Below are positions 1 through 64,000 of a DNA stretch of 64,000 bases, piece after piece. The notes beneath the pieces are model-generated. The model saw only the letters and a program-made list of their open reading frames with translations, was not told where the DNA came from and made no database searches. This stretch comes from Uloborus plumipes (lineage: Eukaryota > Arthropoda > Arachnida > Araneae > Uloboridae). The stretch covers positions 1 to 64,000 of the forward strand of contig JAXGGA010004643.1 of the NCBI GenBank assembly GCA_038373865.1, read 5' to 3'. Positions within the stretch are counted from its first letter, which is position 1. Every line of letters begins with the position of its first letter. A program made the translations under genes and the position numbers.

Positions 1-2897
1 AGCGAATATTTAAATGCCATTCCCGCTATTGTTAAAATATTTTAATCAATACTTCATCAATTCATCCATCAGTTCAATGTTGTGATTTCATCAGCTTCAC
101 ATTGGTTGCTTGGTAACGGAACAGCATACGATATTTCAACGTTACTGCAGATGTTTCAATCAGACATGAAAATTCTGGACAAAATCCCTTCAAAGTGGCA
201 GCTATCTTTTAATCACGAATGATACTAAACGAAATCTTTCAATGCCCGAAAGATAATGTCATGTAAACTTATGAGTTGCTTCCGCGTTAGGAAGATAACC
301 GATTTTAAAAAGTTGACAGCTATGATTCACAGTCCGTGTTTGATAACAAAACCTGATTCATCGGCAGAAAGCGGTTTATTTAATTTTCCCTTTTATCGCC
401 GCAGATTATCAGCTCTTCAAAGTAGATCTTAAGAGCAAGGAAAGTGGCTGGATGAAACATACAGTAACTCAACACTGTAGGTGAAACTCTCCGTGTTGAC
501 TGATTGAAAAATTGAAGACTGGTCAAGAGATTCCTCGTGTTTTTGTCAAATAACTGTTCAGGAGCATCACCACGTACAATTGTACAATGTAATCTCTCAC
601 ACCATCTTTTATATATATATATATATGAACTTTTTATCTGTATTTAACTAAAGTCTCATATTTAGACTATCAATAGTTCCTGGATATTTTCATGTGTGTT
701 TACCATACATAATTTACAGTCCACAATGTGTTAATACTAATGTGAATTGCCTCTACGCCAAAAAAGATGAAGCTATTACAACAATGCACATGAAAAACAA
801 AGTTAAGTTGGCTCTTTTTTCGGAGTAAAGATTCCTTTTCTAGAAATAACTAATCAAGTCCTACCCTGACCAGAGGTTTCCTTTAGCCTACTTTCTCTAA
901 TATATCACACGGTAACCTATTTCGAAAGGATTTTGTTCTCTAGTTTCAGAAGGTTATTGGTTTGGTTGAGATACCAATTCGGTAATAAATTTGTCAGAAA
1001 ATAAAATACTTAACATCCAGGCATTTAATGGAATAGGAAATTCCTTTTATTTTACCGATTTGATACCCATCTATCCTGGTAAGCAAAATGATATATCACT
1101 GAAGAATAATTAAATTCTAGTTTAAAAAAAACTAAAAGATACGCTTTTAGAGTAACTGTTTTTCCTCTGATTTTCAAAACTATTGACTATACGTTAAGTT
1201 TACAACCACTTATAAAACATCAACATCTAACATAGTTTAGGATTTAGTATTAATGATAGTATTAAATATATTACTTTTCTATTTATAAAGAACGTGAATT
1301 TTATCTTTTATTCAGAGTTACATACATACAAACAAACAAACCCACATGTGAAATTAATAAAAGCGTATTAAAAAGGGGAAAGACAGACCAAAAAATAGTT
1401 TACAATGCTATAAGCAAATGAATCAAGTTCTTACGTAGATAATCGACACTTTTCTTCTCTCCCATTTCCATTCTCATTTAAATAGTCCTAACTATAAACT
1501 ACCTCGCCAGGGAAAAAAAATCTGGTTGAGTCACGGAAGTCAGATAATTGACTAACCACACTGTAAGCTTTAACTCCCTATGTTAAAATTTTCCTTAAAA
1601 TTACTCGATTACTTAGCATTGAAGTTGCTAGCCAAAACCAATCACTCCAGCACGAGCCTCTCCCACCACAAAAGGATTTCCAGAAAGTGAACGCACAAAA
1701 GCAGTTCCATTCAAGGTTAGCAACGCAAAAGAAACCCCTCCACAGTGCCACATCGTCTCAGGTGTAGAGAGGAGGCCCTCCACTTTTTCCAAGATCTTCG
1801 CTCTTTTGTCCACGATGTTTTAATAAAAATTTAAATCCCTGAAACGAGAGGCACATGCAGAGGAAATGAACTCGAAAAGACCTCGACAAAAAAGTCGTAA
1901 AGAGAGGGTTCAATGCATTCCCCTGACCCAAATGCATGTTCGCCCTACACACACACTCCACAGAGAGAGGTGTGGAGAACGAAAGAAAGTGGGACCGGCG
2001 GTGGTGGTGCAGGGTGGACAAGAGCGAAGGGACACAGACAGGGTTCCCGTCAAGGTTATTAGGATAAGAATAGATTTATTGGGCTTTCTGGTTAGGTTAC
2101 GATACTCAAGATAGATAAAATGAAGTAATGTATGCGGGACACAGAAATGCACGGTGGCATACGAATTCGTTTTTTGTCCGTTTGATTTTTGAATTTTGCT
2201 ATTTATATTTCGGCTTTGAGATTTCGGAAAGCCCATTTAACACTTGATGCCCAGGTGGGACTCAGAAGTCCCGCTTATATTAATTTAGCATTATGAATTT
2301 TTGGCTGGAATCATGCTGAAGCTTTTGAGTACCACTCCGTGTACTTTTCTGAGAGGCCGACAGATGGTATCTGCGATCGGAAACAGCTTTCTTGGGGGCC
2401 CTAAGGCCTGGGGGCCTTAGACTCCCAAAATTAAAAAAAAATAAAAATATATATAAAAAAAAATTCTCGGTGTGTATGTAGTTTGATGCATTTTTAACTA
2501 AAAAAACCCATCAAAATATATAAAAATTCATTGTTAAATTAATTTGCGACATAAAGGGTCTGAACACTGAGTTGAAACATAAATTTTGTACCAAGTAAAG
2601 ATAGTTAGAATTTTGTCAGAGATGCGAAGCGAACTGGGGGGGGGGGGGGGGTGATGAAGCAGTCTGTGTCATTATACTTTTTATAGGGTATTTAGGCAAA
2701 TTTTTCGCTATTCAGGGGAAAGGCTCTTGTTCTTAGTGGAGGGCGGGGTCTTTGTAATGTTTCGGGAGCGGGGGGAAGCTATTGCCCTTGCGGGGCACCC
2801 CTGTATTTGTTGGAATAGAGTTGATGGTGAGCAATGCTGTAGAGGGAGCTCGTCACAGAGTAAACATTATAGTTGGTGGAGTGATCCAAATTAATAT
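1..2897. other. AT-rich non-coding DNA
   Basis: No gene can be supported here. It holds a short TA microsatellite near 609-626, a small GC-rich hairpin around 2399-2420 (CTAAGGCC facing GGCCTTAG) and a run of 16 G at 2636-2651. A minus-strand open frame at 1628-1813 has fairly protein-like composition, and an acceptor-like CTCTCGTTTCAG lies upstream of it on that strand, but the acceptor joins equally well to another frame and no family is recognisable. Confidence 0.5.
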
Positions 2898-4229
2898 GAA
2901 ACAATCAGGGTTGGCAAGTTTTTGACAGTCGGAGGTTTTATCCGGTTTTAACCGTGGTTTTTACCGTCATGTCAAAAACCCCTTTTTGACATGGTTTTTG
3001 ACATAATTGTCAAAAACCTAAATTTCTGTCCAAAACATGTTTAAATTTGATATTGATAATCAAAATACATTTTCAAATGAATTTTACAATTTCTGATTCT
3101 AGACACTGAAGTAAACTTTTGGAGTTTTAGGTTATTATAATAAAGTGTAATAATCAATCCTAAACATAATTGAAGGCCTCGGGAGTAAATAATGGTAACT
3201 AGCATTTTAAAAGATCAAACATATGGCTTTTGAATATGGCTTTATTGCTTCGAGAAATTACTGCAACAGGTTTTTTTTTATTTTAAAAATGAGGTGGGTA
3301 CATTAATTAAGTGCTGTGTGTCTTTTGAATATTAAAATTTTTTTGGGAAATTTAGGAAAATGGGAAAAGTAGTATCTCAGTAATAAACTAATCACTAGTA
3401 TTTCTAAAATCTATATTGTAAAAGAAAAAAGTGATGGAGAAATTGATAATTAAAAAAATTATAATTAATCGGCCAAGCCAATTAGTTAACGGATTATGAA
3501 CAACTGATTAATCGGTAATCGGGCAATTTACTTATTGGTGCATACCTAAAAAGTACTGCTTGAAAATATTTCACACAAGTTCAGTACTTTAACCTTTCTA
3601 AGTGAAATAAGATAAGTGTAACCTGAAATTTCAGAGCCAATCACACACGTTACATTAGATGTCACACACGTTACAATTGTTTTTGTGCATTTTCTCCCAA
3701 AATCAAACCAATTTAAAGATAGAGAAAAATGTAACACAAATCCTTACACTATATTCTAATTATTCCAAAACAAAAGTATAGCAGTTTACTTCACAATTCA
3801 CAGAAAAAAAATAAGTTGTATAACTTGATAACAAATTGCAGTTTTCAGTCGTCACACGCGTTACTAGTTTTGAAAATTTTATAATAAATTGTAAAACACT
3901 AGGAACAATAAAATTGTGCATGATATTAGTATACAAAAGGATGTTTAGTAAGACAATATTAACCGATGCTTGATTCTTCGATGCTGCGCTAGTGAAAAAG
4001 GACCTTAAAAATAAAAAAGTGTGTTCAAATGTCACACATGTTACCATGGAATCGCCCAGTAATACTATTGAAACAATAAGCTTATTTTCCAGTACAGAAT
4101 ATTTATAGTAATTCTCAGATAAAGTTGATTACAAAAGTAACAGCAAAATAAATAAATAAAATAGTTTGATCAAAAATATTTAGCAGATTTGTACACTGAG
4201 TACTAATTAATTTAGTTTTGCTTTTACTC

Positions 4230-5130
4230 AAAAGAAAAAAAATCACTGTAAATTCTGATGTAAAGATTTTTAGATTGATAAAATAGCTAATTAGTAGTTA
4301 TTAAAACATTTAAACAAAACTGCTTTAAAAACTGGATTTAACTTTTAATACTTTTAACTTTTCTCATGATATAACAAGTTAATTTAAAAGAATGAGAATT
4401 AATTTTCATTAAATTTATTAATTTAATTTTTATTAAACTTGATTGATAAGGTAACTAATTGATAGTTATTAAAACATTTAAACAAAACTACTCTAAAATT
4501 TGGATTTAAGTATTGATATTTGTAGCTTTTTTTCACTCCATAACAAGTTAATTTTAAAGAATGTGAATTCATTTTAATTAAATTTATTAATTTAATTTTT
4601 ATTAAACTTGATTGATAAGATAACTAATTGATAGCTATATAAACATTTAAACAAAACTACTTAAAAAGCTGGATGAAAGTTTTAATATTTAACTTTTTTC
4701 ACAGCAAAACAAGTTAGTTTAAAAGAATGAGAAATAATTTTCATTAACCCCTTCCTTCTCGCTCCCGTGAAAATGACGGGGTGAAGTTTTGTCCTCTATT
4801 TCTCGCGCCCGTGATATTTCCGGGCTGAAGTGTTCAAAAATAATGCGCGAAAAATAATAAAACAATCTATTTCATATGCCCGGAATCATGTTTTATTCCT
4901 CAATATGTACACCAAATTGCTGCACTAGTCTATTTGCAACGTTTTTAGAGAAAAATATTATTAGAGTTATATTTTATAGTTTTATTTTAGAGTTGAATAT
5001 AATTTTCTTGAATAAAAAAATAGGCACTTTTATGACCATTTTCTTCAAAATTATGCGAGCCTTAAGGGGTTAAATTTATTAATTTAATGTTTATTAAACT
5101 TGATTGATGAGATGTATAAATTTTTATTAA
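4230..5130. repeat. Tandem repeat, period about 168 bp, inside the hAT element
   Basis: The word AACATTTAAACAAAAC recurs at about 4305, 4473 and 4642, giving a period of 168-169 bp. Each monomer also holds an AATTTATTAATTTAATTTTTATTAAACTTGATTG-like segment. The array is broken at 4748-5069 by a nested transposon and resumes after it. Confidence 0.8.
4748..5069. mobile_element. piggyBac-like MITE with TTAA target duplication
   Basis: The 322-bp insert begins CCCCTTCCTT and ends CCTTAAGGGG and is flanked by TTAA at 4744-4747 and 5070-5073. The neighbouring tandem monomers keep the uninterrupted site (CATTAAATTTATT at the matching place), so they act as internal empty-site controls. TTAA duplication with C-rich ends is characteristic of the piggyBac superfamily. 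The 65-codon open frame inside it is not convincing as a gene. Confidence 0.85.
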
Positions 5131-5305
5131 ATATTTTTCAGGATGAGAAACCTTATATGTTTATAAAAAATCTCAATAACCACTGTATTTAAGTTTTAGA
5201 CAGGTTTTTGACGTTTTCGACAGGTTTTCGACTTTTTTGACAGGTTTTCGACATGTCATGTCAAAAACTGGTTTTTGACGTCAAAAACCCAATCCTGGAA
5301 ACAAT

Positions 5306-6543
5306 GGGTCAAGTTTCACTCAAAGCATTCTAAAATCATCATTTGAAAGCAGAACGCAAGGAAATATCACAGGACAAATCAGAAACATGACTGATAGTAA
5401 ATTTCTAATAGAAGATTTACATTAAGGATTTTGGAATACTCTCCTAATACTGCATTAAAATAAGTATAAAAATAAATAAGTAAAAGGGTGACTTAATTTT
5501 TTAATTTATTTATTTACTTTTTTAGTTGGTCTTCAAATTTATAAGACATAAAGGGTCGTATCACCGTTAGAACAACTTTGTTTTTATTTAAGTAAAATAA
5601 ATAACTCTTTGCAACCTTAGACAGCACACTTCGTTCGCAATCCGCAATTTATTTTCAAAGATTTATGATGTTGCCCAGTTTTGTAAAAATTAAAACGTTT
5701 TTTAAATTAAATTAATTTTTATTACTTTTTTTTAATCCTTAACTCAGTATTTTTTTTTTTTTTTTTTTTTTGAAAATAATTTCAAAGTATTTCTTGCAAA
5801 ATGACCAGAATAACCTCATCCACAAATCTATGAATATCACAGATATATGATGAAACATATTTTGGGATCAATACGAACATTCTTTCATTACATTGTTCAA
5901 CAGCTCGAAAAAAATTTCAGACTCTATGAAATGCTCAAACAATGCACTGTTCTTTTGAACCAAGGCTTTACTAGATAGTGTTTTATACAGGCTGTTTCAT
6001 TTGATCAAAATCCTTGGGAAAAAAACGGTGGTCATTGTCTAGCTACATCTATCGAATTTTATGGTAACTAACATTATATACAAATCAGATAAATAAAAGA
6101 CAAAATTCAAAGTTAATTTGTTGGCAACAATTTTACAATTTAGCATTCAATTCTATTTTAGTATATTTTAACATCATTGAAGATTTTTATTTGTTGGTTT
6201 ATTCTTCATTTTAGCGGCTTATTTTAATTAGTTATCGAATTATTTTTAATTTTAATTGATTCTAATTATTAATTAACTATGAAACGACACTGGCACCGCA
6301 GAGCGATAAATGGCGAATCTATTCGCTAAGCGAGCCAATACTACCAACGGGTTGCCATGGAACTTTTTAAAATTCAGTCCACAGTTCGCCATGATACAGT
6401 CGGTCGTATAAAACGTTTGGTTGTATATCTTTACCTGAAAAGGGAGTTTATTTCCCCTAAAAAGCAATACTAATAAGGCCTTCGGTTCGGCATCAATTCA
6501 CTGTGTACTCTACTTCAGTTAACAATATCAATATTTTTTTAAC
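5306..6543. other. AT-rich non-coding DNA
   Basis: No gene is visible. It has a T22 tract at 5750-5771. A segment at about 5960-6000 (GGCTTTACTAGATAGTG and following) recurs inverted at 7131-7168 and again near 55457-55495, so it belongs to a dispersed repeat. Confidence 0.5.
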
Positions 6544-6551
6544 CCTTAAAG

Positions 6552-7000
6552 CAGGGGTGATTGTGAGTTCATGAAAAAATACCTGAAAGTTTTGAAGAGA
6601 AAATGTGTGTGTGTGTGTGGAGGGGAGGGGGGGGGCTTTTTTCAAAATACAAAGGCCCCTATTATTTAAATACACCTAATTTTATAATTATGCGTATTTA
6701 ATAATAAATTGCCTTTCATAAACAAACAAGACACATTTCATGCATTCGAATATTTTGAAGTTGTTTTTAGTCAAAAAAAAAAATAGAATGGCATTTTTAC
6801 ATTTTTGTTCAACGAAATATTATTAGTAATTATCGGAAAAATCACCGAAAATTCGAAAAATAAAAAAAAAATACCGAAGGTGGGAAGACAAAAGCATAAT
6901 TAAAAATATTTTATTTCCGGTATTTTCGAACATGAAAATACCAGAATTGATCATGAAAATACCGGAAATCCGGTAAAATACCGAGACACAATCACCCCTG
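6552..7000. mobile_element. hAT-type MITE, 449 bp
   Basis: Perfect 8-bp duplications CCTTAAAG lie at 6544-6551 and 7001-7008. The inverted ends are CAGGGGTGATTGTG and CACAATCACCCCTG. The interior holds a TG microsatellite, a G-rich stretch and repeated ACCGGAAAT-type words, with no coding capacity. Confidence 0.9.
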
Positions 7001-7008
7001 CCTTAAAG

Positions 7009-7684
7009 ATAGGATAAACATCGCTTTTTACAGCAGAAACAATATGCTAGTAAATGTAAACAAACATTTGGGTGGTCCTTGTTCAGCGCTCTCTAGCGGG
7101 CAAATCTTCACCATTGATGTTTTGAGTAATGATACAGCTTGTATAAAACGCTATCTAGTGAAGCCTTGACATATCCTATATGCTAACTGAAAAAAAAAAA
7201 AAAAAAAAAAAAACGATAACTTCAAGCCTGCATCAGGGACTCAAAAATCATTCAAACGCGAAAAAAAAAAAAATATATTATCTAGAAAAAAAAAATCCGT
7301 TTTTAACTCTGTTATTTTCGTATTCCATGCAGATGAGTGCATAATAAGCACGAAACTGCAGTCCATGGATCGAAATAAACGAGTTGGCGGATTATTGCAT
7401 TTTACTATTGGTAACATAGTGTGCGCGACTTATTGAATTATCCTTTTGTGCGACTCTCAAGAACAATTTTCTTCATTTCTAAATAATACCCAACAAGATT
7501 TCTACATATTAAACTCAGGAAGTACAACATACATGGCCAAATAAGAAGATATACTGTTTATGATTTTCCCCCCATTACAAAGGGTTGTACACAGAAGCTG
7601 GATTTAGGGTTGCCCACCTTATAGCGTAGTCCTGCAAAAAAAAAAAAAAAAAAATCTCGGTTCAACCACGCCACTCGTTTGTCA
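7009..7684. other. AT-rich non-coding DNA with A-tracts
   Basis: No gene is visible. There are several long A-runs (around 7191-7213, 7261-7272 and 7636-7653) and an inverted copy of the dispersed repeat segment seen near 5960-6000. Confidence 0.5.
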
Positions 7685-7692
7685 AAATCGAC

Positions 7693-8367
7693 TTGTGGCG
7701 CGACATCGATGTTGATGTTTTTGAAACATTGAAATCTTTATCATCGATGCTTTACAGTAGAAGTTTTTCAAACATCGATGTTTTTTTTTTCGATGTCGAG
7801 TCGAAATTATATATTTCAGCAAAAAAGTTTAATAAAAGTATGATACGCGATAATATTCTAATTTCAATGTCTTACTGTCGATGTTCTTTCCGGAGATACA
7901 GACAAAACGCGACATATCTGATTGAACGATATAATAACGCGCAATGTAACGACGTGTTTGTACATTCAAGTATGTACCGTGAATTACTTGGACCCCAGGG
8001 GGTTACTTGAGCCCATTACAGTTAAAATGACAAAATCTGGGTTTGGTACTTACCAAACCCAGATTTTGTCATTTTACTGTAATGGACGCAAGTAACCCCC
8101 TAGGGTCCAATGATAAAATCTGGGTTTGGTAGTATCAAAAACCCAGATTTTATCATTTTACTGTAATAGACTCAAGTAACCTCCTAGGGTCCAAGAAAAA
8201 ACCATTATTCACGGTACGTAATTTGTTTGAAAAAAAAACCGATACCTTGAAACATCGATGTTTCTTGTTCGATGTATCAATACCATCGATGTTCGAAGGT
8301 CTAACATTAGAACATCGATGTCTAACATTGATATTTTCAATGTTTTATTATCGATATCGCATCACTA
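7693..8367. mobile_element. Probable old hAT-type element built of ATCGATGT repeats
   Basis: Imperfect inverted ends TTGTGGCGCGACATCGATG and its counterpart finishing ATATCGCATCACTA enclose many ACATCGATGTT words. The flanking octamers AAATCGAC (7685-7692) and ATACCGAC (8368-8375) match at six of eight positions, as expected for an aged 8-bp duplication. A similar end (TAGTGCTGCAATATTGATG followed by ACATCGATG words) occurs at 47294-47350. The 105-codon frame starting at its left end is repeat-derived. Confidence 0.6.
7974..8217. repeat. Compound fold-back of two nested hairpins
   Basis: An outer inverted pair (GTACCGTGAAT at 7974-7984 and ATTCACGGTAC at 8207-8217) encloses two adjacent hairpins built from the same arm, which runs from GGACCCCAGGGGGTTAC to AAATCTGGGTTTGGTA. 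The first hairpin spans about 7989-8109. The second, about 8110-8193, shares the right-hand arm. It lies inside the ATCGATGT-rich element. Confidence 0.8.
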
Positions 8368-8375
8368 ATACCGAC

Positions 8376-10053
8376 TGTGAGCCAAAGTAAAGATCTCATT
8401 AGAACGTTTTACTAAACCTCTTAAAAACCTGTTGATAGTGAAATGTGTGGTAGTTTAGAGTTTGTTCGCTCTAGGGAAGATGTGATTGTTATTGCGTCGG
8501 AGTGTCTCAGCCCACCTAAAAAGTACTTAAAATGTATGGGGAGAGGGGGTAACTTCAATAAAAAAAATAGAATCGAATTGAAAAAAGATTTTTAGAATTA
8601 TTGTTGTTTTCAGCAAAAACATTCCTTTAGAATGGCTCAAACAAATGACATTTGGAAAATATAATGAAGCTCAAATTTACCATATATCGTAATGAAAATT
8701 CATTAAATATTACAAAATAACAATTATAAATCAGCCGAACACCAAAAATAAATTATAAATCAGCCGAACACCAAAACAGACACAAGAATTCAAAGATTAA
8801 TAAAATGCCAAAAAAAATGGAAAATACATCAACTTTTTTTTTCATAAAATATTGATTCACGTTAGAAATTAAAAAAATGAAAAAAAAAATTGAAGAAAGA
8901 AAGAAATCAAAAACATTGTCAATTAGTGATTTTAAAAGTAGGTGAAAAAATTCTGCATTAGTTCTTCACTTCGTTTCACTTAATGGATCTTTCCTTCCGT
9001 TCTTCATCAGTAAGCCACGCAACTTTTATTTTTCCGGACAGCTACAAAGTTAAAGGGCTTCCCTCAAGGTCGGCTGGTACAATGGTGAGACAAGAATGGG
9101 AGGAAATAGTTTCTGTTCGAGTGATCAAATACAATGACGGTAGTTACATGAGCCTCGCCGACAGGAAAAGCACGAGAATACTCTGACAACGACCACCACC
9201 TACACCACATGCAATGGTCGTTCGTTCCAAAGCACTTTCAATCCCGTGCTCGGGCTTTCAATAAAGAAGGGGACTGCAGGGGATGATTATTGAATAGACT
9301 AGCTAGGCCGTAGTTTAGGGCCCCGGCTTATCCCTCTGTGGTAAATTGTTTCAGCCTACAGTTAAAATTGTAAAGTTTGAGAAGAAGAGGACCAGAAAAA
9401 AATCGGGATTTATTTTGTTGAAATGGGTATTGGTATTCGTCGTAGCGGGATTTCACTGTAATGAATTTCAACGTTGGAAAGAATTAACTCCAATATCTCC
9501 TCTGTTAGGGCACGGTTCTGACTACTTTTTTGGAGTTCTAAAATATTGAGCAAACAAATGTGAATATGAATTAAACAATCTTCGATTTTAAGTGCACAAC
9601 TAAGACGGTTAATTTACATTAAGAGATGAACTGATTGACCTCAATTTGTAAAATAATTGGGGGGGGGGGGGATAAAAGTTACTCATGTCTGATAAAACAA
9701 GTTTTTTAACCAAAAATTTATTGAGGGTAATAAGAAATATTTCAAACAAATTAGTGAGGAAGTAATTTTTTCCACGAATCTGATTTTTAAAAAAGTGCTA
9801 CAAAAAGATATCAACATTAAAACTTATAAAAATTACGCGGAAACATAGATTGAATGAGCAAGTAATAGGCGCTCCGGTTCTTAATTCTACAACCGGCTGA
9901 TATTGCTGTAAATACAATTAACATTTACAGTGTGACGTTTTTAGAACTGACGCTTCAACTGTGAGCTCTGTTTGAAAGAATGTTTGAAAAATAGAAAAAA
10001 GTTAATAATGAGATAATGTTTCCTGTATTGAAAAATCTCGTTTTTATTTTCTT
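8376..10053. other. Non-coding DNA with one weak open frame
   Basis: No supported gene. A 67-codon plus-strand frame at 8983-9186 has somewhat protein-like composition but no recognisable domain, acceptor or homology that I can name. A G-run lies at about 9659-9671. Confidence 0.4.
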
Positions 10054-10054
10054 A

Positions 10055-11575
10055 CTAGCAGTACCCGCACGGCGATGCCCGTGCAGCAAATGTAAAGGAA
10101 GTTAACTAAATAAAGTTTAATTCACTCTAACCCTCTAAAGTAAAATTATTATATTTGATTCAAATGTGCTCCCCAACCTTTTTAATTCCACTAAAAATCA
10201 TATTAAAGTTTAAATCAATTCGCCAAATAAACGTTTCAATGGAACTTTTGAGATAACTGTAGTGGCAAGATTTTCGAAAACTCTCAACGAACACAGCAAT
10301 TTTGCCCTTGAAGTTTAACATAATCCGCCGATTTAACCGTAATTTCAATGTAAAATTGGTCGCCAAATTTAAATTTATTAACATAGGGAACCGATTGTGT
10401 CAGGTAGCTCAGCCTCAACCATTCTTCCATGATTTTAATGTGAACATTAAAAGGCAAGAAATATAATGTCTTTCGCACCATCTCTTTGAAGTGAATACAA
10501 TCTATAACAGTAACCCTCAAAAAGCAAGATTTCCCTGGCTGGGAGGTTTGGTAAATTTCCAGATTGTTGCCAAACTTTACGACGCCAAATACGAAGAGTA
10601 ACTTCATAGCGGTGTTACCGAAAATGTCAGAATGAAACTATTAAAAATTTAGGTTTGGCGGCATTATATACATGTTTTAAACATGCAATAAAATACTTTT
10701 TAGACTGCAAACAACTACTGTTCCTTCACAGAGCGTTTTCTTTTTCTTTAATTTGGAGAAAGAAGTGTTTCACTGGCTGGGAGGTTTGGTAAATATCCCT
10801 ATTGTTGCCAAACTTTACCACGCCAAATACGAAGAGTAGCTGATAGCCATCGCTATTTTTTTAACAATAATAGTTCTATTCTGACATTTTTGGTAACACC
10901 AAATGTTGAGGAATTCAACTGAATAAATTTAAATTCCCTCCGACCCCTCTGAACTAAAATTATTATATCCTTTAGTTCAAATGCGCTTCATCTTTTAAAC
11001 TCCACTTAAAGTCATGTTAAAGTTTAAATCAATTCGCCAAGTAAATCAAAAAGACAGAAAATTAAGAAAGAAATAAGAGATATTAAGCATTCAAATTGAA
11101 TAAATTTTCAAGGCTTAAATCTATACGCACAATTTTAACCACAAAGTAACTTCAAGGACAAAAGAGCAGCTGATCAGGAAAATGGACCTAGTACCATAGT
11201 TGAGCGTACATAGTTAAGCCTTGAAAATTGACTAAATTTGATTAATTAATATCTCCTGTTCTAATTAACGGACAGAAACGTGCTAAAACTTTTCTTTTTC
11301 AGAAAAAAAACCCTCTCCAACGATATATAATGTTTTGGGGTGGGGGAAGGTTTTCCCCCCTCAATTATGGTGGATACACCAAAAATGAGACTAATTAATT
11401 AATTTAAAAATAACTAATTCGAAATTAAAAATTTGGGCTTCGAGGTGCACGAGGGCGGGGTACGTTCGAATTTTTGAGCCAAGTTTCAGGTCTGTGGGTG
11501 CTGTGGGGGCTTCTGGCCAGCGGTTACAAACGTACAAACAGACAAACGAACACCGTCATCTTTATATATATAGAT
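10055..11575 (-). mobile_element. Non-autonomous Helitron, minus strand
   Basis: Read on the minus strand the element starts TCTATATATATAAAGATG at 11575 and ends with a GC-rich hairpin (GCACGGGC...GCCGTGC), a short spacer and CTAG at 10055. It sits between A and T. TC start, CTAG end, a 3' subterminal hairpin and A^T insertion without target duplication are the Helitron hallmarks. Two internal segments are duplicated at a spacing of 245-815 bp (10525-10610 resembles 10770-10850, and 10100-10230 resembles 10915-11046). No Rep/helicase frame is visible. Confidence 0.8.
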
Positions 11576-13970
11576 TACGGGAATCGATTTTTCTTATTCC
11601 ACTTCCGTCTTTAGTTTCTAGTAATTATAGAGCTAGACCGTCGTTATATAAACGTCCCGTACTATAATAAATCACACTGAATTAACTTTCAGCGCAAAAA
11701 AAATAAAGAACATGTGAAATTATCGTGCATTCAATCTTATGACGTCAAATTATATCAAGCAACTGTCAAACTAAGTTGATTTTGATTGTTGTAGTTGTTA
11801 CGACCGTAACATGCTGACGCTAGATAAATTTAAACAATGAAGACCTTTTATAGTCAGATGAAAATAAGTTCTGACGACATTTCAGACAAAAATCAGCAAT
11901 CTAAAAATACATTTTTATATGCCTGACTCCGGTGTGTGTATGAGGGGGGGGGGAGGCGTTATTTCATTACTGTTACTATGCATCATTTTGAAAGATTTTG
12001 CTGCGTTTTTTATTTGATAAACAAAGCAATTAAACACAAGAAAAATTGTATTCCCCCCCCCCAAAAAAAAGGGGGGGAGTGAAAAATACTAATCAATCAA
12101 TAATTTTGTAGAGCTCAAATGTTAAAATATTCAGCATTGGCAGTGTAGTGCATATTCAGTATTTATTTTCTCAAAATAAAAGTTACTTTGAATTTTGCAC
12201 CCACCAAAATTATTAACGTAATTATTTTAATGGCAATGCATTAGCATTAGTTTTTCATCCTTTTGGTAGACATCTAAAAATTGATTCAGATCATTTATTT
12301 GTATGTTGTCTTTTCGAATTAGATTTCCTCCCATTAGAGAGAAATATTGCTTCATTGGACTATTTTCGTAATGCGTATGCGGGCGTTCGAATGAGTAAAA
12401 TATTTAAATTTTAAAATATCTTTTCAAAATCAAAATACTGGATTAAGTGTTTCTTCTGAAGTAAAAATAAGTAAAGAAATAAATAAAAAGGCAGCAAGCG
12501 AAAATGGATTCACGTTCATTGAATTAAGAGGTGTAAAACTAGCTAAGGTTTCCGCAATGCAGTTCAATTTCCTGGAGTGAGGTTTTAGTTATTTTTAGAG
12601 ACTGGACTGTCCATTCGGGTGTAGGATTTTTAAATATAGTATCTGCAGAACATTGAGCTATGCATGACTAAATGAAGAAAGAAGAAGAAAACTAGGCGAT
12701 AATAGGCAATTTTTCCCCTACTATAACGCTTTACGATATTTCTTTTTTTCAGAAAACGTTTTGACTATCACATTGTTGTAGTCAACAGCTGCGGATTCAA
12801 CAATGCGTTTGTATAGAAACACAAATCCAATATTTAAAATTTCTTAGAAGCTAAAATAAATATGCGCATTAAACAAAAAAAAAAAAAGAAAAGAATATGC
12901 ATATGAGATATGAGATCTCAGTTCCCGCACTTTTCCATTTTATGTGAATTTTATACGTTTGAAGGAATTCGGGCTATTTATGTACGGAAACACACATAGA
13001 GTTCTCGCACTGCTTTAGTTAAAAATTAAGCTATTGTCATAATGGGGGAGGAGGGTAGGATGCTTCAAAAAATGTGCAGTATTTATGAATGAAATTAAAG
13101 AGAGACACTTTGCAAAGATGCAACAAATTAGGGGTTTAAGTAAAATTGGAGATTTCCTCCAAAAATGTCGCGTAGCGGTATTGACTTGTCTGATTTGCCT
13201 TCATATAAGAAAGTCAAGGGTAGAAGGGACGAAAATCAGCAACAGGTAGTACATTAAATGTAAAGAGAATTTTCAGTTCACATCCATTTTGCAAGAACAT
13301 ATATATATATTTTTATTACAATTTTTGTAAAGAACATTTAAGTGCATTCTCAACAAAAATTGTAATTAAAGTTTTTCGAAGTTCAGAATCGACATTATTT
13401 ATTTGAAACAAAAACTGAAATTCTACTGTGCCCAGCGCAGCACACTGTTAAAAGCTATGGGAAAAGATCGGATCGCATCTTCTCTACAGCTGCAACTGCT
13501 TTTGAACGGAACCGTTACAGAAAGTCTCAACTTCGATAATTTAAAAAATATTAATAAATAAATTCTTAATTTCCAATAAAAGGAAAAGTGAAAAGAAAAA
13601 AAAAAGAAAAGGTTCATTTAATCGGGCTTAAGAAATGGCTGATAATTCTGAAAATGGTTTCTAAGTAACTTTATCACTAAAATATTTTTTTTTTTTTTTT
13701 AAATCAGCAATGTTACAGACACAATTTTAAATTTTGACAAGAAAAAAAGGAAATTAGCAGTTGCAGTACTAAACAACTGAACAGAAAAATTTAATTTTCG
13801 GAGAGACATGAAAATTTAACAAAAATGGATTTTAAAAAAATAATAAATAAATAAATAAAAACAACCAAAACATAACTTCGTCATCATTCAATGACAAATG
13901 TTACCGAGACGTGAATTAAAAAAATGATTATTCACTCAAATTTTACAATGCGATTTGAAACAATTTTCAG
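11576..13970. other. AT-rich non-coding DNA
   Basis: No gene is visible. Contains a G-run near 11943-11953, a C-run followed by A-run and G-run near 12053-12078, and A/T tracts near 12875 and 13686. A 64-codon minus frame at 13423-13617 has no coding character. Confidence 0.5.
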
Positions 13971-13974
13971 AGAC

Positions 13975-14680
13975 ATGCGTGAAATCCAATTACAACGAAT
14001 ACCAATACGAAGAAATATATGATTCAACCAAATAAATATTCAGTCCCAAACTTACAGTCCCAACTTAATTTTCCTCACATTGCTTGAATTCTATTACAAC
14101 GAAATTTCGGTTGGAACGGATAAATTTGCGGTCCCTTGAAATTCGTTGTAATAGGATTTCACTGCATAAAAAAAAAAGAAACGAACTAAATATTTGAAAT
14201 CCCGATACAACGAATACCAATACAATGAAATATATGTTTCAACGAAATATTTTTTTTAAACACACACACACACACAACGAATACTAATACAAAGAAATAT
14301 CCTTTTGAACGAAATAAATTTTCAGTCCTGATTGACTTCCCATTACATCGCTTGAATTCCATTACAACAAAATTCCCGTTACAACGAACAAAATTTCAAG
14401 TCCTTTGAGGCTCGTTGTAACGGGATTTCCCTACAAAAAATTGCAGTATAAAAAATGAACTGAATGCAGTGAAATCACGTCACAACGAAATAAATTTTCA
14501 GTCCAGATTACACTATCAAAAAATTGCCTGAATTCCATTACAACGAAATTAATTTTTAGCCCAGATTTAATTCCCATTGCATTGCTTGAATTCCATTACA
14601 ACAAAACTCCCGTTACAAAGAACAAAATTTGCTTTCCTTTGAAGTTCCTTGCAACGGGAGCTCACAGTATAAACAATAGT
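13975..14680. repeat. Degenerate tandem/inverted repeat of ATTACAACGAA words
   Basis: Segments of the form TTGAATTCCATTACAACGAAAT recur near 14085, 14350, 14530 and 14590 (broken here for length), alternating with inverted forms such as TCGTTGTAACGGGATTT near 14410. The array is diverged. A CA microsatellite lies at about 14261-14275. No coding potential. Confidence 0.7.
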
Positions 14681-14750
14681 ACCAAATGTGAGAACTAAAT
14701 ATAACTAAAAATGAAATTCCAAGCTCATTACAGGCAAACACACGAATAAA

Positions 14751-15196
14751 TCTATATGTATATAAATGGATGTATGTATGTTTGTTCCTTATACAAATCT
14801 ATAGTTTTCGTCGGTTTCCATCAAACTTGGCACAGAGGTTCCTTGATGCACTAGAATTCACACAGGTGAGATTTTGAAATTTAAAAAAAATCCAGAAAGA
14901 TCAAATTTTTTGTCTCAAAACAGCCATTTTCTTTCAATTTAGAGTATAAGATAGGCCTTTAAGCATGCAAATTGATATAATTTAACACCTTTAAATATGA
15001 GTATTTTCCAACACACATTACGAATAACGATTAACAATGAATTACCAATTTAAGACTCACCTATTTCATTTTAGCATGAATGCTAAAGCATCACAGCTGC
15101 CCATGTGGATAGAATTCATTCAAATATTTTTTTTTTTTTTTTTTTTGAGCCTTGTTGTATTAATAAGCACCCGGGCAACGCCGGGTAATAAGCTCG
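14751..15196 (+). mobile_element. Short non-autonomous Helitron, 446 bp
   Basis: It begins TCTATATGTATATAAATGG after an A and ends with the hairpin CCCGGGCAACGCCGGG followed by TAATAAGCTCG before a T. This is the same architecture as the minus-strand Helitron at 10055-11575, with CTCG in place of the usual CTAG at the last bases. A T-run lies near its 3' end at 15126-15146. Confidence 0.75.
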
Positions 15197-15244
15197 TAAA
15201 TGAATAAATAACATAAAATCAAGAACAAAAATAGCTTTACTCAC

Positions 15245-15590
15245 GACTTCTCGGTCGAGCGTGGGTGGAGGGGGCTCCTTCGTCTCCCCGGGGCTCCTTT
15301 GGCAGGGGTGAGAGGGGGCGTAGGGGATACAGGCGTCGTGGAAGCATTCCAGGCACTCTGTGGGAGAAGAACGAAGGTGAGCATGGAGGTTCTGCGCTTT
15401 CAGCTTCAGTTCGCAGATGTCCGGCTCCGTGACGTCCGGCTGCTGGACGCGCGGCCGGATCACGGCCATCGTGGTCACACCGTCCCCTTGGTCGCGCATT
15501 TTGGTGGCGTCCACTATGCACATCGGTGCGCGAGTGCAGTATTTCGATGCGTGGAAACCTGCCGGTCTGACAGTCCTTTGTGACTTTTTT
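15245..15590 (-). CDS. Candidate exon of an unrecognised host gene (minus strand)
   Basis: A GC-rich island in AT-rich surroundings carries a minus-strand reading frame whose third codon positions are mostly G or C, unlike the neighbouring DNA, which argues for real coding sequence. At its end the frame runs into GAAGTC|GTGAGTAAAG, a good splice donor at 15235-15244. The 5' boundary is unclear: a CTGTCAG lies near 15570, and a pyrimidine-rich CTTCGTTCTTCTCCCACAG inside the frame (about 15355-15374) could be the true acceptor, leaving a 110-bp exon. The translated product has several Cys (motif CLECFHDACIPY) and a Pro-rich end. I do not recognise a family. It may be one or two exons, or a retrocopy fragment. 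Confidence 0.45.
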
Positions 15591-15599
15591 TTTTTTTTT

Positions 15600-17799
15600 A
15601 ATCGGCTTATCTTAACGTATCCATCAGAAATTGATAAGTCTCGCACAGTTTCTGTTTTGAGATTACCACGTTTTGACTAAACAAAATAACAAATAATTTT
15701 AATTTTCACTCAACACTAAATTTCCTCGGGATCGCTTGAATTTTGTGAGAGACACTAGGTCCTGAAAATTTCTTTTAAAAAATGCAAACGAGACTTTTGA
15801 ATAACTTTCGAGCTGTATAATTTGTTAACGTCAAAGACTCTTACGATTCCTGCTGAAAACAATACCAGTTAAAATGAGCTAAGCTTTTTTGTATTAATTC
15901 TTTGACAAACGCTCTCGATGAAAAACGAGCTTTCGAACGCTTTTACTCCCTAACTTTAACACTTTAACGGATCTCCGCATAAACTTAAGTATAATTGTAC
16001 ATCAAAAATTAACTTTTTTTTTATTATGTCTGCACGTTAAAGGGAAGTAATTTTATCCCAGAAGATTCTAGTAGGAAATTGTTCAGAATTTAAATTAAAG
16101 AAGAGAAAAAAAGTAATTACACGTTCCGAAAATTCTTTTTTATGGAAAGCAACGAAGAACGTATCGGTGATTTTCTGGAACTCCAACGAAATTAACTGAA
16201 ATAATTTTTGGTTAATAGAAACAATTAGCGATGAATGAGTACACGCACGCGTATTCGGTCCTCACAAACATGTGCCGGCAAAATTTCTCTCCAAACACTC
16301 TCCGAAACCCTACTTCAGTAACGGTCTCATACATGAGGGAACGCAGCCGTTTGGCGCGGACTGTCAGAACGATAGGACGCACTGAGAGTGAGCCAACAGT
16401 CGCGGACAGATGATTTCGGAGGACGCTTTTGGCATCGGGTTGCCAGCCGGATCGGAAAGCGCGCCAAGCGATCCTCGCCAACGCCGGCATTAACACTGTT
16501 GCCAGGGCCATAATAATTGCAGACGACTTGGCCTTGTCGGTTTTGACAAGTTGGCATAAGATGGAACTGAAAAAAGTTTATTGCCAGAAGGGACGAGGAA
16601 ATAAGCTAAGTTCCATGCAAAACGATAAATAAGATTCGGGACACATAATTCTACGATAGCGAGACACGGGTAGTATTTATAGAGTCTAACAGAAACAACA
16701 TGTTTGCATGTAAATTATTAATTGAAATATGTGGGAAGTTGTAAAGTAAGATGTAGAAAGGTGGTTGATCAAAAACCAACATAGCAGTGATAAATTGTTT
16801 TTCTGGTTTTTTCCTCCCCGGATGATACTATGAGTTTTTTTTCTACCTCCACGTCAAACACTTCTTAAGCTAAAAAAATTACGTTTTTCCTGAACTCATT
16901 GTTCAATACTCAACACATAAAAAAAGAACTTCAAAAGAAAAAAAATGTCTTTGATTTATTGAAAATGTAAACAAACAAAAAAAAATTATTGATTAAAGTA
17001 CAAAACACATAACAGATAACATATTACTCCTCCCCATGAAGTTCTGCAATAAACTAGGTAAACTATATAGGTACAAACAGCAGACAAAACTTGAAATGGA
17101 AATTACAATCTCAAAATGTAATCGACCAACTAAGGCTTTAAGCCAAAGGAGTTGTCCTTAAATGATGCTACTTTATTCTTCAACAAATTTGATCCCTTCA
17201 CCCTCTGTCACGAAATGTCACACTTCACTTTTCCCCTCCTCTTGTCACATGTCAAAGCTTTTCATAAGCATATTGTAACAAAAATACATCATGTGACACT
17301 TCTTGCAACCCCCTCCGCCTTTTATCTCCCTGATCACAAACTGTCACAATTTTACGAACCTCTTACCCCCTCTAACAGTGTGACATCATTTGTGGAAGCC
17401 CCTTCCACAGAGGGGATAATGTTTGCACTGTCAATGTTTAAAAATCCATACATAGAAAAAATATTTTGAAAGAAGTTATTTACACTCAATATTTGAAAAT
17501 AATTTCGAATGCAAGCAGACAATAGTTTTGTGAAATCAATGAGCAAAAGCATGATTCGTTACATGCAACTAAAAAAAAAAAAAAAGAACAACATATAGTA
17601 ACACTAAAACTCTGTCAATTTTTCGAACAGCAAAATTAAAATTATCAGCCAATAACTAAGTTTTGGAGAGTTTAAAGCCTTAAATACTGAATAATAATTG
17701 CTATCTGCGTTTGTTTATAGAAAACAATTTTGCTCAAGTAACAGGAAGAACAAAATAAACATTAAAGAGAATGCAATTGAAAATATTTATATTTTATCA
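15600..17799. other. Non-coding DNA with a GC-richer patch
   Basis: No supported gene. At 16230-16560 the composition is GC-richer with several CpGs and competing short frames on both strands; it could be a promoter or 5' exon, perhaps related to the minus-strand candidate exon downstream, but no signal decides this. At 17200-17420 the pieces TGTCAC, TGTGACA and CCCCTTCCAC recur in both orientations, typical of a decayed dispersed repeat. Confidence 0.4.
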
Positions 17800-17807
17800 G
17801 TAGCGTA

Positions 17808-17989
17808 CATAGATTTAGGTGCGCTCCCTCGCAAGACTTTTAAGTGCGCCCTCCACTCCCATTTTGAAATATAAAAAATATTTTTCCCGTGAAACTCATA
17901 GTGCTATTTTTCGGGCTTGCACGCCCTAAAACCTCTTGTGCCCCACTCCCTGCGCCGCGGGGGCTGTGGGCGCACTATGTACGTCACTG
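17808..17989. mobile_element. hAT-type MITE, 182 bp
   Basis: Perfect 8-bp duplications TATTTTAT flank the element at 17800-17807 and 17990-17997. The ends are CAGTAGCGTACATAG and CTATGTACGTCACTG. The interior is too short to encode anything. Confidence 0.9.
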
Positions 17990-17997
17990 TATTTTAT

Positions 17998-18770
17998 TAT
18001 TATCATTATAATTATTATTCTGCACTCGTTAAGGATGGGATCATTTTCCCAGTCAGTCCGATGGTGAAAATGTGTGGAAAATGTCGGATTTTAAGATACC
18101 ATCCCCACATAATAGTAACACTTATTTATCTTAAAAATTTTGTATGTGTTCTTAAAAAATAAAGAAATAAGTACACAAAAACAAAAAAAACTATTTTAAT
18201 CAAAAATAAATAAATAAATACTATTTTAAACCAAGATTTGTTTTTACTTCATTTGACTATCATTTGATTTCTGTCACAGATAATGCTATCTACTTTGTTT
18301 ATTTTCTCATTTTTCTGTGTTTATAGTGTAATCTACTAATGTGCCATCTTCATTAAATTTGAGTTGAATTATACGCATTTGTATTAAATTGTTTTCACAC
18401 AACACCACTGAAAAATATATCAATTTCAAGTTTCATTACATCTAAATTAATTACATTAATATAAATTAACTAATAACTGAAATTTCTAAAGTGAGTTAAA
18501 AAAAATAGTTAAAAAGATTTGATTTGAATTTAAAAACTATTTGATGAAAATTTAAAAAATCTGTTTCTCTACTGAAAAATTAAAAAAATATATTATGATT
18601 TTTTACACCCTGCTTGAAAGTAACGATTTCATTAAAAATTTACTCTGTTAGGCAAAAAGTGCTTTGCCAACGTTTTGAAAATTAGAACTCAACTTTAAAT
18701 ACGATTTCGGTATATGTCCAAGATTTTGCGAAAAATCCTCATTTACAAAATCAACAAGCTTTTGAAATAC
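17998..18770. other. AT-rich non-coding DNA
   Basis: Nothing recognisable beyond short A/T tracts and an AATAAATAAATAAATA stretch. Confidence 0.5.
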
Positions 18771-19025
18771 AATTGAAGAGTTTGGAAGATGAAGGAGCCA
18801 TGTTACATTTTAAAAAATGAGCACTCTGGCCAACGGTAAGCAATGGATACAGGTAAGCAAATAAAACTTGGTACATCAAAAAGTAGATGTCATTAGACCA
18901 ATTTCATATGCACACTAACGACAAAAACAGAAAACAAAAAAGCTGCAACAATAAAACTTTGAACTTTAATCACTCGCAATTTCTACTTTGTCACATAACC
19001 CCTTCATTTCCCAAGCCCTTCAATT
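18771..19025. repeat. Dispersed repeat family C, copy 1 (AATTGAAGGGCTTGG ends)
   Basis: The 255-bp segment starts AATTGAAGAGTTTGGAAG and ends CTTTCCCAAGCCCTTCAATT-like, so the ends are inverted. Related copies occur at 47955-48201 and, lacking the left part, at 51822-51995. Internal words such as GGTAAGCAATGGATACAGG and AAAAAGTAGATGTCATTA are conserved between copies. Inverted ends suggest a MITE, but no clear target duplication was found. Confidence 0.75.
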
Positions 19026-21235
19026 CACTAAATCGGTACCGAATCTGTAATACACATCAGTTTTGCACTGTTTACTTTGCTTTACATTAAGCCTTAATTT
19101 TTCCACTATCCTGTAAGTTAGGACTTAATATGCCTACTAAGGAGGATGCCTACCATGCAAGATAAAAGAGCTCGCTAACAATCTGCAGCGATAAGCTATC
19201 GGTTTGGTTCATGTTCTGCAATTTGAAATTAGCATCAAGCCGAAATCGAGTTGCAAAGAGCTTCAGGGTTCTCTGGAGCGCTTTTTGGGTTGCACGTTGG
19301 GGTCAAAGAGAACAGTATGTGGGCGGTGATCCAAAATGGGTTTTTTAGATGGGGACGCAAGCGAGGGAAATGAAATAAGGATGAAATTTGGAGCTATATA
19401 TAGAAGGCAGTTGAGCACGCAAATAGCAGCCGTTGATTCCACAAAAGAACGCATCTGTAACACATTGATGTATGCCAGAAATATCTCTAACTAAGCTTTC
19501 GTACCAATTACGTTACTTTAATTATCTAAACTCGCAAGAATCTCCATAAAATATTTCTTTTTACTCATCATTCAAATAGAAGACTTCAAATTTCCAGTCT
19601 AAAAACTTTGATAGAATATTATTGCCTGTTTCAGTACATATCATTTTATTTTCAAGTATTTCATGCGTTTTTCTGTGTAAAATAATGTCCGGTTTATGTC
19701 GTTTCCCAGCGGGTGCTTGGTCGTTCGCTGTTTTTTCTTTTCCTCCCATTCACCACATCCGGTTAAACCCTCATTAGGGTAGATACGGTGGTGACTGGTG
19801 GGGTTTAAATAAATAAATAAATATCCAAGAGAGAGAGAGAATCGCAATTAAGAGCGAACTACAAATTGATGGATAATACTCGTTTTAGATTGCTACAATG
19901 AGCGCTGCTTAGTGCTGCAAGATGCTTGCTGTAAGGCTAGATTCAAATTGCATCAGCAATGAAAAGGAAAGTGAATATTTATATTTAATACTAATATCAA
20001 AAACGTTCGTACAAAGTGACAGTCGGATTTTTCGAAATTTGTTCCAACTCACTTATTTCAAAGTATTTACCGTAGAAGTTGCTTTCTTACTCGATATTTT
20101 AGTTAATTTTTATTTCTTTTATATGTTTAACTGGCTCAATTTTCGGCAATAAGACGCTTCTTGCATATACTGTTGGTTCCAAGAAATATTATTCGATTAA
20201 GTGAGGCATTTGTTTAAGCGGGGATTTTCAGCATTGCGGCTATGGCATGGGAAATATTCTGTCCCAGGATATTTTATTCATATAAGAGGGGTATTCGTTT
20301 ATCCGTTACCCGAATAAGCGGGGCAGATAGTGTTTGCATTTTAATCCCAAATTTTGTAACATAGGTTTTTAATTTCCATGTAGGGAACAAAATGAAAATT
20401 AAAAGCACCCAGTAGTGCAAGAAACCATTACGTATCATGATAAGAAGCACCTACTTTCTAAAATATTTTTTATATCCAAAAAGCATGGTTTGTATTTGTT
20501 GAGGGGGGGGGAGGAGTGATGACAGAACGGCCTTACCCGCAACACATATCGTACAAATCATTATTTATCTAGTGTATCTTTTGGAATATGATACTTTATA
20601 CCATGATACATAATGGTACTTTGCACCAGAATATATCGAAGCCAAATGTCTAAGTTTAAAATTCCGGAAATAAAGTACAAATATATGCGTAAAAGTTTCG
20701 AACTTGTGCCAATGGATTGAGCAAACAATGTTTGTTCTCAAATAAAAGATTAAAACGTGTAGATTTAGAAGCTCTAAGAAACTATATATTAATTTATGAC
20801 AATTTTTCATTGTGGCGCAAATAAGGCAGTTTTACTTAAAGTTGGCTTTTTTCAGAAAAAGGAACTGAACTAAAAAGAACCTTTTACAGGGTGATAAATG
20901 TTAGAAAAAAAGCATGCACTTTTTAACTACTTTTTCCGTTTCGTCATCACGGGAGAACTAATAATGAATTTTTACAAGAATTATAATATAGAGCATCAGT
21001 GCCCAGCCTGCGTCCTGTGGGTCACACGCGGCTCGCAAACCTATTTATGTGGCCAGTTGTTTTGTTTAATATTACAAATAAAAACCCACGTTCGGAACCT
21101 TCCAAAACTATCAGTTCTTTTTAAGCGGTGACAAAAATAAATGGCATAACTTTAGAAAAAAGTACTCAGAAGTTGGTTTCTAAAAAATAGACGCATTAAT
21201 AGTTTAAGAAAAAAGCATCAAGTAATGATGATGAT
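19026..21235. other. AT-rich non-coding DNA
   Basis: No supported gene. The stretch near 20200-20330 (GAATAAGCGGGGCAGAT and similar) reads like a remnant of a pogo/Tc1-type repeat. A G-run lies near 20503. GA microsatellite near 19831-19840. Confidence 0.45.
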
Positions 21236-21239
21236 ATAT

Positions 21240-21481
21240 CTGTACCTCAGAACCAGAATAACCGTAAGTCCATTCTCTTCATTTTTCAGTAGAGGGCGAA
21301 AATTGTTGGATGCATGCAAATTATAGGACTCGCTCTCCTTCAATGATGCTAAATAATTGTGAAGGAATTTCTTTTATAGAATGTTCTTATGGGTCGATGC
21401 GGAATAAGATTCAACATACAATGAAGCAAAAAGTGAAAATCGCCATTTTTGGACTTACGTCGTCCTGGTTCTGAGGTACAG
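21240..21481. mobile_element. MITE family A, copy 1 (4-bp TSD ATAT)
   Basis: Inverted ends CTGTACCTCAGAACCAG and CTGGTTCTGAGGTACAG bound 242 bp, with ATAT at 21236-21239 and 21482-21485. Subterminal CGTAAGTCCATT / GGACTTACG segments are also inverted. The same structure is seen at 43408-43549 and 52328-52580. Confidence 0.9.
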
Positions 21482-21485
21482 ATAT

Positions 21486-22714
21486 AGCACTACTTTTCTG
21501 AATCCTCGAAAATAAAAAAATGTATAAAAGAAGGAAAGAAAGAAAGATCGTAGACTTTGCTTTGAATTTGATACCACTTAAATGGTTAAAACACCCGTGT
21601 TTGAAACTCTTTTTCTTTACTTTTTGGCTTTTAATAAAACAAGTTTCAAATTCGCTTGAATTTGATACAGTTTCAGTCATAATTTTTAAATTCTTTTTTC
21701 ACACAAAATAAATAAATATTTTCACTTTCGTTTTTAAATTTGAATAAACCAAATCCCCCCCCCCCCTTTCCCAAAGAACAAGAATTTCCTTTCGCTGCTT
21801 TCATGTTCTAATATAACAATAAACAAAGGGGTATATTCCCTTCTAACTCAACTCATTCAAATTAATACGATTAATTGTATCAACAAATACATAGCTACAA
21901 ATTTTCCTTGTCTCACTCGGAAAGAAAAATCTCGATACGCTACAGGTAGACAGAATTCGATCGAATTGGACACAATCAAGTTGAATATACCCCATAAGAG
22001 GCTCGAATCAATCACTTGAGTGTTAGATGAAGGGATATTTATACAGCAATTTCAGATACCATATCTGAAACATACGTAGCGCTCTTTTTTTTTTTTTTTT
22101 TTGAGTCTCCAGACAAGCACGAGATAACGAAAACGCTACTGGATTTAAATTATCGTGGCATTATATATGAGAGGTGCCATTGCATATTGTGGTTTTTAGT
22201 TTCTGGAACATTACATTCAGTTTTAAAACATCAAACAGTACTGATTTTCAAACAGGTAATATCGCAGTGTTGTCAGAAATCGTTTTGAAGTGACTTGGAA
22301 CCAGAGGTGCCCCGAACTTTTAAAGTTCTGGGAAGGCGAAAAGTCTCAATTTGCCGAGTATAACTGCAAATTTTGTCGAATGATAAAACACGGATATGCA
22401 TAAACAAATGAAAAATGACACTCACACATTTAAGAACTGCAATATTGAAACGATGTCTCAAATTCGACAGATAATCATAAAAAAAAATTCGAACAAGGAA
22501 ACTTTTTGGGGAGGTCACAGTGACCTCTAGTGATCTCCCAACGGGACGCATCGCTCCTGTTTGGAATGCTTTACAAAATTCAAACATGTCCGTTGGCGGT
22601 CTTTATTTTAGTGCTACTTTAGAAGCGGACCCGATGGCAACCGCACTCTTTTTCAGACACACTGACAGCCATAAAATCATTCAGCAGTTAAGTTATCGTT
22701 GTCCTCATTTCCTT
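21486..22714. other. Non-coding DNA left of the palindrome
   Basis: No supported gene. Holds a C-run near 21755, a T-run near 22087-22102, a short hairpin at about 22052-22071 (TCAGATA facing TATCTGA) and a GC-richer patch at 22500-22680 immediately before the palindrome. Confidence 0.4.
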
Positions 22715-22742
22715 AGTAGTATATAAAGGCCGGTTCTGCTGC

Positions 22743-22776
22743 GGGAGGGGGTGTTGGGGTGTTAACACCCCCTCCC
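22743..22776. repeat. GC-rich hairpin near left terminus
   Basis: GGGAGGGGGTGTT pairs with AACACCCCCTCCC across an 8-nt loop. An alternative fold is the 16-bp perfect palindrome GGGGTGTTAACACCCC at its centre. It lies 28 bp inside the outer end of the palindrome, a place where linear DNA elements often keep replication or end-processing structures; that role is inference. Confidence 0.75.
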
Positions 22777-22871
22777 AATCCACCGCCTCCACCGCGATCC
22801 CCTCCCACCGCGCCGCCTCCCTCCCACCGTGCCACCTCCCCCCTCCACCTCCCCAGGGCCGCCGCGAGGGT

Positions 22872-22974
22872 TTTCGCGCGAATTTTGAATATTTTCCCGC
22901 GAATTTTCGAACTTTGTATTATTTTCGTGAAAGGTTACAAGGGTTTTTCCCGCGAATTTCTGAATATTTCCCGC
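22872..22974 (+). promoter_or_regulatory. Cluster of four E2F-like sites, left arm
   Basis: The octamers TTTCGCGC (22872-22879) and TTTCCCGC (22893-22900, 22946-22953, 22967-22974) fit the E2F/DP consensus TTTSSCGC or TTTSGCGC. Each is followed by GAATTT, so the unit CCGCGAATTT behaves as an iterated motif. Four matches within 103 bp in AT-rich DNA are unlikely to be chance. They may couple a promoter or an origin to S phase, or be iterons bound by an element-encoded protein; both are inference. Confidence 0.5.
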
Positions 22975-23087
22975 GAATTTTAGGACTGAATTATTTTCGT
23001 GAACTTTATTTTATTTTAGGTGCTCGTGCTGCCATCTATTGAGTGAATGAATTTAATTCTTTTTTTTATTTTCGGACTTTGTCAATT

Positions 23088-23169
23088 TCCCGAAGCGGGG
23101 TTCGAACTCGAACCAAAAGTTTTCCTCTTGCTTATCAGAAGAATGCGCAAGCCAACTACGCTATGGTGT
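23088..23169 (-). other. tRNA-like segment, left arm
   Basis: Mirror copy of the right-arm segment at 31528-31609, with pol III A-box-like and B-box-like words. The cloverleaf is degenerate and it is not a functional tRNA by eye. Confidence 0.35.
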
Positions 23170-24035
23170 TCTTATTCTCGTCAGTGCTGATAGGGATCAC
23201 AATATAATTTAAGATTATATCGTCGTCTATTGATTACCCGATGATGTTAATTTGCATGCTAATTTATTTTTATAATTCGAACTTTGTCTAATTTTTCCAG
23301 ATTAGTTTTTGTAACATATCTCAATATAATTTTTGGTATTAACGAACGATGATGCTGCCATCTGTTGGTGGAAATTTATTTTTTTTTCGAATTTAATTAT
23401 TTCTTCGAACTTAATTTATTTTTCAAACCGAAATCGGACTTTGTAAATGAAAATTAATTTTTTTTATGTTTATTTTCTTCTAAGTTTCATTTCATGAGTA
23501 TAAGTTTTTTTTTTTTCGTTTTCAATAAGATCTCGTGAAGTTCAGCTTCAGGAAAATTGCCTTTAGTCTTTTAGACTTGGAGAGTTATTATTTTTTTAGC
23601 ATTTATTTTTCGAAATTTTACAATGTTATTAGTATATTTTCTTTTTTTTTGCATCTTAAGTTTATGAAATTTCCTGAGTTGAATGTAACGTTTGAACAAC
23701 ATTTTATTATGTTAGTTTCAGTTTTATCGTTTCGCCATTAATACTGTATAATATTTTCTTCTAAGTTTCATTTCATGAGTATAAGTTTTTCTATTTCAAT
23801 AATATTTTCAGAGGAATATTTTGTATTAAGAAAATTTGTTTACATACGAAGATTATTTTAGAAAAATAATATTCAATGTGTTAGAATTTTTTTTTCCTTT
23901 TTGCAGAAAAGTTTTAAGTGATGAAAATTTTTAAATGAAGAAAAATTAATTTTCAAAAAATATTTGCGAGGAAAGTTTTGCTTACGAAAAAATTTAAGTT
24001 AGATTGAAAAAAATTTCTCTTTTTTTTTCTCTCTC

Positions 24036-24111
24036 TCTCTCGAATCCATACTATGTGACTAATGTTAATACTTAAATTTGCTTTTGACTTCAAAGTCTTT
24101 GTTTCTTTTCT
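24036..24111. repeat. 76-bp direct repeat, left arm outer copy
   Basis: Identical to 25345-25420 in the same orientation. Contains the short palindrome GACTTCAAAGTC. Preceded by a CT microsatellite only in this outer copy. Confidence 0.85.
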
Positions 24112-24478
24112 CATAGTATAACATGATTTATATTAAACAAGTTTGCGATAATTATTTGCACTCATTGCGTTACTTACAACTTGTACTTCTATCTAAATTA
24201 TTATGAATGTAAATTTATCGTAGCTATTTCTTAACAAGTCTGACATTAATTTATTGCATTCATCTAATTAATTACATCTTATGCTCCTATCTGAATTATT
24301 TTGAATGTGAATTTAACAACTTTCACACCAATCATGCATTACATTTTTTTTTTTTCTCCCACATTGTTTACTTTTTACGTGTTTGAAAGATTTTATGTCG
24401 GAAAAAGTTTAGTGTTTATGAAATATCATTGAGGAATACTTTGTGATAAAAAAATTTTCGAACTTCAATTATTTTTAC

Positions 24479-24538
24479 ACGAGGTGAGTATCGAACATGC
24501 GACCTTCTGATCCAAAAAGCATTTTCCTTAGCTGTTAG
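24479..24538 (-). other. Second tRNA-like segment, left arm
   Basis: Mirror copy of 30159-30218. On the minus strand TGTTCGATACT resembles a B box and AGCTAAGG an A-box core. Pairing is poor, so this is only a weak suggestion. Confidence 0.2.
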
Positions 24539-25344
24539 AAATTATTTTTCCCCACTTTATATTTTCAAGTAATCCAAATTACTTCTTTCACAATCAAATA
24601 TGATTTTAATTTCACCAATTTTTATTATTTCCAAAAACGAGCAAAATATTAGAATTTACTCTTAGTATTAATTATGATGAATCATTATCATTTTCTGAAT
24701 TTTACTTTCTCTCAATTATATTTTCGAATCTCATGAGAATTTTATTTAGGAATTCCCGACTTTGCATGTTTTTTCACGAATTTTACTGTGAAATTTTTTT
24801 TCCATCGTCAAAATTTAAAATCAATTCGATACACTCAAGTTAACATTGGTTTATACATTCGAACAAACAAATTTTTTTTACATTCACTATCATTTCACCC
24901 AATGAAACTTATAAAACACTTTAACTCGCTCAACACTTGATAAAAAATTGAACTATACGTATTATTTTGCATGCAATCAATTGAAATGAAACAAGAAACT
25001 TACCTTTATGTTGAGCGAATCACAGCGATGTCCTATGAATGAATGGCGAGTAGTAAAAGCAATAAAAGAGATTACACTAAATGAGTTGGTATTTCAATTT
25101 ACAACAACAAATGATGTAATCCCCCTCATACTTTATTTCGCACATCAACACAAATCCAAAAACAGACATCTCGTGAAATTTGCATCAAAAGCCGGGAGTC
25201 AACGAAAATCACAGGAGTCCTTCCGAAACATTTCAACAACCATTTCCATCAAACCCAAGGCTACAAATGATTTATCTTGATCAAATCTGACCTCATGCTG
25301 ATAACTAAAGATCACATGACGTCTTATCAGCAGCAAGCACATGA

Positions 25345-25420
25345 TCTCTCGAATCCATACTATGTGACTAATGTTAATACTTAAATTTGCTTTTGACTTC
25401 AAAGTCTTTGTTTCTTTTCT
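25345..25420. repeat. 76-bp direct repeat, left arm inner copy
   Basis: Exact second copy of the 76-bp segment at 24036-24111. With the mirror copies in the right arm it occurs four times in the palindrome. Confidence 0.85.
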
Positions 25421-26406
25421 ATTATTTTTCAGGACTCGATTTTTTTTTTCTTTTTCCAAGTCAATTGAAATTAATTTTTGTTATGCGAGCGAGCCCACTA
25501 ACCCGGCGTATTTAATTCTTTAATTATTTTACTCCTTTAATCACTTCATTTCTTTAATCACTTTATTTCTCTAATTACTTTTTATAATTTTCGAAAGAAA
25601 CAATTCATTATTTATATCAAAGTTAGAGTTAAATTATTTACAATCGAATTAATTTTAGAACGTACATTAACACAAGTAGCTTTTACCTGTAATTATTTTA
25701 GACGATTTCACACCTTTAACCTTATTTTTTCTCAATTTCAGGTTTTCATTCTATGTATTTTTTTAATCTATATGTGAATTTAAGTATTTTTAATTAATTT
25801 TTTTTTCATCACAAATAATTTTCCCAACAAAATTTTTTTTCTAAACTTACAAAAATTTTTTCACAAATAATTTTTTTTAAAACTTGTAAAAAATTTTTTC
25901 CAATCCTCAGTGACTTTTATGTGATTGTCTATTTTAAGAATATAATATACTCTTAGGTATTAATTCAGATGGTTTTTTTTTTTTTTTATTCATCATTAAT
26001 TGAAATGTACATATTCCTGCTACAATGAAGAAAACTTACCTTGCATATGCTGTCGCCATAACACTAATATTTTAAAACCTAATTGATAGAATTTCTCATA
26101 ATTAATATTCCTCATCACGAAATAGAATTCGAAATCATTTCCAATTTCTGCTAAAGTTATAATTTAAATATTTTTATTCTAATTATTTATAATCAACGCT
26201 AGAATTTTCACCATCCACAAACTGAAACAGAAAACTTTAATTTTACTCCTAAAAAAACTTTAACTTAGTATATTTTTTTTTTTTACATCACAAAGTAAAA
26301 TTCTACAGTAATAAAGAATTTCATCATTAACTAAAATAATAAAAAAAAAAAACCATTTAATAATAATAATAATAATAATAAGAAATACATAAAATAAATA
26401 TCATAT

Positions 26407-26973
26407 TTACATCGAGAAAATCTCTTGATAGTTACAATTTTCATTCACAACGTAATGAATGAAGTACTCATTGGCAACTGCACATATGTTGTGTAAATGT
26501 TCTAAAGTGATATTGTTCAGTTGATACCGCCTTACCGATCTCTGCACACGGCAAACACAATTATGTAACTCATAATGCATGGCATAGAGTTTCAAATGGG
26601 CTGTAAACTTTTGTAATTCAGCAAAATAGTCATGTCGGCAAATGGGGCATGTAGGGTTTTTAATCCCCCAAAGAAGGGCACATTTTTCATGCATAACATG
26701 ACCGCATTGTAATTGAAGGAATATACCTTCTCCTTCCATCAGGCAGATCGGACATGCTTCCTCAAAATCCACCAAACGACTCACACGCATATCCACATAA
26801 AGCCCTTCATCATTATAATTCTCCAGATATGACTCACTACTATTTCGTATTATTTGTAGCATATTGTAAAGATGCTCACATTCATTATCGGTATTACTTC
26901 CAGAATTCAGTTCATAAATTGAAGTAAAAATCCACCGAAACAAACGAACACACTCTACCATATTTACACACAT
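26407..26973 (-). CDS. RING-H2 finger protein, left-arm copy
   Basis: A 188-codon uninterrupted frame with a single RING-H2 finger at residues 74-112: Cys74, Cys77, Cys90, His92, His95, Cys98, Cys109 and Cys112 in the C3H2C3 spacing C-x2-C-x12-C-x-H-x2-H-x2-C-x10-C-x2-C. RING-H2 domains bind two zinc ions and usually recruit a ubiquitin-conjugating enzyme, so an E3 ubiquitin ligase role is likely from the family. The N-terminal 70 residues and the C-terminal 75 residues, which are rich in His, Tyr and Asn, match nothing I recognise. No signal peptide or membrane segment is evident. The start is the first ATG in a fair context (A at -3). The protein is identical to that of the right arm and the two genes diverge from the palindrome centre. 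Small intronless RING proteins are common in large DNA viruses of arthropods, but a captured host gene is equally possible. Confidence 0.8.
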   Translation of the reverse strand: MCVNMVECVRLFRWIFTSIYELNSGSNTDNECEHLYNMLQIIRNSSESYLENYNDEGLYVDMRVSRLVDFEEACPICLMEGEGIFLQLQCGHVMHEKCALLWGIKNPTCPICRHDYFAELQKFTAHLKLYAMHYELHNCVCRVQRSVRRYQLNNITLEHLHNICAVANEYFIHYVVNENCNYQEIFSM

Positions 26974-27723
26974 CTTTTAACAATTCTCAATCAGCATCAA
27001 CTAAGCGAACTAGCTAAAGCATATGAGTCACACTCTCCCCTAATATCCAGTCACGAACGCTGCACGACATGAAAACAGGTTATACGAGAATTTCAGTGTT
27101 ATTAGTAAGCACTCTGATTCATCACCCCAACAACTCCAGCCCACAAATTTCAAGCTATCATATTGTTCCGATTAGCTCCTTCACAAAGTTAGAGTTTAAT
27201 TATTTGCAATCGAATTAATTTTTAGAGCATACAATAAACAAATGTAGTTTCCGTCTATTATTATAGTTTTGGAGAATTTTACACCTTTTATGATTTTAAT
27301 TTCAACAATTTTTTATTATTTCCAAAACGCAAAATATTAGAATTTACTCAAATTCTAATATTTTGCTCGTTTTGGAAATAATAAAAAATTGTTGAAATTA
27401 AAATCATAAAAGGTGTAAAATTCTCCAAAACTATAATAATAGACGGAAACTACATTTGTTTATTGTATGCTCTAAAAATTAATTCGATTGCAAATAATTA
27501 AACTCTAACTTTGTGAAGGAGCTAATCGGAACAATATGATAGCTTGAAATTTGTGGGCTGGAGTTGTTGGGGTGATGAATCAGAGTGCTTACTAATAACA
27601 CTGAAATTCTCGTATAACCTGTTTTCATGTCGTGCAGCGTTCGTGACTGGATATTAGGGGAGAGTGTGACTCATATGCTTTAGCTAGTTCGCTTAGTTGA
27701 TGCTGATTGAGAATTGTTAAAAG

Positions 27724-28290
27724 ATGTGTGTAAATATGGTAGAGTGTGTTCGTTTGTTTCGGTGGATTTTTACTTCAATTTATGAACTGAATTCTGGAAG
27801 TAATACCGATAATGAATGTGAGCATCTTTACAATATGCTACAAATAATACGAAATAGTAGTGAGTCATATCTGGAGAATTATAATGATGAAGGGCTTTAT
27901 GTGGATATGCGTGTGAGTCGTTTGGTGGATTTTGAGGAAGCATGTCCGATCTGCCTGATGGAAGGAGAAGGTATATTCCTTCAATTACAATGCGGTCATG
28001 TTATGCATGAAAAATGTGCCCTTCTTTGGGGGATTAAAAACCCTACATGCCCCATTTGCCGACATGACTATTTTGCTGAATTACAAAAGTTTACAGCCCA
28101 TTTGAAACTCTATGCCATGCATTATGAGTTACATAATTGTGTTTGCCGTGTGCAGAGATCGGTAAGGCGGTATCAACTGAACAATATCACTTTAGAACAT
28201 TTACACAACATATGTGCAGTTGCCAATGAGTACTTCATTCATTACGTTGTGAATGAAAATTGTAACTATCAAGAGATTTTCTCGATGTAA
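27724..28290 (+). CDS. RING-H2 finger protein, right-arm copy
   Basis: Second, identical copy of the 188-residue RING-H2 protein, with all eight zinc ligands (Cys74 to Cys112) intact. Its start lies 374 bp from the palindrome centre, and the two copies are transcribed away from each other, so the central 750 bp must hold both promoters. No clear TATA box is seen in the 100 bp upstream. A stretch of TAT repeats follows the stop codon, and an AATAAA at 28519-28524 could serve polyadenylation. An intact frame in both arms argues against long-standing neutrality, or else for recent duplication or gene conversion. Confidence 0.8.
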   Translation: MCVNMVECVRLFRWIFTSIYELNSGSNTDNECEHLYNMLQIIRNSSESYLENYNDEGLYVDMRVSRLVDFEEACPICLMEGEGIFLQLQCGHVMHEKCALLWGIKNPTCPICRHDYFAELQKFTAHLKLYAMHYELHNCVCRVQRSVRRYQLNNITLEHLHNICAVANEYFIHYVVNENCNYQEIFSM

Positions 28291-28637
28291 ATATGATATT
28301 TATTTTATGTATTTCTTATTATTATTATTATTATTATTAAATGGTTTTTTTTTTTTATTATTTTAGTTAATGATGAAATTCTTTATTACTGTAGAATTTT
28401 ACTTTGTGATGTAAAAAAAAAAAATATACTAAGTTAAAGTTTTTTTAGGAGTAAAATTAAAGTTTTCTGTTTCAGTTTGTGGATGGTGAAAATTCTAGCG
28501 TTGATTATAAATAATTAGAATAAAAATATTTAAATTATAACTTTAGCAGAAATTGGAAATGATTTCGAATTCTATTTCGTGATGAGGAATATTAATTATG
28601 AGAAATTCTATCAATTAGGTTTTAAAATATTAGTGTT

Positions 28638-28663
28638 ATGGCGACAGCATATGCAAGGTAAGT
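28638..28663 (+). promoter_or_regulatory. Splice-donor candidate in the palindrome (right arm)
   Basis: ATGGCGACAGCATATGCAAG is followed at 28658 by GTAAGT, a consensus 5' splice site just after an ATG. It suggests a short first coding exon downstream of the RING gene, but I could not identify the acceptor. Mirrored in the left arm near 26034-26059. Confidence 0.35.
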
Positions 28664-29275
28664 TTTCTTCATTGTAGCAGGAATATGTACATTTCAATTA
28701 ATGATGAATAAAAAAAAAAAAAACCATCTGAATTAATACCTAAGAGTATATTATATTCTTAAAATAGACAATCACATAAAAGTCACTGAGGATTGGAAAA
28801 AATTTTTTACAAGTTTTAAAAAAAATTATTTGTGAAAAAATTTTTGTAAGTTTAGAAAAAAAATTTTGTTGGGAAAATTATTTGTGATGAAAAAAAAATT
28901 AATTAAAAATACTTAAATTCACATATAGATTAAAAAAATACATAGAATGAAAACCTGAAATTGAGAAAAAATAAGGTTAAAGGTGTGAAATCGTCTAAAA
29001 TAATTACAGGTAAAAGCTACTTGTGTTAATGTACGTTCTAAAATTAATTCGATTGTAAATAATTTAACTCTAACTTTGATATAAATAATGAATTGTTTCT
29101 TTCGAAAATTATAAAAAGTAATTAGAGAAATAAAGTGATTAAAGAAATGAAGTGATTAAAGGAGTAAAATAATTAAAGAATTAAATACGCCGGGTTAGTG
29201 GGCTCGCTCGCATAACAAAAATTAATTTCAATTGACTTGGAAAAAGAAAAAAAAAATCGAGTCCTGAAAAATAAT

Positions 29276-29351
29276 AGAAAAGAAACAAAGACTTTGAAGT
29301 CAAAAGCAAATTTAAGTATTAACATTAGTCACATAGTATGGATTCGAGAGA
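29276..29351. repeat. 76-bp direct repeat, right arm inner copy
   Basis: Reverse complement of the left-arm inner copy. It overlaps a short open frame that is not supported as a gene. Confidence 0.85.
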
Positions 29352-29663
29352 TCATGTGCTTGCTGCTGATAAGACGTCATGTGATCTTTAGTTATCAGCA
29401 TGAGGTCAGATTTGATCAAGATAAATCATTTGTAGCCTTGGGTTTGATGGAAATGGTTGTTGAAATGTTTCGGAAGGACTCCTGTGATTTTCGTTGACTC
29501 CCGGCTTTTGATGCAAATTTCACGAGATGTCTGTTTTTGGATTTGTGTTGATGTGCGAAATAAAGTATGAGGGGGATTACATCATTTGTTGTTGTAAATT
29601 GAAATACCAACTCATTTAGTGTAATCTCTTTTATTGCTTTTACTACTCGCCATTCATTCATAG

Positions 29664-29698
29664 GACATCGCTGTGATTCGCTCAACATAAAGGTAAGT
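29664..29698 (+). promoter_or_regulatory. Mini-exon candidate with acceptor and donor (right arm)
   Basis: A pyrimidine-rich stretch ending CATTCATTCATAG (AG at 29662-29663) precedes 29 bp, which are followed by GTAAGT at 29693-29698. The pair of signals would define a tiny exon. Mirrored in the left arm at about 24998-25033. Weak without transcripts. Confidence 0.3.
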
Positions 29699-30158
29699 TT
29701 CTTGTTTCATTTCAATTGATTGCATGCAAAATAATACGTATAGTTCAATTTTTTATCAAGTGTTGAGCGAGTTAAAGTGTTTTATAAGTTTCATTGGGTG
29801 AAATGATAGTGAATGTAAAAAAAATTTGTTTGTTCGAATGTATAAACCAATGTTAACTTGAGTGTATCGAATTGATTTTAAATTTTGACGATGGAAAAAA
29901 AATTTCACAGTAAAATTCGTGAAAAAACATGCAAAGTCGGGAATTCCTAAATAAAATTCTCATGAGATTCGAAAATATAATTGAGAGAAAGTAAAATTCA
30001 GAAAATGATAATGATTCATCATAATTAATACTAAGAGTAAATTCTAATATTTTGCTCGTTTTTGGAAATAATAAAAATTGGTGAAATTAAAATCATATTT
30101 GATTGTGAAAGAAGTAATTTGGATTACTTGAAAATATAAAGTGGGGAAAAATAATTTC

Positions 30159-30218
30159 TAACAGCTAAGGAAAATGCTTTTTGGATCAGAAGGTCGCATG
30201 TTCGATACTCACCTCGTG
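30159..30218 (+). other. Second tRNA-like segment, right arm
   Basis: CAGCTAAGG near 30162 and TGTTCGATACT at about 30199-30209 look like decayed A and B boxes around a TTTTTGGATCAGAAGG stem-loop. Only weak evidence for tRNA ancestry. Confidence 0.2.
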
Positions 30219-30585
30219 TAAAAATAATTGAAGTTCGAAAATTTTTTTATCACAAAGTATTCCTCAATGATATTTCATAAACACTAAACTTTTTCCGACA
30301 TAAAATCTTTCAAACACGTAAAAAGTAAACAATGTGGGAGAAAAAAAAAAAAATGTAATGCATGATTGGTGTGAAAGTTGTTAAATTCACATTCAAAATA
30401 ATTCAGATAGGAGCATAAGATGTAATTAATTAGATGAATGCAATAAATTAATGTCAGACTTGTTAAGAAATAGCTACGATAAATTTACATTCATAATAAT
30501 TTAGATAGAAGTACAAGTTGTAAGTAACGCAATGAGTGCAAATAATTATCGCAAACTTGTTTAATATAAATCATGTTATACTATG

Positions 30586-30661
30586 AGAAAAGAAACAAAG
30601 ACTTTGAAGTCAAAAGCAAATTTAAGTATTAACATTAGTCACATAGTATGGATTCGAGAGA
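30586..30661. repeat. 76-bp direct repeat, right arm outer copy
   Basis: Reverse complement of the left-arm outer copy, followed by the GA microsatellite. Confidence 0.85.
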
Positions 30662-31527
30662 GAGAGAGAAAAAAAAAGAGAAATTTTTTTCAATCTAACT
30701 TAAATTTTTTCGTAAGCAAAACTTTCCTCGCAAATATTTTTTGAAAATTAATTTTTCTTCATTTAAAAATTTTCATCACTTAAAACTTTTCTGCAAAAAG
30801 GAAAAAAAAAATTCTAACACATTGAATATTATTTTTCTAAAATAATCTTCGTATGTAAACAAATTTTCTTAATACAAAATATTCCTCTGAAAATATTATT
30901 GAAATAGAAAAACTTATACTCATGAAATGAAACTTAGAAGAAAATATTATACAGTATTAATGGCGAAACGATAAAACTGAAACTAACATAATAAAATGTT
31001 GTTCAAACGTTACATTCAACTCAGGAAATTTCATAAACTTAAGATGCAAAAAAAAAGAAAATATACTAATAACATTGTAAAATTTCGAAAAATAAATGCT
31101 AAAAAAATAATAACTCTCCAAGTCTAAAAGACTAAAGGCAATTTTCCTGAAGCTGAACTTCACGAGATCTTATTGAAAACGAAAAAAAAAAGCTTATACT
31201 CATGAAATGAAACTTAGAAGAAAATAAACATAAAAAAAATTAATTTTCATTTACAAAGTCCGATTTCGGTTTGAAAAATAAATTAAGTTCGAAGAAATAA
31301 TTAAATTCGAAAAAAAAATAAATTTCCACCAACAGATGGCAGCATCATCGTTCGTTAATACCAAAAATTATATTGAGATATGTTACAAAAACTAATCTGG
31401 AAAAATTAGACAAAGTTCGAATTATAAAAATAAATTAGCATGCAAATTAACATCATCGGGTAATCAATAGACGACGATATAATCTTAAATTATATTGTGA
31501 TCCCTATCAGCACTGACGAGAATAAGA

Positions 31528-31609
31528 ACACCATAGCGTAGTTGGCTTGCGCATTCTTCTGATAAGCAAGAGGAAAACTTTTGGTTCGAGTTCGAACCCC
31601 GCTTCGGGA
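31528..31609 (+). other. tRNA-like segment, right arm
   Basis: TAGCGTAGTTGG (31534-31545) resembles a pol III A box and AGTTCGAACCC (31589-31599) a B box, at tRNA-like spacing. A CTGATAA sequence sits where an anticodon loop (GAT) would be, but the anticodon and acceptor stems do not pair well and there is no T-run terminator directly after. It is probably tRNA-derived (SINE-like or a captured tRNA), not a working gene. Confidence 0.35.
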
Positions 31610-31722
31610 AATTGACAAAGTCCGAAAATAAAAAAAAGAATTAAATTCATTCACTCAATAGATGGCAGCACGAGCACCTAAAATAAAATAAAGTTCACGA
31701 AAATAATTCAGTCCTAAAATTC

Positions 31723-31825
31723 GCGGGAAATATTCAGAAATTCGCGGGAAAAACCCTTGTAACCTTTCACGAAAATAATACAAAGTTCGAAAATTCGCGG
31801 GAAAATATTCAAAATTCGCGCGAAA
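31723..31825 (-). promoter_or_regulatory. Cluster of four E2F-like sites, right arm
   Basis: Mirror copies at 31723-31730, 31744-31751, 31797-31804 and 31818-31825, read as GCGGGAAA or GCGCGAAA on the plus strand. Same reasoning as the left-arm cluster. Confidence 0.5.
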
Positions 31826-31926
31826 ACCCTCGCGGCGGCCCTGGGGAGGTGGAGGGGGGGGGGGGAGGTGGCACGGTGGGAGGGAGGCGGCGCGGTGGGA
31901 GGGGATCGCGGTGGAGGCGGTGGATT

Positions 31927-31960
31927 GGGAGGGGGTGTTAACACCCCAACACCCCCTCCC
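31927..31960. repeat. GC-rich hairpin near right terminus
   Basis: Mirror copy of the left terminal hairpin, with the same 13-bp stem and the same embedded 16-bp palindrome, 28 bp inside the right end. Confidence 0.75.
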
Positions 31961-31988
31961 GCAGCAGAACCGGCCTTATTATACTACT

Positions 31989-34021
31989 CCCGGTGATACG
32001 CCAAACCGTAGGAGTCAGTGGATTACGGTATCCTGACATTTTTTGGACAGATTATCTCCAAACAAAAGTCGAACGGTTGAATTCATCACCTAAAGAGAAG
32101 ATTAAAAAAGAGTGCACCCACGAAATCACGTTTTCTGCAGTTGTGTCCTCTTTTTTTTCAGTTTTTGACTTCGGGAATGTTTATTTAGTCACGAAGTTTT
32201 CTTCTGCTTTCTACCTCTTCAAATTATGGTTGATTTATTTAGCAATATTTTTACTTTAAATATTTTCGTTAAAACCGTGTGCTCCTCTAAATATTTTGCG
32301 CAATGTAGTTACACTATTAACACATAAAAGTAAAATTATTTTCCTTCCAAAACTTTTTTTCACTTTGACTAATAACTCCTTTGAAAATTCATGAAAATTT
32401 ACATGAAACTTTCCTTTAATTTTTCCGCTCAACCAAGTTGTATTAAAATGCGCAAAATGGCTTATCATGTGCTTAAAAATTAGCCCTTTACCGATCTTTT
32501 TACCGACATCATAAAATTCCCAAACTATCTACAATTGTTTCTTTTCACGATTTTGACGCAATACTAAAATAGAATTCATTTCAAATTTTATTGGATGAAG
32601 ACAAATTTGACACTTCGAAAAAAATATAATACATTACTCTCACACATAAAATTGATTCTGACAGAATTTAAAACCTAGTGCATTCATAGCATAATAGAGA
32701 TACAGATCCGTTGGAGCTAAATATAATTAATCAGACATCGTAAAAAAATAAGAATGTATTCTATCAAGTTTGTAGAATCATATGAGGAAAAGAAAAAAGT
32801 GCAATAACAACGAGTTCCCCGAAATCCTTGAATTTTATTCAGTCTTAAAAGAAATAATAATGAGCTGCAAAAAAATATTGCACAAGAGTTCGCTAAAGAA
32901 AGAATTAAACAGAACAAAAAAAAGTGCAAAAATGACAGAAGATGGATTGGATGCAGTTTATCTCTCACGTCAATCGACGATGGCGCCCTCTTCGCTTTAG
33001 CAGCTGAGCATAAGCAACTTCCGTCGTTAAATATTTGTCGTTTTTGCCTACTCAAAGAATTCGGGACCAACTTTAAGCGAACTTTGTCGCATGGAACATC
33101 GTTTATGTGAGCATAGTGGGAGGTGAAGTTGAAAGGAAAAGTCGAGATCTTTTAGATTAAATTAGTTCGTGGCTTCGTAAAGCTTTGATCATTAGACTAC
33201 GCTTTTCCCTTAGTAATTTCATCAGCTTTAAATTCCACATAAATCTCAGTAATTTTTCCTTAGATGAGATAGCTTCAAAGCAGAGGAAATGTATGTGATG
33301 ACTCCTGTTTTTGTGGCTATCTTTATTAAAATGTTTCATTAGCTTCAACATAATTTCAGCATTTTTGAGTTCGTAAAAATATCTTCAGTCATTTTTTAGA
33401 ATTATTTCCAAAACCTGGAGGGCACATTTTATATATTGAACTTAAATCTGCTCTTAGTTTTATGTGTACTACTTTTTTTTAGGAAACAACAGAAATTGAC
33501 AAAAAAAAAAAAAAAAAAAAAAAAAAAAGGAGGTAAGGGATAAATTCCAGTTGCTCAACCAAACTTTTTTTTTTTTTTGGTTTGTTGAGTGGAGAAGTTT
33601 TGATTCAGACCAATTCTCAGGATTGGAAAACATGGCTCGGTTTAAAGGGTTTTTAAACGAAGGTATTTAATTTACCCTCTGGTTCAGTCCCAGCAAGAAA
33701 TAGATAACAAGCTTATCTGTAATTTCTTTCTCTCTCATCATCAAACCTTTTTTTTTTCAACACTATCTGTATTTTAACGTATTTTTGTTCTTATCTAAAA
33801 CTAAATGAATAATTTCAACAATTTTGATTCGACACCAGTGCGGTATATTTCCGATAATTGAAACTTGAATGTAATTTGATTTGTCCTCTAAATCCCTCAT
33901 CTATTTCAAATGACGTGTTCCCCGGCTTAAGTCAATAAACCCAACAACTTGTCAACTGAGGACAACAAACAGAATAACTTTCGCTTCAAGAACATCATAT
34001 GCCTAAAATCTGTCTGAAATA
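31989..34021. other. Non-coding DNA right of the palindrome
   Basis: No supported gene. Open frames of 60-117 codons at 31993-32259 and 32717-33070 lack domain signatures and coding composition. A long A-run (33501-33528) is followed by a T-run whose flanks, CAACCAAAC and GTTTGTTG, are inverted. Confidence 0.4.
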
Positions 34022-34029
34022 ATTAGGAG

Positions 34030-34588
34030 CAGGGGTGCCCACAAAGGGATTATGGCGCAAGTTGCGCCATCAAAATTTGGGGGGGGGGGGGGGGGTTCTT
34101 TAAACTAATTTATTTATTTATTTAAATTATTTTTTAATTAATTTTTTTAATTTAAATTATTTCCGGTTTTTTTAACAAAAATTATTCTTTTTTTTAATTA
34201 TTATTTTTTTTATTATTATTATTTATTTAGTTTTGTGCGCGTGTGTGTGTGCTTGGAATGTCTGAAACGGAAAAAAAAGCAATTCCATTCTGCGCATAAT
34301 TCGAACTTTTTAAAAATGAATAATATAAAGAAAAATAATTGTTATAGTTTTAAAAAATGAAAAAATAATATTTTAAAAAGTAAATAAATCATATTTTAAG
34401 AAGTAAATAAGTAATATTTAAAAAAATAAATGAGTAATATTAAAAAAATAATAATAATATTAAAAAATAAATAAAACAAAAAAGAGGAGTAAAATAAAAA
34501 AAAAAGCACAAGAGGGTTGTGAAAAAAAAAATTTTTTTGGGGGGGAGGGAATTTGCGCTATTGAGCTTGGGGGGGATGGGCACCCCTG
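34030..34588. mobile_element. hAT-type MITE, 559 bp
   Basis: Perfect 8-bp duplications ATTAGGAG at 34022-34029 and 34589-34596. Ends CAGGGGTGCCCA and TGGGCACCCCTG are inverted. The interior is AT-rich with a G15-type run at its left and a GGGGGGAGGG stretch at its right. Confidence 0.9.
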
Positions 34589-34596
34589 ATTAGGAG

Positions 34597-36608
34597 GATC
34601 TTTTGCACGATTTGCAGTTAAAAATAGATTTGGTGCTATAGGCCTCATCAATGAAAACTGATTGGAAGAGACAAAAAATAACTCGCTTCCTTTTCTCTGA
34701 GACTTTAAACAAGGAATTCCTCGTTTTGAAAAAACAAATTTCAGAGAAACACGTTCGTTTTAAAGCTTTGAAAATTAATTTTAGAATATCTAAGGCTTAA
34801 CGCATACTTCTAAACTGCAAATTTTCTTTAACTTTACTCCCATCCAAAATTAGAAAGACTAGCTATAGCTAAAAGAAATATATTTTTTAAATAATTTTCC
34901 AAATTTATACTGAAAACACCACAGAGATGTGATGTATTAGAGAGAGAATGCTTTCTTCTAAAGGGCTCCGACAAAACCTTCTACAAAACAGTTTTGTGGA
35001 AGGTGGTGTTGGAGCCCAGCCACGTGACTAATAAGGCAGTCTTTTTTTTTTTTTTTTCTTCCAAATCACAATATATTCAGTAGAGAGTTCATTGCCGCTA
35101 ATAACAAGTTTGAGAACACTTTCCAAATCTGGAAGACTTTATCCTTCCATCACGTGATATTATACAGTAACCCTTTAGAAGAGTTACTAAAAAGTGAAAT
35201 ATCTATGAACATTTCTATAATATTTAGGCCACACGATAATTTAATTCTCGATATATTTTATTGGAAATTCTATTTTTAATAAGGACGGAGGTCGCCCTAA
35301 CAAAACTCACCGATTTTACCTAGCCGTTTTTAGGGGGTCTGAATGCATAATCTCATTTTTATCACTGATGTCAATGCTGTTATAACCTCCTTTATTCAGG
35401 ATATTATGAGCCTGAGTGATATAAAAGGAGTGATGTCGTCGTCAATACTTCGTTTGAACGGATAATGGTCCGCATACTCCACATGTTGTACAATAAGAAT
35501 TTTGCTTCTATTTTTACTCCTCTCTCTGTCTTTTTTTTTTTTTTTTTTGACACCGACTACCATAGAAAAGTTTTCTCTCATCCCTAATTGTCTAAAAAGG
35601 CTCTGCACAAGACATTACCAATTTTTCAGCGAAAGGTAAGTACTGTTTATGTACAAAAGAAGGGGGGAAAGGGATATGGGTGCATATAGAATGTATCTAT
35701 CTAAGCTATAGACCATGAGTATAACGATCACACTGGCAATACTTTGGAAGAAGTGCCAAGTACTAGATTTCTTCAACTTCACAACTACGAATGCTTAGCT
35801 TTTTTTACATATCCTCTTCTTCATTTTGTGTTAATTCTCTGGCATGTTTTAACTGATTTTGATATTTGTCTTTTTTGATAATAAACATTTCAGGGTGTGC
35901 GTCTTTTGTTTTTGAATTTACAGTTATTTCAGTGGCAGAACGGGTTAAAAAAAAAAAAAAACTGCATTACGGTTTCGAGCTATTTTAAATTTTTGCAGCG
36001 AGTCGCTTCTCCACCAAAAAGCTTTTTCTGAAGACTGCTCAAAAGCTGCATTATCCTCCCAAGTAGCACGACAGAAACCCGAGGAGACCCCAATCCTCCC
36101 TGCATCGATACAGAATGCAAACAGAAAATAGAGGAAAAAATTACAGACGACTTCGAATCTAGAACTCGAGCGACGCAAAAACAAAAAACCCAAACTCACA
36201 AAGAAGTGACAAAAAGCAAGAGAGAATCAAAGAGGGAAGAAGGAAGCAAACAAATAAGTGCCCTGTTTATTGACAAAATTCGGCGGGGGCCCGGCAAGTG
36301 CGATTTTGCCACGGCCCAACTGACTTGTTTGTTCGAAGTCGCTCATGGGATAACAGCTGTCTTTTTTCCAGGCGGCTAAACGGTTGATTGGCACTCTTTT
36401 TGCCGCTCGGTGGCAAGGGTAGGCCAGCCGTGCCCCCTGCCTTTTCTTGGCTGCCTGCCCAGCACTTGCCGCAGTCGGTTTCCGGGCTGCCGAAATCTCA
36501 CGCCGAGCTTCACTTCTATAAACAATCCTTTCTTTTAAACGAGCCCGTTTTTCGCTTTTTTTTTTATCTTCTCTCTCTCTTTGCTGCTTGTTGCTTTTAT
36601 GATTATTC
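34597..36608. other. Non-coding DNA with a GC-richer patch
   Basis: Mostly AT-rich. The segment 36280-36540 is GC-richer with an acceptor-like CTGTCTTTTTTCCAG near 36372 and overlapping open frames on both strands (128 codons minus, 84 codons plus); none shows a domain and neither strand is favoured. A GAAAG|GTAAGTACTG donor-like site lies at about 35634. Confidence 0.35.
34963..35017. repeat. 55-nt hairpin
   Basis: GGGCTCCGACAAAACC... faces ...GGTGGTGTTGGAGCCC with 27-nt arms, a 1-nt centre and about four mismatches. It could be a tiny MITE or a structured RNA segment. Confidence 0.6.
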
Positions 36609-37400
36609 ACCACTGATTCCCCCTATCTCACCCTTCAAGTAGTTTTGCATTCCCAGGTTTACTTTGGATTGTTTGCCTCAGTTAAAACAACGGGGATAAA
36701 TCACGAGGAATTATAAAACTCCCGGAATGACAATTCTGAATCAGTAAGGGTTGTGAGAACTGCAACTATTCTTTGAGATAAATAATATTGAAATAAAACT
36801 CTTTTTGAAGCTACTTAATATTGCGTTTGACATATTTCTGTCAATTTTATATAGTATGTGCACCACTGATTCTCCCTATCTCACCCTTCAAGTAGTTTTG
36901 CATTCCCAGGTTTACGTTGGATTGTTTGCTTCGGTTAAAACAACGGGAATAAATCACGAGGAATTATAAAACTCCTCGAATGACAATTCAGAATCACTAA
37001 GAGTTGTGAGCACTACAACTATTCTTTGGGGTGAATAATATTGAAATGAAACTATTTTTGAATTAATTAATATTGCGTTTGACATATTTCTGTCAATTTT
37101 ATATAGTATGTGCACCACTGATTCCCCCTATCTCACCCTTCTAGTAGTTTTGCATTCCCAGGTTTACTTTGGATTGTTTGCTTCGGTTAAAACAACGGGA
37201 ATAAATCACGAGGTATTATAAAACTGCTGGAATGTCAATTCTGAATCATTAAGGGTTGTGAGAATTACAACTATTCTTTGGAAGCTAGATAAGAGGGGAT
37301 AAAAGCTATTTTAGTAACTATTTAATACTGTCCACATTTTTTCTGTCAATTTTGTAATGATTCAACAAAGATTCCCCTATCTAGCCATTCAAGTAATTTT
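36609..37400. repeat. Tandem array, period about 252 bp
   Basis: The word ACCACTGATTCCCCCTATCT (or a one-base variant) starts copies at about 36609, 36861 and 37113, and a decayed copy starts near 37364. Within each copy AAACAACGGGAATAAATCAC and ATATTGCGTTTGACATATTT recur in order. No coding frame is shared by the monomers. Confidence 0.9.
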
Positions 37401-38467
37401 ACTTGTAGTGCAAGTATAGAATAGTTAGTTGCACCCTTTGGTTTATTTTCTTCATTTAAAACAGCGAGTCACAATTCATTATGAAACTTCTGGAATGCCA
37501 ACTCAATGTGTCTTATTTTGTTCACTATTTGAGACGTTTAGAATCAAAATCAGTTAAGTCTATTGCTCAAAATTCTTAGTTCCGAAAGCGAAACGCTGGA
37601 TCTGAAGGGGTTTTGAGTTAAAACATTTTTTTTATATTCACTTTTTATTGAGATCTAGTGAAATCTGATCTATTATTGCATTTAAGACATTATTAAAGGA
37701 GCTTTCAAACTCATAAATATTTTTTACAAAATAATTTTGTTAAAATAATTTTTCATAAAAAATGAAGTTAACTGGTTTTGATTCTGAACGGCTCACTTTA
37801 TTTAGCACGTTTATTTCCTTTTATTTTGTATGGTAACTAAAACTGCTCTTGGAGCAGCTCTACGAAAGTGATTCATATTATAAACAAGATGTCAAAAGAG
37901 CCGAAGTGAAGATTCATGTTCCTTTGCATAGAATTTAAATACGACAGGCTAATTCATCTTATCAAAGCAAGGTAGATAAATAAGTGCATACGTATACGAG
38001 AGCTTTTTAAAATCTTTAAGCCACGTTTCCTGTGATCCACAAATGAGGCAATACATCAGAAAGAGATGTAGTGGCCACGTGATAGCGTATCTTGTTACAA
38101 TTATGACAGCTTATGACTACAGAGAAAGTGTGAGCTTATCGACCAGTTATGCAATTCGTTAACTTTTATAGTTATGATATTTATTTTTTGTTTCCACTAT
38201 TAATTCAAAAACGGGGAAACAAAATAAACCTGATATGTTGCATAAATTATAAAAAACATTTTATTTCTTTCTTTATTTTATTTAGTAATACTTATTTATT
38301 TGTGTATTTATTTATTTTTGCTATAAAGTTCTTTCCCTCACTTTAAATTTCAACTCCTTGGTAAAAATGAAGCACAAAGTGTTTTGATTTTTCAGTTTAA
38401 TTTTACTACCCGAGAAGTTAATATGAGCAAATTTTATACAAATCTATAGTTGGAAGAACATACAATA
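37401..38467. other. AT-rich non-coding DNA
   Basis: Nothing recognisable. Confidence 0.5.
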
Positions 38468-38469
38468 TA

Positions 38470-39120
38470 CAGGGTGTCCACTCCAATCGTGGACCAATAG
38501 CTAATTTCTAAACCGTTAGAGATAAGCATATAGTTTATTTAGGAAAAAATCTCCAAATTACGAAAGGAATTTTGGGTCGATTCAATGTTTTTCAAAAAAT
38601 CAAATTTTGAAAGAGTTACGAAATTTAAATTTTTATACAGCCCCCCAGTCCTATCAATCATGTTTAGTAAAACATTCTTGACACTGTAACGTTTAAAACT
38701 AAAAAAAAATCACTCTTCTACCACAAAAATTGACCGAGTTATGACGTTTTGAAAAATTAAGATTTTGCATTGTTTCATGACGTCATCGAGAGATCGCTTA
38801 AGGGACCGTATGCGAAATCCTTCAAAATCATGATTTTTCAAAACGTCATAACTCGGTCAATTTTTGTCGTAGAAGAGTGATTTTTTTTTAGTTTTAAACG
38901 TTACAGTGTCAAGAATGTTTTACTAAATATGATTGATAGGACTGGGGGGCTGTATAAAAATTTAAATTTCGTAACTCTTTCAAAATTTGATTTTTTGAAA
39001 AACATTGAATAGACTCAAAATTCCTTTCGTAATTTAGAGATTTTTTCCTAAATAAACTATATACTTATCTCCAACGGTTTAGAAATTAGCTATTGGTCCA
39101 CGATTGGAGTGGACACCCTG
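38470..39120. mobile_element. Fold-back MITE with CAGGGTGTCC ends, 651 bp
   Basis: The element starts CAGGGTGTCCACTCC and ends GGAGTGGACACCCTG, with TA on both sides (38468-38469 and 39121-39122). The arms (about 38470-38764 and 38827-39120) are inverted copies along nearly their whole length around a loop of about 60 bp. TA duplication fits a Tc1/mariner-mobilised MITE. Confidence 0.9.
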
Positions 39121-39122
39121 TA

Positions 39123-42100
39123 TATTAACTATATAGAAGCTTGTGATTAATACTTTAAGAAATGAAAAACGCAATAATATTGCAAAAAGTTAAAATAATA
39201 ATGATGCGGCTAATTATAATAACAAACAGAAATAATTTTAACAAGAAGAAATAATTACTTTAGAATGACAAATCAATATTATAATTCAACCGCGACGAGA
39301 TGGCCGGTGTCAATCAAATGAGAAAACGAGTCCATTCCTTAAAATAAGTAGAATTTCTACCCATTCAAATTACCCCATCAATTGTGAATCCCATTCCTCA
39401 ATTTTCATCTGCTTATCACCCCTTCCTAAAAATGGACAATCCTGAAAAAAGGAGTAGTCATAGGCCATCTCTGCGAAGTTGAATTATATCTACCATTTTG
39501 TTTCAGCTATAATTTAAAGTAACTGACTTGAATATGGTGGATTTCTCGGTACTCATTAAGAAATTTTTTTCTCCGTCTTTCTCTGTAACGTATTTTTAAA
39601 GCGTTGGCACATCCATATACTTTTCAAAATTTCTCACCTAAGTAATGTTTTTTGTTCCAAATTTTGCGTTCACATATGAATATATATTTTAAGAATATTT
39701 ATATTGAATGACAATTTCATTCTCGTGAAGGAAAAAAAACTTTACTTTGATTAAAAGAATTACTAGAATATGTTTATTTTGTATTTATTAAATAAAATGA
39801 GTTTTCATTTTTGTTTTGAAAAAAATCCTGAAAGTGTTATTAAATAATTTTATTTTCTCAGGCACTTTTTCGGTACTTGAAAAAATCTTATTTTTGCTTT
39901 TCTCTTTATTTGATTCATTGTTATGCTTCAAAATAAGTGTCCCCAAAAAATTTAAATTCATGATTTGAATGTGACATGCAAATATCGTAAGCAGTCAATA
40001 TGTATGCACGCTGTTCCCAGCAGCTAAGATAGGAAAAATTATTTAAAATGATACTTTAAATCTGATTGTTTTTCCGCATAAAATTTACATGTTTGCAATA
40101 TTAGAAAGCAATATCTATGTAGAAACAAATCAACAAAATTCGTAAGGAAAAGATATAAATCCCTGGAAAATAAGAAAACAGCCTATAAGTACCCATTTTG
40201 CTGTAGACAGAAATTTTATATTTTGCAACCTTACGAAAAATGTATGACATTTCAAAGAGTGGATAATGGATTTTACATTCGGGATCCAAATGGACGGAAG
40301 TGACCCTCAATACAATAGAGAAGTTGGACTTCTGAAAGCATCTATTCGTACTGCCAACCAACCAATGCCAAAAACCAAAAATATTTGCATAATTGGACGG
40401 CCATCTACATACATCAGAAAGGTTCTTGAAACTGTATCCACATAAAGGCTTAAATTCTATCTCTTCCGAAATAGGTAAAAGGGAAGGCGATAGCGTGGAA
40501 GGACGTTGAAATTTGAATATTTACCCTTTTTTGCATGAGCGTGATGTGCAGCATGAAACTTTTCTCCCCCCCCTCAAACGGAACTAGAAAAAACACTGCT
40601 GCTTGGGAAGAAGGACATTCTTTTTATTCGTGTCACGGGCAGAGAGAGGGAGAGAAAAAATGTTGATTTAAAATGTACCCTTTCAAACGTGCGTGAAAAA
40701 TTTTTAAAAGCGTTGATTCAATTTACAATAAAATCATCAGTTCATTAAAACTCAGGCTATTGATAAATCAGTTTTTAATGGCATACTGGTAATGGCTGGA
40801 AATTTTAAGGCTAGGTTGATCAACTTTTGGAACTTCTTCTACTGCTTCTAACTTTAAACTTACAAATTTTGAGCTCTTGATTTTGATTTTGAAACGAGGT
40901 CATGTTTGTCGAAAGTATTGCTTAACTTTTACTTTCAGTACAGTAGCAGATAACTTGAATCAAAATTTGATGCATTCTTTTGGTAACATATACATGTTGG
41001 AGCATATAAGATTGGTGTCTGATACATAAATTGTGAAAAAAATAGAATCAGTACTAGAACCTAAGGTAGCTTCAATTCAAAAATTGAACAGATTTAACTT
41101 TCTACGACACAAAACTGCAGCAAAAATTGCTCATAAAAACACCCAAGTTATAAAAATTGCTTTTGTCAGTGAAAACAGCTCTATTTTTCAGCATAAACTC
41201 ATATGAAACAAAAGATATTCGGATGTATTGATAATGTATATGAAATGTGATGTTTATTTCAAGTATTTCAGGGAGGAAGGGTTATTTATTTTATGGGAAT
41301 GAAAGTACACACCCACATACGTACATGAAGACATCTATTTATCAAATGCAAAGGTGTAGGGCTGCGTACAAAATTTGTCCGTTTTTTAAAATCATTAAAT
41401 ATTTTAAAAAAAGAATTTAATCACTATTAACTCTCTCTCTTTAGACCAATTTTATGAAATGCATTGTAGCCTCACTATTTTCTCAGCAAATCAGTACTAA
41501 CCACCCACCCCTACTTGACCTACTCCATTACTTGAAATACATTTTTTTTTGACTTATTCTTCTTAACATTATTTCTTCTGAGTCAACAGTCAACCAAAGA
41601 AGTCCTAAGTATTATACAATGCACCGTTTCTGTAACTTATCATTTTTAGAAAATTATTTATCAAACAGCAGATAACGTACTGAGGTACTAATTTGGCTAC
41701 GAGTATCTACGACTATGCCTGGAACTCGTTGTTCCACTGATGTTGCCTGTCATCGCCGATAATGGAGACCCATGAATCAATCACGATCGGCTTCTAGATG
41801 GGAAAATATAAAAAAGTGACGATTACAGCTTTCAAAGTTGCAACAAAGTTACAAACAGGCTTGTGAATGAAAGTACACGTGCAATTAAAAAATGTTTATA
41901 ATTTGGGTAACCATTCCTCGACGATAAAATGCGTCTAGACAGATAAAAAGTACTTGAACGTATATTACATCGGCGATTATCGTGTCTGTGTAGCTAGCTA
42001 CAAAGCACCGGGAGATAGATAGGAGGAAAAATTATAAATCTGTCATTAAACTTTATTGATTTGTTTTTTTATTGAAGCCTCTGTAATCATTTAAAAACAA

Positions 42101-42234
42101 AGCGATGTTACTGAAGAGAAGAACACATACAATCAACTATTTTTACTCTGTTCTGTATCTAATATAGAAAATAAAGTATTGATTTCTGAAAATTTCCGAA
42201 TTTAGACAAATTTGAACATTTTGGTGTGTGCTGA
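39123..42234. other. AT-rich non-coding DNA
   Basis: No supported gene over 3.1 kb. Short open frames (for example 40101-40361 minus) show no coding composition. Confidence 0.5.
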
Positions 42235-42242
42235 CTTTATTT

Positions 42243-42534
42243 CAAGGGCGGATACATGGGAGGGGCGATCGCCCCCATCGCCCCTCCCTTGAGGAACTCT
42301 TATTCTGCAGTTTTTAGATGTTGAAGTTCAAAAAAGGCAACTTAAGTTGATCTTTGATGATATTAAGGGAAAAGGTGCGGGAATTCGGAGCTCTGAACTG
42401 GAAATTTTTCGAAATGGAAGACCAAAAGATTTGTAATCAACATGTGTTAACAAGGATGCATGGCGAAAAAAGTGGGCAAGTAAGAAAAAAAAAACCAATC
42501 ACCCCTCCCTTGGAGCATTTCTGGATGCGCCCTT
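42243..42534. mobile_element. hAT-type MITE, 292 bp
   Basis: Perfect 8-bp duplications CTTTATTT at 42235-42242 and 42535-42542. Ends CAAGGGCGGATACATGGG and a right end finishing TGGATGCGCCCTTG are inverted with mismatches. The 106-codon frame at 42354-42674 runs out of the element and is not a gene. Confidence 0.85.
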
Positions 42535-42542
42535 GCTTTATT

Positions 42543-43403
42543 TTGCGATTTTTGGAAATCATCTGTCTGGTGTCTATATGCACGTGGCCGTTTCCTTTTT
42601 TTTATGCTGCTCTAGTGCAAAAACTTCTGCATAAAATCGAACAAAATTTGGTACACATAGGAACCCCTATGTAAATTAATTCCCATCAGATTTTAGTGCC
42701 AATTCCTTCAGGCAGGGGTACAACAATCAAACATTTTCTTCATTATGCGTTAATGTTATATATCCAGAAGTAACGTGTGGATTCAGACAAAAATTGGTTC
42801 CTTAGGAGACTTTGGGTATAGGTGCTGATTTGAGTTTTGCGCCAACAATTAAAGAGGTTAACAATGATTTACTTATCGGTTTGGAGGCAAGGCGCTTTGG
42901 AAATTTGAGGGCCTCATGTCCTGCTGTTATAGCTGTAAGTTTTGCTATAGTACTTAATAAATATCATAGCGGCCGAAGTAGATTTGCGTTATTACTCCAG
43001 CAGATGTTGCAGTTAGTTGCAGTTTAAGCGTTTTTATAGCTATACTGCCGTGCTAAGCGCAAAAGTGGCCTTATAACTCTTTAAAGTTTTGCGCCACCAT
43101 ATATTTGATTCAAATGAAACTTTTTCAGAAAATATTTTCCGTCCTCAAATGACCATATAATATTGTATTTAGGTAAAATACGTCACGAAGAGCCACCTGG
43201 TGGCGATAACTCAATTTTGTTAAAAAGTGCAGATGCGACTTTTGTGCTTAGTACGGCAGTATACAGGATCGCGGAGTCGGACTCGGACACTTTGAGTCAT
43301 ACAGGGCTCTATTACAGAAAATATCGGTCGAATTCCGCTGCGGATTGATGTCATTCCTCTTTCCTAAATTGCGAAAATTGTTGCAGAAATTTTAAGTGGG
43401 ATC
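42543..43403. other. Non-coding DNA
   Basis: No supported gene. GTGCTAAGCGCAAAAG (43052) and TTTTGTGCTTAGTACGGCAG (43239) are partly inverted around about 190 bp, which could be another decayed fold-back. Confidence 0.4.
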
Positions 43404-43407
43404 AACT

Positions 43408-43549
43408 CTGCACCTCAGAACCAGACTAACGTAAGTCCATTTTCGTCATTTTTCGGTAGAGGGGAAAAACGATTGTCGAATACATCGTTTTTCCCCTTTA
43501 CTGAAAAATGACGAAAATGGACTTATGTTAGTCTGGTTCTGAGGTACAG
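43408..43549. mobile_element. MITE family A, copy 2 (4-bp TSD AACT)
   Basis: A 142-bp almost perfect hairpin with ends CTGCACCTCAGAACCAGAC and GTCTGGTTCTGAGGTACAG and the duplication AACT at 43404-43407 and 43550-43553. It keeps only the subterminal repeats of the longer copies. Confidence 0.9.
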
Positions 43550-43553
43550 AACT

Positions 43554-45422
43554 AAAGGAGCAGTTGTGACATCGATCCGAAGCGGAATGATTCCACGCGG
43601 GTGTCGGAAAGATGCTTCACAGGTAGACTGATTGAGAGGTAAAAGAGTCGGAGGTTTTTAAATTCTAGGAGCTGGAAAGTAAGTCATTATTTTCCTTGCG
43701 ACTGTCTAACTGATTTGTGGTTAAGGAGTCTGAACCCAGGACCCAGAAACCAGGCTTAATTTAAATAATTAAATAAATATCATAATACTAAAGAAGCAAA
43801 ATAATGTTTCATCGTAAGTAATGCAATACATCTGAGATGATTTGAACACGCGTAGATGCTTGGATTTCAGCATTCGTTGCTTTCTGAAAGATATTTGTGC
43901 TACTGAGGATAAAAAAATATAAGAGAGAGATTCGTGAAGAGAGCGTAACAAGATTTGTGAACGATACCAAGCGAACTTGGTACATTTTCTTTGCTCAACT
44001 AGACCACATTTGGACATATTTAGGCACAAGAGTCAGGTAATCCATCGTGATAATCCCCCCCCCCCCAAGCGAAGATAAATAAAAATATAAACTTGAAAAA
44101 CTTGAACCAATGTCATTTTTTATGAGATTTTTTGCAAAAAAAAAAAAAAAAACCACTTTACATAATAACTACCATAAACTGGAACATATTTGCCCAGAAA
44201 GACATCTCTTAAAAACGTAGATATTTGATGCTCTACTTTAATTCAAAAAAAAAAAAGATCTACATCGAACATGTCATTATTTTCTTCATAATAATAATTA
44301 CTATGTATTTGTATATTTCATACATAATGACATTTGAACAAATAAACTTATTAAATAGAAAAATATTTTGAATATTTTGTAGACATCTATCACTCTTTCT
44401 CACGGTAAATTACAAAATAAGAACTTATTAGCCTTAAGGACTCTTTATCAAATTAAATATATATTCGTTAAATGATCCTATGACGAGAGAATCAAAGTAA
44501 TGGGTTGGTGTAAAGAATGGTATAGTTGCATTTAGAATCGAAAGAAAAATGTAGAAACTTATTTTTAGCATAATCCAGCGGATGTGGTTGCCCCCTATTA
44601 TTGATATTTTTCTTGCATACTTAAAAAGCAAAACGAGCAATAATTATTTATTTATCAAACATTTTAAAACAGGAAGGGTATCAAAAACGTCTACCTGTTT
44701 TTTGAAATATAGACGTTATACACATTTACATCTAGTTAAAACAATTTGTTTTAAGATAATCCAATGAGCTTAAACCCTTTCAACAAATATTTGCTTAACG
44801 AAGCGAAATTTAAGTGAAGCCTTGGCCTTAACCGCTGTTTCTTAAAATTTATCAATCGGACACTTAGTAAGTGGTTCGCGTTGATACGTTTTTAAACCGT
44901 TTCAAGGGCAGAATTTTATCAAATCAAAGGAGATATCTTGGAGATTTCAAAAATACACTAATAGATTCAGATTTAGAAACATACAGCTCCATTTCTATGC
45001 ATTGACGCAAAGACAAAGATTTTTTTCAATGGCAACGACGAAACACAAGACTTAGGACATCAAAACAGCTACAAAAAATTCGGAAATTTATCAATAAACA
45101 GTTTATTAGAGCAATAAACACAAAATAATTATTACTAGAAGATAAACAACTAACTGAATGTGAAATCCCTCGGAAGCATAGCGTATATAGATTTATGTAA
45201 TTGAACTTAATAACTAATTGCTTGTTGTTTCTGTGAGAATTGCTTTACTGTTTGCCCATCTTGTAAAAAAAAGAGTTAATCTTAGCAAGTCTCATATCCA
45301 GAATAATAAAAGGGTGATAGAATATAAAAGATAAAAACAGCCATGTAGGCGAACTACCGTCATTCGGTTGCTTACAATAACCGTAGAAAAATTAATCAAA
45401 CTATCGAAGTATTTAACAATAC
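43554..45422. other. AT-rich non-coding DNA
   Basis: No supported gene. C-run near 44056-44067 and A-run near 44136-44151. Confidence 0.5.
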
Positions 45423-45899
45423 TGTAACGAGTCCGTAGCACCTTCAACTTTCTTAAATAATCATTCCAATCTTGAGGAAGTAACTATAAATTTATTTACA
45501 AGTATGTACACTTATTTACAATAGGAGCAGGAAACAATTGCTAAACATCCAGCAATTAGGTAGCAAACAGTACACTGTACTCTCAACAGTAACTCAGCAC
45601 CACGCATCTAACGTGAACAGTAATTAAGCAATTACAAAAGCAAAACAACCATTCTCCCAAGCGAATGAAAACGAGTCTCCAGAAATCAAATCTGAAAAGA
45701 ACTAACTGACTGTGTTCAAGGCCAGCTATTTATACTCGAGAACGAAGTTTCGACAATATTCTAGCAAAATCCAGTTCATTCATAACTTGAACAATACATT
45801 CACGAAACTTCTAGTAATAAAAAGAAAAACCACTCCGAGCGAAAAATGTCTTCATGCTTATTAAAGTTAGGGCAAGTGTAAAAACTACAAAGTGTTACA
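45423..45899 (+). mobile_element. LTR of a retrotransposon, plus orientation
   Basis: The 477-bp segment begins TGTAACGAGTCCG and ends AAGTGTTACA, with the TG...CA form and TGTAAC/GTTACA terminal inversion typical of LTRs. A TATA-like TATTTATACTCG lies near 45730. A second copy in the opposite orientation is at 48896-50305. No unambiguous target duplication was found. Confidence 0.7.
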
Positions 45900-46029
45900 G
45901 GCCCGGTATACGAGTGATAAAAGTGATATCTTCAGATACTTTTGCAACATGTCGCCAGATAAAACCAAAACTAGTGAAAATGATGCAAGGCAGGAAAAAC
46001 AACAACGATTTACAAGATTTGTAACAATA
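45900..46029 (+). pseudogene. 5' leader and start of a gag-like frame, truncated
   Basis: Directly after the LTR, an ATG at 45949 opens a frame beginning MSPDKTKTSENDARQEKQ. The same start, with a few changes, follows the inverted LTR copy at 48.8 kb, so it is a conserved part of the family; by position it would be the beginning of gag. The frame is cut off by the pogo-type MITE at 46030. A primer-binding site is not obvious. Confidence 0.5.
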
Positions 46030-46432
46030 CAGTTCAGAACCTTTTATCCGGGAACCAAAATACCGGGAAACCAGAAAACCGGCAACATTTTGTCGATTTT
46101 TCCGCCACTTTTTAAAATACGCATTTTCGGCAATTTCTAAACAATGAAGAGCTTTTTTTTTTTCTTTTGAAATACCTAAATGAATATGAAAGATTTCTTC
46201 ATAAATACCATATAAGTGGCATGTAGCTCAGAAATTTTTAATATTGTAATATCTATAAGCACTTCTGGATCGTTTTCTCTTCAGATTTTAAGATGCATTA
46301 CTATTTGTTATAGTAACTTGAGTTTTATAAACAATTGGCAAATGTCGCTTCGTAGCTATCCAGAAAACCGGGAAATTCAGTTATCCGGGATAGCTGTGGT
46401 CCCAAACATCCCGGATAATTGGTTCTCTACTG
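46030..46432. mobile_element. pogo/Tigger-like MITE, 403 bp
   Basis: Ends CAGTTCAGAACCTTTTATCC and GGATAATTGGTTCTCTACTG are imperfectly inverted and flanked by TA at 46028-46029 and 46433-46434. The ATCCGGGA words near the ends are typical of pogo-group (Tigger) termini. It separates the LTR leader from whatever lay beyond. Confidence 0.8.
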
Positions 46433-46434
46433 TA

Positions 46435-47954
46435 CTATATTGAGAAATATAAAAGAAACTAAAGAGGTTTGACCACATGGGAGGTGTGTCCCCCCCTCTC
46501 TTTTTCATATTTAAATATGTATTTGACTGGTGCGCGTGAGCCATCATACCGTAGTAAGGTATCAAGTAGAATCTAAAGTTTGCTCAAGTTTTTAGCCCTT
46601 TTTGAGAAGAATCAAAGAGTAATCGTATGTGATGTTTTTTTCAAGGAAAAAGTAATTTTTCTTGCTGCAAGTTCATCTATCCTGTACAATTAGTTCATCA
46701 TTCATATAAACAAAATTCTACTCAGATTAATATACTAAAAGACTATACTTATTTTTCACTTTCACTTTTTATATTAATGTATGCGTTTTTTTTTTTTAAT
46801 TGTTTGGCTATTCTGGGAGGTTTTACTCGGGTCAAACAGCCCCATTTAGTTCTTATGGTGGTATAACAATCTCTAAACTGTGAAACATCATTTGGTTTGA
46901 AAACAAATATTTTAATTCAAATAAAGTACGTTTTTTTGTTCCTAACTAGGATCCGGTCCTTTAATATTCATTTGAAGAATTGTCTGTTAATGCATTCATA
47001 TGATCAAACTAAATAGAACTGAAACTTGCTTTCTCATTTGTTATGAAACTTACATACTCGACCCCCTTGAAAAATGAGTCTTAAAGAAATTAATGTATAA
47101 TTCAAACAAAATACAATAATGTAAAAAATTGTCAGATATCATAAGGAAACAAATAAAATCAATTTGAAAACTTTCTGTCAAAAAAAAAAAGAAAAGAAAA
47201 ATGTAGTTGTAAAAACAGGGTCAAACCTCCCCAGTTTCCCCGAAAACTAATAATAAAATCGCTGCTACAATTTCACTGCTTTCTATTGTTGCAGAATAGT
47301 GCTGCAATATTGATGAAAAACATCGATGTTTTGAAATATCGATGATCAGAAACATTGAACTTACTTAATTCATTGTCCGTATTTATTAATTATTAGCAAA
47401 TGCTTTTGAACTGTCAACAAAAAGTTTAAATGTATTCAATTAAATACTTAAGTAATTTATTAATTAAAAAATAAACATCAATCCAATTAATGACGGAATT
47501 TAGGTGCATCTTTCAGCTCAGTAGTACAAAAACTGAAAGTAAGTTGCTTAATAATGACATGAAGAATTGCATGAATTATATTTAAATGCAAAATATTAAA
47601 AAATATAATCAATATTTATAACGACTTGAAATATATACTAGTTGTACATATTTAAAGTGAAGCTATAGTTTCTTTAAATGAACGACTTCTTGAGAACGGT
47701 GAACTATCACACAGGTTCCTAGTAATATCTTAGCAAAAACTAAAAAATCAATGCGAATTTATATTGGGAGAACGAAGTTGGCGAACCCCTGGTGCACTAA
47801 GTAATTAGCCCCCCCCCCCATACATACGATAAATTATAGTAGGATTTTCTTAGTTTGAGGACTAAGAGTTCATAACAAGAGCAATAATAATAATTGAAAT
47901 ATATGATAGATAAAAAGAATTGCAAAACAAATTCAACTGCACAAACTCAGTGAT
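46435..47954. other. AT-rich non-coding DNA with a hAT-like end
   Basis: No gene. At 47294-47350 TAGTGCTGCAATATTGATG and ACATCGATG words resemble the ends of the ATCGATGT-rich element at 7693-8367, so a truncated relative may begin here. Confidence 0.4.
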
Positions 47955-48266
47955 AATTGAAGGGCTTGGAGGATGAAGGAGCATTTTGAAAAATGAACAC
48001 TCTGGACAATGGTAAGCAATGGATACAGGTAGGCAAATAAAACTTGGGACATCAAAAAGTAGATGTCATTACGATCAATTTAATACGCACACTAACGACA
48101 AAACCGGAAAACAAAAAAGCTGCAACTTCTACAATAAAACTTTAATTACTCGCAATTTCTGCTTTGTCACTTAACCCCTTCATCTCCCAAGCCCTTCAAT
48201 TCTTTGAGATTGAGACTTTGAAAAATGAACACTCTGGACAATGGTAAGCAATGGATACAGGTAGGC
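47955..48266. repeat. Dispersed repeat family C, copy 2 with partial tandem unit
   Basis: The main unit is 47955-48201 (AATTGAAGGGCTTGGAGG to CCCAAGCCCTTCAATT). After a TTTGAGATTGAGACTTTG linker, the internal piece AACACTCTGGACAATGG to ATACAGGTAGGC is repeated at 48225-48266, giving a partial tandem period of about 237 bp. Confidence 0.75.
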
Positions 48267-48439
48267 CCCAAAGCAGAATACTTAGTGATGTTCTGCAACG
48301 CAAAATTATTTGCCCAAAATTGTTCTACAAGATAGATTTATGCATGATATATTTACGGTCAAAATGTTAACAAAAAGTGTTTTCTCATTTTTTCATATAA
48401 TGTACTGCAAATTAGAATTTAATGAAACGCAACCAAATT

Positions 48440-48443
48440 AAAA

Positions 48444-48498
<55 letters not shown>
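48440..48498. repeat. A-run plus (AT)n microsatellite
   Basis: An A-tract at 48440-48451 is followed by an uninterrupted AT dinucleotide run to about 48497. The long frame through it is a consequence of the repeat. Confidence 0.9.
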
Positions 48499-48499
<1 letters not shown>

Positions 48500-48764
48500 T
48501 CATTCCAGCGAAAATGGTACAAATCATACCTGCAACTCTTTACTTATATTAAGATTATCAATTTAAATAATTTCCACCAACTAATCATATTTTTTTTATT
48601 GAGTTTCAATTTATTTGCGTTCAAATTTTCACTCGAACCCTTTGGAGCCGGGTATTTTTTCAAGGTTTCATACGTCTGGTACGACAGTTTATACCTTTTC
48701 TTTTCAATGGAAAATAAATCTGTGGTTCAACTGTCGTACTTACCTGGTCGAAAGAAAGATTACT

Positions 48765-50305
48765 ATATTGTTACAAATCTTGTAAATAGTAGTTGTTTTT
48801 CCTGCCTTGCACCATTGTCACTAGTTTTGGTTTTATCTGGCGACATGTTGCAAAAGTATCTGAAGATATCACTTTTACCATTTGTTTACCGACCTTGTAA
48901 CATTTTGTAGTTTTTGCACTTCCCCTAACTTTAATAAGCATAAAGACATTTTCGCTCTGAGTTGTAATATTGTGGGTTTTTCTTTTTATCACTAGAAAAT
49001 CTTGAATGGATTATTTAAGTTTGTGAATAAATCGAACACTCCGGATTTTGCTAGAATGTTGTAGAAATTTCCTTCCGAGTATAAATAGTTGTCCAACTGC
49101 CTTGAACACAGTTTTTCTCAGATTTGATTTCTGAGAGGCTCGTTTTATTCGCTTGGGCGAATGTTTGTTTTGCTTTTTAACCTCCTTCAACAAAGGAGGA
49201 GGTTATACAATTCATCGGAGAATTTTATTTTTTTGTATGTTATAAGATTTCTCGAAGACGCCTGGACCGATTTCAAAAATTCTTTTTTTGTTAGAAAGGG
49301 TTTCATTTCCGATTGGTCCCATCGTCTCGTGGTCCGGGTTTGATAACGGGAACCTGCAGAAATCGTTCGAAATAGAAATCGGGATCACAGTAATCGTAAT
49401 AATGACAGCGATTTTTCCTAAATGATTAAATATGAAATCCATTGTTACATGACGTGGTTGATATGAAACAGTAATAATAATGATAATGAGAATTTTAAAT
49501 GAAGGCTTAACTAAATCAAACATGAAAGTCAACTAATTTTAAACTTTATTCTGAACTTTATTTAAAAGCGTAAATGTTAGTTTTTAACTATATTTTGATT
49601 ATTTTAAGTGCATTTACATTAAAAAGAATGAAATAAAATATTTTTGGAAAAAAAAATAGAACCGACTTCAGTTGGAAATTGCTCTAAAAAATAAAAAATA
49701 TTTTTTTTTTCTTTGAACACCATCGAAACTACTTTTAAACATAAGTTTTGAAGTCGGCGCAAAAACAATGTATGGAATCATACGCAACTACAATTCAACT
49801 ATAAATATAAATTTTAATGTATCCTGGTTCTTTAAAAGCACTCGCATACGTTTCATTGAATTACCACACATTCGTGCAATGGTACAAATATTCTGTTTTA
49901 ATTTTGAATGGTTTCTCTGAAAAAAGTTGGCAAAATATGGTTTCATATCATTTTACCTATCGTTTTTGCGCCGACTTCAAAACTTATGTTTAAAAGTAGT
50001 TTCGATGGTGTTCAAAGAAAAAAAATTATTTTTACTTTTTAGAGCAATTTCCAACTGAAGTCGGTTCTATTTTTTTTCCAAAAACATTTTATGTAATTTC
50101 TTAATTACTGTTCACGTTAGATACGTGGTGCTGAGTTACTGTTGAGAGTACAGTGTACTGTTTGCTACCTAATTGCTGGATGTTTAGCAATTGTTTCCTG
50201 CTCCTATTGTAAATAAGTGTACATACTTGTAAATAAATTTATAGTTACTTCCTCAAGATTGGAATGATTATTTAAGAAAGTTGAAGGTGCTACGGACTCG
50301 TTACA
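48765..50305 (-). mobile_element. LTR-retrotransposon 5' fragment, minus orientation, interrupted
   Basis: Read on the minus strand it has the LTR (50305 down to 48896, starting TGTAACGAGTCCG, with TATAAATA conserved near 49083) followed by the leader and the same gag-like start as the plus-oriented copy at 45.9 kb; that frame hits a stop after about 29 codons. An insertion at 49178-50092 splits the LTR. A donor-like CGACCAG|GTAAGTACG lies beyond on the minus strand near 48740. The two fragments face each other, so they are separate insertions or a rearranged pair, not the two LTRs of one element. Confidence 0.65.
49178..50092. mobile_element. Insertion in the LTR, with internal inverted repeat
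   Basis: About 915 bp interrupt the LTR relative to the intact copy at 45.4 kb. The left part starts TAACCTCCTTCAACAAAGG, a form common at ends of dispersed arthropod repeats. The right part is a fold-back: 49634-49766 and 49962-50092 are inverted copies (ATAGAACCGACTTCAG near the outside and GAAGTCGGCGCAAAAAC near the loop). There may be two nested insertions. The target duplication is not resolved. Confidence 0.65.
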
Positions 50306-50339
50306 ACATGAACAGCCGGGATCCAAAAGGTTAATTTGT

Positions 50340-51540
50340 TGTGTAAGATTCGTCACAGCAGTTCTGCGGTCAAAACGTAATGAGAACTTTAAGCGAACAC
50401 CCCTCCCCCCCCCCCACCCGCCGTTTATTGATGAGTAACGATTTATTGTTTTAAAGAAAATTTGAAAAGCCAATTTGTTCTGGAAGTTTCGTTGCTGACG
50501 TTCTGTCGCCAAAATATAAAAGCCCGTAGAACTTAAAACGCTGCGCCCCTCGATTCTCTCAACAGGAAGAGTTAATAGTTTAAAGATCATTTGAATAACT
50601 GATATGCGCTGCAAGTTTCGTCTCTGAAGTTCTGCGGCCAAAATGTGAAAGACCGCGAAACTTCAGGCAAGTACCCCCAATCCCGCGATTCTCTCACGAG
50701 GAAAAAATTTTTTGAACATTGTCGAATATCTAATTTGTACCGCAAGTTTCGTCACTGAAGTTCTGCGGATAAAATGTGTAGGCCCGCAGAATTTCAAACG
50801 AAGCCCGTTTTCCCGCGATTCTATAACACGGAAGAATTAATTGTTTGAAACAAAATTTGAATAACTATAGTTTGTACTGCAAGTTTCGTCACTGAAGTCC
50901 TGCGGATAAATGTGTAGGGCCCCCGCAGAACTTCAAACGAATCCCGCTCCCCGCGACTCTTCAACGCGGAAGAATCAATTGTTTTAAACATAATTTGAAA
51001 AACTATTTGCACTACAAGCTTCGTCACTGAAGTTCTGCGGCCAAAATGTGAAAGCCCGAAGAATTTCAAAGAAGCTTGCGTCCCCGCGATCCCCTCATGA
51101 GGAAACATGGTTTTAAACATAACTGAATATCTAATATATGCTACGAAGTGTCGTCACTGAAGTTAAGCGGATAAAATGTGAAGACCTGCAAAACTTCAAT
51201 TGAAAACCTGCGCCCCTGCGATTCTCTTGCGAAAACATTTCAAACATAATTTGAAGAACTGATTTGTGTACCTCTACCGCAAGCTTCGTCACCTAAGATC
51301 TGCGGCCAAAATGTGAAAGCTCGCAGAATTTCAGACTAAGTTTGCGTCCCCGCGATTCTCATGCGGAAAAAAAAATAATCGTTGGAAACATTATTTGAAT
51401 AACGAATGTGTACTGCAAGTTTCGTAACTAAAGTTCTGCGGCCCAAATAAGAAGGACTGCAGAACTTCAAACGAAGCCTGCGCAAGTGTCATCGCTGAAG
51501 TTCTGCGGAAAAATCAGGAAGGTCCTCAGAAGCTCAAGTC
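50340..51540. repeat. Tandem array of about ten diverged units, period 130-140 bp
   Basis: The core CGTCACTGAAGTTCTGCGG, with variants, recurs at about 50350, 50488, 50619, 50748, 50888, 51021, 51151, 51287, 51423 and 51490. Other conserved parts are CCCGCGATTCTC and AAAATGTGAAAGCCCG. The last interval is only 67 bp. The minus-strand open frames over it (145 and 99 codons) show repeated peptide blocks because of the repeat, with no domain. Confidence 0.85.
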
Positions 51541-51649
51541 AAGTCGTCCGCACGTCTGCTGTGGTCTATATGGCAATTTTCACGGCACTGGCTACGGCGC
51601 CGGTATGATTGCCTCCGGCTCTGCGAGACATGGGCTACGAACGAAACTT

Positions 51650-51735
51650 TTTTTTTTTTGCTTTCGAACGATAACTTTTTTTTTTTTTTGCGCTCGCGCT
51701 TTCGAACTATAACGTTTTTTTTTTTTTTTTTTGGT
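51650..51735. repeat. T-rich micro-duplication
   Basis: The unit CTTTCGAAC(G/T)ATAACTTTTT followed by a long T-run appears three times with T-runs of 11-18, between the tandem array and the next dispersed repeat. Confidence 0.6.
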
Positions 51736-51821
51736 TGCTCAATTTTGAACAGAATTGTTCTGCAGCCCCGATGTCTGTTCTGCGACGTACGTCGCCGATT
51801 TAGCAGTATTCTGCTTTCGGG

Positions 51822-51995
51822 CAGGTAGGCAAATAAAACTTGGGACATCAAAAAGTAGATGTCATTAGATCAATTTCGTACGCACACGAACGACAAAACT
51901 GGAAAACAAAAAAGCTGCAACTGGTACAATAAACTTTAATTACTCGCAATTTCTGTTTTGTCACTTAACCCCTTCATCTCCCAAGCCCTTCAATT
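51822..51995. repeat. Dispersed repeat family C, copy 3 (5' truncated)
   Basis: Matches the right two-thirds of the copies at 18771-19025 and 47955-48201, from CAGGTAGGCAAATAAAAC to CCCAAGCCCTTCAATT, and shares with copy 2 the following CTTTGAGATTGAGACTTTG. The left end is missing. Confidence 0.75.
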
Positions 51996-52327
51996 CTTTG
52001 AGATTGAGACTTTGAAGAAAAAAGAAAGAAAAAAAAAAGATGGCATAGTTGTGGAACAAATAAGTTTAACCATTAATGCCGGTTGGTACGAAAATGTACC
52101 AACACGGAAAAGAAATATAACTTGTCCTTACATGGCTCTATCAGTCTAACAGTTGAACATTTCACATGGTTAAAACTCACAGAAAGGATACTATATATGA
52201 GTTTCGCATCCTTGTCGAAAACGTGTGAGATAATAAGCTTAAAACTTAAACGAATGTCTTATTGATGTTTTCGAAGTCGGCATGGGTTAAAATTTGACTC
52301 AAATCTCTGACAGATTCTGTCCCATAT

Positions 52328-52580
52328 CTGTACCTCAGAAAAAACTAACGTAAGTCCATTTTCGTCATTTTTCAGTAGAGGGTGAAAACGATTGTCGGAT
52401 ACATGCAAAGGATGGGACTCGCGCTCTTTTTTCACGCTTCTAAATAATTGTGAAGGATTTTTTTTTTTTTTCAAATACTGTTTCAATGGGTCGATGTAGA
52501 ATACGATTCTACATACAATGAAGCAAAAAAGTGAAATTGCCATTTCTGGACTTACACGTCGTTCTGGTTTTGAGGTTCAG
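52328..52580. mobile_element. MITE family A, copy 3 (4-bp TSD ATAT)
   Basis: 253 bp with ends CTGTACCTCAGA and TTTTGAGGTTCAG, the same subterminal AACGTAAGTCCATTTTCG and the duplication ATAT at 52324-52327 and 52581-52584. Internally collinear with copy 1 (AATAATTGTGAAGGA, GGGTCGATG, ACATACAATGAAGCAAAAA). Confidence 0.9.
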
Positions 52581-52584
52581 ATAT

Positions 52585-53116
52585 TAGGTTCAGCATTTAA
52601 ATTGATTCTACACTTAGTTCTGAGTGTTAAAAATCCTTTTCCAACAGACACGTTGTCTAAACGATTGATAAAATTTAAATTTATTTTTCTGACACAACAG
52701 TGCCTTTATTTGTAACACTGAATCAGAAGTCAATTGCGAAATAATCTTCAAAAATATAATTTGTGGAAAATGTCTCGGATTAATTAAATTACATTTTTTC
52801 TTCCAATAAAATGAAATAATAAAAAAAAGGCTTGAACTTGAGATTTCAAAACAAGCATGTTAAAACTCTGCCATTACAATATTATTTTAACGAGCCAACT
52901 TTGTACTTCCAGTTAACCCTCACGAATTTGCTAACCACTAGTTGGGAACCGATGGTGTAGGATAAATTAGACCCAAGGGTGCTTTAGGTTTTACTAACAT
53001 AGGATTTCTTTTTTTTTCTTTTTTTGAAAATCAAGATTTGGTAAAATTGCCGCTAAAAGGAAACCATGCTTTTAATATTGCAGTATAATTGAATGAGAAA
53101 GGTTGAAGTAGATTAA
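52585..53116. other. AT-rich non-coding DNA
   Basis: Nothing recognisable. Confidence 0.5.
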
Positions 53117-53490
53117 ATCTCCCCAAAAACAACTCTGTTGTAAAAACATCCCCCGGCAAGAAAACCTTAAACACTCAGCCTTAAAAAGATATGATATCGA
53201 GTTTTCCCGCCAAATTTGTGCTAAACTACTCCTCGCCTGTATGGATAGTTCGTTTAAATTGTTTTCAGTCCTGCCAGGCGGGAAGTTTTTACTCATCAAG
53301 CAACCACCTCACTTTACAAAACTTCCCGCCTAACAGTACTGAAAACAATTTTAACGAACTGTCCATACAGGCGAGGAGTAGTTTGGCACAAACTTGGCGG
53401 GAAAACTCGATATCATATCTTTTTAAGACTGATTGTTTAAGGTTTTCTTGGCGGGGGATGTTTTTACAACAGAGTTGTTTTTGGGGAGAT
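53117..53490. mobile_element. Fold-back element, 374 bp
   Basis: The left arm (53117-53289, beginning ATCTCCCCAAAAACAACTC) is repeated inverted in the right arm (53319-53490, ending GAGTTGTTTTTGGGGAGAT) around a 29-bp loop. Arms are about 95% alike by eye. The two long frames over it are mirror products of the arms. Target duplication unresolved. Confidence 0.85.
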
Positions 53491-53518
53491 ATCACATCTT
53501 TTTGCAATAATATTACCC

Positions 53519-53629
53519 CAACAGCACCAAACGTTCGATGGACGTTCAACGACGTCAAAAGACGACTTTTGGACGTTTGAACGTCCATCAGGACATAAAT
53601 GAACGTCCATCGGACGTTTCGTGCTGTTG
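53519..53629. mobile_element. Small MITE of GGACGTTCAA words, 111 bp
   Basis: Inverted ends CAACAGCACCAAACGTTCG and CGGACGTTTCGTGCTGTTG enclose further inverted GATGGACGTTCAA / TTGAACGTCCATC words. The whole piece can fold on itself. No clear target duplication. Confidence 0.7.
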
Positions 53630-53904
53630 TTGTACTACTTTATCAGTTTTTTTCCCCCACTTCAACATTTTTCTTGGCAGCGGACATATGGCTTTCTTGG
53701 AGGCATGCACTAAGCGCATAAGTTCAAGGCTCTACTTCAGTCGAGGATAAGTTTGAAATCAATCACAATGTACCACCCGAACAGACACAAAACAAAGCTA
53801 GTTGCTAACAAGAACTACGATTAAATAAAAAATTAAAAAAAAAAAAAAAAACCGACCCGATCTCCGATTAAAAAACTGCCGAACTCATATTAAAATAAAC
53901 TAAA

Positions 53905-53927
53905 CTAGGTGACCCGTGCGGAATTCC

Positions 53928-53979
<52 letters not shown>

Positions 53980-55898
53980 AAACTTAAAATTTAATACGAC
54001 AATTTTTATTGGCTTCATTTGCACAACATCGCCATCTATTGCCGTCGTTCTGACAACTTTTCAAAGAGATCAAAGACACGTTCACTTTTACAACTACTAC
54101 AAAAGTGATACCCTATATTAAAATCAAATACCCAAGGCTACTACTAAACTAAATACTAACGTTATCGCAAAACTACCATAGTATTTTGAAACAATAAAAG
54201 TTACAATTAAGGTTTACCGAGCTAAGCCTTGGCTTGAAATGTCGCATTTAAAATTGATTTGAATGGTAACGATTTTAACAGTTGAGCAAAAAATTTAAAT
54301 TTTTCAAACTTCAATCGCTTATAAGTCGCTTAAACGTGGATTTTCGAGATTCTCGTTACGCGGCGCTAGCGGAGAAACGTTCTAAAGAACGCATTTTTTT
54401 TAATCTTTCGAATGAAATCAAAATGGAGACGATACGACAATTATTTCGCTAGATAGAGTCAATTTTGTGCCCAAAAATTGAAGTTCGAATAAAAAACGAA
54501 TCGACACTTTTTAGAGGGTGGGTCTAATTTTCGTCAATAGCCCGCGGGATAAGCTTCAAAATCATAAATTTTCTTGCAATTCGATAAAGAAATGAGCGAG
54601 TTTCGACCGGGTATAGGATTCGGCTTAGAGAAATAATATATGGAGATTGAAGACCCCTTTTAAAAGCTTTAGTACCAGGGGACCGAGCCCACTCGGTTAA
54701 AAAAAAAAAGAGGTTTGTAAACTCGTGTTTTTTTCTAAAATGCGAAGTACGTATTTAGATAAACTTGAAAAGCATATTTTGCCTTTGGTTGCAATTACGC
54801 ATTTAAAACAGCCGTAATTTGTTTTAAAAAACACAACCTTATTTAATCCATGCTCACCGTAAATTCACACCCAATTTCATTTCATTTGGCGCCGAAAGCG
54901 CGGGAGAGGTTGATGAGAATGGATGCAGAATCCCTGTTCTCCAGTACGCATTTGATTACAGTTGGTTTTGACTTTCACTTCACTTCACACTCAAAGGTTC
55001 TTCCCCGTACATACCACAACTCGTGGTTTAACCGGGATTGGGCCCTGAAGAGCGCTCTGTTCATTTTTTAACCAGGCCCAAGGGCCGAGCAAACCCTTAT
55101 CCCAGCATCCCACAGAGGTATCGTTTTACTTGGAGGATTTTATGACCACGAACATTTTTAACGCCCCCTAGCCACCATTAATGAAGACGGTGGATCTTTG
55201 ATCGGCTCGGCTCCCTCTATATGATCGGCCCGGGACCCTCCGGTTACGAGTCCGACGACTTACCGATCGGACTACCGCGGCCCACACCCAATTCTAACTT
55301 TATTTTGATTGATCTCTTTTAAATTTCAAAAACAATAATAATTATCTAATTATCACGTGTTGCCACAACTCGTTTGCCAAATACCATAAAAATTTAAATT
55401 TACGTTGATGTGATTAAATATGAAATCTATTGTTATAATGAAACTTTTGAATAAGTGAAACAGCCTGTATAAGAGACTATATCTAGTGAAGCCTTGCTTT
55501 AACATTTCAAAAACAGTAACAATTTAACGTTGCCAAATACCATAAAATTTGAACTCGCGCTGATGTGATTAAATATGAAATCCAATTGTTATAACAAATC
55601 GTGGTCGCTAGGAAACAGTAATAATGGAAAGAAATGGCGAAATAAAAGCTTCTCAAACTTTCAATGAAGGCACAAAAAAAAACGGGGTTTTTTGTGAAAA
55701 CTCGCGTTTTTACAGAAAAAACGCCGACGTAGATGAACTCAGAAACCAAAACTCTATCTAAATACCAAATTTTATCGAAATCGTTAGAGCCGTTTTCGAG
55801 ATCCGAAAAATAAATAAATAAATAAATATACAAGATTACCTCGTTTAAAGGTATTAGATAAATAAATATACAAGATTACCTCGTTTAAAGGTATTAGA
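53905..55898 (-). mobile_element. Non-autonomous Helitron, minus strand, with nested SINE
   Basis: On the minus strand the element starts TCTAATACCTTTAAACGAGG at 55898 and ends with hairpin GTGCGGAATTCCGCAC, a 7-nt spacer and CTAG at 53905, followed by T; the insertion is between A and T. The 5' 40 bp are present twice in tandem, starting at 55898 and again at 55858. The hairpin runs into a 46-A tract at 53930-53975. Internally a 153-bp tandem duplication is visible (TGTGATTAAATATGAAATC at 55410 and 55562). No Rep/helicase frame. Confidence 0.75.
54877..55282 (-). mobile_element. tRNA-headed SINE, 406 bp, minus strand
   Basis: Direct 11-bp repeats CACACCCAATT lie at 54866-54876 and 55283-55293. 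The minus-strand head, starting near 55282, has tRNA-like features: an A-box-like TAGTCCGATCGG, an anticodon-loop-like CTCGTAA and a decayed B box. The tail at the other end is a short AAATGAAATGAA repeat. Head, tail and target duplication together identify a LINE-mobilised SINE. The 73-codon frame inside is not a gene. Confidence 0.75.
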
Positions 55899-55899
55899 T

Positions 55900-58426
55900 G
55901 CAATAAAATCAATTACGAATATTTTATTTGTTAACAAATAGAAACTGGCAATAGATGAAATTTTAAATAATTGAGTTTTCTTTCCTCGTCGTCCAACAAT
56001 GACAACAAATACTATGAGTAATGACAATTGCTTGAATAAATGCTCAGACGTTGAACAGAACTAGTTAATAGAAATCGGACAAATTTTAAGCATTAATAAC
56101 TCCGGCCTGCGATGACCCTGGGAGGTAAATTTTGCTATACGTCCTCAATGTCTCATCGAGAATATTCATACCAAAAATCAACACTTAAGACCCCCGGGGA
56201 GAAAAGATACGGAAAATAAAAACGAGGGGGTGGGGTGGGGGGCCGAAAAAACCCCTATGCCAAGCTTTGGGACAAAATAAATGTAGGTGCAAAAGCAGAG
56301 CTCAATCTGAGTTACCGTTTAGTCTGGACCCCTGTCAAACAATTTTTAAAAAGTGCGAAAAATAGCAATTTTTTAACATTTATCACCCCTCCCCCTGAGG
56401 GTCCTGGATGTTTTGCTTTAGTATGTGCCGTCAGGGGCCGCTGGAGATTGAGTATACCAAAAATGAACTCTAGGGATCTTCATGGGGCTGAGATACAGAG
56501 GGGTGAAAACCCCGATTTGGTTACTCGCGTAATCAGTCCTTTGGTCGCTCTTTTACATTTTTCTTGGCGACGGAAATTTCTTGGCGGCTTGTATTTGATT
56601 TTCTCGGCGGGGCGGGACGCTCCCGCGTCCAGTGATTAAGCTGTCACAATATTTGGTGGCAATTCAGCAAAATCTAAAAGATAAATAACGGATAGTAACG
56701 ATTTATCTAGCTTTGTCTTCAAAAACTGGTACCCAGAACCTTTATGTTTGGGTAGGATGTGTAACATTCCCGACATCCATTAATGTTACCATCATTGAAC
56801 TAAAGGGTGCCTTGCACCTTCCTTCTACTTCAGTCATTACCATAATGGAATATTCAATAAGCCTTAAAATCCAAGTTTCTAAAAGGTGTTACCCCCCCCC
56901 CCCCCGACAGTCCCTGATGTGAGAAAATAGGGAAATTGACATTATCATAAGGATAAATAACAGACAGGCAGGAACAACAAACAGCTAACGGTCAAGATTT
57001 TTGTCTCTAAAATTTTCTCGTGGGAAAGGACTCGGGAGACAAAATGTTCCAGGAAAGATAGCAATTTATGTCCAAACCCCCATCCTGCAATCCTCAGCAT
57101 TAAATGGTCAGGGAATTCGTCAGTGTCATTCAGTTAAAGGGCCTAAGACCCTCAGCCCCTCCCTTTACGATAAGAGAGGTGCCATTAAAGGCTATAAATC
57201 GTCTTCAATACTATCAGTGAAAAAAAGCAACTTGTAAAAGCTGTAAAAAAGTAGGGTAGAACTTTCACTGCCACGTGCTTTATCAACAGATTGATATAGG
57301 TATTTGAATTCGTAAATCTCTTATGGCTAGAAGTAGAGCGTGTTTTCAGAGATCTTGTTTCAATTCTCAAGGTACTTGAAAATTTTGTTATTTTATTATG
57401 GAAAATACAAAAAAAAAAAAAAAACTATCATCGAATACCAAATGATAAATAGCTGTTCAACACAAATGTAAGCAAGTTGTGAACAAAAATTAAACCAACA
57501 TTTTCTTTTCCAGCTATATTACAAGGTAACTCCATCTATTAATTCATCTATGTTTGGAGCTCCCTTATTTAAAGTTATCTGTGAGTGCTAAGACATGTGT
57601 ATGGTTAATTCAATGAGGGAAAATTGTTAATTAATAGAAACCTTTTCTTATGTGATATTTTGACGAACAATTTTAAGCGACAATTTTTTTTGATTATTTA
57701 TGAATATATCTTCAGAAAATTCATCGCTAATTGGCAAGATTATTTTGTGTACAAATGTTCGCTTTAGTGTTTTCAGAGACAAGTTGTAACATTCATTACC
57801 TAAAAATTAATAAATTGATGCAGGATAGTTTTCTTTGCTTTTGAATGGCATGCAAAAAATGTATGTAACCCCTAGTTAAAGGAATCACGCGAATGAATAT
57901 TTTTTTGGCTTTATATTTAAACTGAAACCTTTTTATGTATTTTTGTAATAAAGAGAAACTATTCCTGCAAACTTAGTAAAAAATTTACAAAAATGAAAAA
58001 AAAAAAAAAAAATACGCATCTCAGAGTTTTCCGAACTATGCATTTACGACCTAGGTTCCCGCCCGCTTAATTTTTACGTGGCCCCTGCAGGAAACAAGTT
58101 GATCTCCAGCAGAAGTGATAAAAGAATGAGTGCCATTTGCGACTTATGGGATAAAGGGAACCACAGTCTTCCTATTCCCCGCTCAGCTGCAATAAAAACA
58201 TTTCAGATCACTTCAAGTCTTTTACAGCGTTATTATCTTTTTCTCTCTTTTTTTATTAGTTGATTTATTCTATCCTCTCTCGAGGGAAAGAAGACGAACG
58301 TGTACGTCTCACCGTTTTCTCACTTAGTACGAGTAACACAATTAACGTAAATAATAGAATATATATCCCCCCCCCCTATAAAAAAAATTATAAACATATA
58401 AAGCAGTAAACAAATTTTCTTGCTTG
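55900..58426. other. Non-coding DNA, GC-richer between 56100 and 57240
   Basis: A 134-codon plus frame at 56235-56639 and a 78-codon frame at 57001-57237 lie in a GC-richer stretch with many CCCC and GGGG runs (C-run at 56891-56904). No domain, splice signal or family is recognisable; the texture suggests an old repeat. The rest is AT-rich and featureless. Confidence 0.4.
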
Positions 58427-58428
58427 TA

Positions 58429-58922
58429 CACTGCAAAAACTGAACTGTTGTTTTAAAACAATAATATTATATATAATATTATATACTGGCAGCCGAGGTT
58501 CCAATACAAAACTGAAATGTGAAATGCACAATAATAAACTGTAAAATTAGCAATTTTACAGTTTCTTACTGTAAAGTAAGAAATTTTACAGTTTCTTACT
58601 GTGAAGTAAGAAATTTAATAGTTTATTGCTTTAAAAATTAGCAATTTTACACTTCAACACTGTAAGGGCCCTGCTCCACATCAGCAGAAATCGCGACCGA
58701 AACCGAAGGCAGAAACCGAAAATCCGGGTACTTTCCATTGGAATACCATTTAATCCATTTTACGTTTCTGCCTTATTTTTCTGCTTTACGTCAATGTGGA
58801 GCGGGGCCCTAAAAGTAGAAATTTTACAATTAAATTTATCACTGTACAATTAGCAATTTTTGCAGTTTATTACTATAAAATTAGCTGTATTATACTGTAA
58901 AAACATCGTTCATTTTTTAGTG
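58429..58922. mobile_element. MITE family B, copy 1, TA duplication
   Basis: Starts CACTGCAAAAACTG and ends TTTTTTAGTG, with TA on both sides (58427-58428 and 58923-58924). The interior is a series of TTTACAGTTT / AATTAGCAATTTTAC words in both orientations, and CTGGCAGCCGAGGTTCCA is shared with the other copies. It is split by a nested element at 58666-58809. Confidence 0.8.
58666..58809. mobile_element. PIF/Harbinger-like MITE nested in family B, 144 bp
   Basis: Ends GGGCCCTGCTCCACAT and ATGTGGAGCGGGGCCC are inverted and flanked by TAA at 58663-58665 and 58810-58812. A 3-bp TWA duplication with GGGCC-type ends fits the PIF/Harbinger superfamily. Confidence 0.8.
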
Positions 58923-58924
58923 TA

Positions 58925-60060
58925 TCTACGTATAGCAAGTTTTTCCATTGCAATAATAATTACAAAAGCTCTCATGCACGGTAATAACCAGATCAAAACA
59001 TTTTGTAGAAATAAAGCAACTTATAAGAGTAGAACAGAATAAGAGTGTTCGACTGCAATGATTTCGTAAAGTCTTTGATTCCAATTACATTAATGAATAA
59101 AAGTTCAGATACATTAATTTGGAAAACATATTAATGCATTAAAAAACAATAGCTCAAATGCAATAATTTCATAAATATGTCCATTTGATGAATAAGATAC
59201 AATATTTTTTTTAATGTCAATGATTTCAAATGCACAAATAAATAACAGGTGTTTCTTATTAATACTTTCTTCAAGTTGCCAGCTTCGAACGGATTAATGA
59301 AAAGTTCGTATGAAATAGTTTCATAATGTTATTAACTTAGAATGAACAAGTATATAAGAATTTGTTTGCAATAATTGTAGAAAAAACACACTTAAAATTA
59401 TCGAAGTGCGAGTAATCTTTTTCTAGTTTATTTTTATGCCGTAAAAAGTTCTTACATAAAGTATAAAATATGAAGCTGAATCTTTATTTTCATCGACAAA
59501 TCAAGCGCACCTCTTAACAATAATTTCATGGAGATTATTTTCTCAAATTTTTAAAGCCATGAATAATATCATATAAATAAATTTATTTCATTTTACTCAT
59601 ATGCTTTAAATTTTTATTTTTCACTCCCAAATGAGGTGAAAAGAGCCTTTCGCCAGAAAATTAATTAAAGTAGAAAAGTTTATACATTCACATGTTCACC
59701 TCCTACGGTGTGAGAACCCCTGAATAATAAGTTTTCGAATGTTTAATTTACTAAAATATATACAAATCCTAATTTGAAAAAGAAAACAGAGATAAATATA
59801 ATTTTGAAATATAAAACCTTTACCTTGAAATATATACCTTTTTCAAACGTATAAATAATAAGAATGCTTACAAAAGAGATCACTTAAAAAAATGGCGTCT
59901 GACTTTTCCCCCTCCCCCTAATTGATTAAAAATTAACTTCGAAAAATATCGCACCTTTCTTTCATTCATATAAATATATTTACGCTAGATAAATATATGG
60001 CCATAATACATGATAATTATACATATTTTTTATCAATTTATGGATTTATTTTTTTAAAAC
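58925..60060. other. AT-rich non-coding DNA
   Basis: Nothing recognisable. Confidence 0.5.
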
Positions 60061-60062
60061 TA

Positions 60063-60357
60063 CACTATAAAATATGAATGTTGTTTTTACAGCATAATGC
60101 AGCTAATTTTATAGTAATAAATAAAGTAATAAATAATAAAATTGCTTATTTTACAGCTTATTACCGTGCATTTTACAGTTTTAAACTGGAACTTCTGCTG
60201 ACAGTATTATACTGTTGTTTTTACAGAATAATACAGCTAAATCTTACGGCCATACAGTAAAAAACTGCACAGTTGCTAGTTTTGCAGTTTATTACTGTAC
60301 ATTTTACAATTTTAAATTGGAACCTCGGCTGCCAGAATTACGCTGTAAAGACTACAG
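60063..60357. mobile_element. MITE family B, copy 2 (inverted, diverged)
   Basis: Begins TACACTATAAAATATG and contains two blocks of GTTGTTTTTACAG...TTTATTACTGTACATTTTACA and AAATTGGAACCTCGGCTGCCAG, the reverse of the family-B interior. The right end is decayed, so the boundary is approximate. Confidence 0.65.
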
Positions 60358-60359
60358 TT

Positions 60360-61110
60360 CATTTTATGAAGTATATGAATTTGAATCAAAATATTCCAGA
60401 CATTAATTCTAAATAGGACAGAAACAGTATGCATTTAAAACACTTAAAAAGATCAAAAACATTTTTTGATCTATTTAAAACATTTAAAACATTAAATTTG
60501 ATTAAAAAAAATTAAATATTGATAATTTGATTAAAAATTAAAATTGATTTAAAACATTTTTAAAGTACATTTAAAAAGATCATGCAAGCAAGCATCAAAA
60601 CTGTCGGAAATATACTGAGTGAGGGTGAAAGAAACGTTCAAAAAGATAATCCCCTCACCCTCTCCAAAAAGAGAGAGCTCAAATTAACGGATTAATCTGA
60701 ATCCAAACCATCGACAGATTGTGAAGTTGATGGAGTGTTTTATATCTTTTCCCCGTGGAGTACTTGCGCTCTTCAAACCACAATAGAGCCACGTGACCTA
60801 CCAGGAGGAATTCATTTAAAATTCCGCGGGGAGCAGTGATTTTGCGCCTCCATGTGATCATGCGAAATGAAGTGAAGAAGAACGGGAGAATAACGCTTGA
60901 CCGGGAAACTAATAAAAGGCAATGTAAGGGTTGAATTTCAAGTACGGTGCGCTTATGCATGGAGTAGTTTAATTAAATTAAAATGTACAGCGTTTCAATA
61001 CTGTGATAGAAGGAAGTTAGAAAATTAGAAATGTCACTTAATATTTTAGTGTTCCTTTTACTGCCAATGTCTGTATGTAGGGTAATTTAGAACTGCATCA
61101 TAAAATATAG
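60360..61110. other. Non-coding DNA
   Basis: No supported gene. Short AT-rich tandem pieces (ATTTAAAACATT, AAATTGAT) at 60430-60570; a 93-codon minus frame at 60679-60960 without domain. Confidence 0.45.
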
Positions 61111-61113
61111 TTG

Positions 61114-61323
61114 CACTGTAAAAACAACAGTATAATACTGGCAGCAGAGGTTCCAGTTTAAAACTGTAAAATGCACAGTAATAAACTGTGAAACTAGCAA
61201 TTCTTTTAGTTTATTATTGAAAACTAGCAATTTCACAGTCACTGTAAAATTAGCAATTTCACGGTTTATTACTGTACAATTAGCTGTATTATACTGTAAA
61301 AAGTCCATCTATCTTTTACAGTG
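61114..61323. mobile_element. MITE family B, copy 3
   Basis: 210 bp from CACTGTAAAAACAACAG to CTTTTACAGTG, with the shared CTGGCAGCAGAGGTTCCAG and repeated AATTAGCAATTTCAC words. The TA duplication seen around copy 1 is not evident here. Confidence 0.8.
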
Positions 61324-61566
61324 TGACAATTTGAAATAAAATATAAAAAATTACAATTTCTTTTAGAATAAAACTATAACAATCTAGCTGAGAATTTAAT
61401 TTCTAGTACGCAAAATGCAGCTTAAAGCGTTACATTATTTACAAATATTAGTAATATTTTGCTGCTTTCATATGATACACATATTTTTTATTTTTTTTTC
61501 TATTTGAAAGCAATACTAACATAAAATAATGTATGAATTATTATGTTCCAACCTAAATGCACTTAC

Positions 61567-61634
61567 CTAACAGAATTTGTGTGCTGACTGATGTTCGTAA
61601 TATCACTCTCGGTATCTTGTCTGGAACGTTTCAC
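61567..61634 (-). CDS. Internal exon of a host gene, minus strand
   Basis: On the minus strand a pyrimidine-rich acceptor (TTTGTTTCCATTTTCCAG) leads directly into 68 bp, which are followed by the consensus donor GTAAGTGC at 61559-61566. Only one of the three frames is open, and it reads without stop through the exon (22 codons plus 2 nt, containing KRSRQDTESDITNISQ). The residues are hydrophilic, rich in Ser, Thr, Asp and basic residues, as in cytoplasmic linkers or alternatively spliced cassettes. I do not recognise the family. Flanking exons are not found in the window, so the neighbouring introns are long and packed with repeats. The frame, the acceptor and the donor agree, which makes this the best host coding evidence here. 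Confidence 0.6.
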
Positions 61635-61902
61635 CTGGAAAATGGAAACAAAAATGTTAGAATATAAGAACACAGGGACGAAGTTTGGGAAACTTGTGAA
61701 AGATAGATTTTATGATGACAACGTATTTGCAAAAATATAACTCATATATACTATAAAATGTTAACCGTTTGAAATTATCATCGATACATAAAACTTCCTG
61801 AACTTAAAAAATAAATAAATTAATTAATTAATCAATAAGAAAATGTAATGAATTAAATTGAGGATTAAAAAATATTATACGTTTTACACTTTGGTGTATA
61901 AT

Positions 61903-62126
61903 TTTGTTTATTTACAGCACATATTTCGAGCTCGTGTACTTGGTCACACAGGACCCGTTTATGAACTCGCGTCCAATATGACAGATAGTACAAGACAGAT
62001 ACATAGTATAGGACAGAGTTTACGCTCACGGAGAAGGAAGTTACAACCAGAGCGAGGACGGGAATCGAACCCGCCGTCCTGAGCTTTCTAAAGTGACGCG
62101 CAGACCAACAACGCCGCCAGGACCCC
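61903..62126 (-). mobile_element. tRNA-headed SINE, 224 bp, minus strand
   Basis: Direct 11-bp repeats TGGTGTATAAT lie at 61892-61902 and 62127-62137. The minus-strand head carries an A-box-like GGCGTTGTTGGTCTGCGCG and a clear B box GGGTTCGATTCCCGT forming a T-arm. The tail reads TAAATAAACAAA. The 74-codon frame over it is not a gene. The head differs from that of the 54877-55282 SINE, so this is a second family. Confidence 0.8.
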
Positions 62127-62329
62127 TGGTGTATAATATTTATTTATTTACCATTAGAATAAACAGAAAAAAACATTTTAGAATTTTAGAACTTCTTTCT
62201 TTTTATCCAAAACAAAATTTGTCGTTCAGTCACCAATTTTTTGCGTAAATTATTTCAAAGGCAATATATACAACAGATATGCGCAATATTATACTTCCAC
62301 TTTAACAGCGCTGAGATTAGTTGTTGTAT

Positions 62330-64000
62330 AGATGAATCACTAAACTTTACTTTGGTTCCCAAAATTTATGCGTATGTTCTGATCGAGACGTATAAGCGAC
62401 GCATCAATTTATTTTATTGAAAAGGCTGGCTAATTGACCTAAAGAAGCTGGGGTTTTCTTGAAGTTGTTTAATGCTAGTTCTTACAAACGATTAATGAAC
62501 TAGTAATAATACTCAAACTGATATATTTTGTTTTTCTAAAATCATTCAACTTCTGTTTTGGTTTACAGACCCTTATTCTCGATCGTAATGATTCTTAAGT
62601 TTAAATCATCCGCAAGAAATGAACCCTTTCAATTTCATAGGAAGTTGCACGAATATCGAGAGAAACGAAGTATGATTTTTAGTCTTGATTCCCAAACCTT
62701 TTGTGTTTATCTAGTAACACAAATATTTCAGCATATTTTGTATTGAAAAGGCCGGCTGATTGAGAAAATACCATAATTTTTCTTGAACTTCTGTTATGTT
62801 TTTTACTACAAAAAAAAAAAAAAAAAAAACCAACAATAATAAATATTTACGCAATATTACACACACTTACACGCATTGTAGATGTTATTCTGAATGGTTC
62901 AACAACTTTTTAAATTCACAGACTCTGGTGTTCTCCACAGTAAAGTTTACTTATGAAATCATGCAATAAGATGTCTATCCTCTCAATTAGAAAGCCATAT
63001 GAACATATAGTACGAGAGTCGAAGAACTGATTCAACACAGCAGTTTTGATTCCCAAAACTTCTGTTTTTATTTACTCACACAAGTATTTTAGTATATTTT
63101 TTCAATGAAGGGGTTGGCTGATTGAAAAAAATCGATTTTTTCTTGAACATTTTTTATGTTAGTTACTAGTTAATCTACACAATATTACCTGCACACCCAT
63201 ACGCATTCCAGCTGTTATTCTGCATCACCTCTGTTTATGTCCAGATATCCCCATTTTCAACTGTAATGGTTCTATGAAATCATTCCTAAGATATGAACCT
63301 TTTCATCAAAATCTATATAAAAATCGAGGAACACGAGGAACGATTTAAATAGTTTTTGATACCCAAATTTTCTGTTTTAATCTGGTTGTACAAGTATTTC
63401 CGCATTTTATTTTTTATTTATTTTTAAAATGTCCGACAAATTGAGAGAAGTAAGTTTTCTTTGAACTTTCGTTATACTTATTACTTCAAAGAAAAAAAAA
63501 TCTACAAATAATATTATATGAAAATTTAAGGGCATTCTACCTGTTGTTCTGAATCGTTCGACTGCTGTCTGAGTCCACAGACTCTCATTTTCCGCAGTAA
63601 TGATTCTAAATCATCCGTAAGATATGAACCCTTTCATTAGAAGCCGGTTCAGTTTTTGATGCCCAACTTTTCTTTTTTAATCTTGTTGCGCAAGTATTTC
63701 AGACTTTATTTATTTATTTATTTTGAAAATGGCTGGCAAATTGATGGAAGTATATTTTCCTTGAACTTTCCGAATGATAATTACTTCAAAAAAAAAAAAA
63801 AAAAAAATCTGCAATTAATGTTCACGAAAACTTAATCGCATTCTAGCTCTTGTTCTTAATCATTCGATTTCTGTCTGGTTTCACAGACCCTCATTTTCCA
63901 CAGCAACGATTCCAAATCATCCGCAAGACATGAACCCTTTCATCAGAAGCCATACTAAAATCGAGGAAAGCGAAGAATGATTTATGCAGTGAATGGGACA
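62330..64000. repeat. Tandem array, period about 310-350 bp, runs off the window
   Basis: Five or more diverged copies. The block CAGACCCTCATTTTCCACAG, or variants, followed by AATCATCCGCAAGA-like and GAACCCTTTCAT words, recurs near 62570, 62925, 63235, 63578 and 63885. Each unit also has a TTGATTCCCAAAACTTCTG segment and a GGCTGGCTGATTGA segment. A-runs of varied length sit at about the same phase in several units. Confidence 0.85.

Follow-up and report, generated by a model that had tools for sequence, protein, structure and literature searches.

Protein priming is the presumed mode of replication of Mavericks (or Polintons), whose extrachromosomal intermediates are, to our knowledge, hardly known. 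Other protein-primed linear replicons can become palindromic. For example, the yeast plasmid pGKL1 has palindromic derivatives, called F1 and F2, in which linear DNA yields a monomer with a hairpin and a dimer that is a palindrome of one end. Similarly, adenovirus has symmetric or palindromic defective genomes, in which one end of the genome is duplicated head to head. The family that we describe here resembles both, but pGKL1 is a plasmid of the yeast cytoplasm, while our family is inserted in chromosomes, and the defective adenovirus genomes are by-products of virus growth rather than inherited mobile elements with cargo. Foldback/Galileo elements and MITEs are also non-autonomous and have long inverted repeats, but they belong to other transposase families, while the ends of our family are of the Maverick type.

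In a survey of vertebrate Mavericks (PMC8097293), (AGT)2...(ACT)2 was the most frequent end motif, and intact elements were 12.7-24.6 kb long, their core genes lying between terminal repeats of 46-1,447 bp. The element described here shares the (AGT)2//(ACT)2 ends and the terminal inverted repeats, and its near relatives share the 6-bp target-site duplications (TSDs). Unlike those vertebrate Mavericks, it consists entirely of inverted repeat, and there is no core gene among its tested open reading frames (ORFs). In the literature that we searched (the available text of openly licensed papers), we found no palindromic Maverick.

A near-perfect palindrome with Maverick-type ends

We analyzed a window of 64,000 nt from Uloborus plumipes (assembly GCA_038373865.1, contig JAXGGA010004643.1, positions 1-64,000 of the forward strand). 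Positions 22715-31988 of this window form a near-perfect palindrome of 9,274 bp:

22715..27345, + strand: left arm, 4,631 bp (self-alignment)
27346..27349, no strand: palindrome centre, ACTC (arm alignment; inverted counterpart in the relative C403)
27350..31988, - strand: right arm, 4,639 bp (self-alignment)
22715..22736, + strand: left terminus, with the (AGT)2 end motif and a conserved AAGG..GTTC block (homology boundary; pattern common to the family's termini)
31967..31988, - strand: right terminus, with the inverted form of the left-terminus motif (homology boundary; pattern of the family's termini)

The alignment of the two arms has 4,641 columns, with 3 substitutions and 12 gap columns. 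The arms differ by a TA/AT mismatch at 22724-22725, by C6 vs. C12 near 22837, by the lengths of T tracts, by a single T/C inside a T tract, and by 2 bp (GA) that are absent from the left arm about 17 nt off the centre. Homology between the arms ceases exactly at AGTAGT on both sides, the element ends exactly at (AGT)2...(ACT)2, and the left and right flanks have no similarity to each other. (The chance of AGTAGT at one fixed position is 3.4e-4.) A preliminary description of this locus had reported two 4.6-kb arms mirrored around 4 bp, with homology that ends at a repeat-like terminus next to unrelated flanks, and both observations hold.

Relatives in the host genome and their insertion

The palindrome is not the only copy: a search of the same assembly found relatives elsewhere in the host genome, so the case of a copy without others, which the preliminary description had named as a refutation, does not apply. 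We scored 40 of 584 candidates and fetched 36 stretches, which are part of the family. Seven palindromes were analyzed (the window's, C403, C512, C1364, C1588, C5547, and C5362). The seven leave aside relatives that run into contig ends, are truncated, or were analyzed less fully (C7724, C24167, C19409, C16400, C25616, C25102, C216, C8966, C7723, C539, C14051, and C24088), as well as those for which the search gave at most short pieces (C20844, C5594, C7575, C19471, C12154, and C24502). For C3029 and C624 the comparison was by BLAST, and they are outside the TSD tally, and C10193 is a short two-ended element that is in neither the palindrome group nor the Maverick group. Pairs were chosen because both of their ends were in the first list of matches, so the relative numbers of palindromes and Mavericks here are not those of a census.

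Perfect 6-bp TSDs surround the whole palindrome in five of the seven cases:

C403: GTTCAC on both sides
C512: TCCGGC
C1588: TACCAG
C5547: CACCCA
C5362: TATGTT

The window's copy and C1364 have no TSD. Since the hexamers that flank the window's copy are TTCCTT and CCCGGT, its flanks may have been recombined or misassembled. The window's copy and C403 have the same centre in opposite orientation, and GTTCAC stands on either side of C403, which shows that a palindrome inserts as a whole.

Mavericks with the same ends

Some relatives do carry Maverick genes. The ends of Maverick C80 are homologous to those of the family, and its TSD is TATATG. It encodes an rve integrase with a chromodomain and an A32-like ATPase (both over Pfam's cut-offs), an adenain-like protein that is below Pfam's cut-off and so is weakly protease-like, and a capsid-like protein that is F54H12.2-like, F54H12.2 being the label of the Polinton major capsid protein. 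The capsid-like protein has no match in viral contigs. The terminal repeats of C80, and of another Maverick, C4846, are 1.6 kb long, and the outer part of the window's arm is related to them:

22987..23472, + strand: block with about 93% identity to the terminal repeats of C80 and C4846 (sequence comparison)

The preliminary description had proposed a non-autonomous relative of Mavericks and had asked if some copies enclose core genes. The ends that are common to gene-bearing Mavericks, along with the 6-bp TSDs of the near relatives, support this proposal.

Genes for PolB with long open frames occur in the host genome, but there is no such ORF in C80, and Mavericks with ends of the window's type were not among the PolB-bearing contigs listed. 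Because Mavericks with these ends seem to be without PolB, copying would depend on an enzyme supplied in trans. By coordinates only, C9930 has two matches to PF03175, of equal score and in opposite orientation.

Centres and arms of the palindromes

The ACTC centre is present in opposite orientation in the window's copy and C403, while C512, C1364, and C216 have a single asymmetric centre, which occurs in either orientation. Compared to the colinear sequence of the window, C1364 and C512 diverge at 23890-23891 and C1588 at 24443, and C7723 departs near 23896 with a different pairing partner. The centres thus are not the same across subfamilies, so the palindromes had more than one origin. For the window's copy and C403, which have one centre at two loci, a single palindromic ancestor is the simplest source. 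Both have a deletion beside the centre in the corresponding arm, but it is 2 bp in one and 4-5 bp in the other, so the deletions are not a common mark of one event. A hot spot that folded twice at one place may also account for their common centre.

We counted arm substitutions without the outermost and innermost 250 bp, as the ends and centres align poorly. The middle parts of the arms have 0 substitutions in C403, 1 in the window's copy, 1 in C1364, 2 in C512, 38 in C1588, and 81 in C5547. Variants are also common to both arms: all 9 of the interior sites that separate C1364 from C512 and C216 are alike in both arms, as is the single interior site that separates the window's copy from C403. 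Gene conversion could be the source of these.

Probable origin by fold-back

We think that the window's element is probably a copy of a non-autonomous, fully palindromic derivative of a Maverick, which was born by the fold-back of a linear intermediate and was spread by Maverick enzymes. The replication mechanism is our reconstruction from sequence comparisons. A linear Maverick genome would be copied by protein-primed strand displacement, during which a 3' end would fold onto a nearby complementary stretch and copy itself. One end of the product would be a hairpin, and the other would be a true Maverick terminus. When this molecule is copied in turn, the result would be a head-to-head palindrome in which both termini are true ones. 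It would retain both origins and both integrase sites, so the enzymes of other Mavericks could copy and insert it, and each round through the hairpin form would re-make both arms alike. The unpaired centres of C1588 (about 186 bp) and C5362 (about 1,139 bp) are longer than a simple snap-back needs.

Alternatively, the ancestor might have been a Maverick whose terminal inverted repeats were very long and whose interior was lost, which would leave the two repeats back to back. The 1.6-kb repeats of C80 and C4846, to which the outer part of the window's arm is related, fit this idea, but we consider it unlikely. The arms within the family reach 7.5 kb, and those of C5362 mirror sequence that in C80 is interior and single-copy. 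In several palindromes the centre is a short hairpin loop, and its position varies; none of the fetched loci, which are part of the family, is a parent with arms of the window's type around a unique interior. The contents of the C5362 arms also count against the preliminary description's joined pair of terminal repeats, as the arms hold more than that. Its comparison to the concatemer junctions of hairpin-ended genomes fared no better: hairpin telomeres and concatemer resolution are unsupported, and the centres vary by subfamily instead of having one conserved resolution site for a telomere resolvase.

An origin after insertion, by inverted duplication or by recombination of two single copies that lay in opposite orientation in the chromosome, would agree with the missing TSD of the window's copy, but it is very unlikely, as both outer ends are element termini, TSDs elsewhere flank whole palindromes, and two loci share one centre. 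Least credible of all is a fold-back artefact of assembly or library, which would suit the window's arm differences (mostly tract lengths), the several relatives that end at contig ends, and the lack of TSDs in the window's copy and C1364 (as expected from a misjoin of near-identical copies), but not the five palindromes with perfect TSDs and differing flanks on the two sides, nor the arm substitutions of C1588 and C5547, which lie away from the ends and centre and are not expected of one folded molecule, nor a centre that recurs at two differently flanked loci. In the window's copy alone, the flanks may have been misjoined.

If fold-back of a linear intermediate is the correct origin, then inserted, TSD-flanked palindromes are a chromosomal record of such intermediates, and the mode of replication can be read from genomes. 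Palindromes that insert whole hint at an unusual copying of linear mobile DNA. Also, an animal chromosome has received and kept near-perfect palindromes that are 9-15 kb long, although such DNA is usually regarded as unstable. More speculatively, palindromic Mavericks might be a self-perpetuating form of genome, in which a single arm cycles between hairpin monomer and palindromic dimer and the arms are re-made identical at each transposition. This form might have arisen repeatedly, perhaps also in elements with PolB in both arms (C9930).

Cargo and other sequence features

Each arm carries an intact gene, as the preliminary description stated:

26407..26973, - strand: RING-H2 ORF of the left arm, 188 aa (ORF list)
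27724..28290, + strand: RING-H2 ORF of the right arm, 188 aa (ORF list, Pfam)
24961..25420, + strand: block with a 90-aa ORF and 97.4% identity to the palindromes C512 and C1364 (sequence comparison)

The RING-H2 ORF matches Pfam's zf-RING_2 (E = 2.1e-10). When we shuffled the arm's dinucleotides, none of 500 shuffles reached 188 codons (the longest ORF, reached once, had 182). The match to solved structures is confined to the RING domain, with Arkadia as the best match, and a model of the protein that was built without an alignment has a mean pLDDT of 33.9, which is too low to be informative. The protein database gave two candidate relatives of the full protein, neither significant, and none for the RING region alone; there were also none in viral contigs or in bacterial and archaeal contigs. 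By its sequence, the protein looks like a working E3 ligase. The RING-H2 gene, one per arm, is cargo of the element, and palindromes would be a route by which Maverick-like elements transport additional genes, for example those for RING-H2 and C2H2 zinc-finger proteins.

Besides the RING, the tested ORFs of the window encode no Maverick core protein, so the genes expected of an autonomous Maverick/Polinton (those for PolB, integrase, capsid, ATPase, and protease) are absent among these ORFs. Pfam gave no match at the cut-off for ten further ORFs out of 31 in the right arm's list, nor for ten other long ORFs of the window; the mirror copy of the 90-aa ORF (25008-25280) likewise has none. The exact terminal and inner DNA patterns of the window had no match in viral contigs or genome contigs. 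We dropped the suggestion of tRNA-like parts: ARAGORN (with bacterial settings) found no tRNAs in the window, and Rfam had no hits, either in the window at the gathering score or in the right arm with E values as high as 1, although a degenerate tRNA fragment could escape both tools.

The E2F-like clusters, and the hairpins near the ends, that had been noted are present in both arms:

22743..22776, + strand: subterminal hairpin with a stem of 13 bp (z = -3.9; folding equalled by 1 of 200 shuffles)
31927..31960, - strand: mirror copy of the hairpin (z = -4.1; folding equalled by 0 of 200 shuffles)
22867..23003, + strand: 74-bp tandem duplication with four E2F-like TTTSSCGC sites, left arm (arm self-comparison, motif count)
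31694..31830, - strand: mirror copy of the E2F-like duplication (motif count)

The four TTTSSCGC sites in each arm exceed the count in every one of 200 shuffles (mean 0.275, maximum 3).

Anatomy of the palindrome

The element at 22715-31988 is a member of a genuine family of mobile, non-autonomous Maverick derivatives that are giant palindromes. The main features of the palindrome, with one array elsewhere in the window, are:

22715-31988, palindrome: the alignment of the arms is 4,641 columns long, of which 3 are substitutions and 12 are gaps
Between the arms: 4-bp centre, ACTC
Outer ends: AGTAGT and ACTACT, the exact limit of arm homology on both sides
One per arm, outward from the centre: intact 188-aa RING-H2 ORF (Pfam E = 2.1e-10)
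50445-51199: array of diverged units of ~129 bp

The preliminary description had claimed an inverted-repeat element with a RING-H2 gene in each arm, and both claims hold. The left and right flanks do not resemble each other. The RING-H2 ORF has all eight C3H2C3 ligands and a tryptophan ahead of the last CPIC, which we take to be the E2-contact position. Among 10 of the 31 listed right-arm ORFs of at least 45 aa, besides RING, none had a Pfam match at the cut-off. The proposed E2F-like clusters and hairpins near the ends were also borne out: both the cluster of E2F-like sites and the subterminal hairpin exceed shuffled sequence. The proposed tRNA-like parts were not supported.

Palindromes in the same genome

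The end at 22715 had been suggested as a probe for other copies. We compared 22715-23500 to the same genome (1.42 Gb, 25,906 contigs) and found at least 84 matches, with 40 of 584 candidates scored. Eight loci, chosen for matches in opposite orientation, were examined first. Six of the eight (named here by their contigs) are palindromes, and these and the window's element show that the family's anatomy is palindromic (n = 7).

Palindromes of the family. Substitutions between arms were counted without the outer 250 bp and inner 250 bp.
Copy; span (bp); substitutions between arms
Window; 9,274; 1
C403; 9,263; 0
C1588; 14,056; 38
C512; 14,890; 2
C1364; 14,950; 1
C5547; 11,883; 81
C5362; 9,079; 6

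The unpaired centre is ~1.14 kb in C5362 and ~186 bp in C1588. Cargo varies: C1588 carries a C2H2 zinc-finger ORF (3956-5071 of L011, a stretch of this contig). Another contig, C13627, has a third RING copy (96% identity across 188 aa, without a stop) and a second, inverted piece at its start, so it is perhaps another palindrome.

Other arrangements were seen as well. A 2.16-kb element (L041, C10193:27017-29178) has the family's ends and a smaller palindrome inside. Two partial palindromes (L029 from C8966 and L042 from C7723) have one shortened arm, as if symmetric copies later lose part of one arm. C24088 (L025) has two left ends of the window type in the same orientation, one directly after position 25128 of the other copy's arm; the end in that place starts AGTAGTAGTATA and carries one additional AGT, which is what terminal slide-back would produce. 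Five contigs (C7724, C24167, C19409, C16400 and C25616) end inside the element, 0.1-1.1 kb beyond the family match. The assembly may break within these palindromes and so undercount them.

Link to Mavericks

The remaining two of the eight loci, C80 and C4846, have a non-repeated interior between 1.6-kb terminal repeats, and window 22987-23472 is ~93% identical to these repeats. Whether related copies enclose Maverick genes had been raised beforehand, and C80 (11,858 bp, target-site duplication TATATG) does: three of its proteins score above Pfam cut-offs (a 2OG-Fe(II) oxygenase, a chromodomain-bearing rve integrase and an A32-like ATPase), and it also encodes a capsid-like protein. A further protein has a sub-cut-off match to adenovirus protease. 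The capsid-like protein (447 aa) has ASFV_360, below the cut-off, as its sole Pfam match. It has 1,696 database relatives, and the named ones in the best 120 of these are mostly F54H12.2(-like), a name used for the major capsid protein of Polintons. The nearest named among the matches listed are from Uloborus diversus (76%), Stegodyphus mimosarum (71%), and Araneus ventricosus (70%). As these are all spiders, the host too is probably one, or else a different arachnid.

C80 (L019/L020) and C4846 (L021/L022) are near-identical gene-bearing Mavericks at two loci, both with the oxygenase gene, whose frame is split in C4846. Neither has an ORF of PolB size within 11.9 kb. Two more contigs, C3029 and C624, have inverted ends and are kin to C80 and C4846 across most of their length.

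In a survey of vertebrate Mavericks, (AGT)2//(ACT)2 is the commonest end motif, terminal repeats are 46-1,447 bp, and target duplications are 6 bp (PMC8097293). The window's element shares the (AGT)2//(ACT)2-type ends.

With 91 of 98 candidates scored, the genome has at least 46 matches to PolB (PF03175), at least 11 of them in stop-free frames of 908-1,282 aa, and none on C80, C4846, C3029 or C624. Two equal-scoring matches lie 5.8 kb apart in opposite orientation, at C9930:15996-17501(-) and 23282-24787(+); from their coordinates alone, these may mark a palindrome with PolB in both arms or a head-to-head pair of elements.

Repeated origin of the palindromes

The palindromes arose more than once. 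C1364 and C512 diverge from the colinear window arm at 23890-23891, C7723 diverges near 23896 with a different pairing partner, and C1588 diverges at 24443; the window's centre is an additional fold-back point, distinct from all of these. C1588 and C7723 are 99.5% identical over 4.2 kb, yet their centres differ. C512 and C1364 have a common centre, with the turn-back at AAGAAAATT...AATTTTCTT. In the window, the match between the left arm and that arm's internal repeat runs through ACTC and ends at the palindrome's turn. Marks of this kind would be expected from self-priming where short stretches are complementary. A fold-back origin is strongly suggested, and we infer that the palindromes replicate by a hairpin-dimer route.

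Insertion and arm identity

Family members insert as palindromes: five of the seven (C403, C512, C1588, C5547 and C5362) have a perfect 6-bp target-site duplication. Among the comparison elements, the duplication is perfect in C80 and in the short C10193 element (CTTATC) and has one mismatch in C4846. The window's palindrome and C1364 lack one (adjoining 6-mers TTCCTT/CCCGGT and ATCGTT/CACAAT, respectively).

C403 is the window's element in opposite orientation, with 99.6-99.8% identity to its left half. The two have a common centre, AGAATTT-ACTC-AAATTCT, which is evidence for one palindromic ancestor. (The arm left of ACTC is shortened at the same place in both, by 2 bp in the window and 4-5 bp in C403, but as the sizes differ, the deletion is not evidence for this.) Since the window's copy has no duplication and a near-identical copy lies elsewhere, its two flanks may be joined secondarily, by recombination or by the assembly. 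This leaves the family-level conclusion untouched.

A comparison of five arms from C512, C1364 and C216 (another related contig), each over its outer 7.3 kb, gave 13 variable sites without gaps. Nine of the 13 set both C1364 arms apart from the other three, and four are changes in one arm only. Similarly, a single interior substitution separates the window's element from C403, and it is shared by the two arms of each copy. Gene conversion between young arms is a possible explanation for this equality; most simply, it was set when each copy formed. As differences between arms range from 0 to 81 among copies, the two arms of a palindrome seem to diverge with time once it has inserted.
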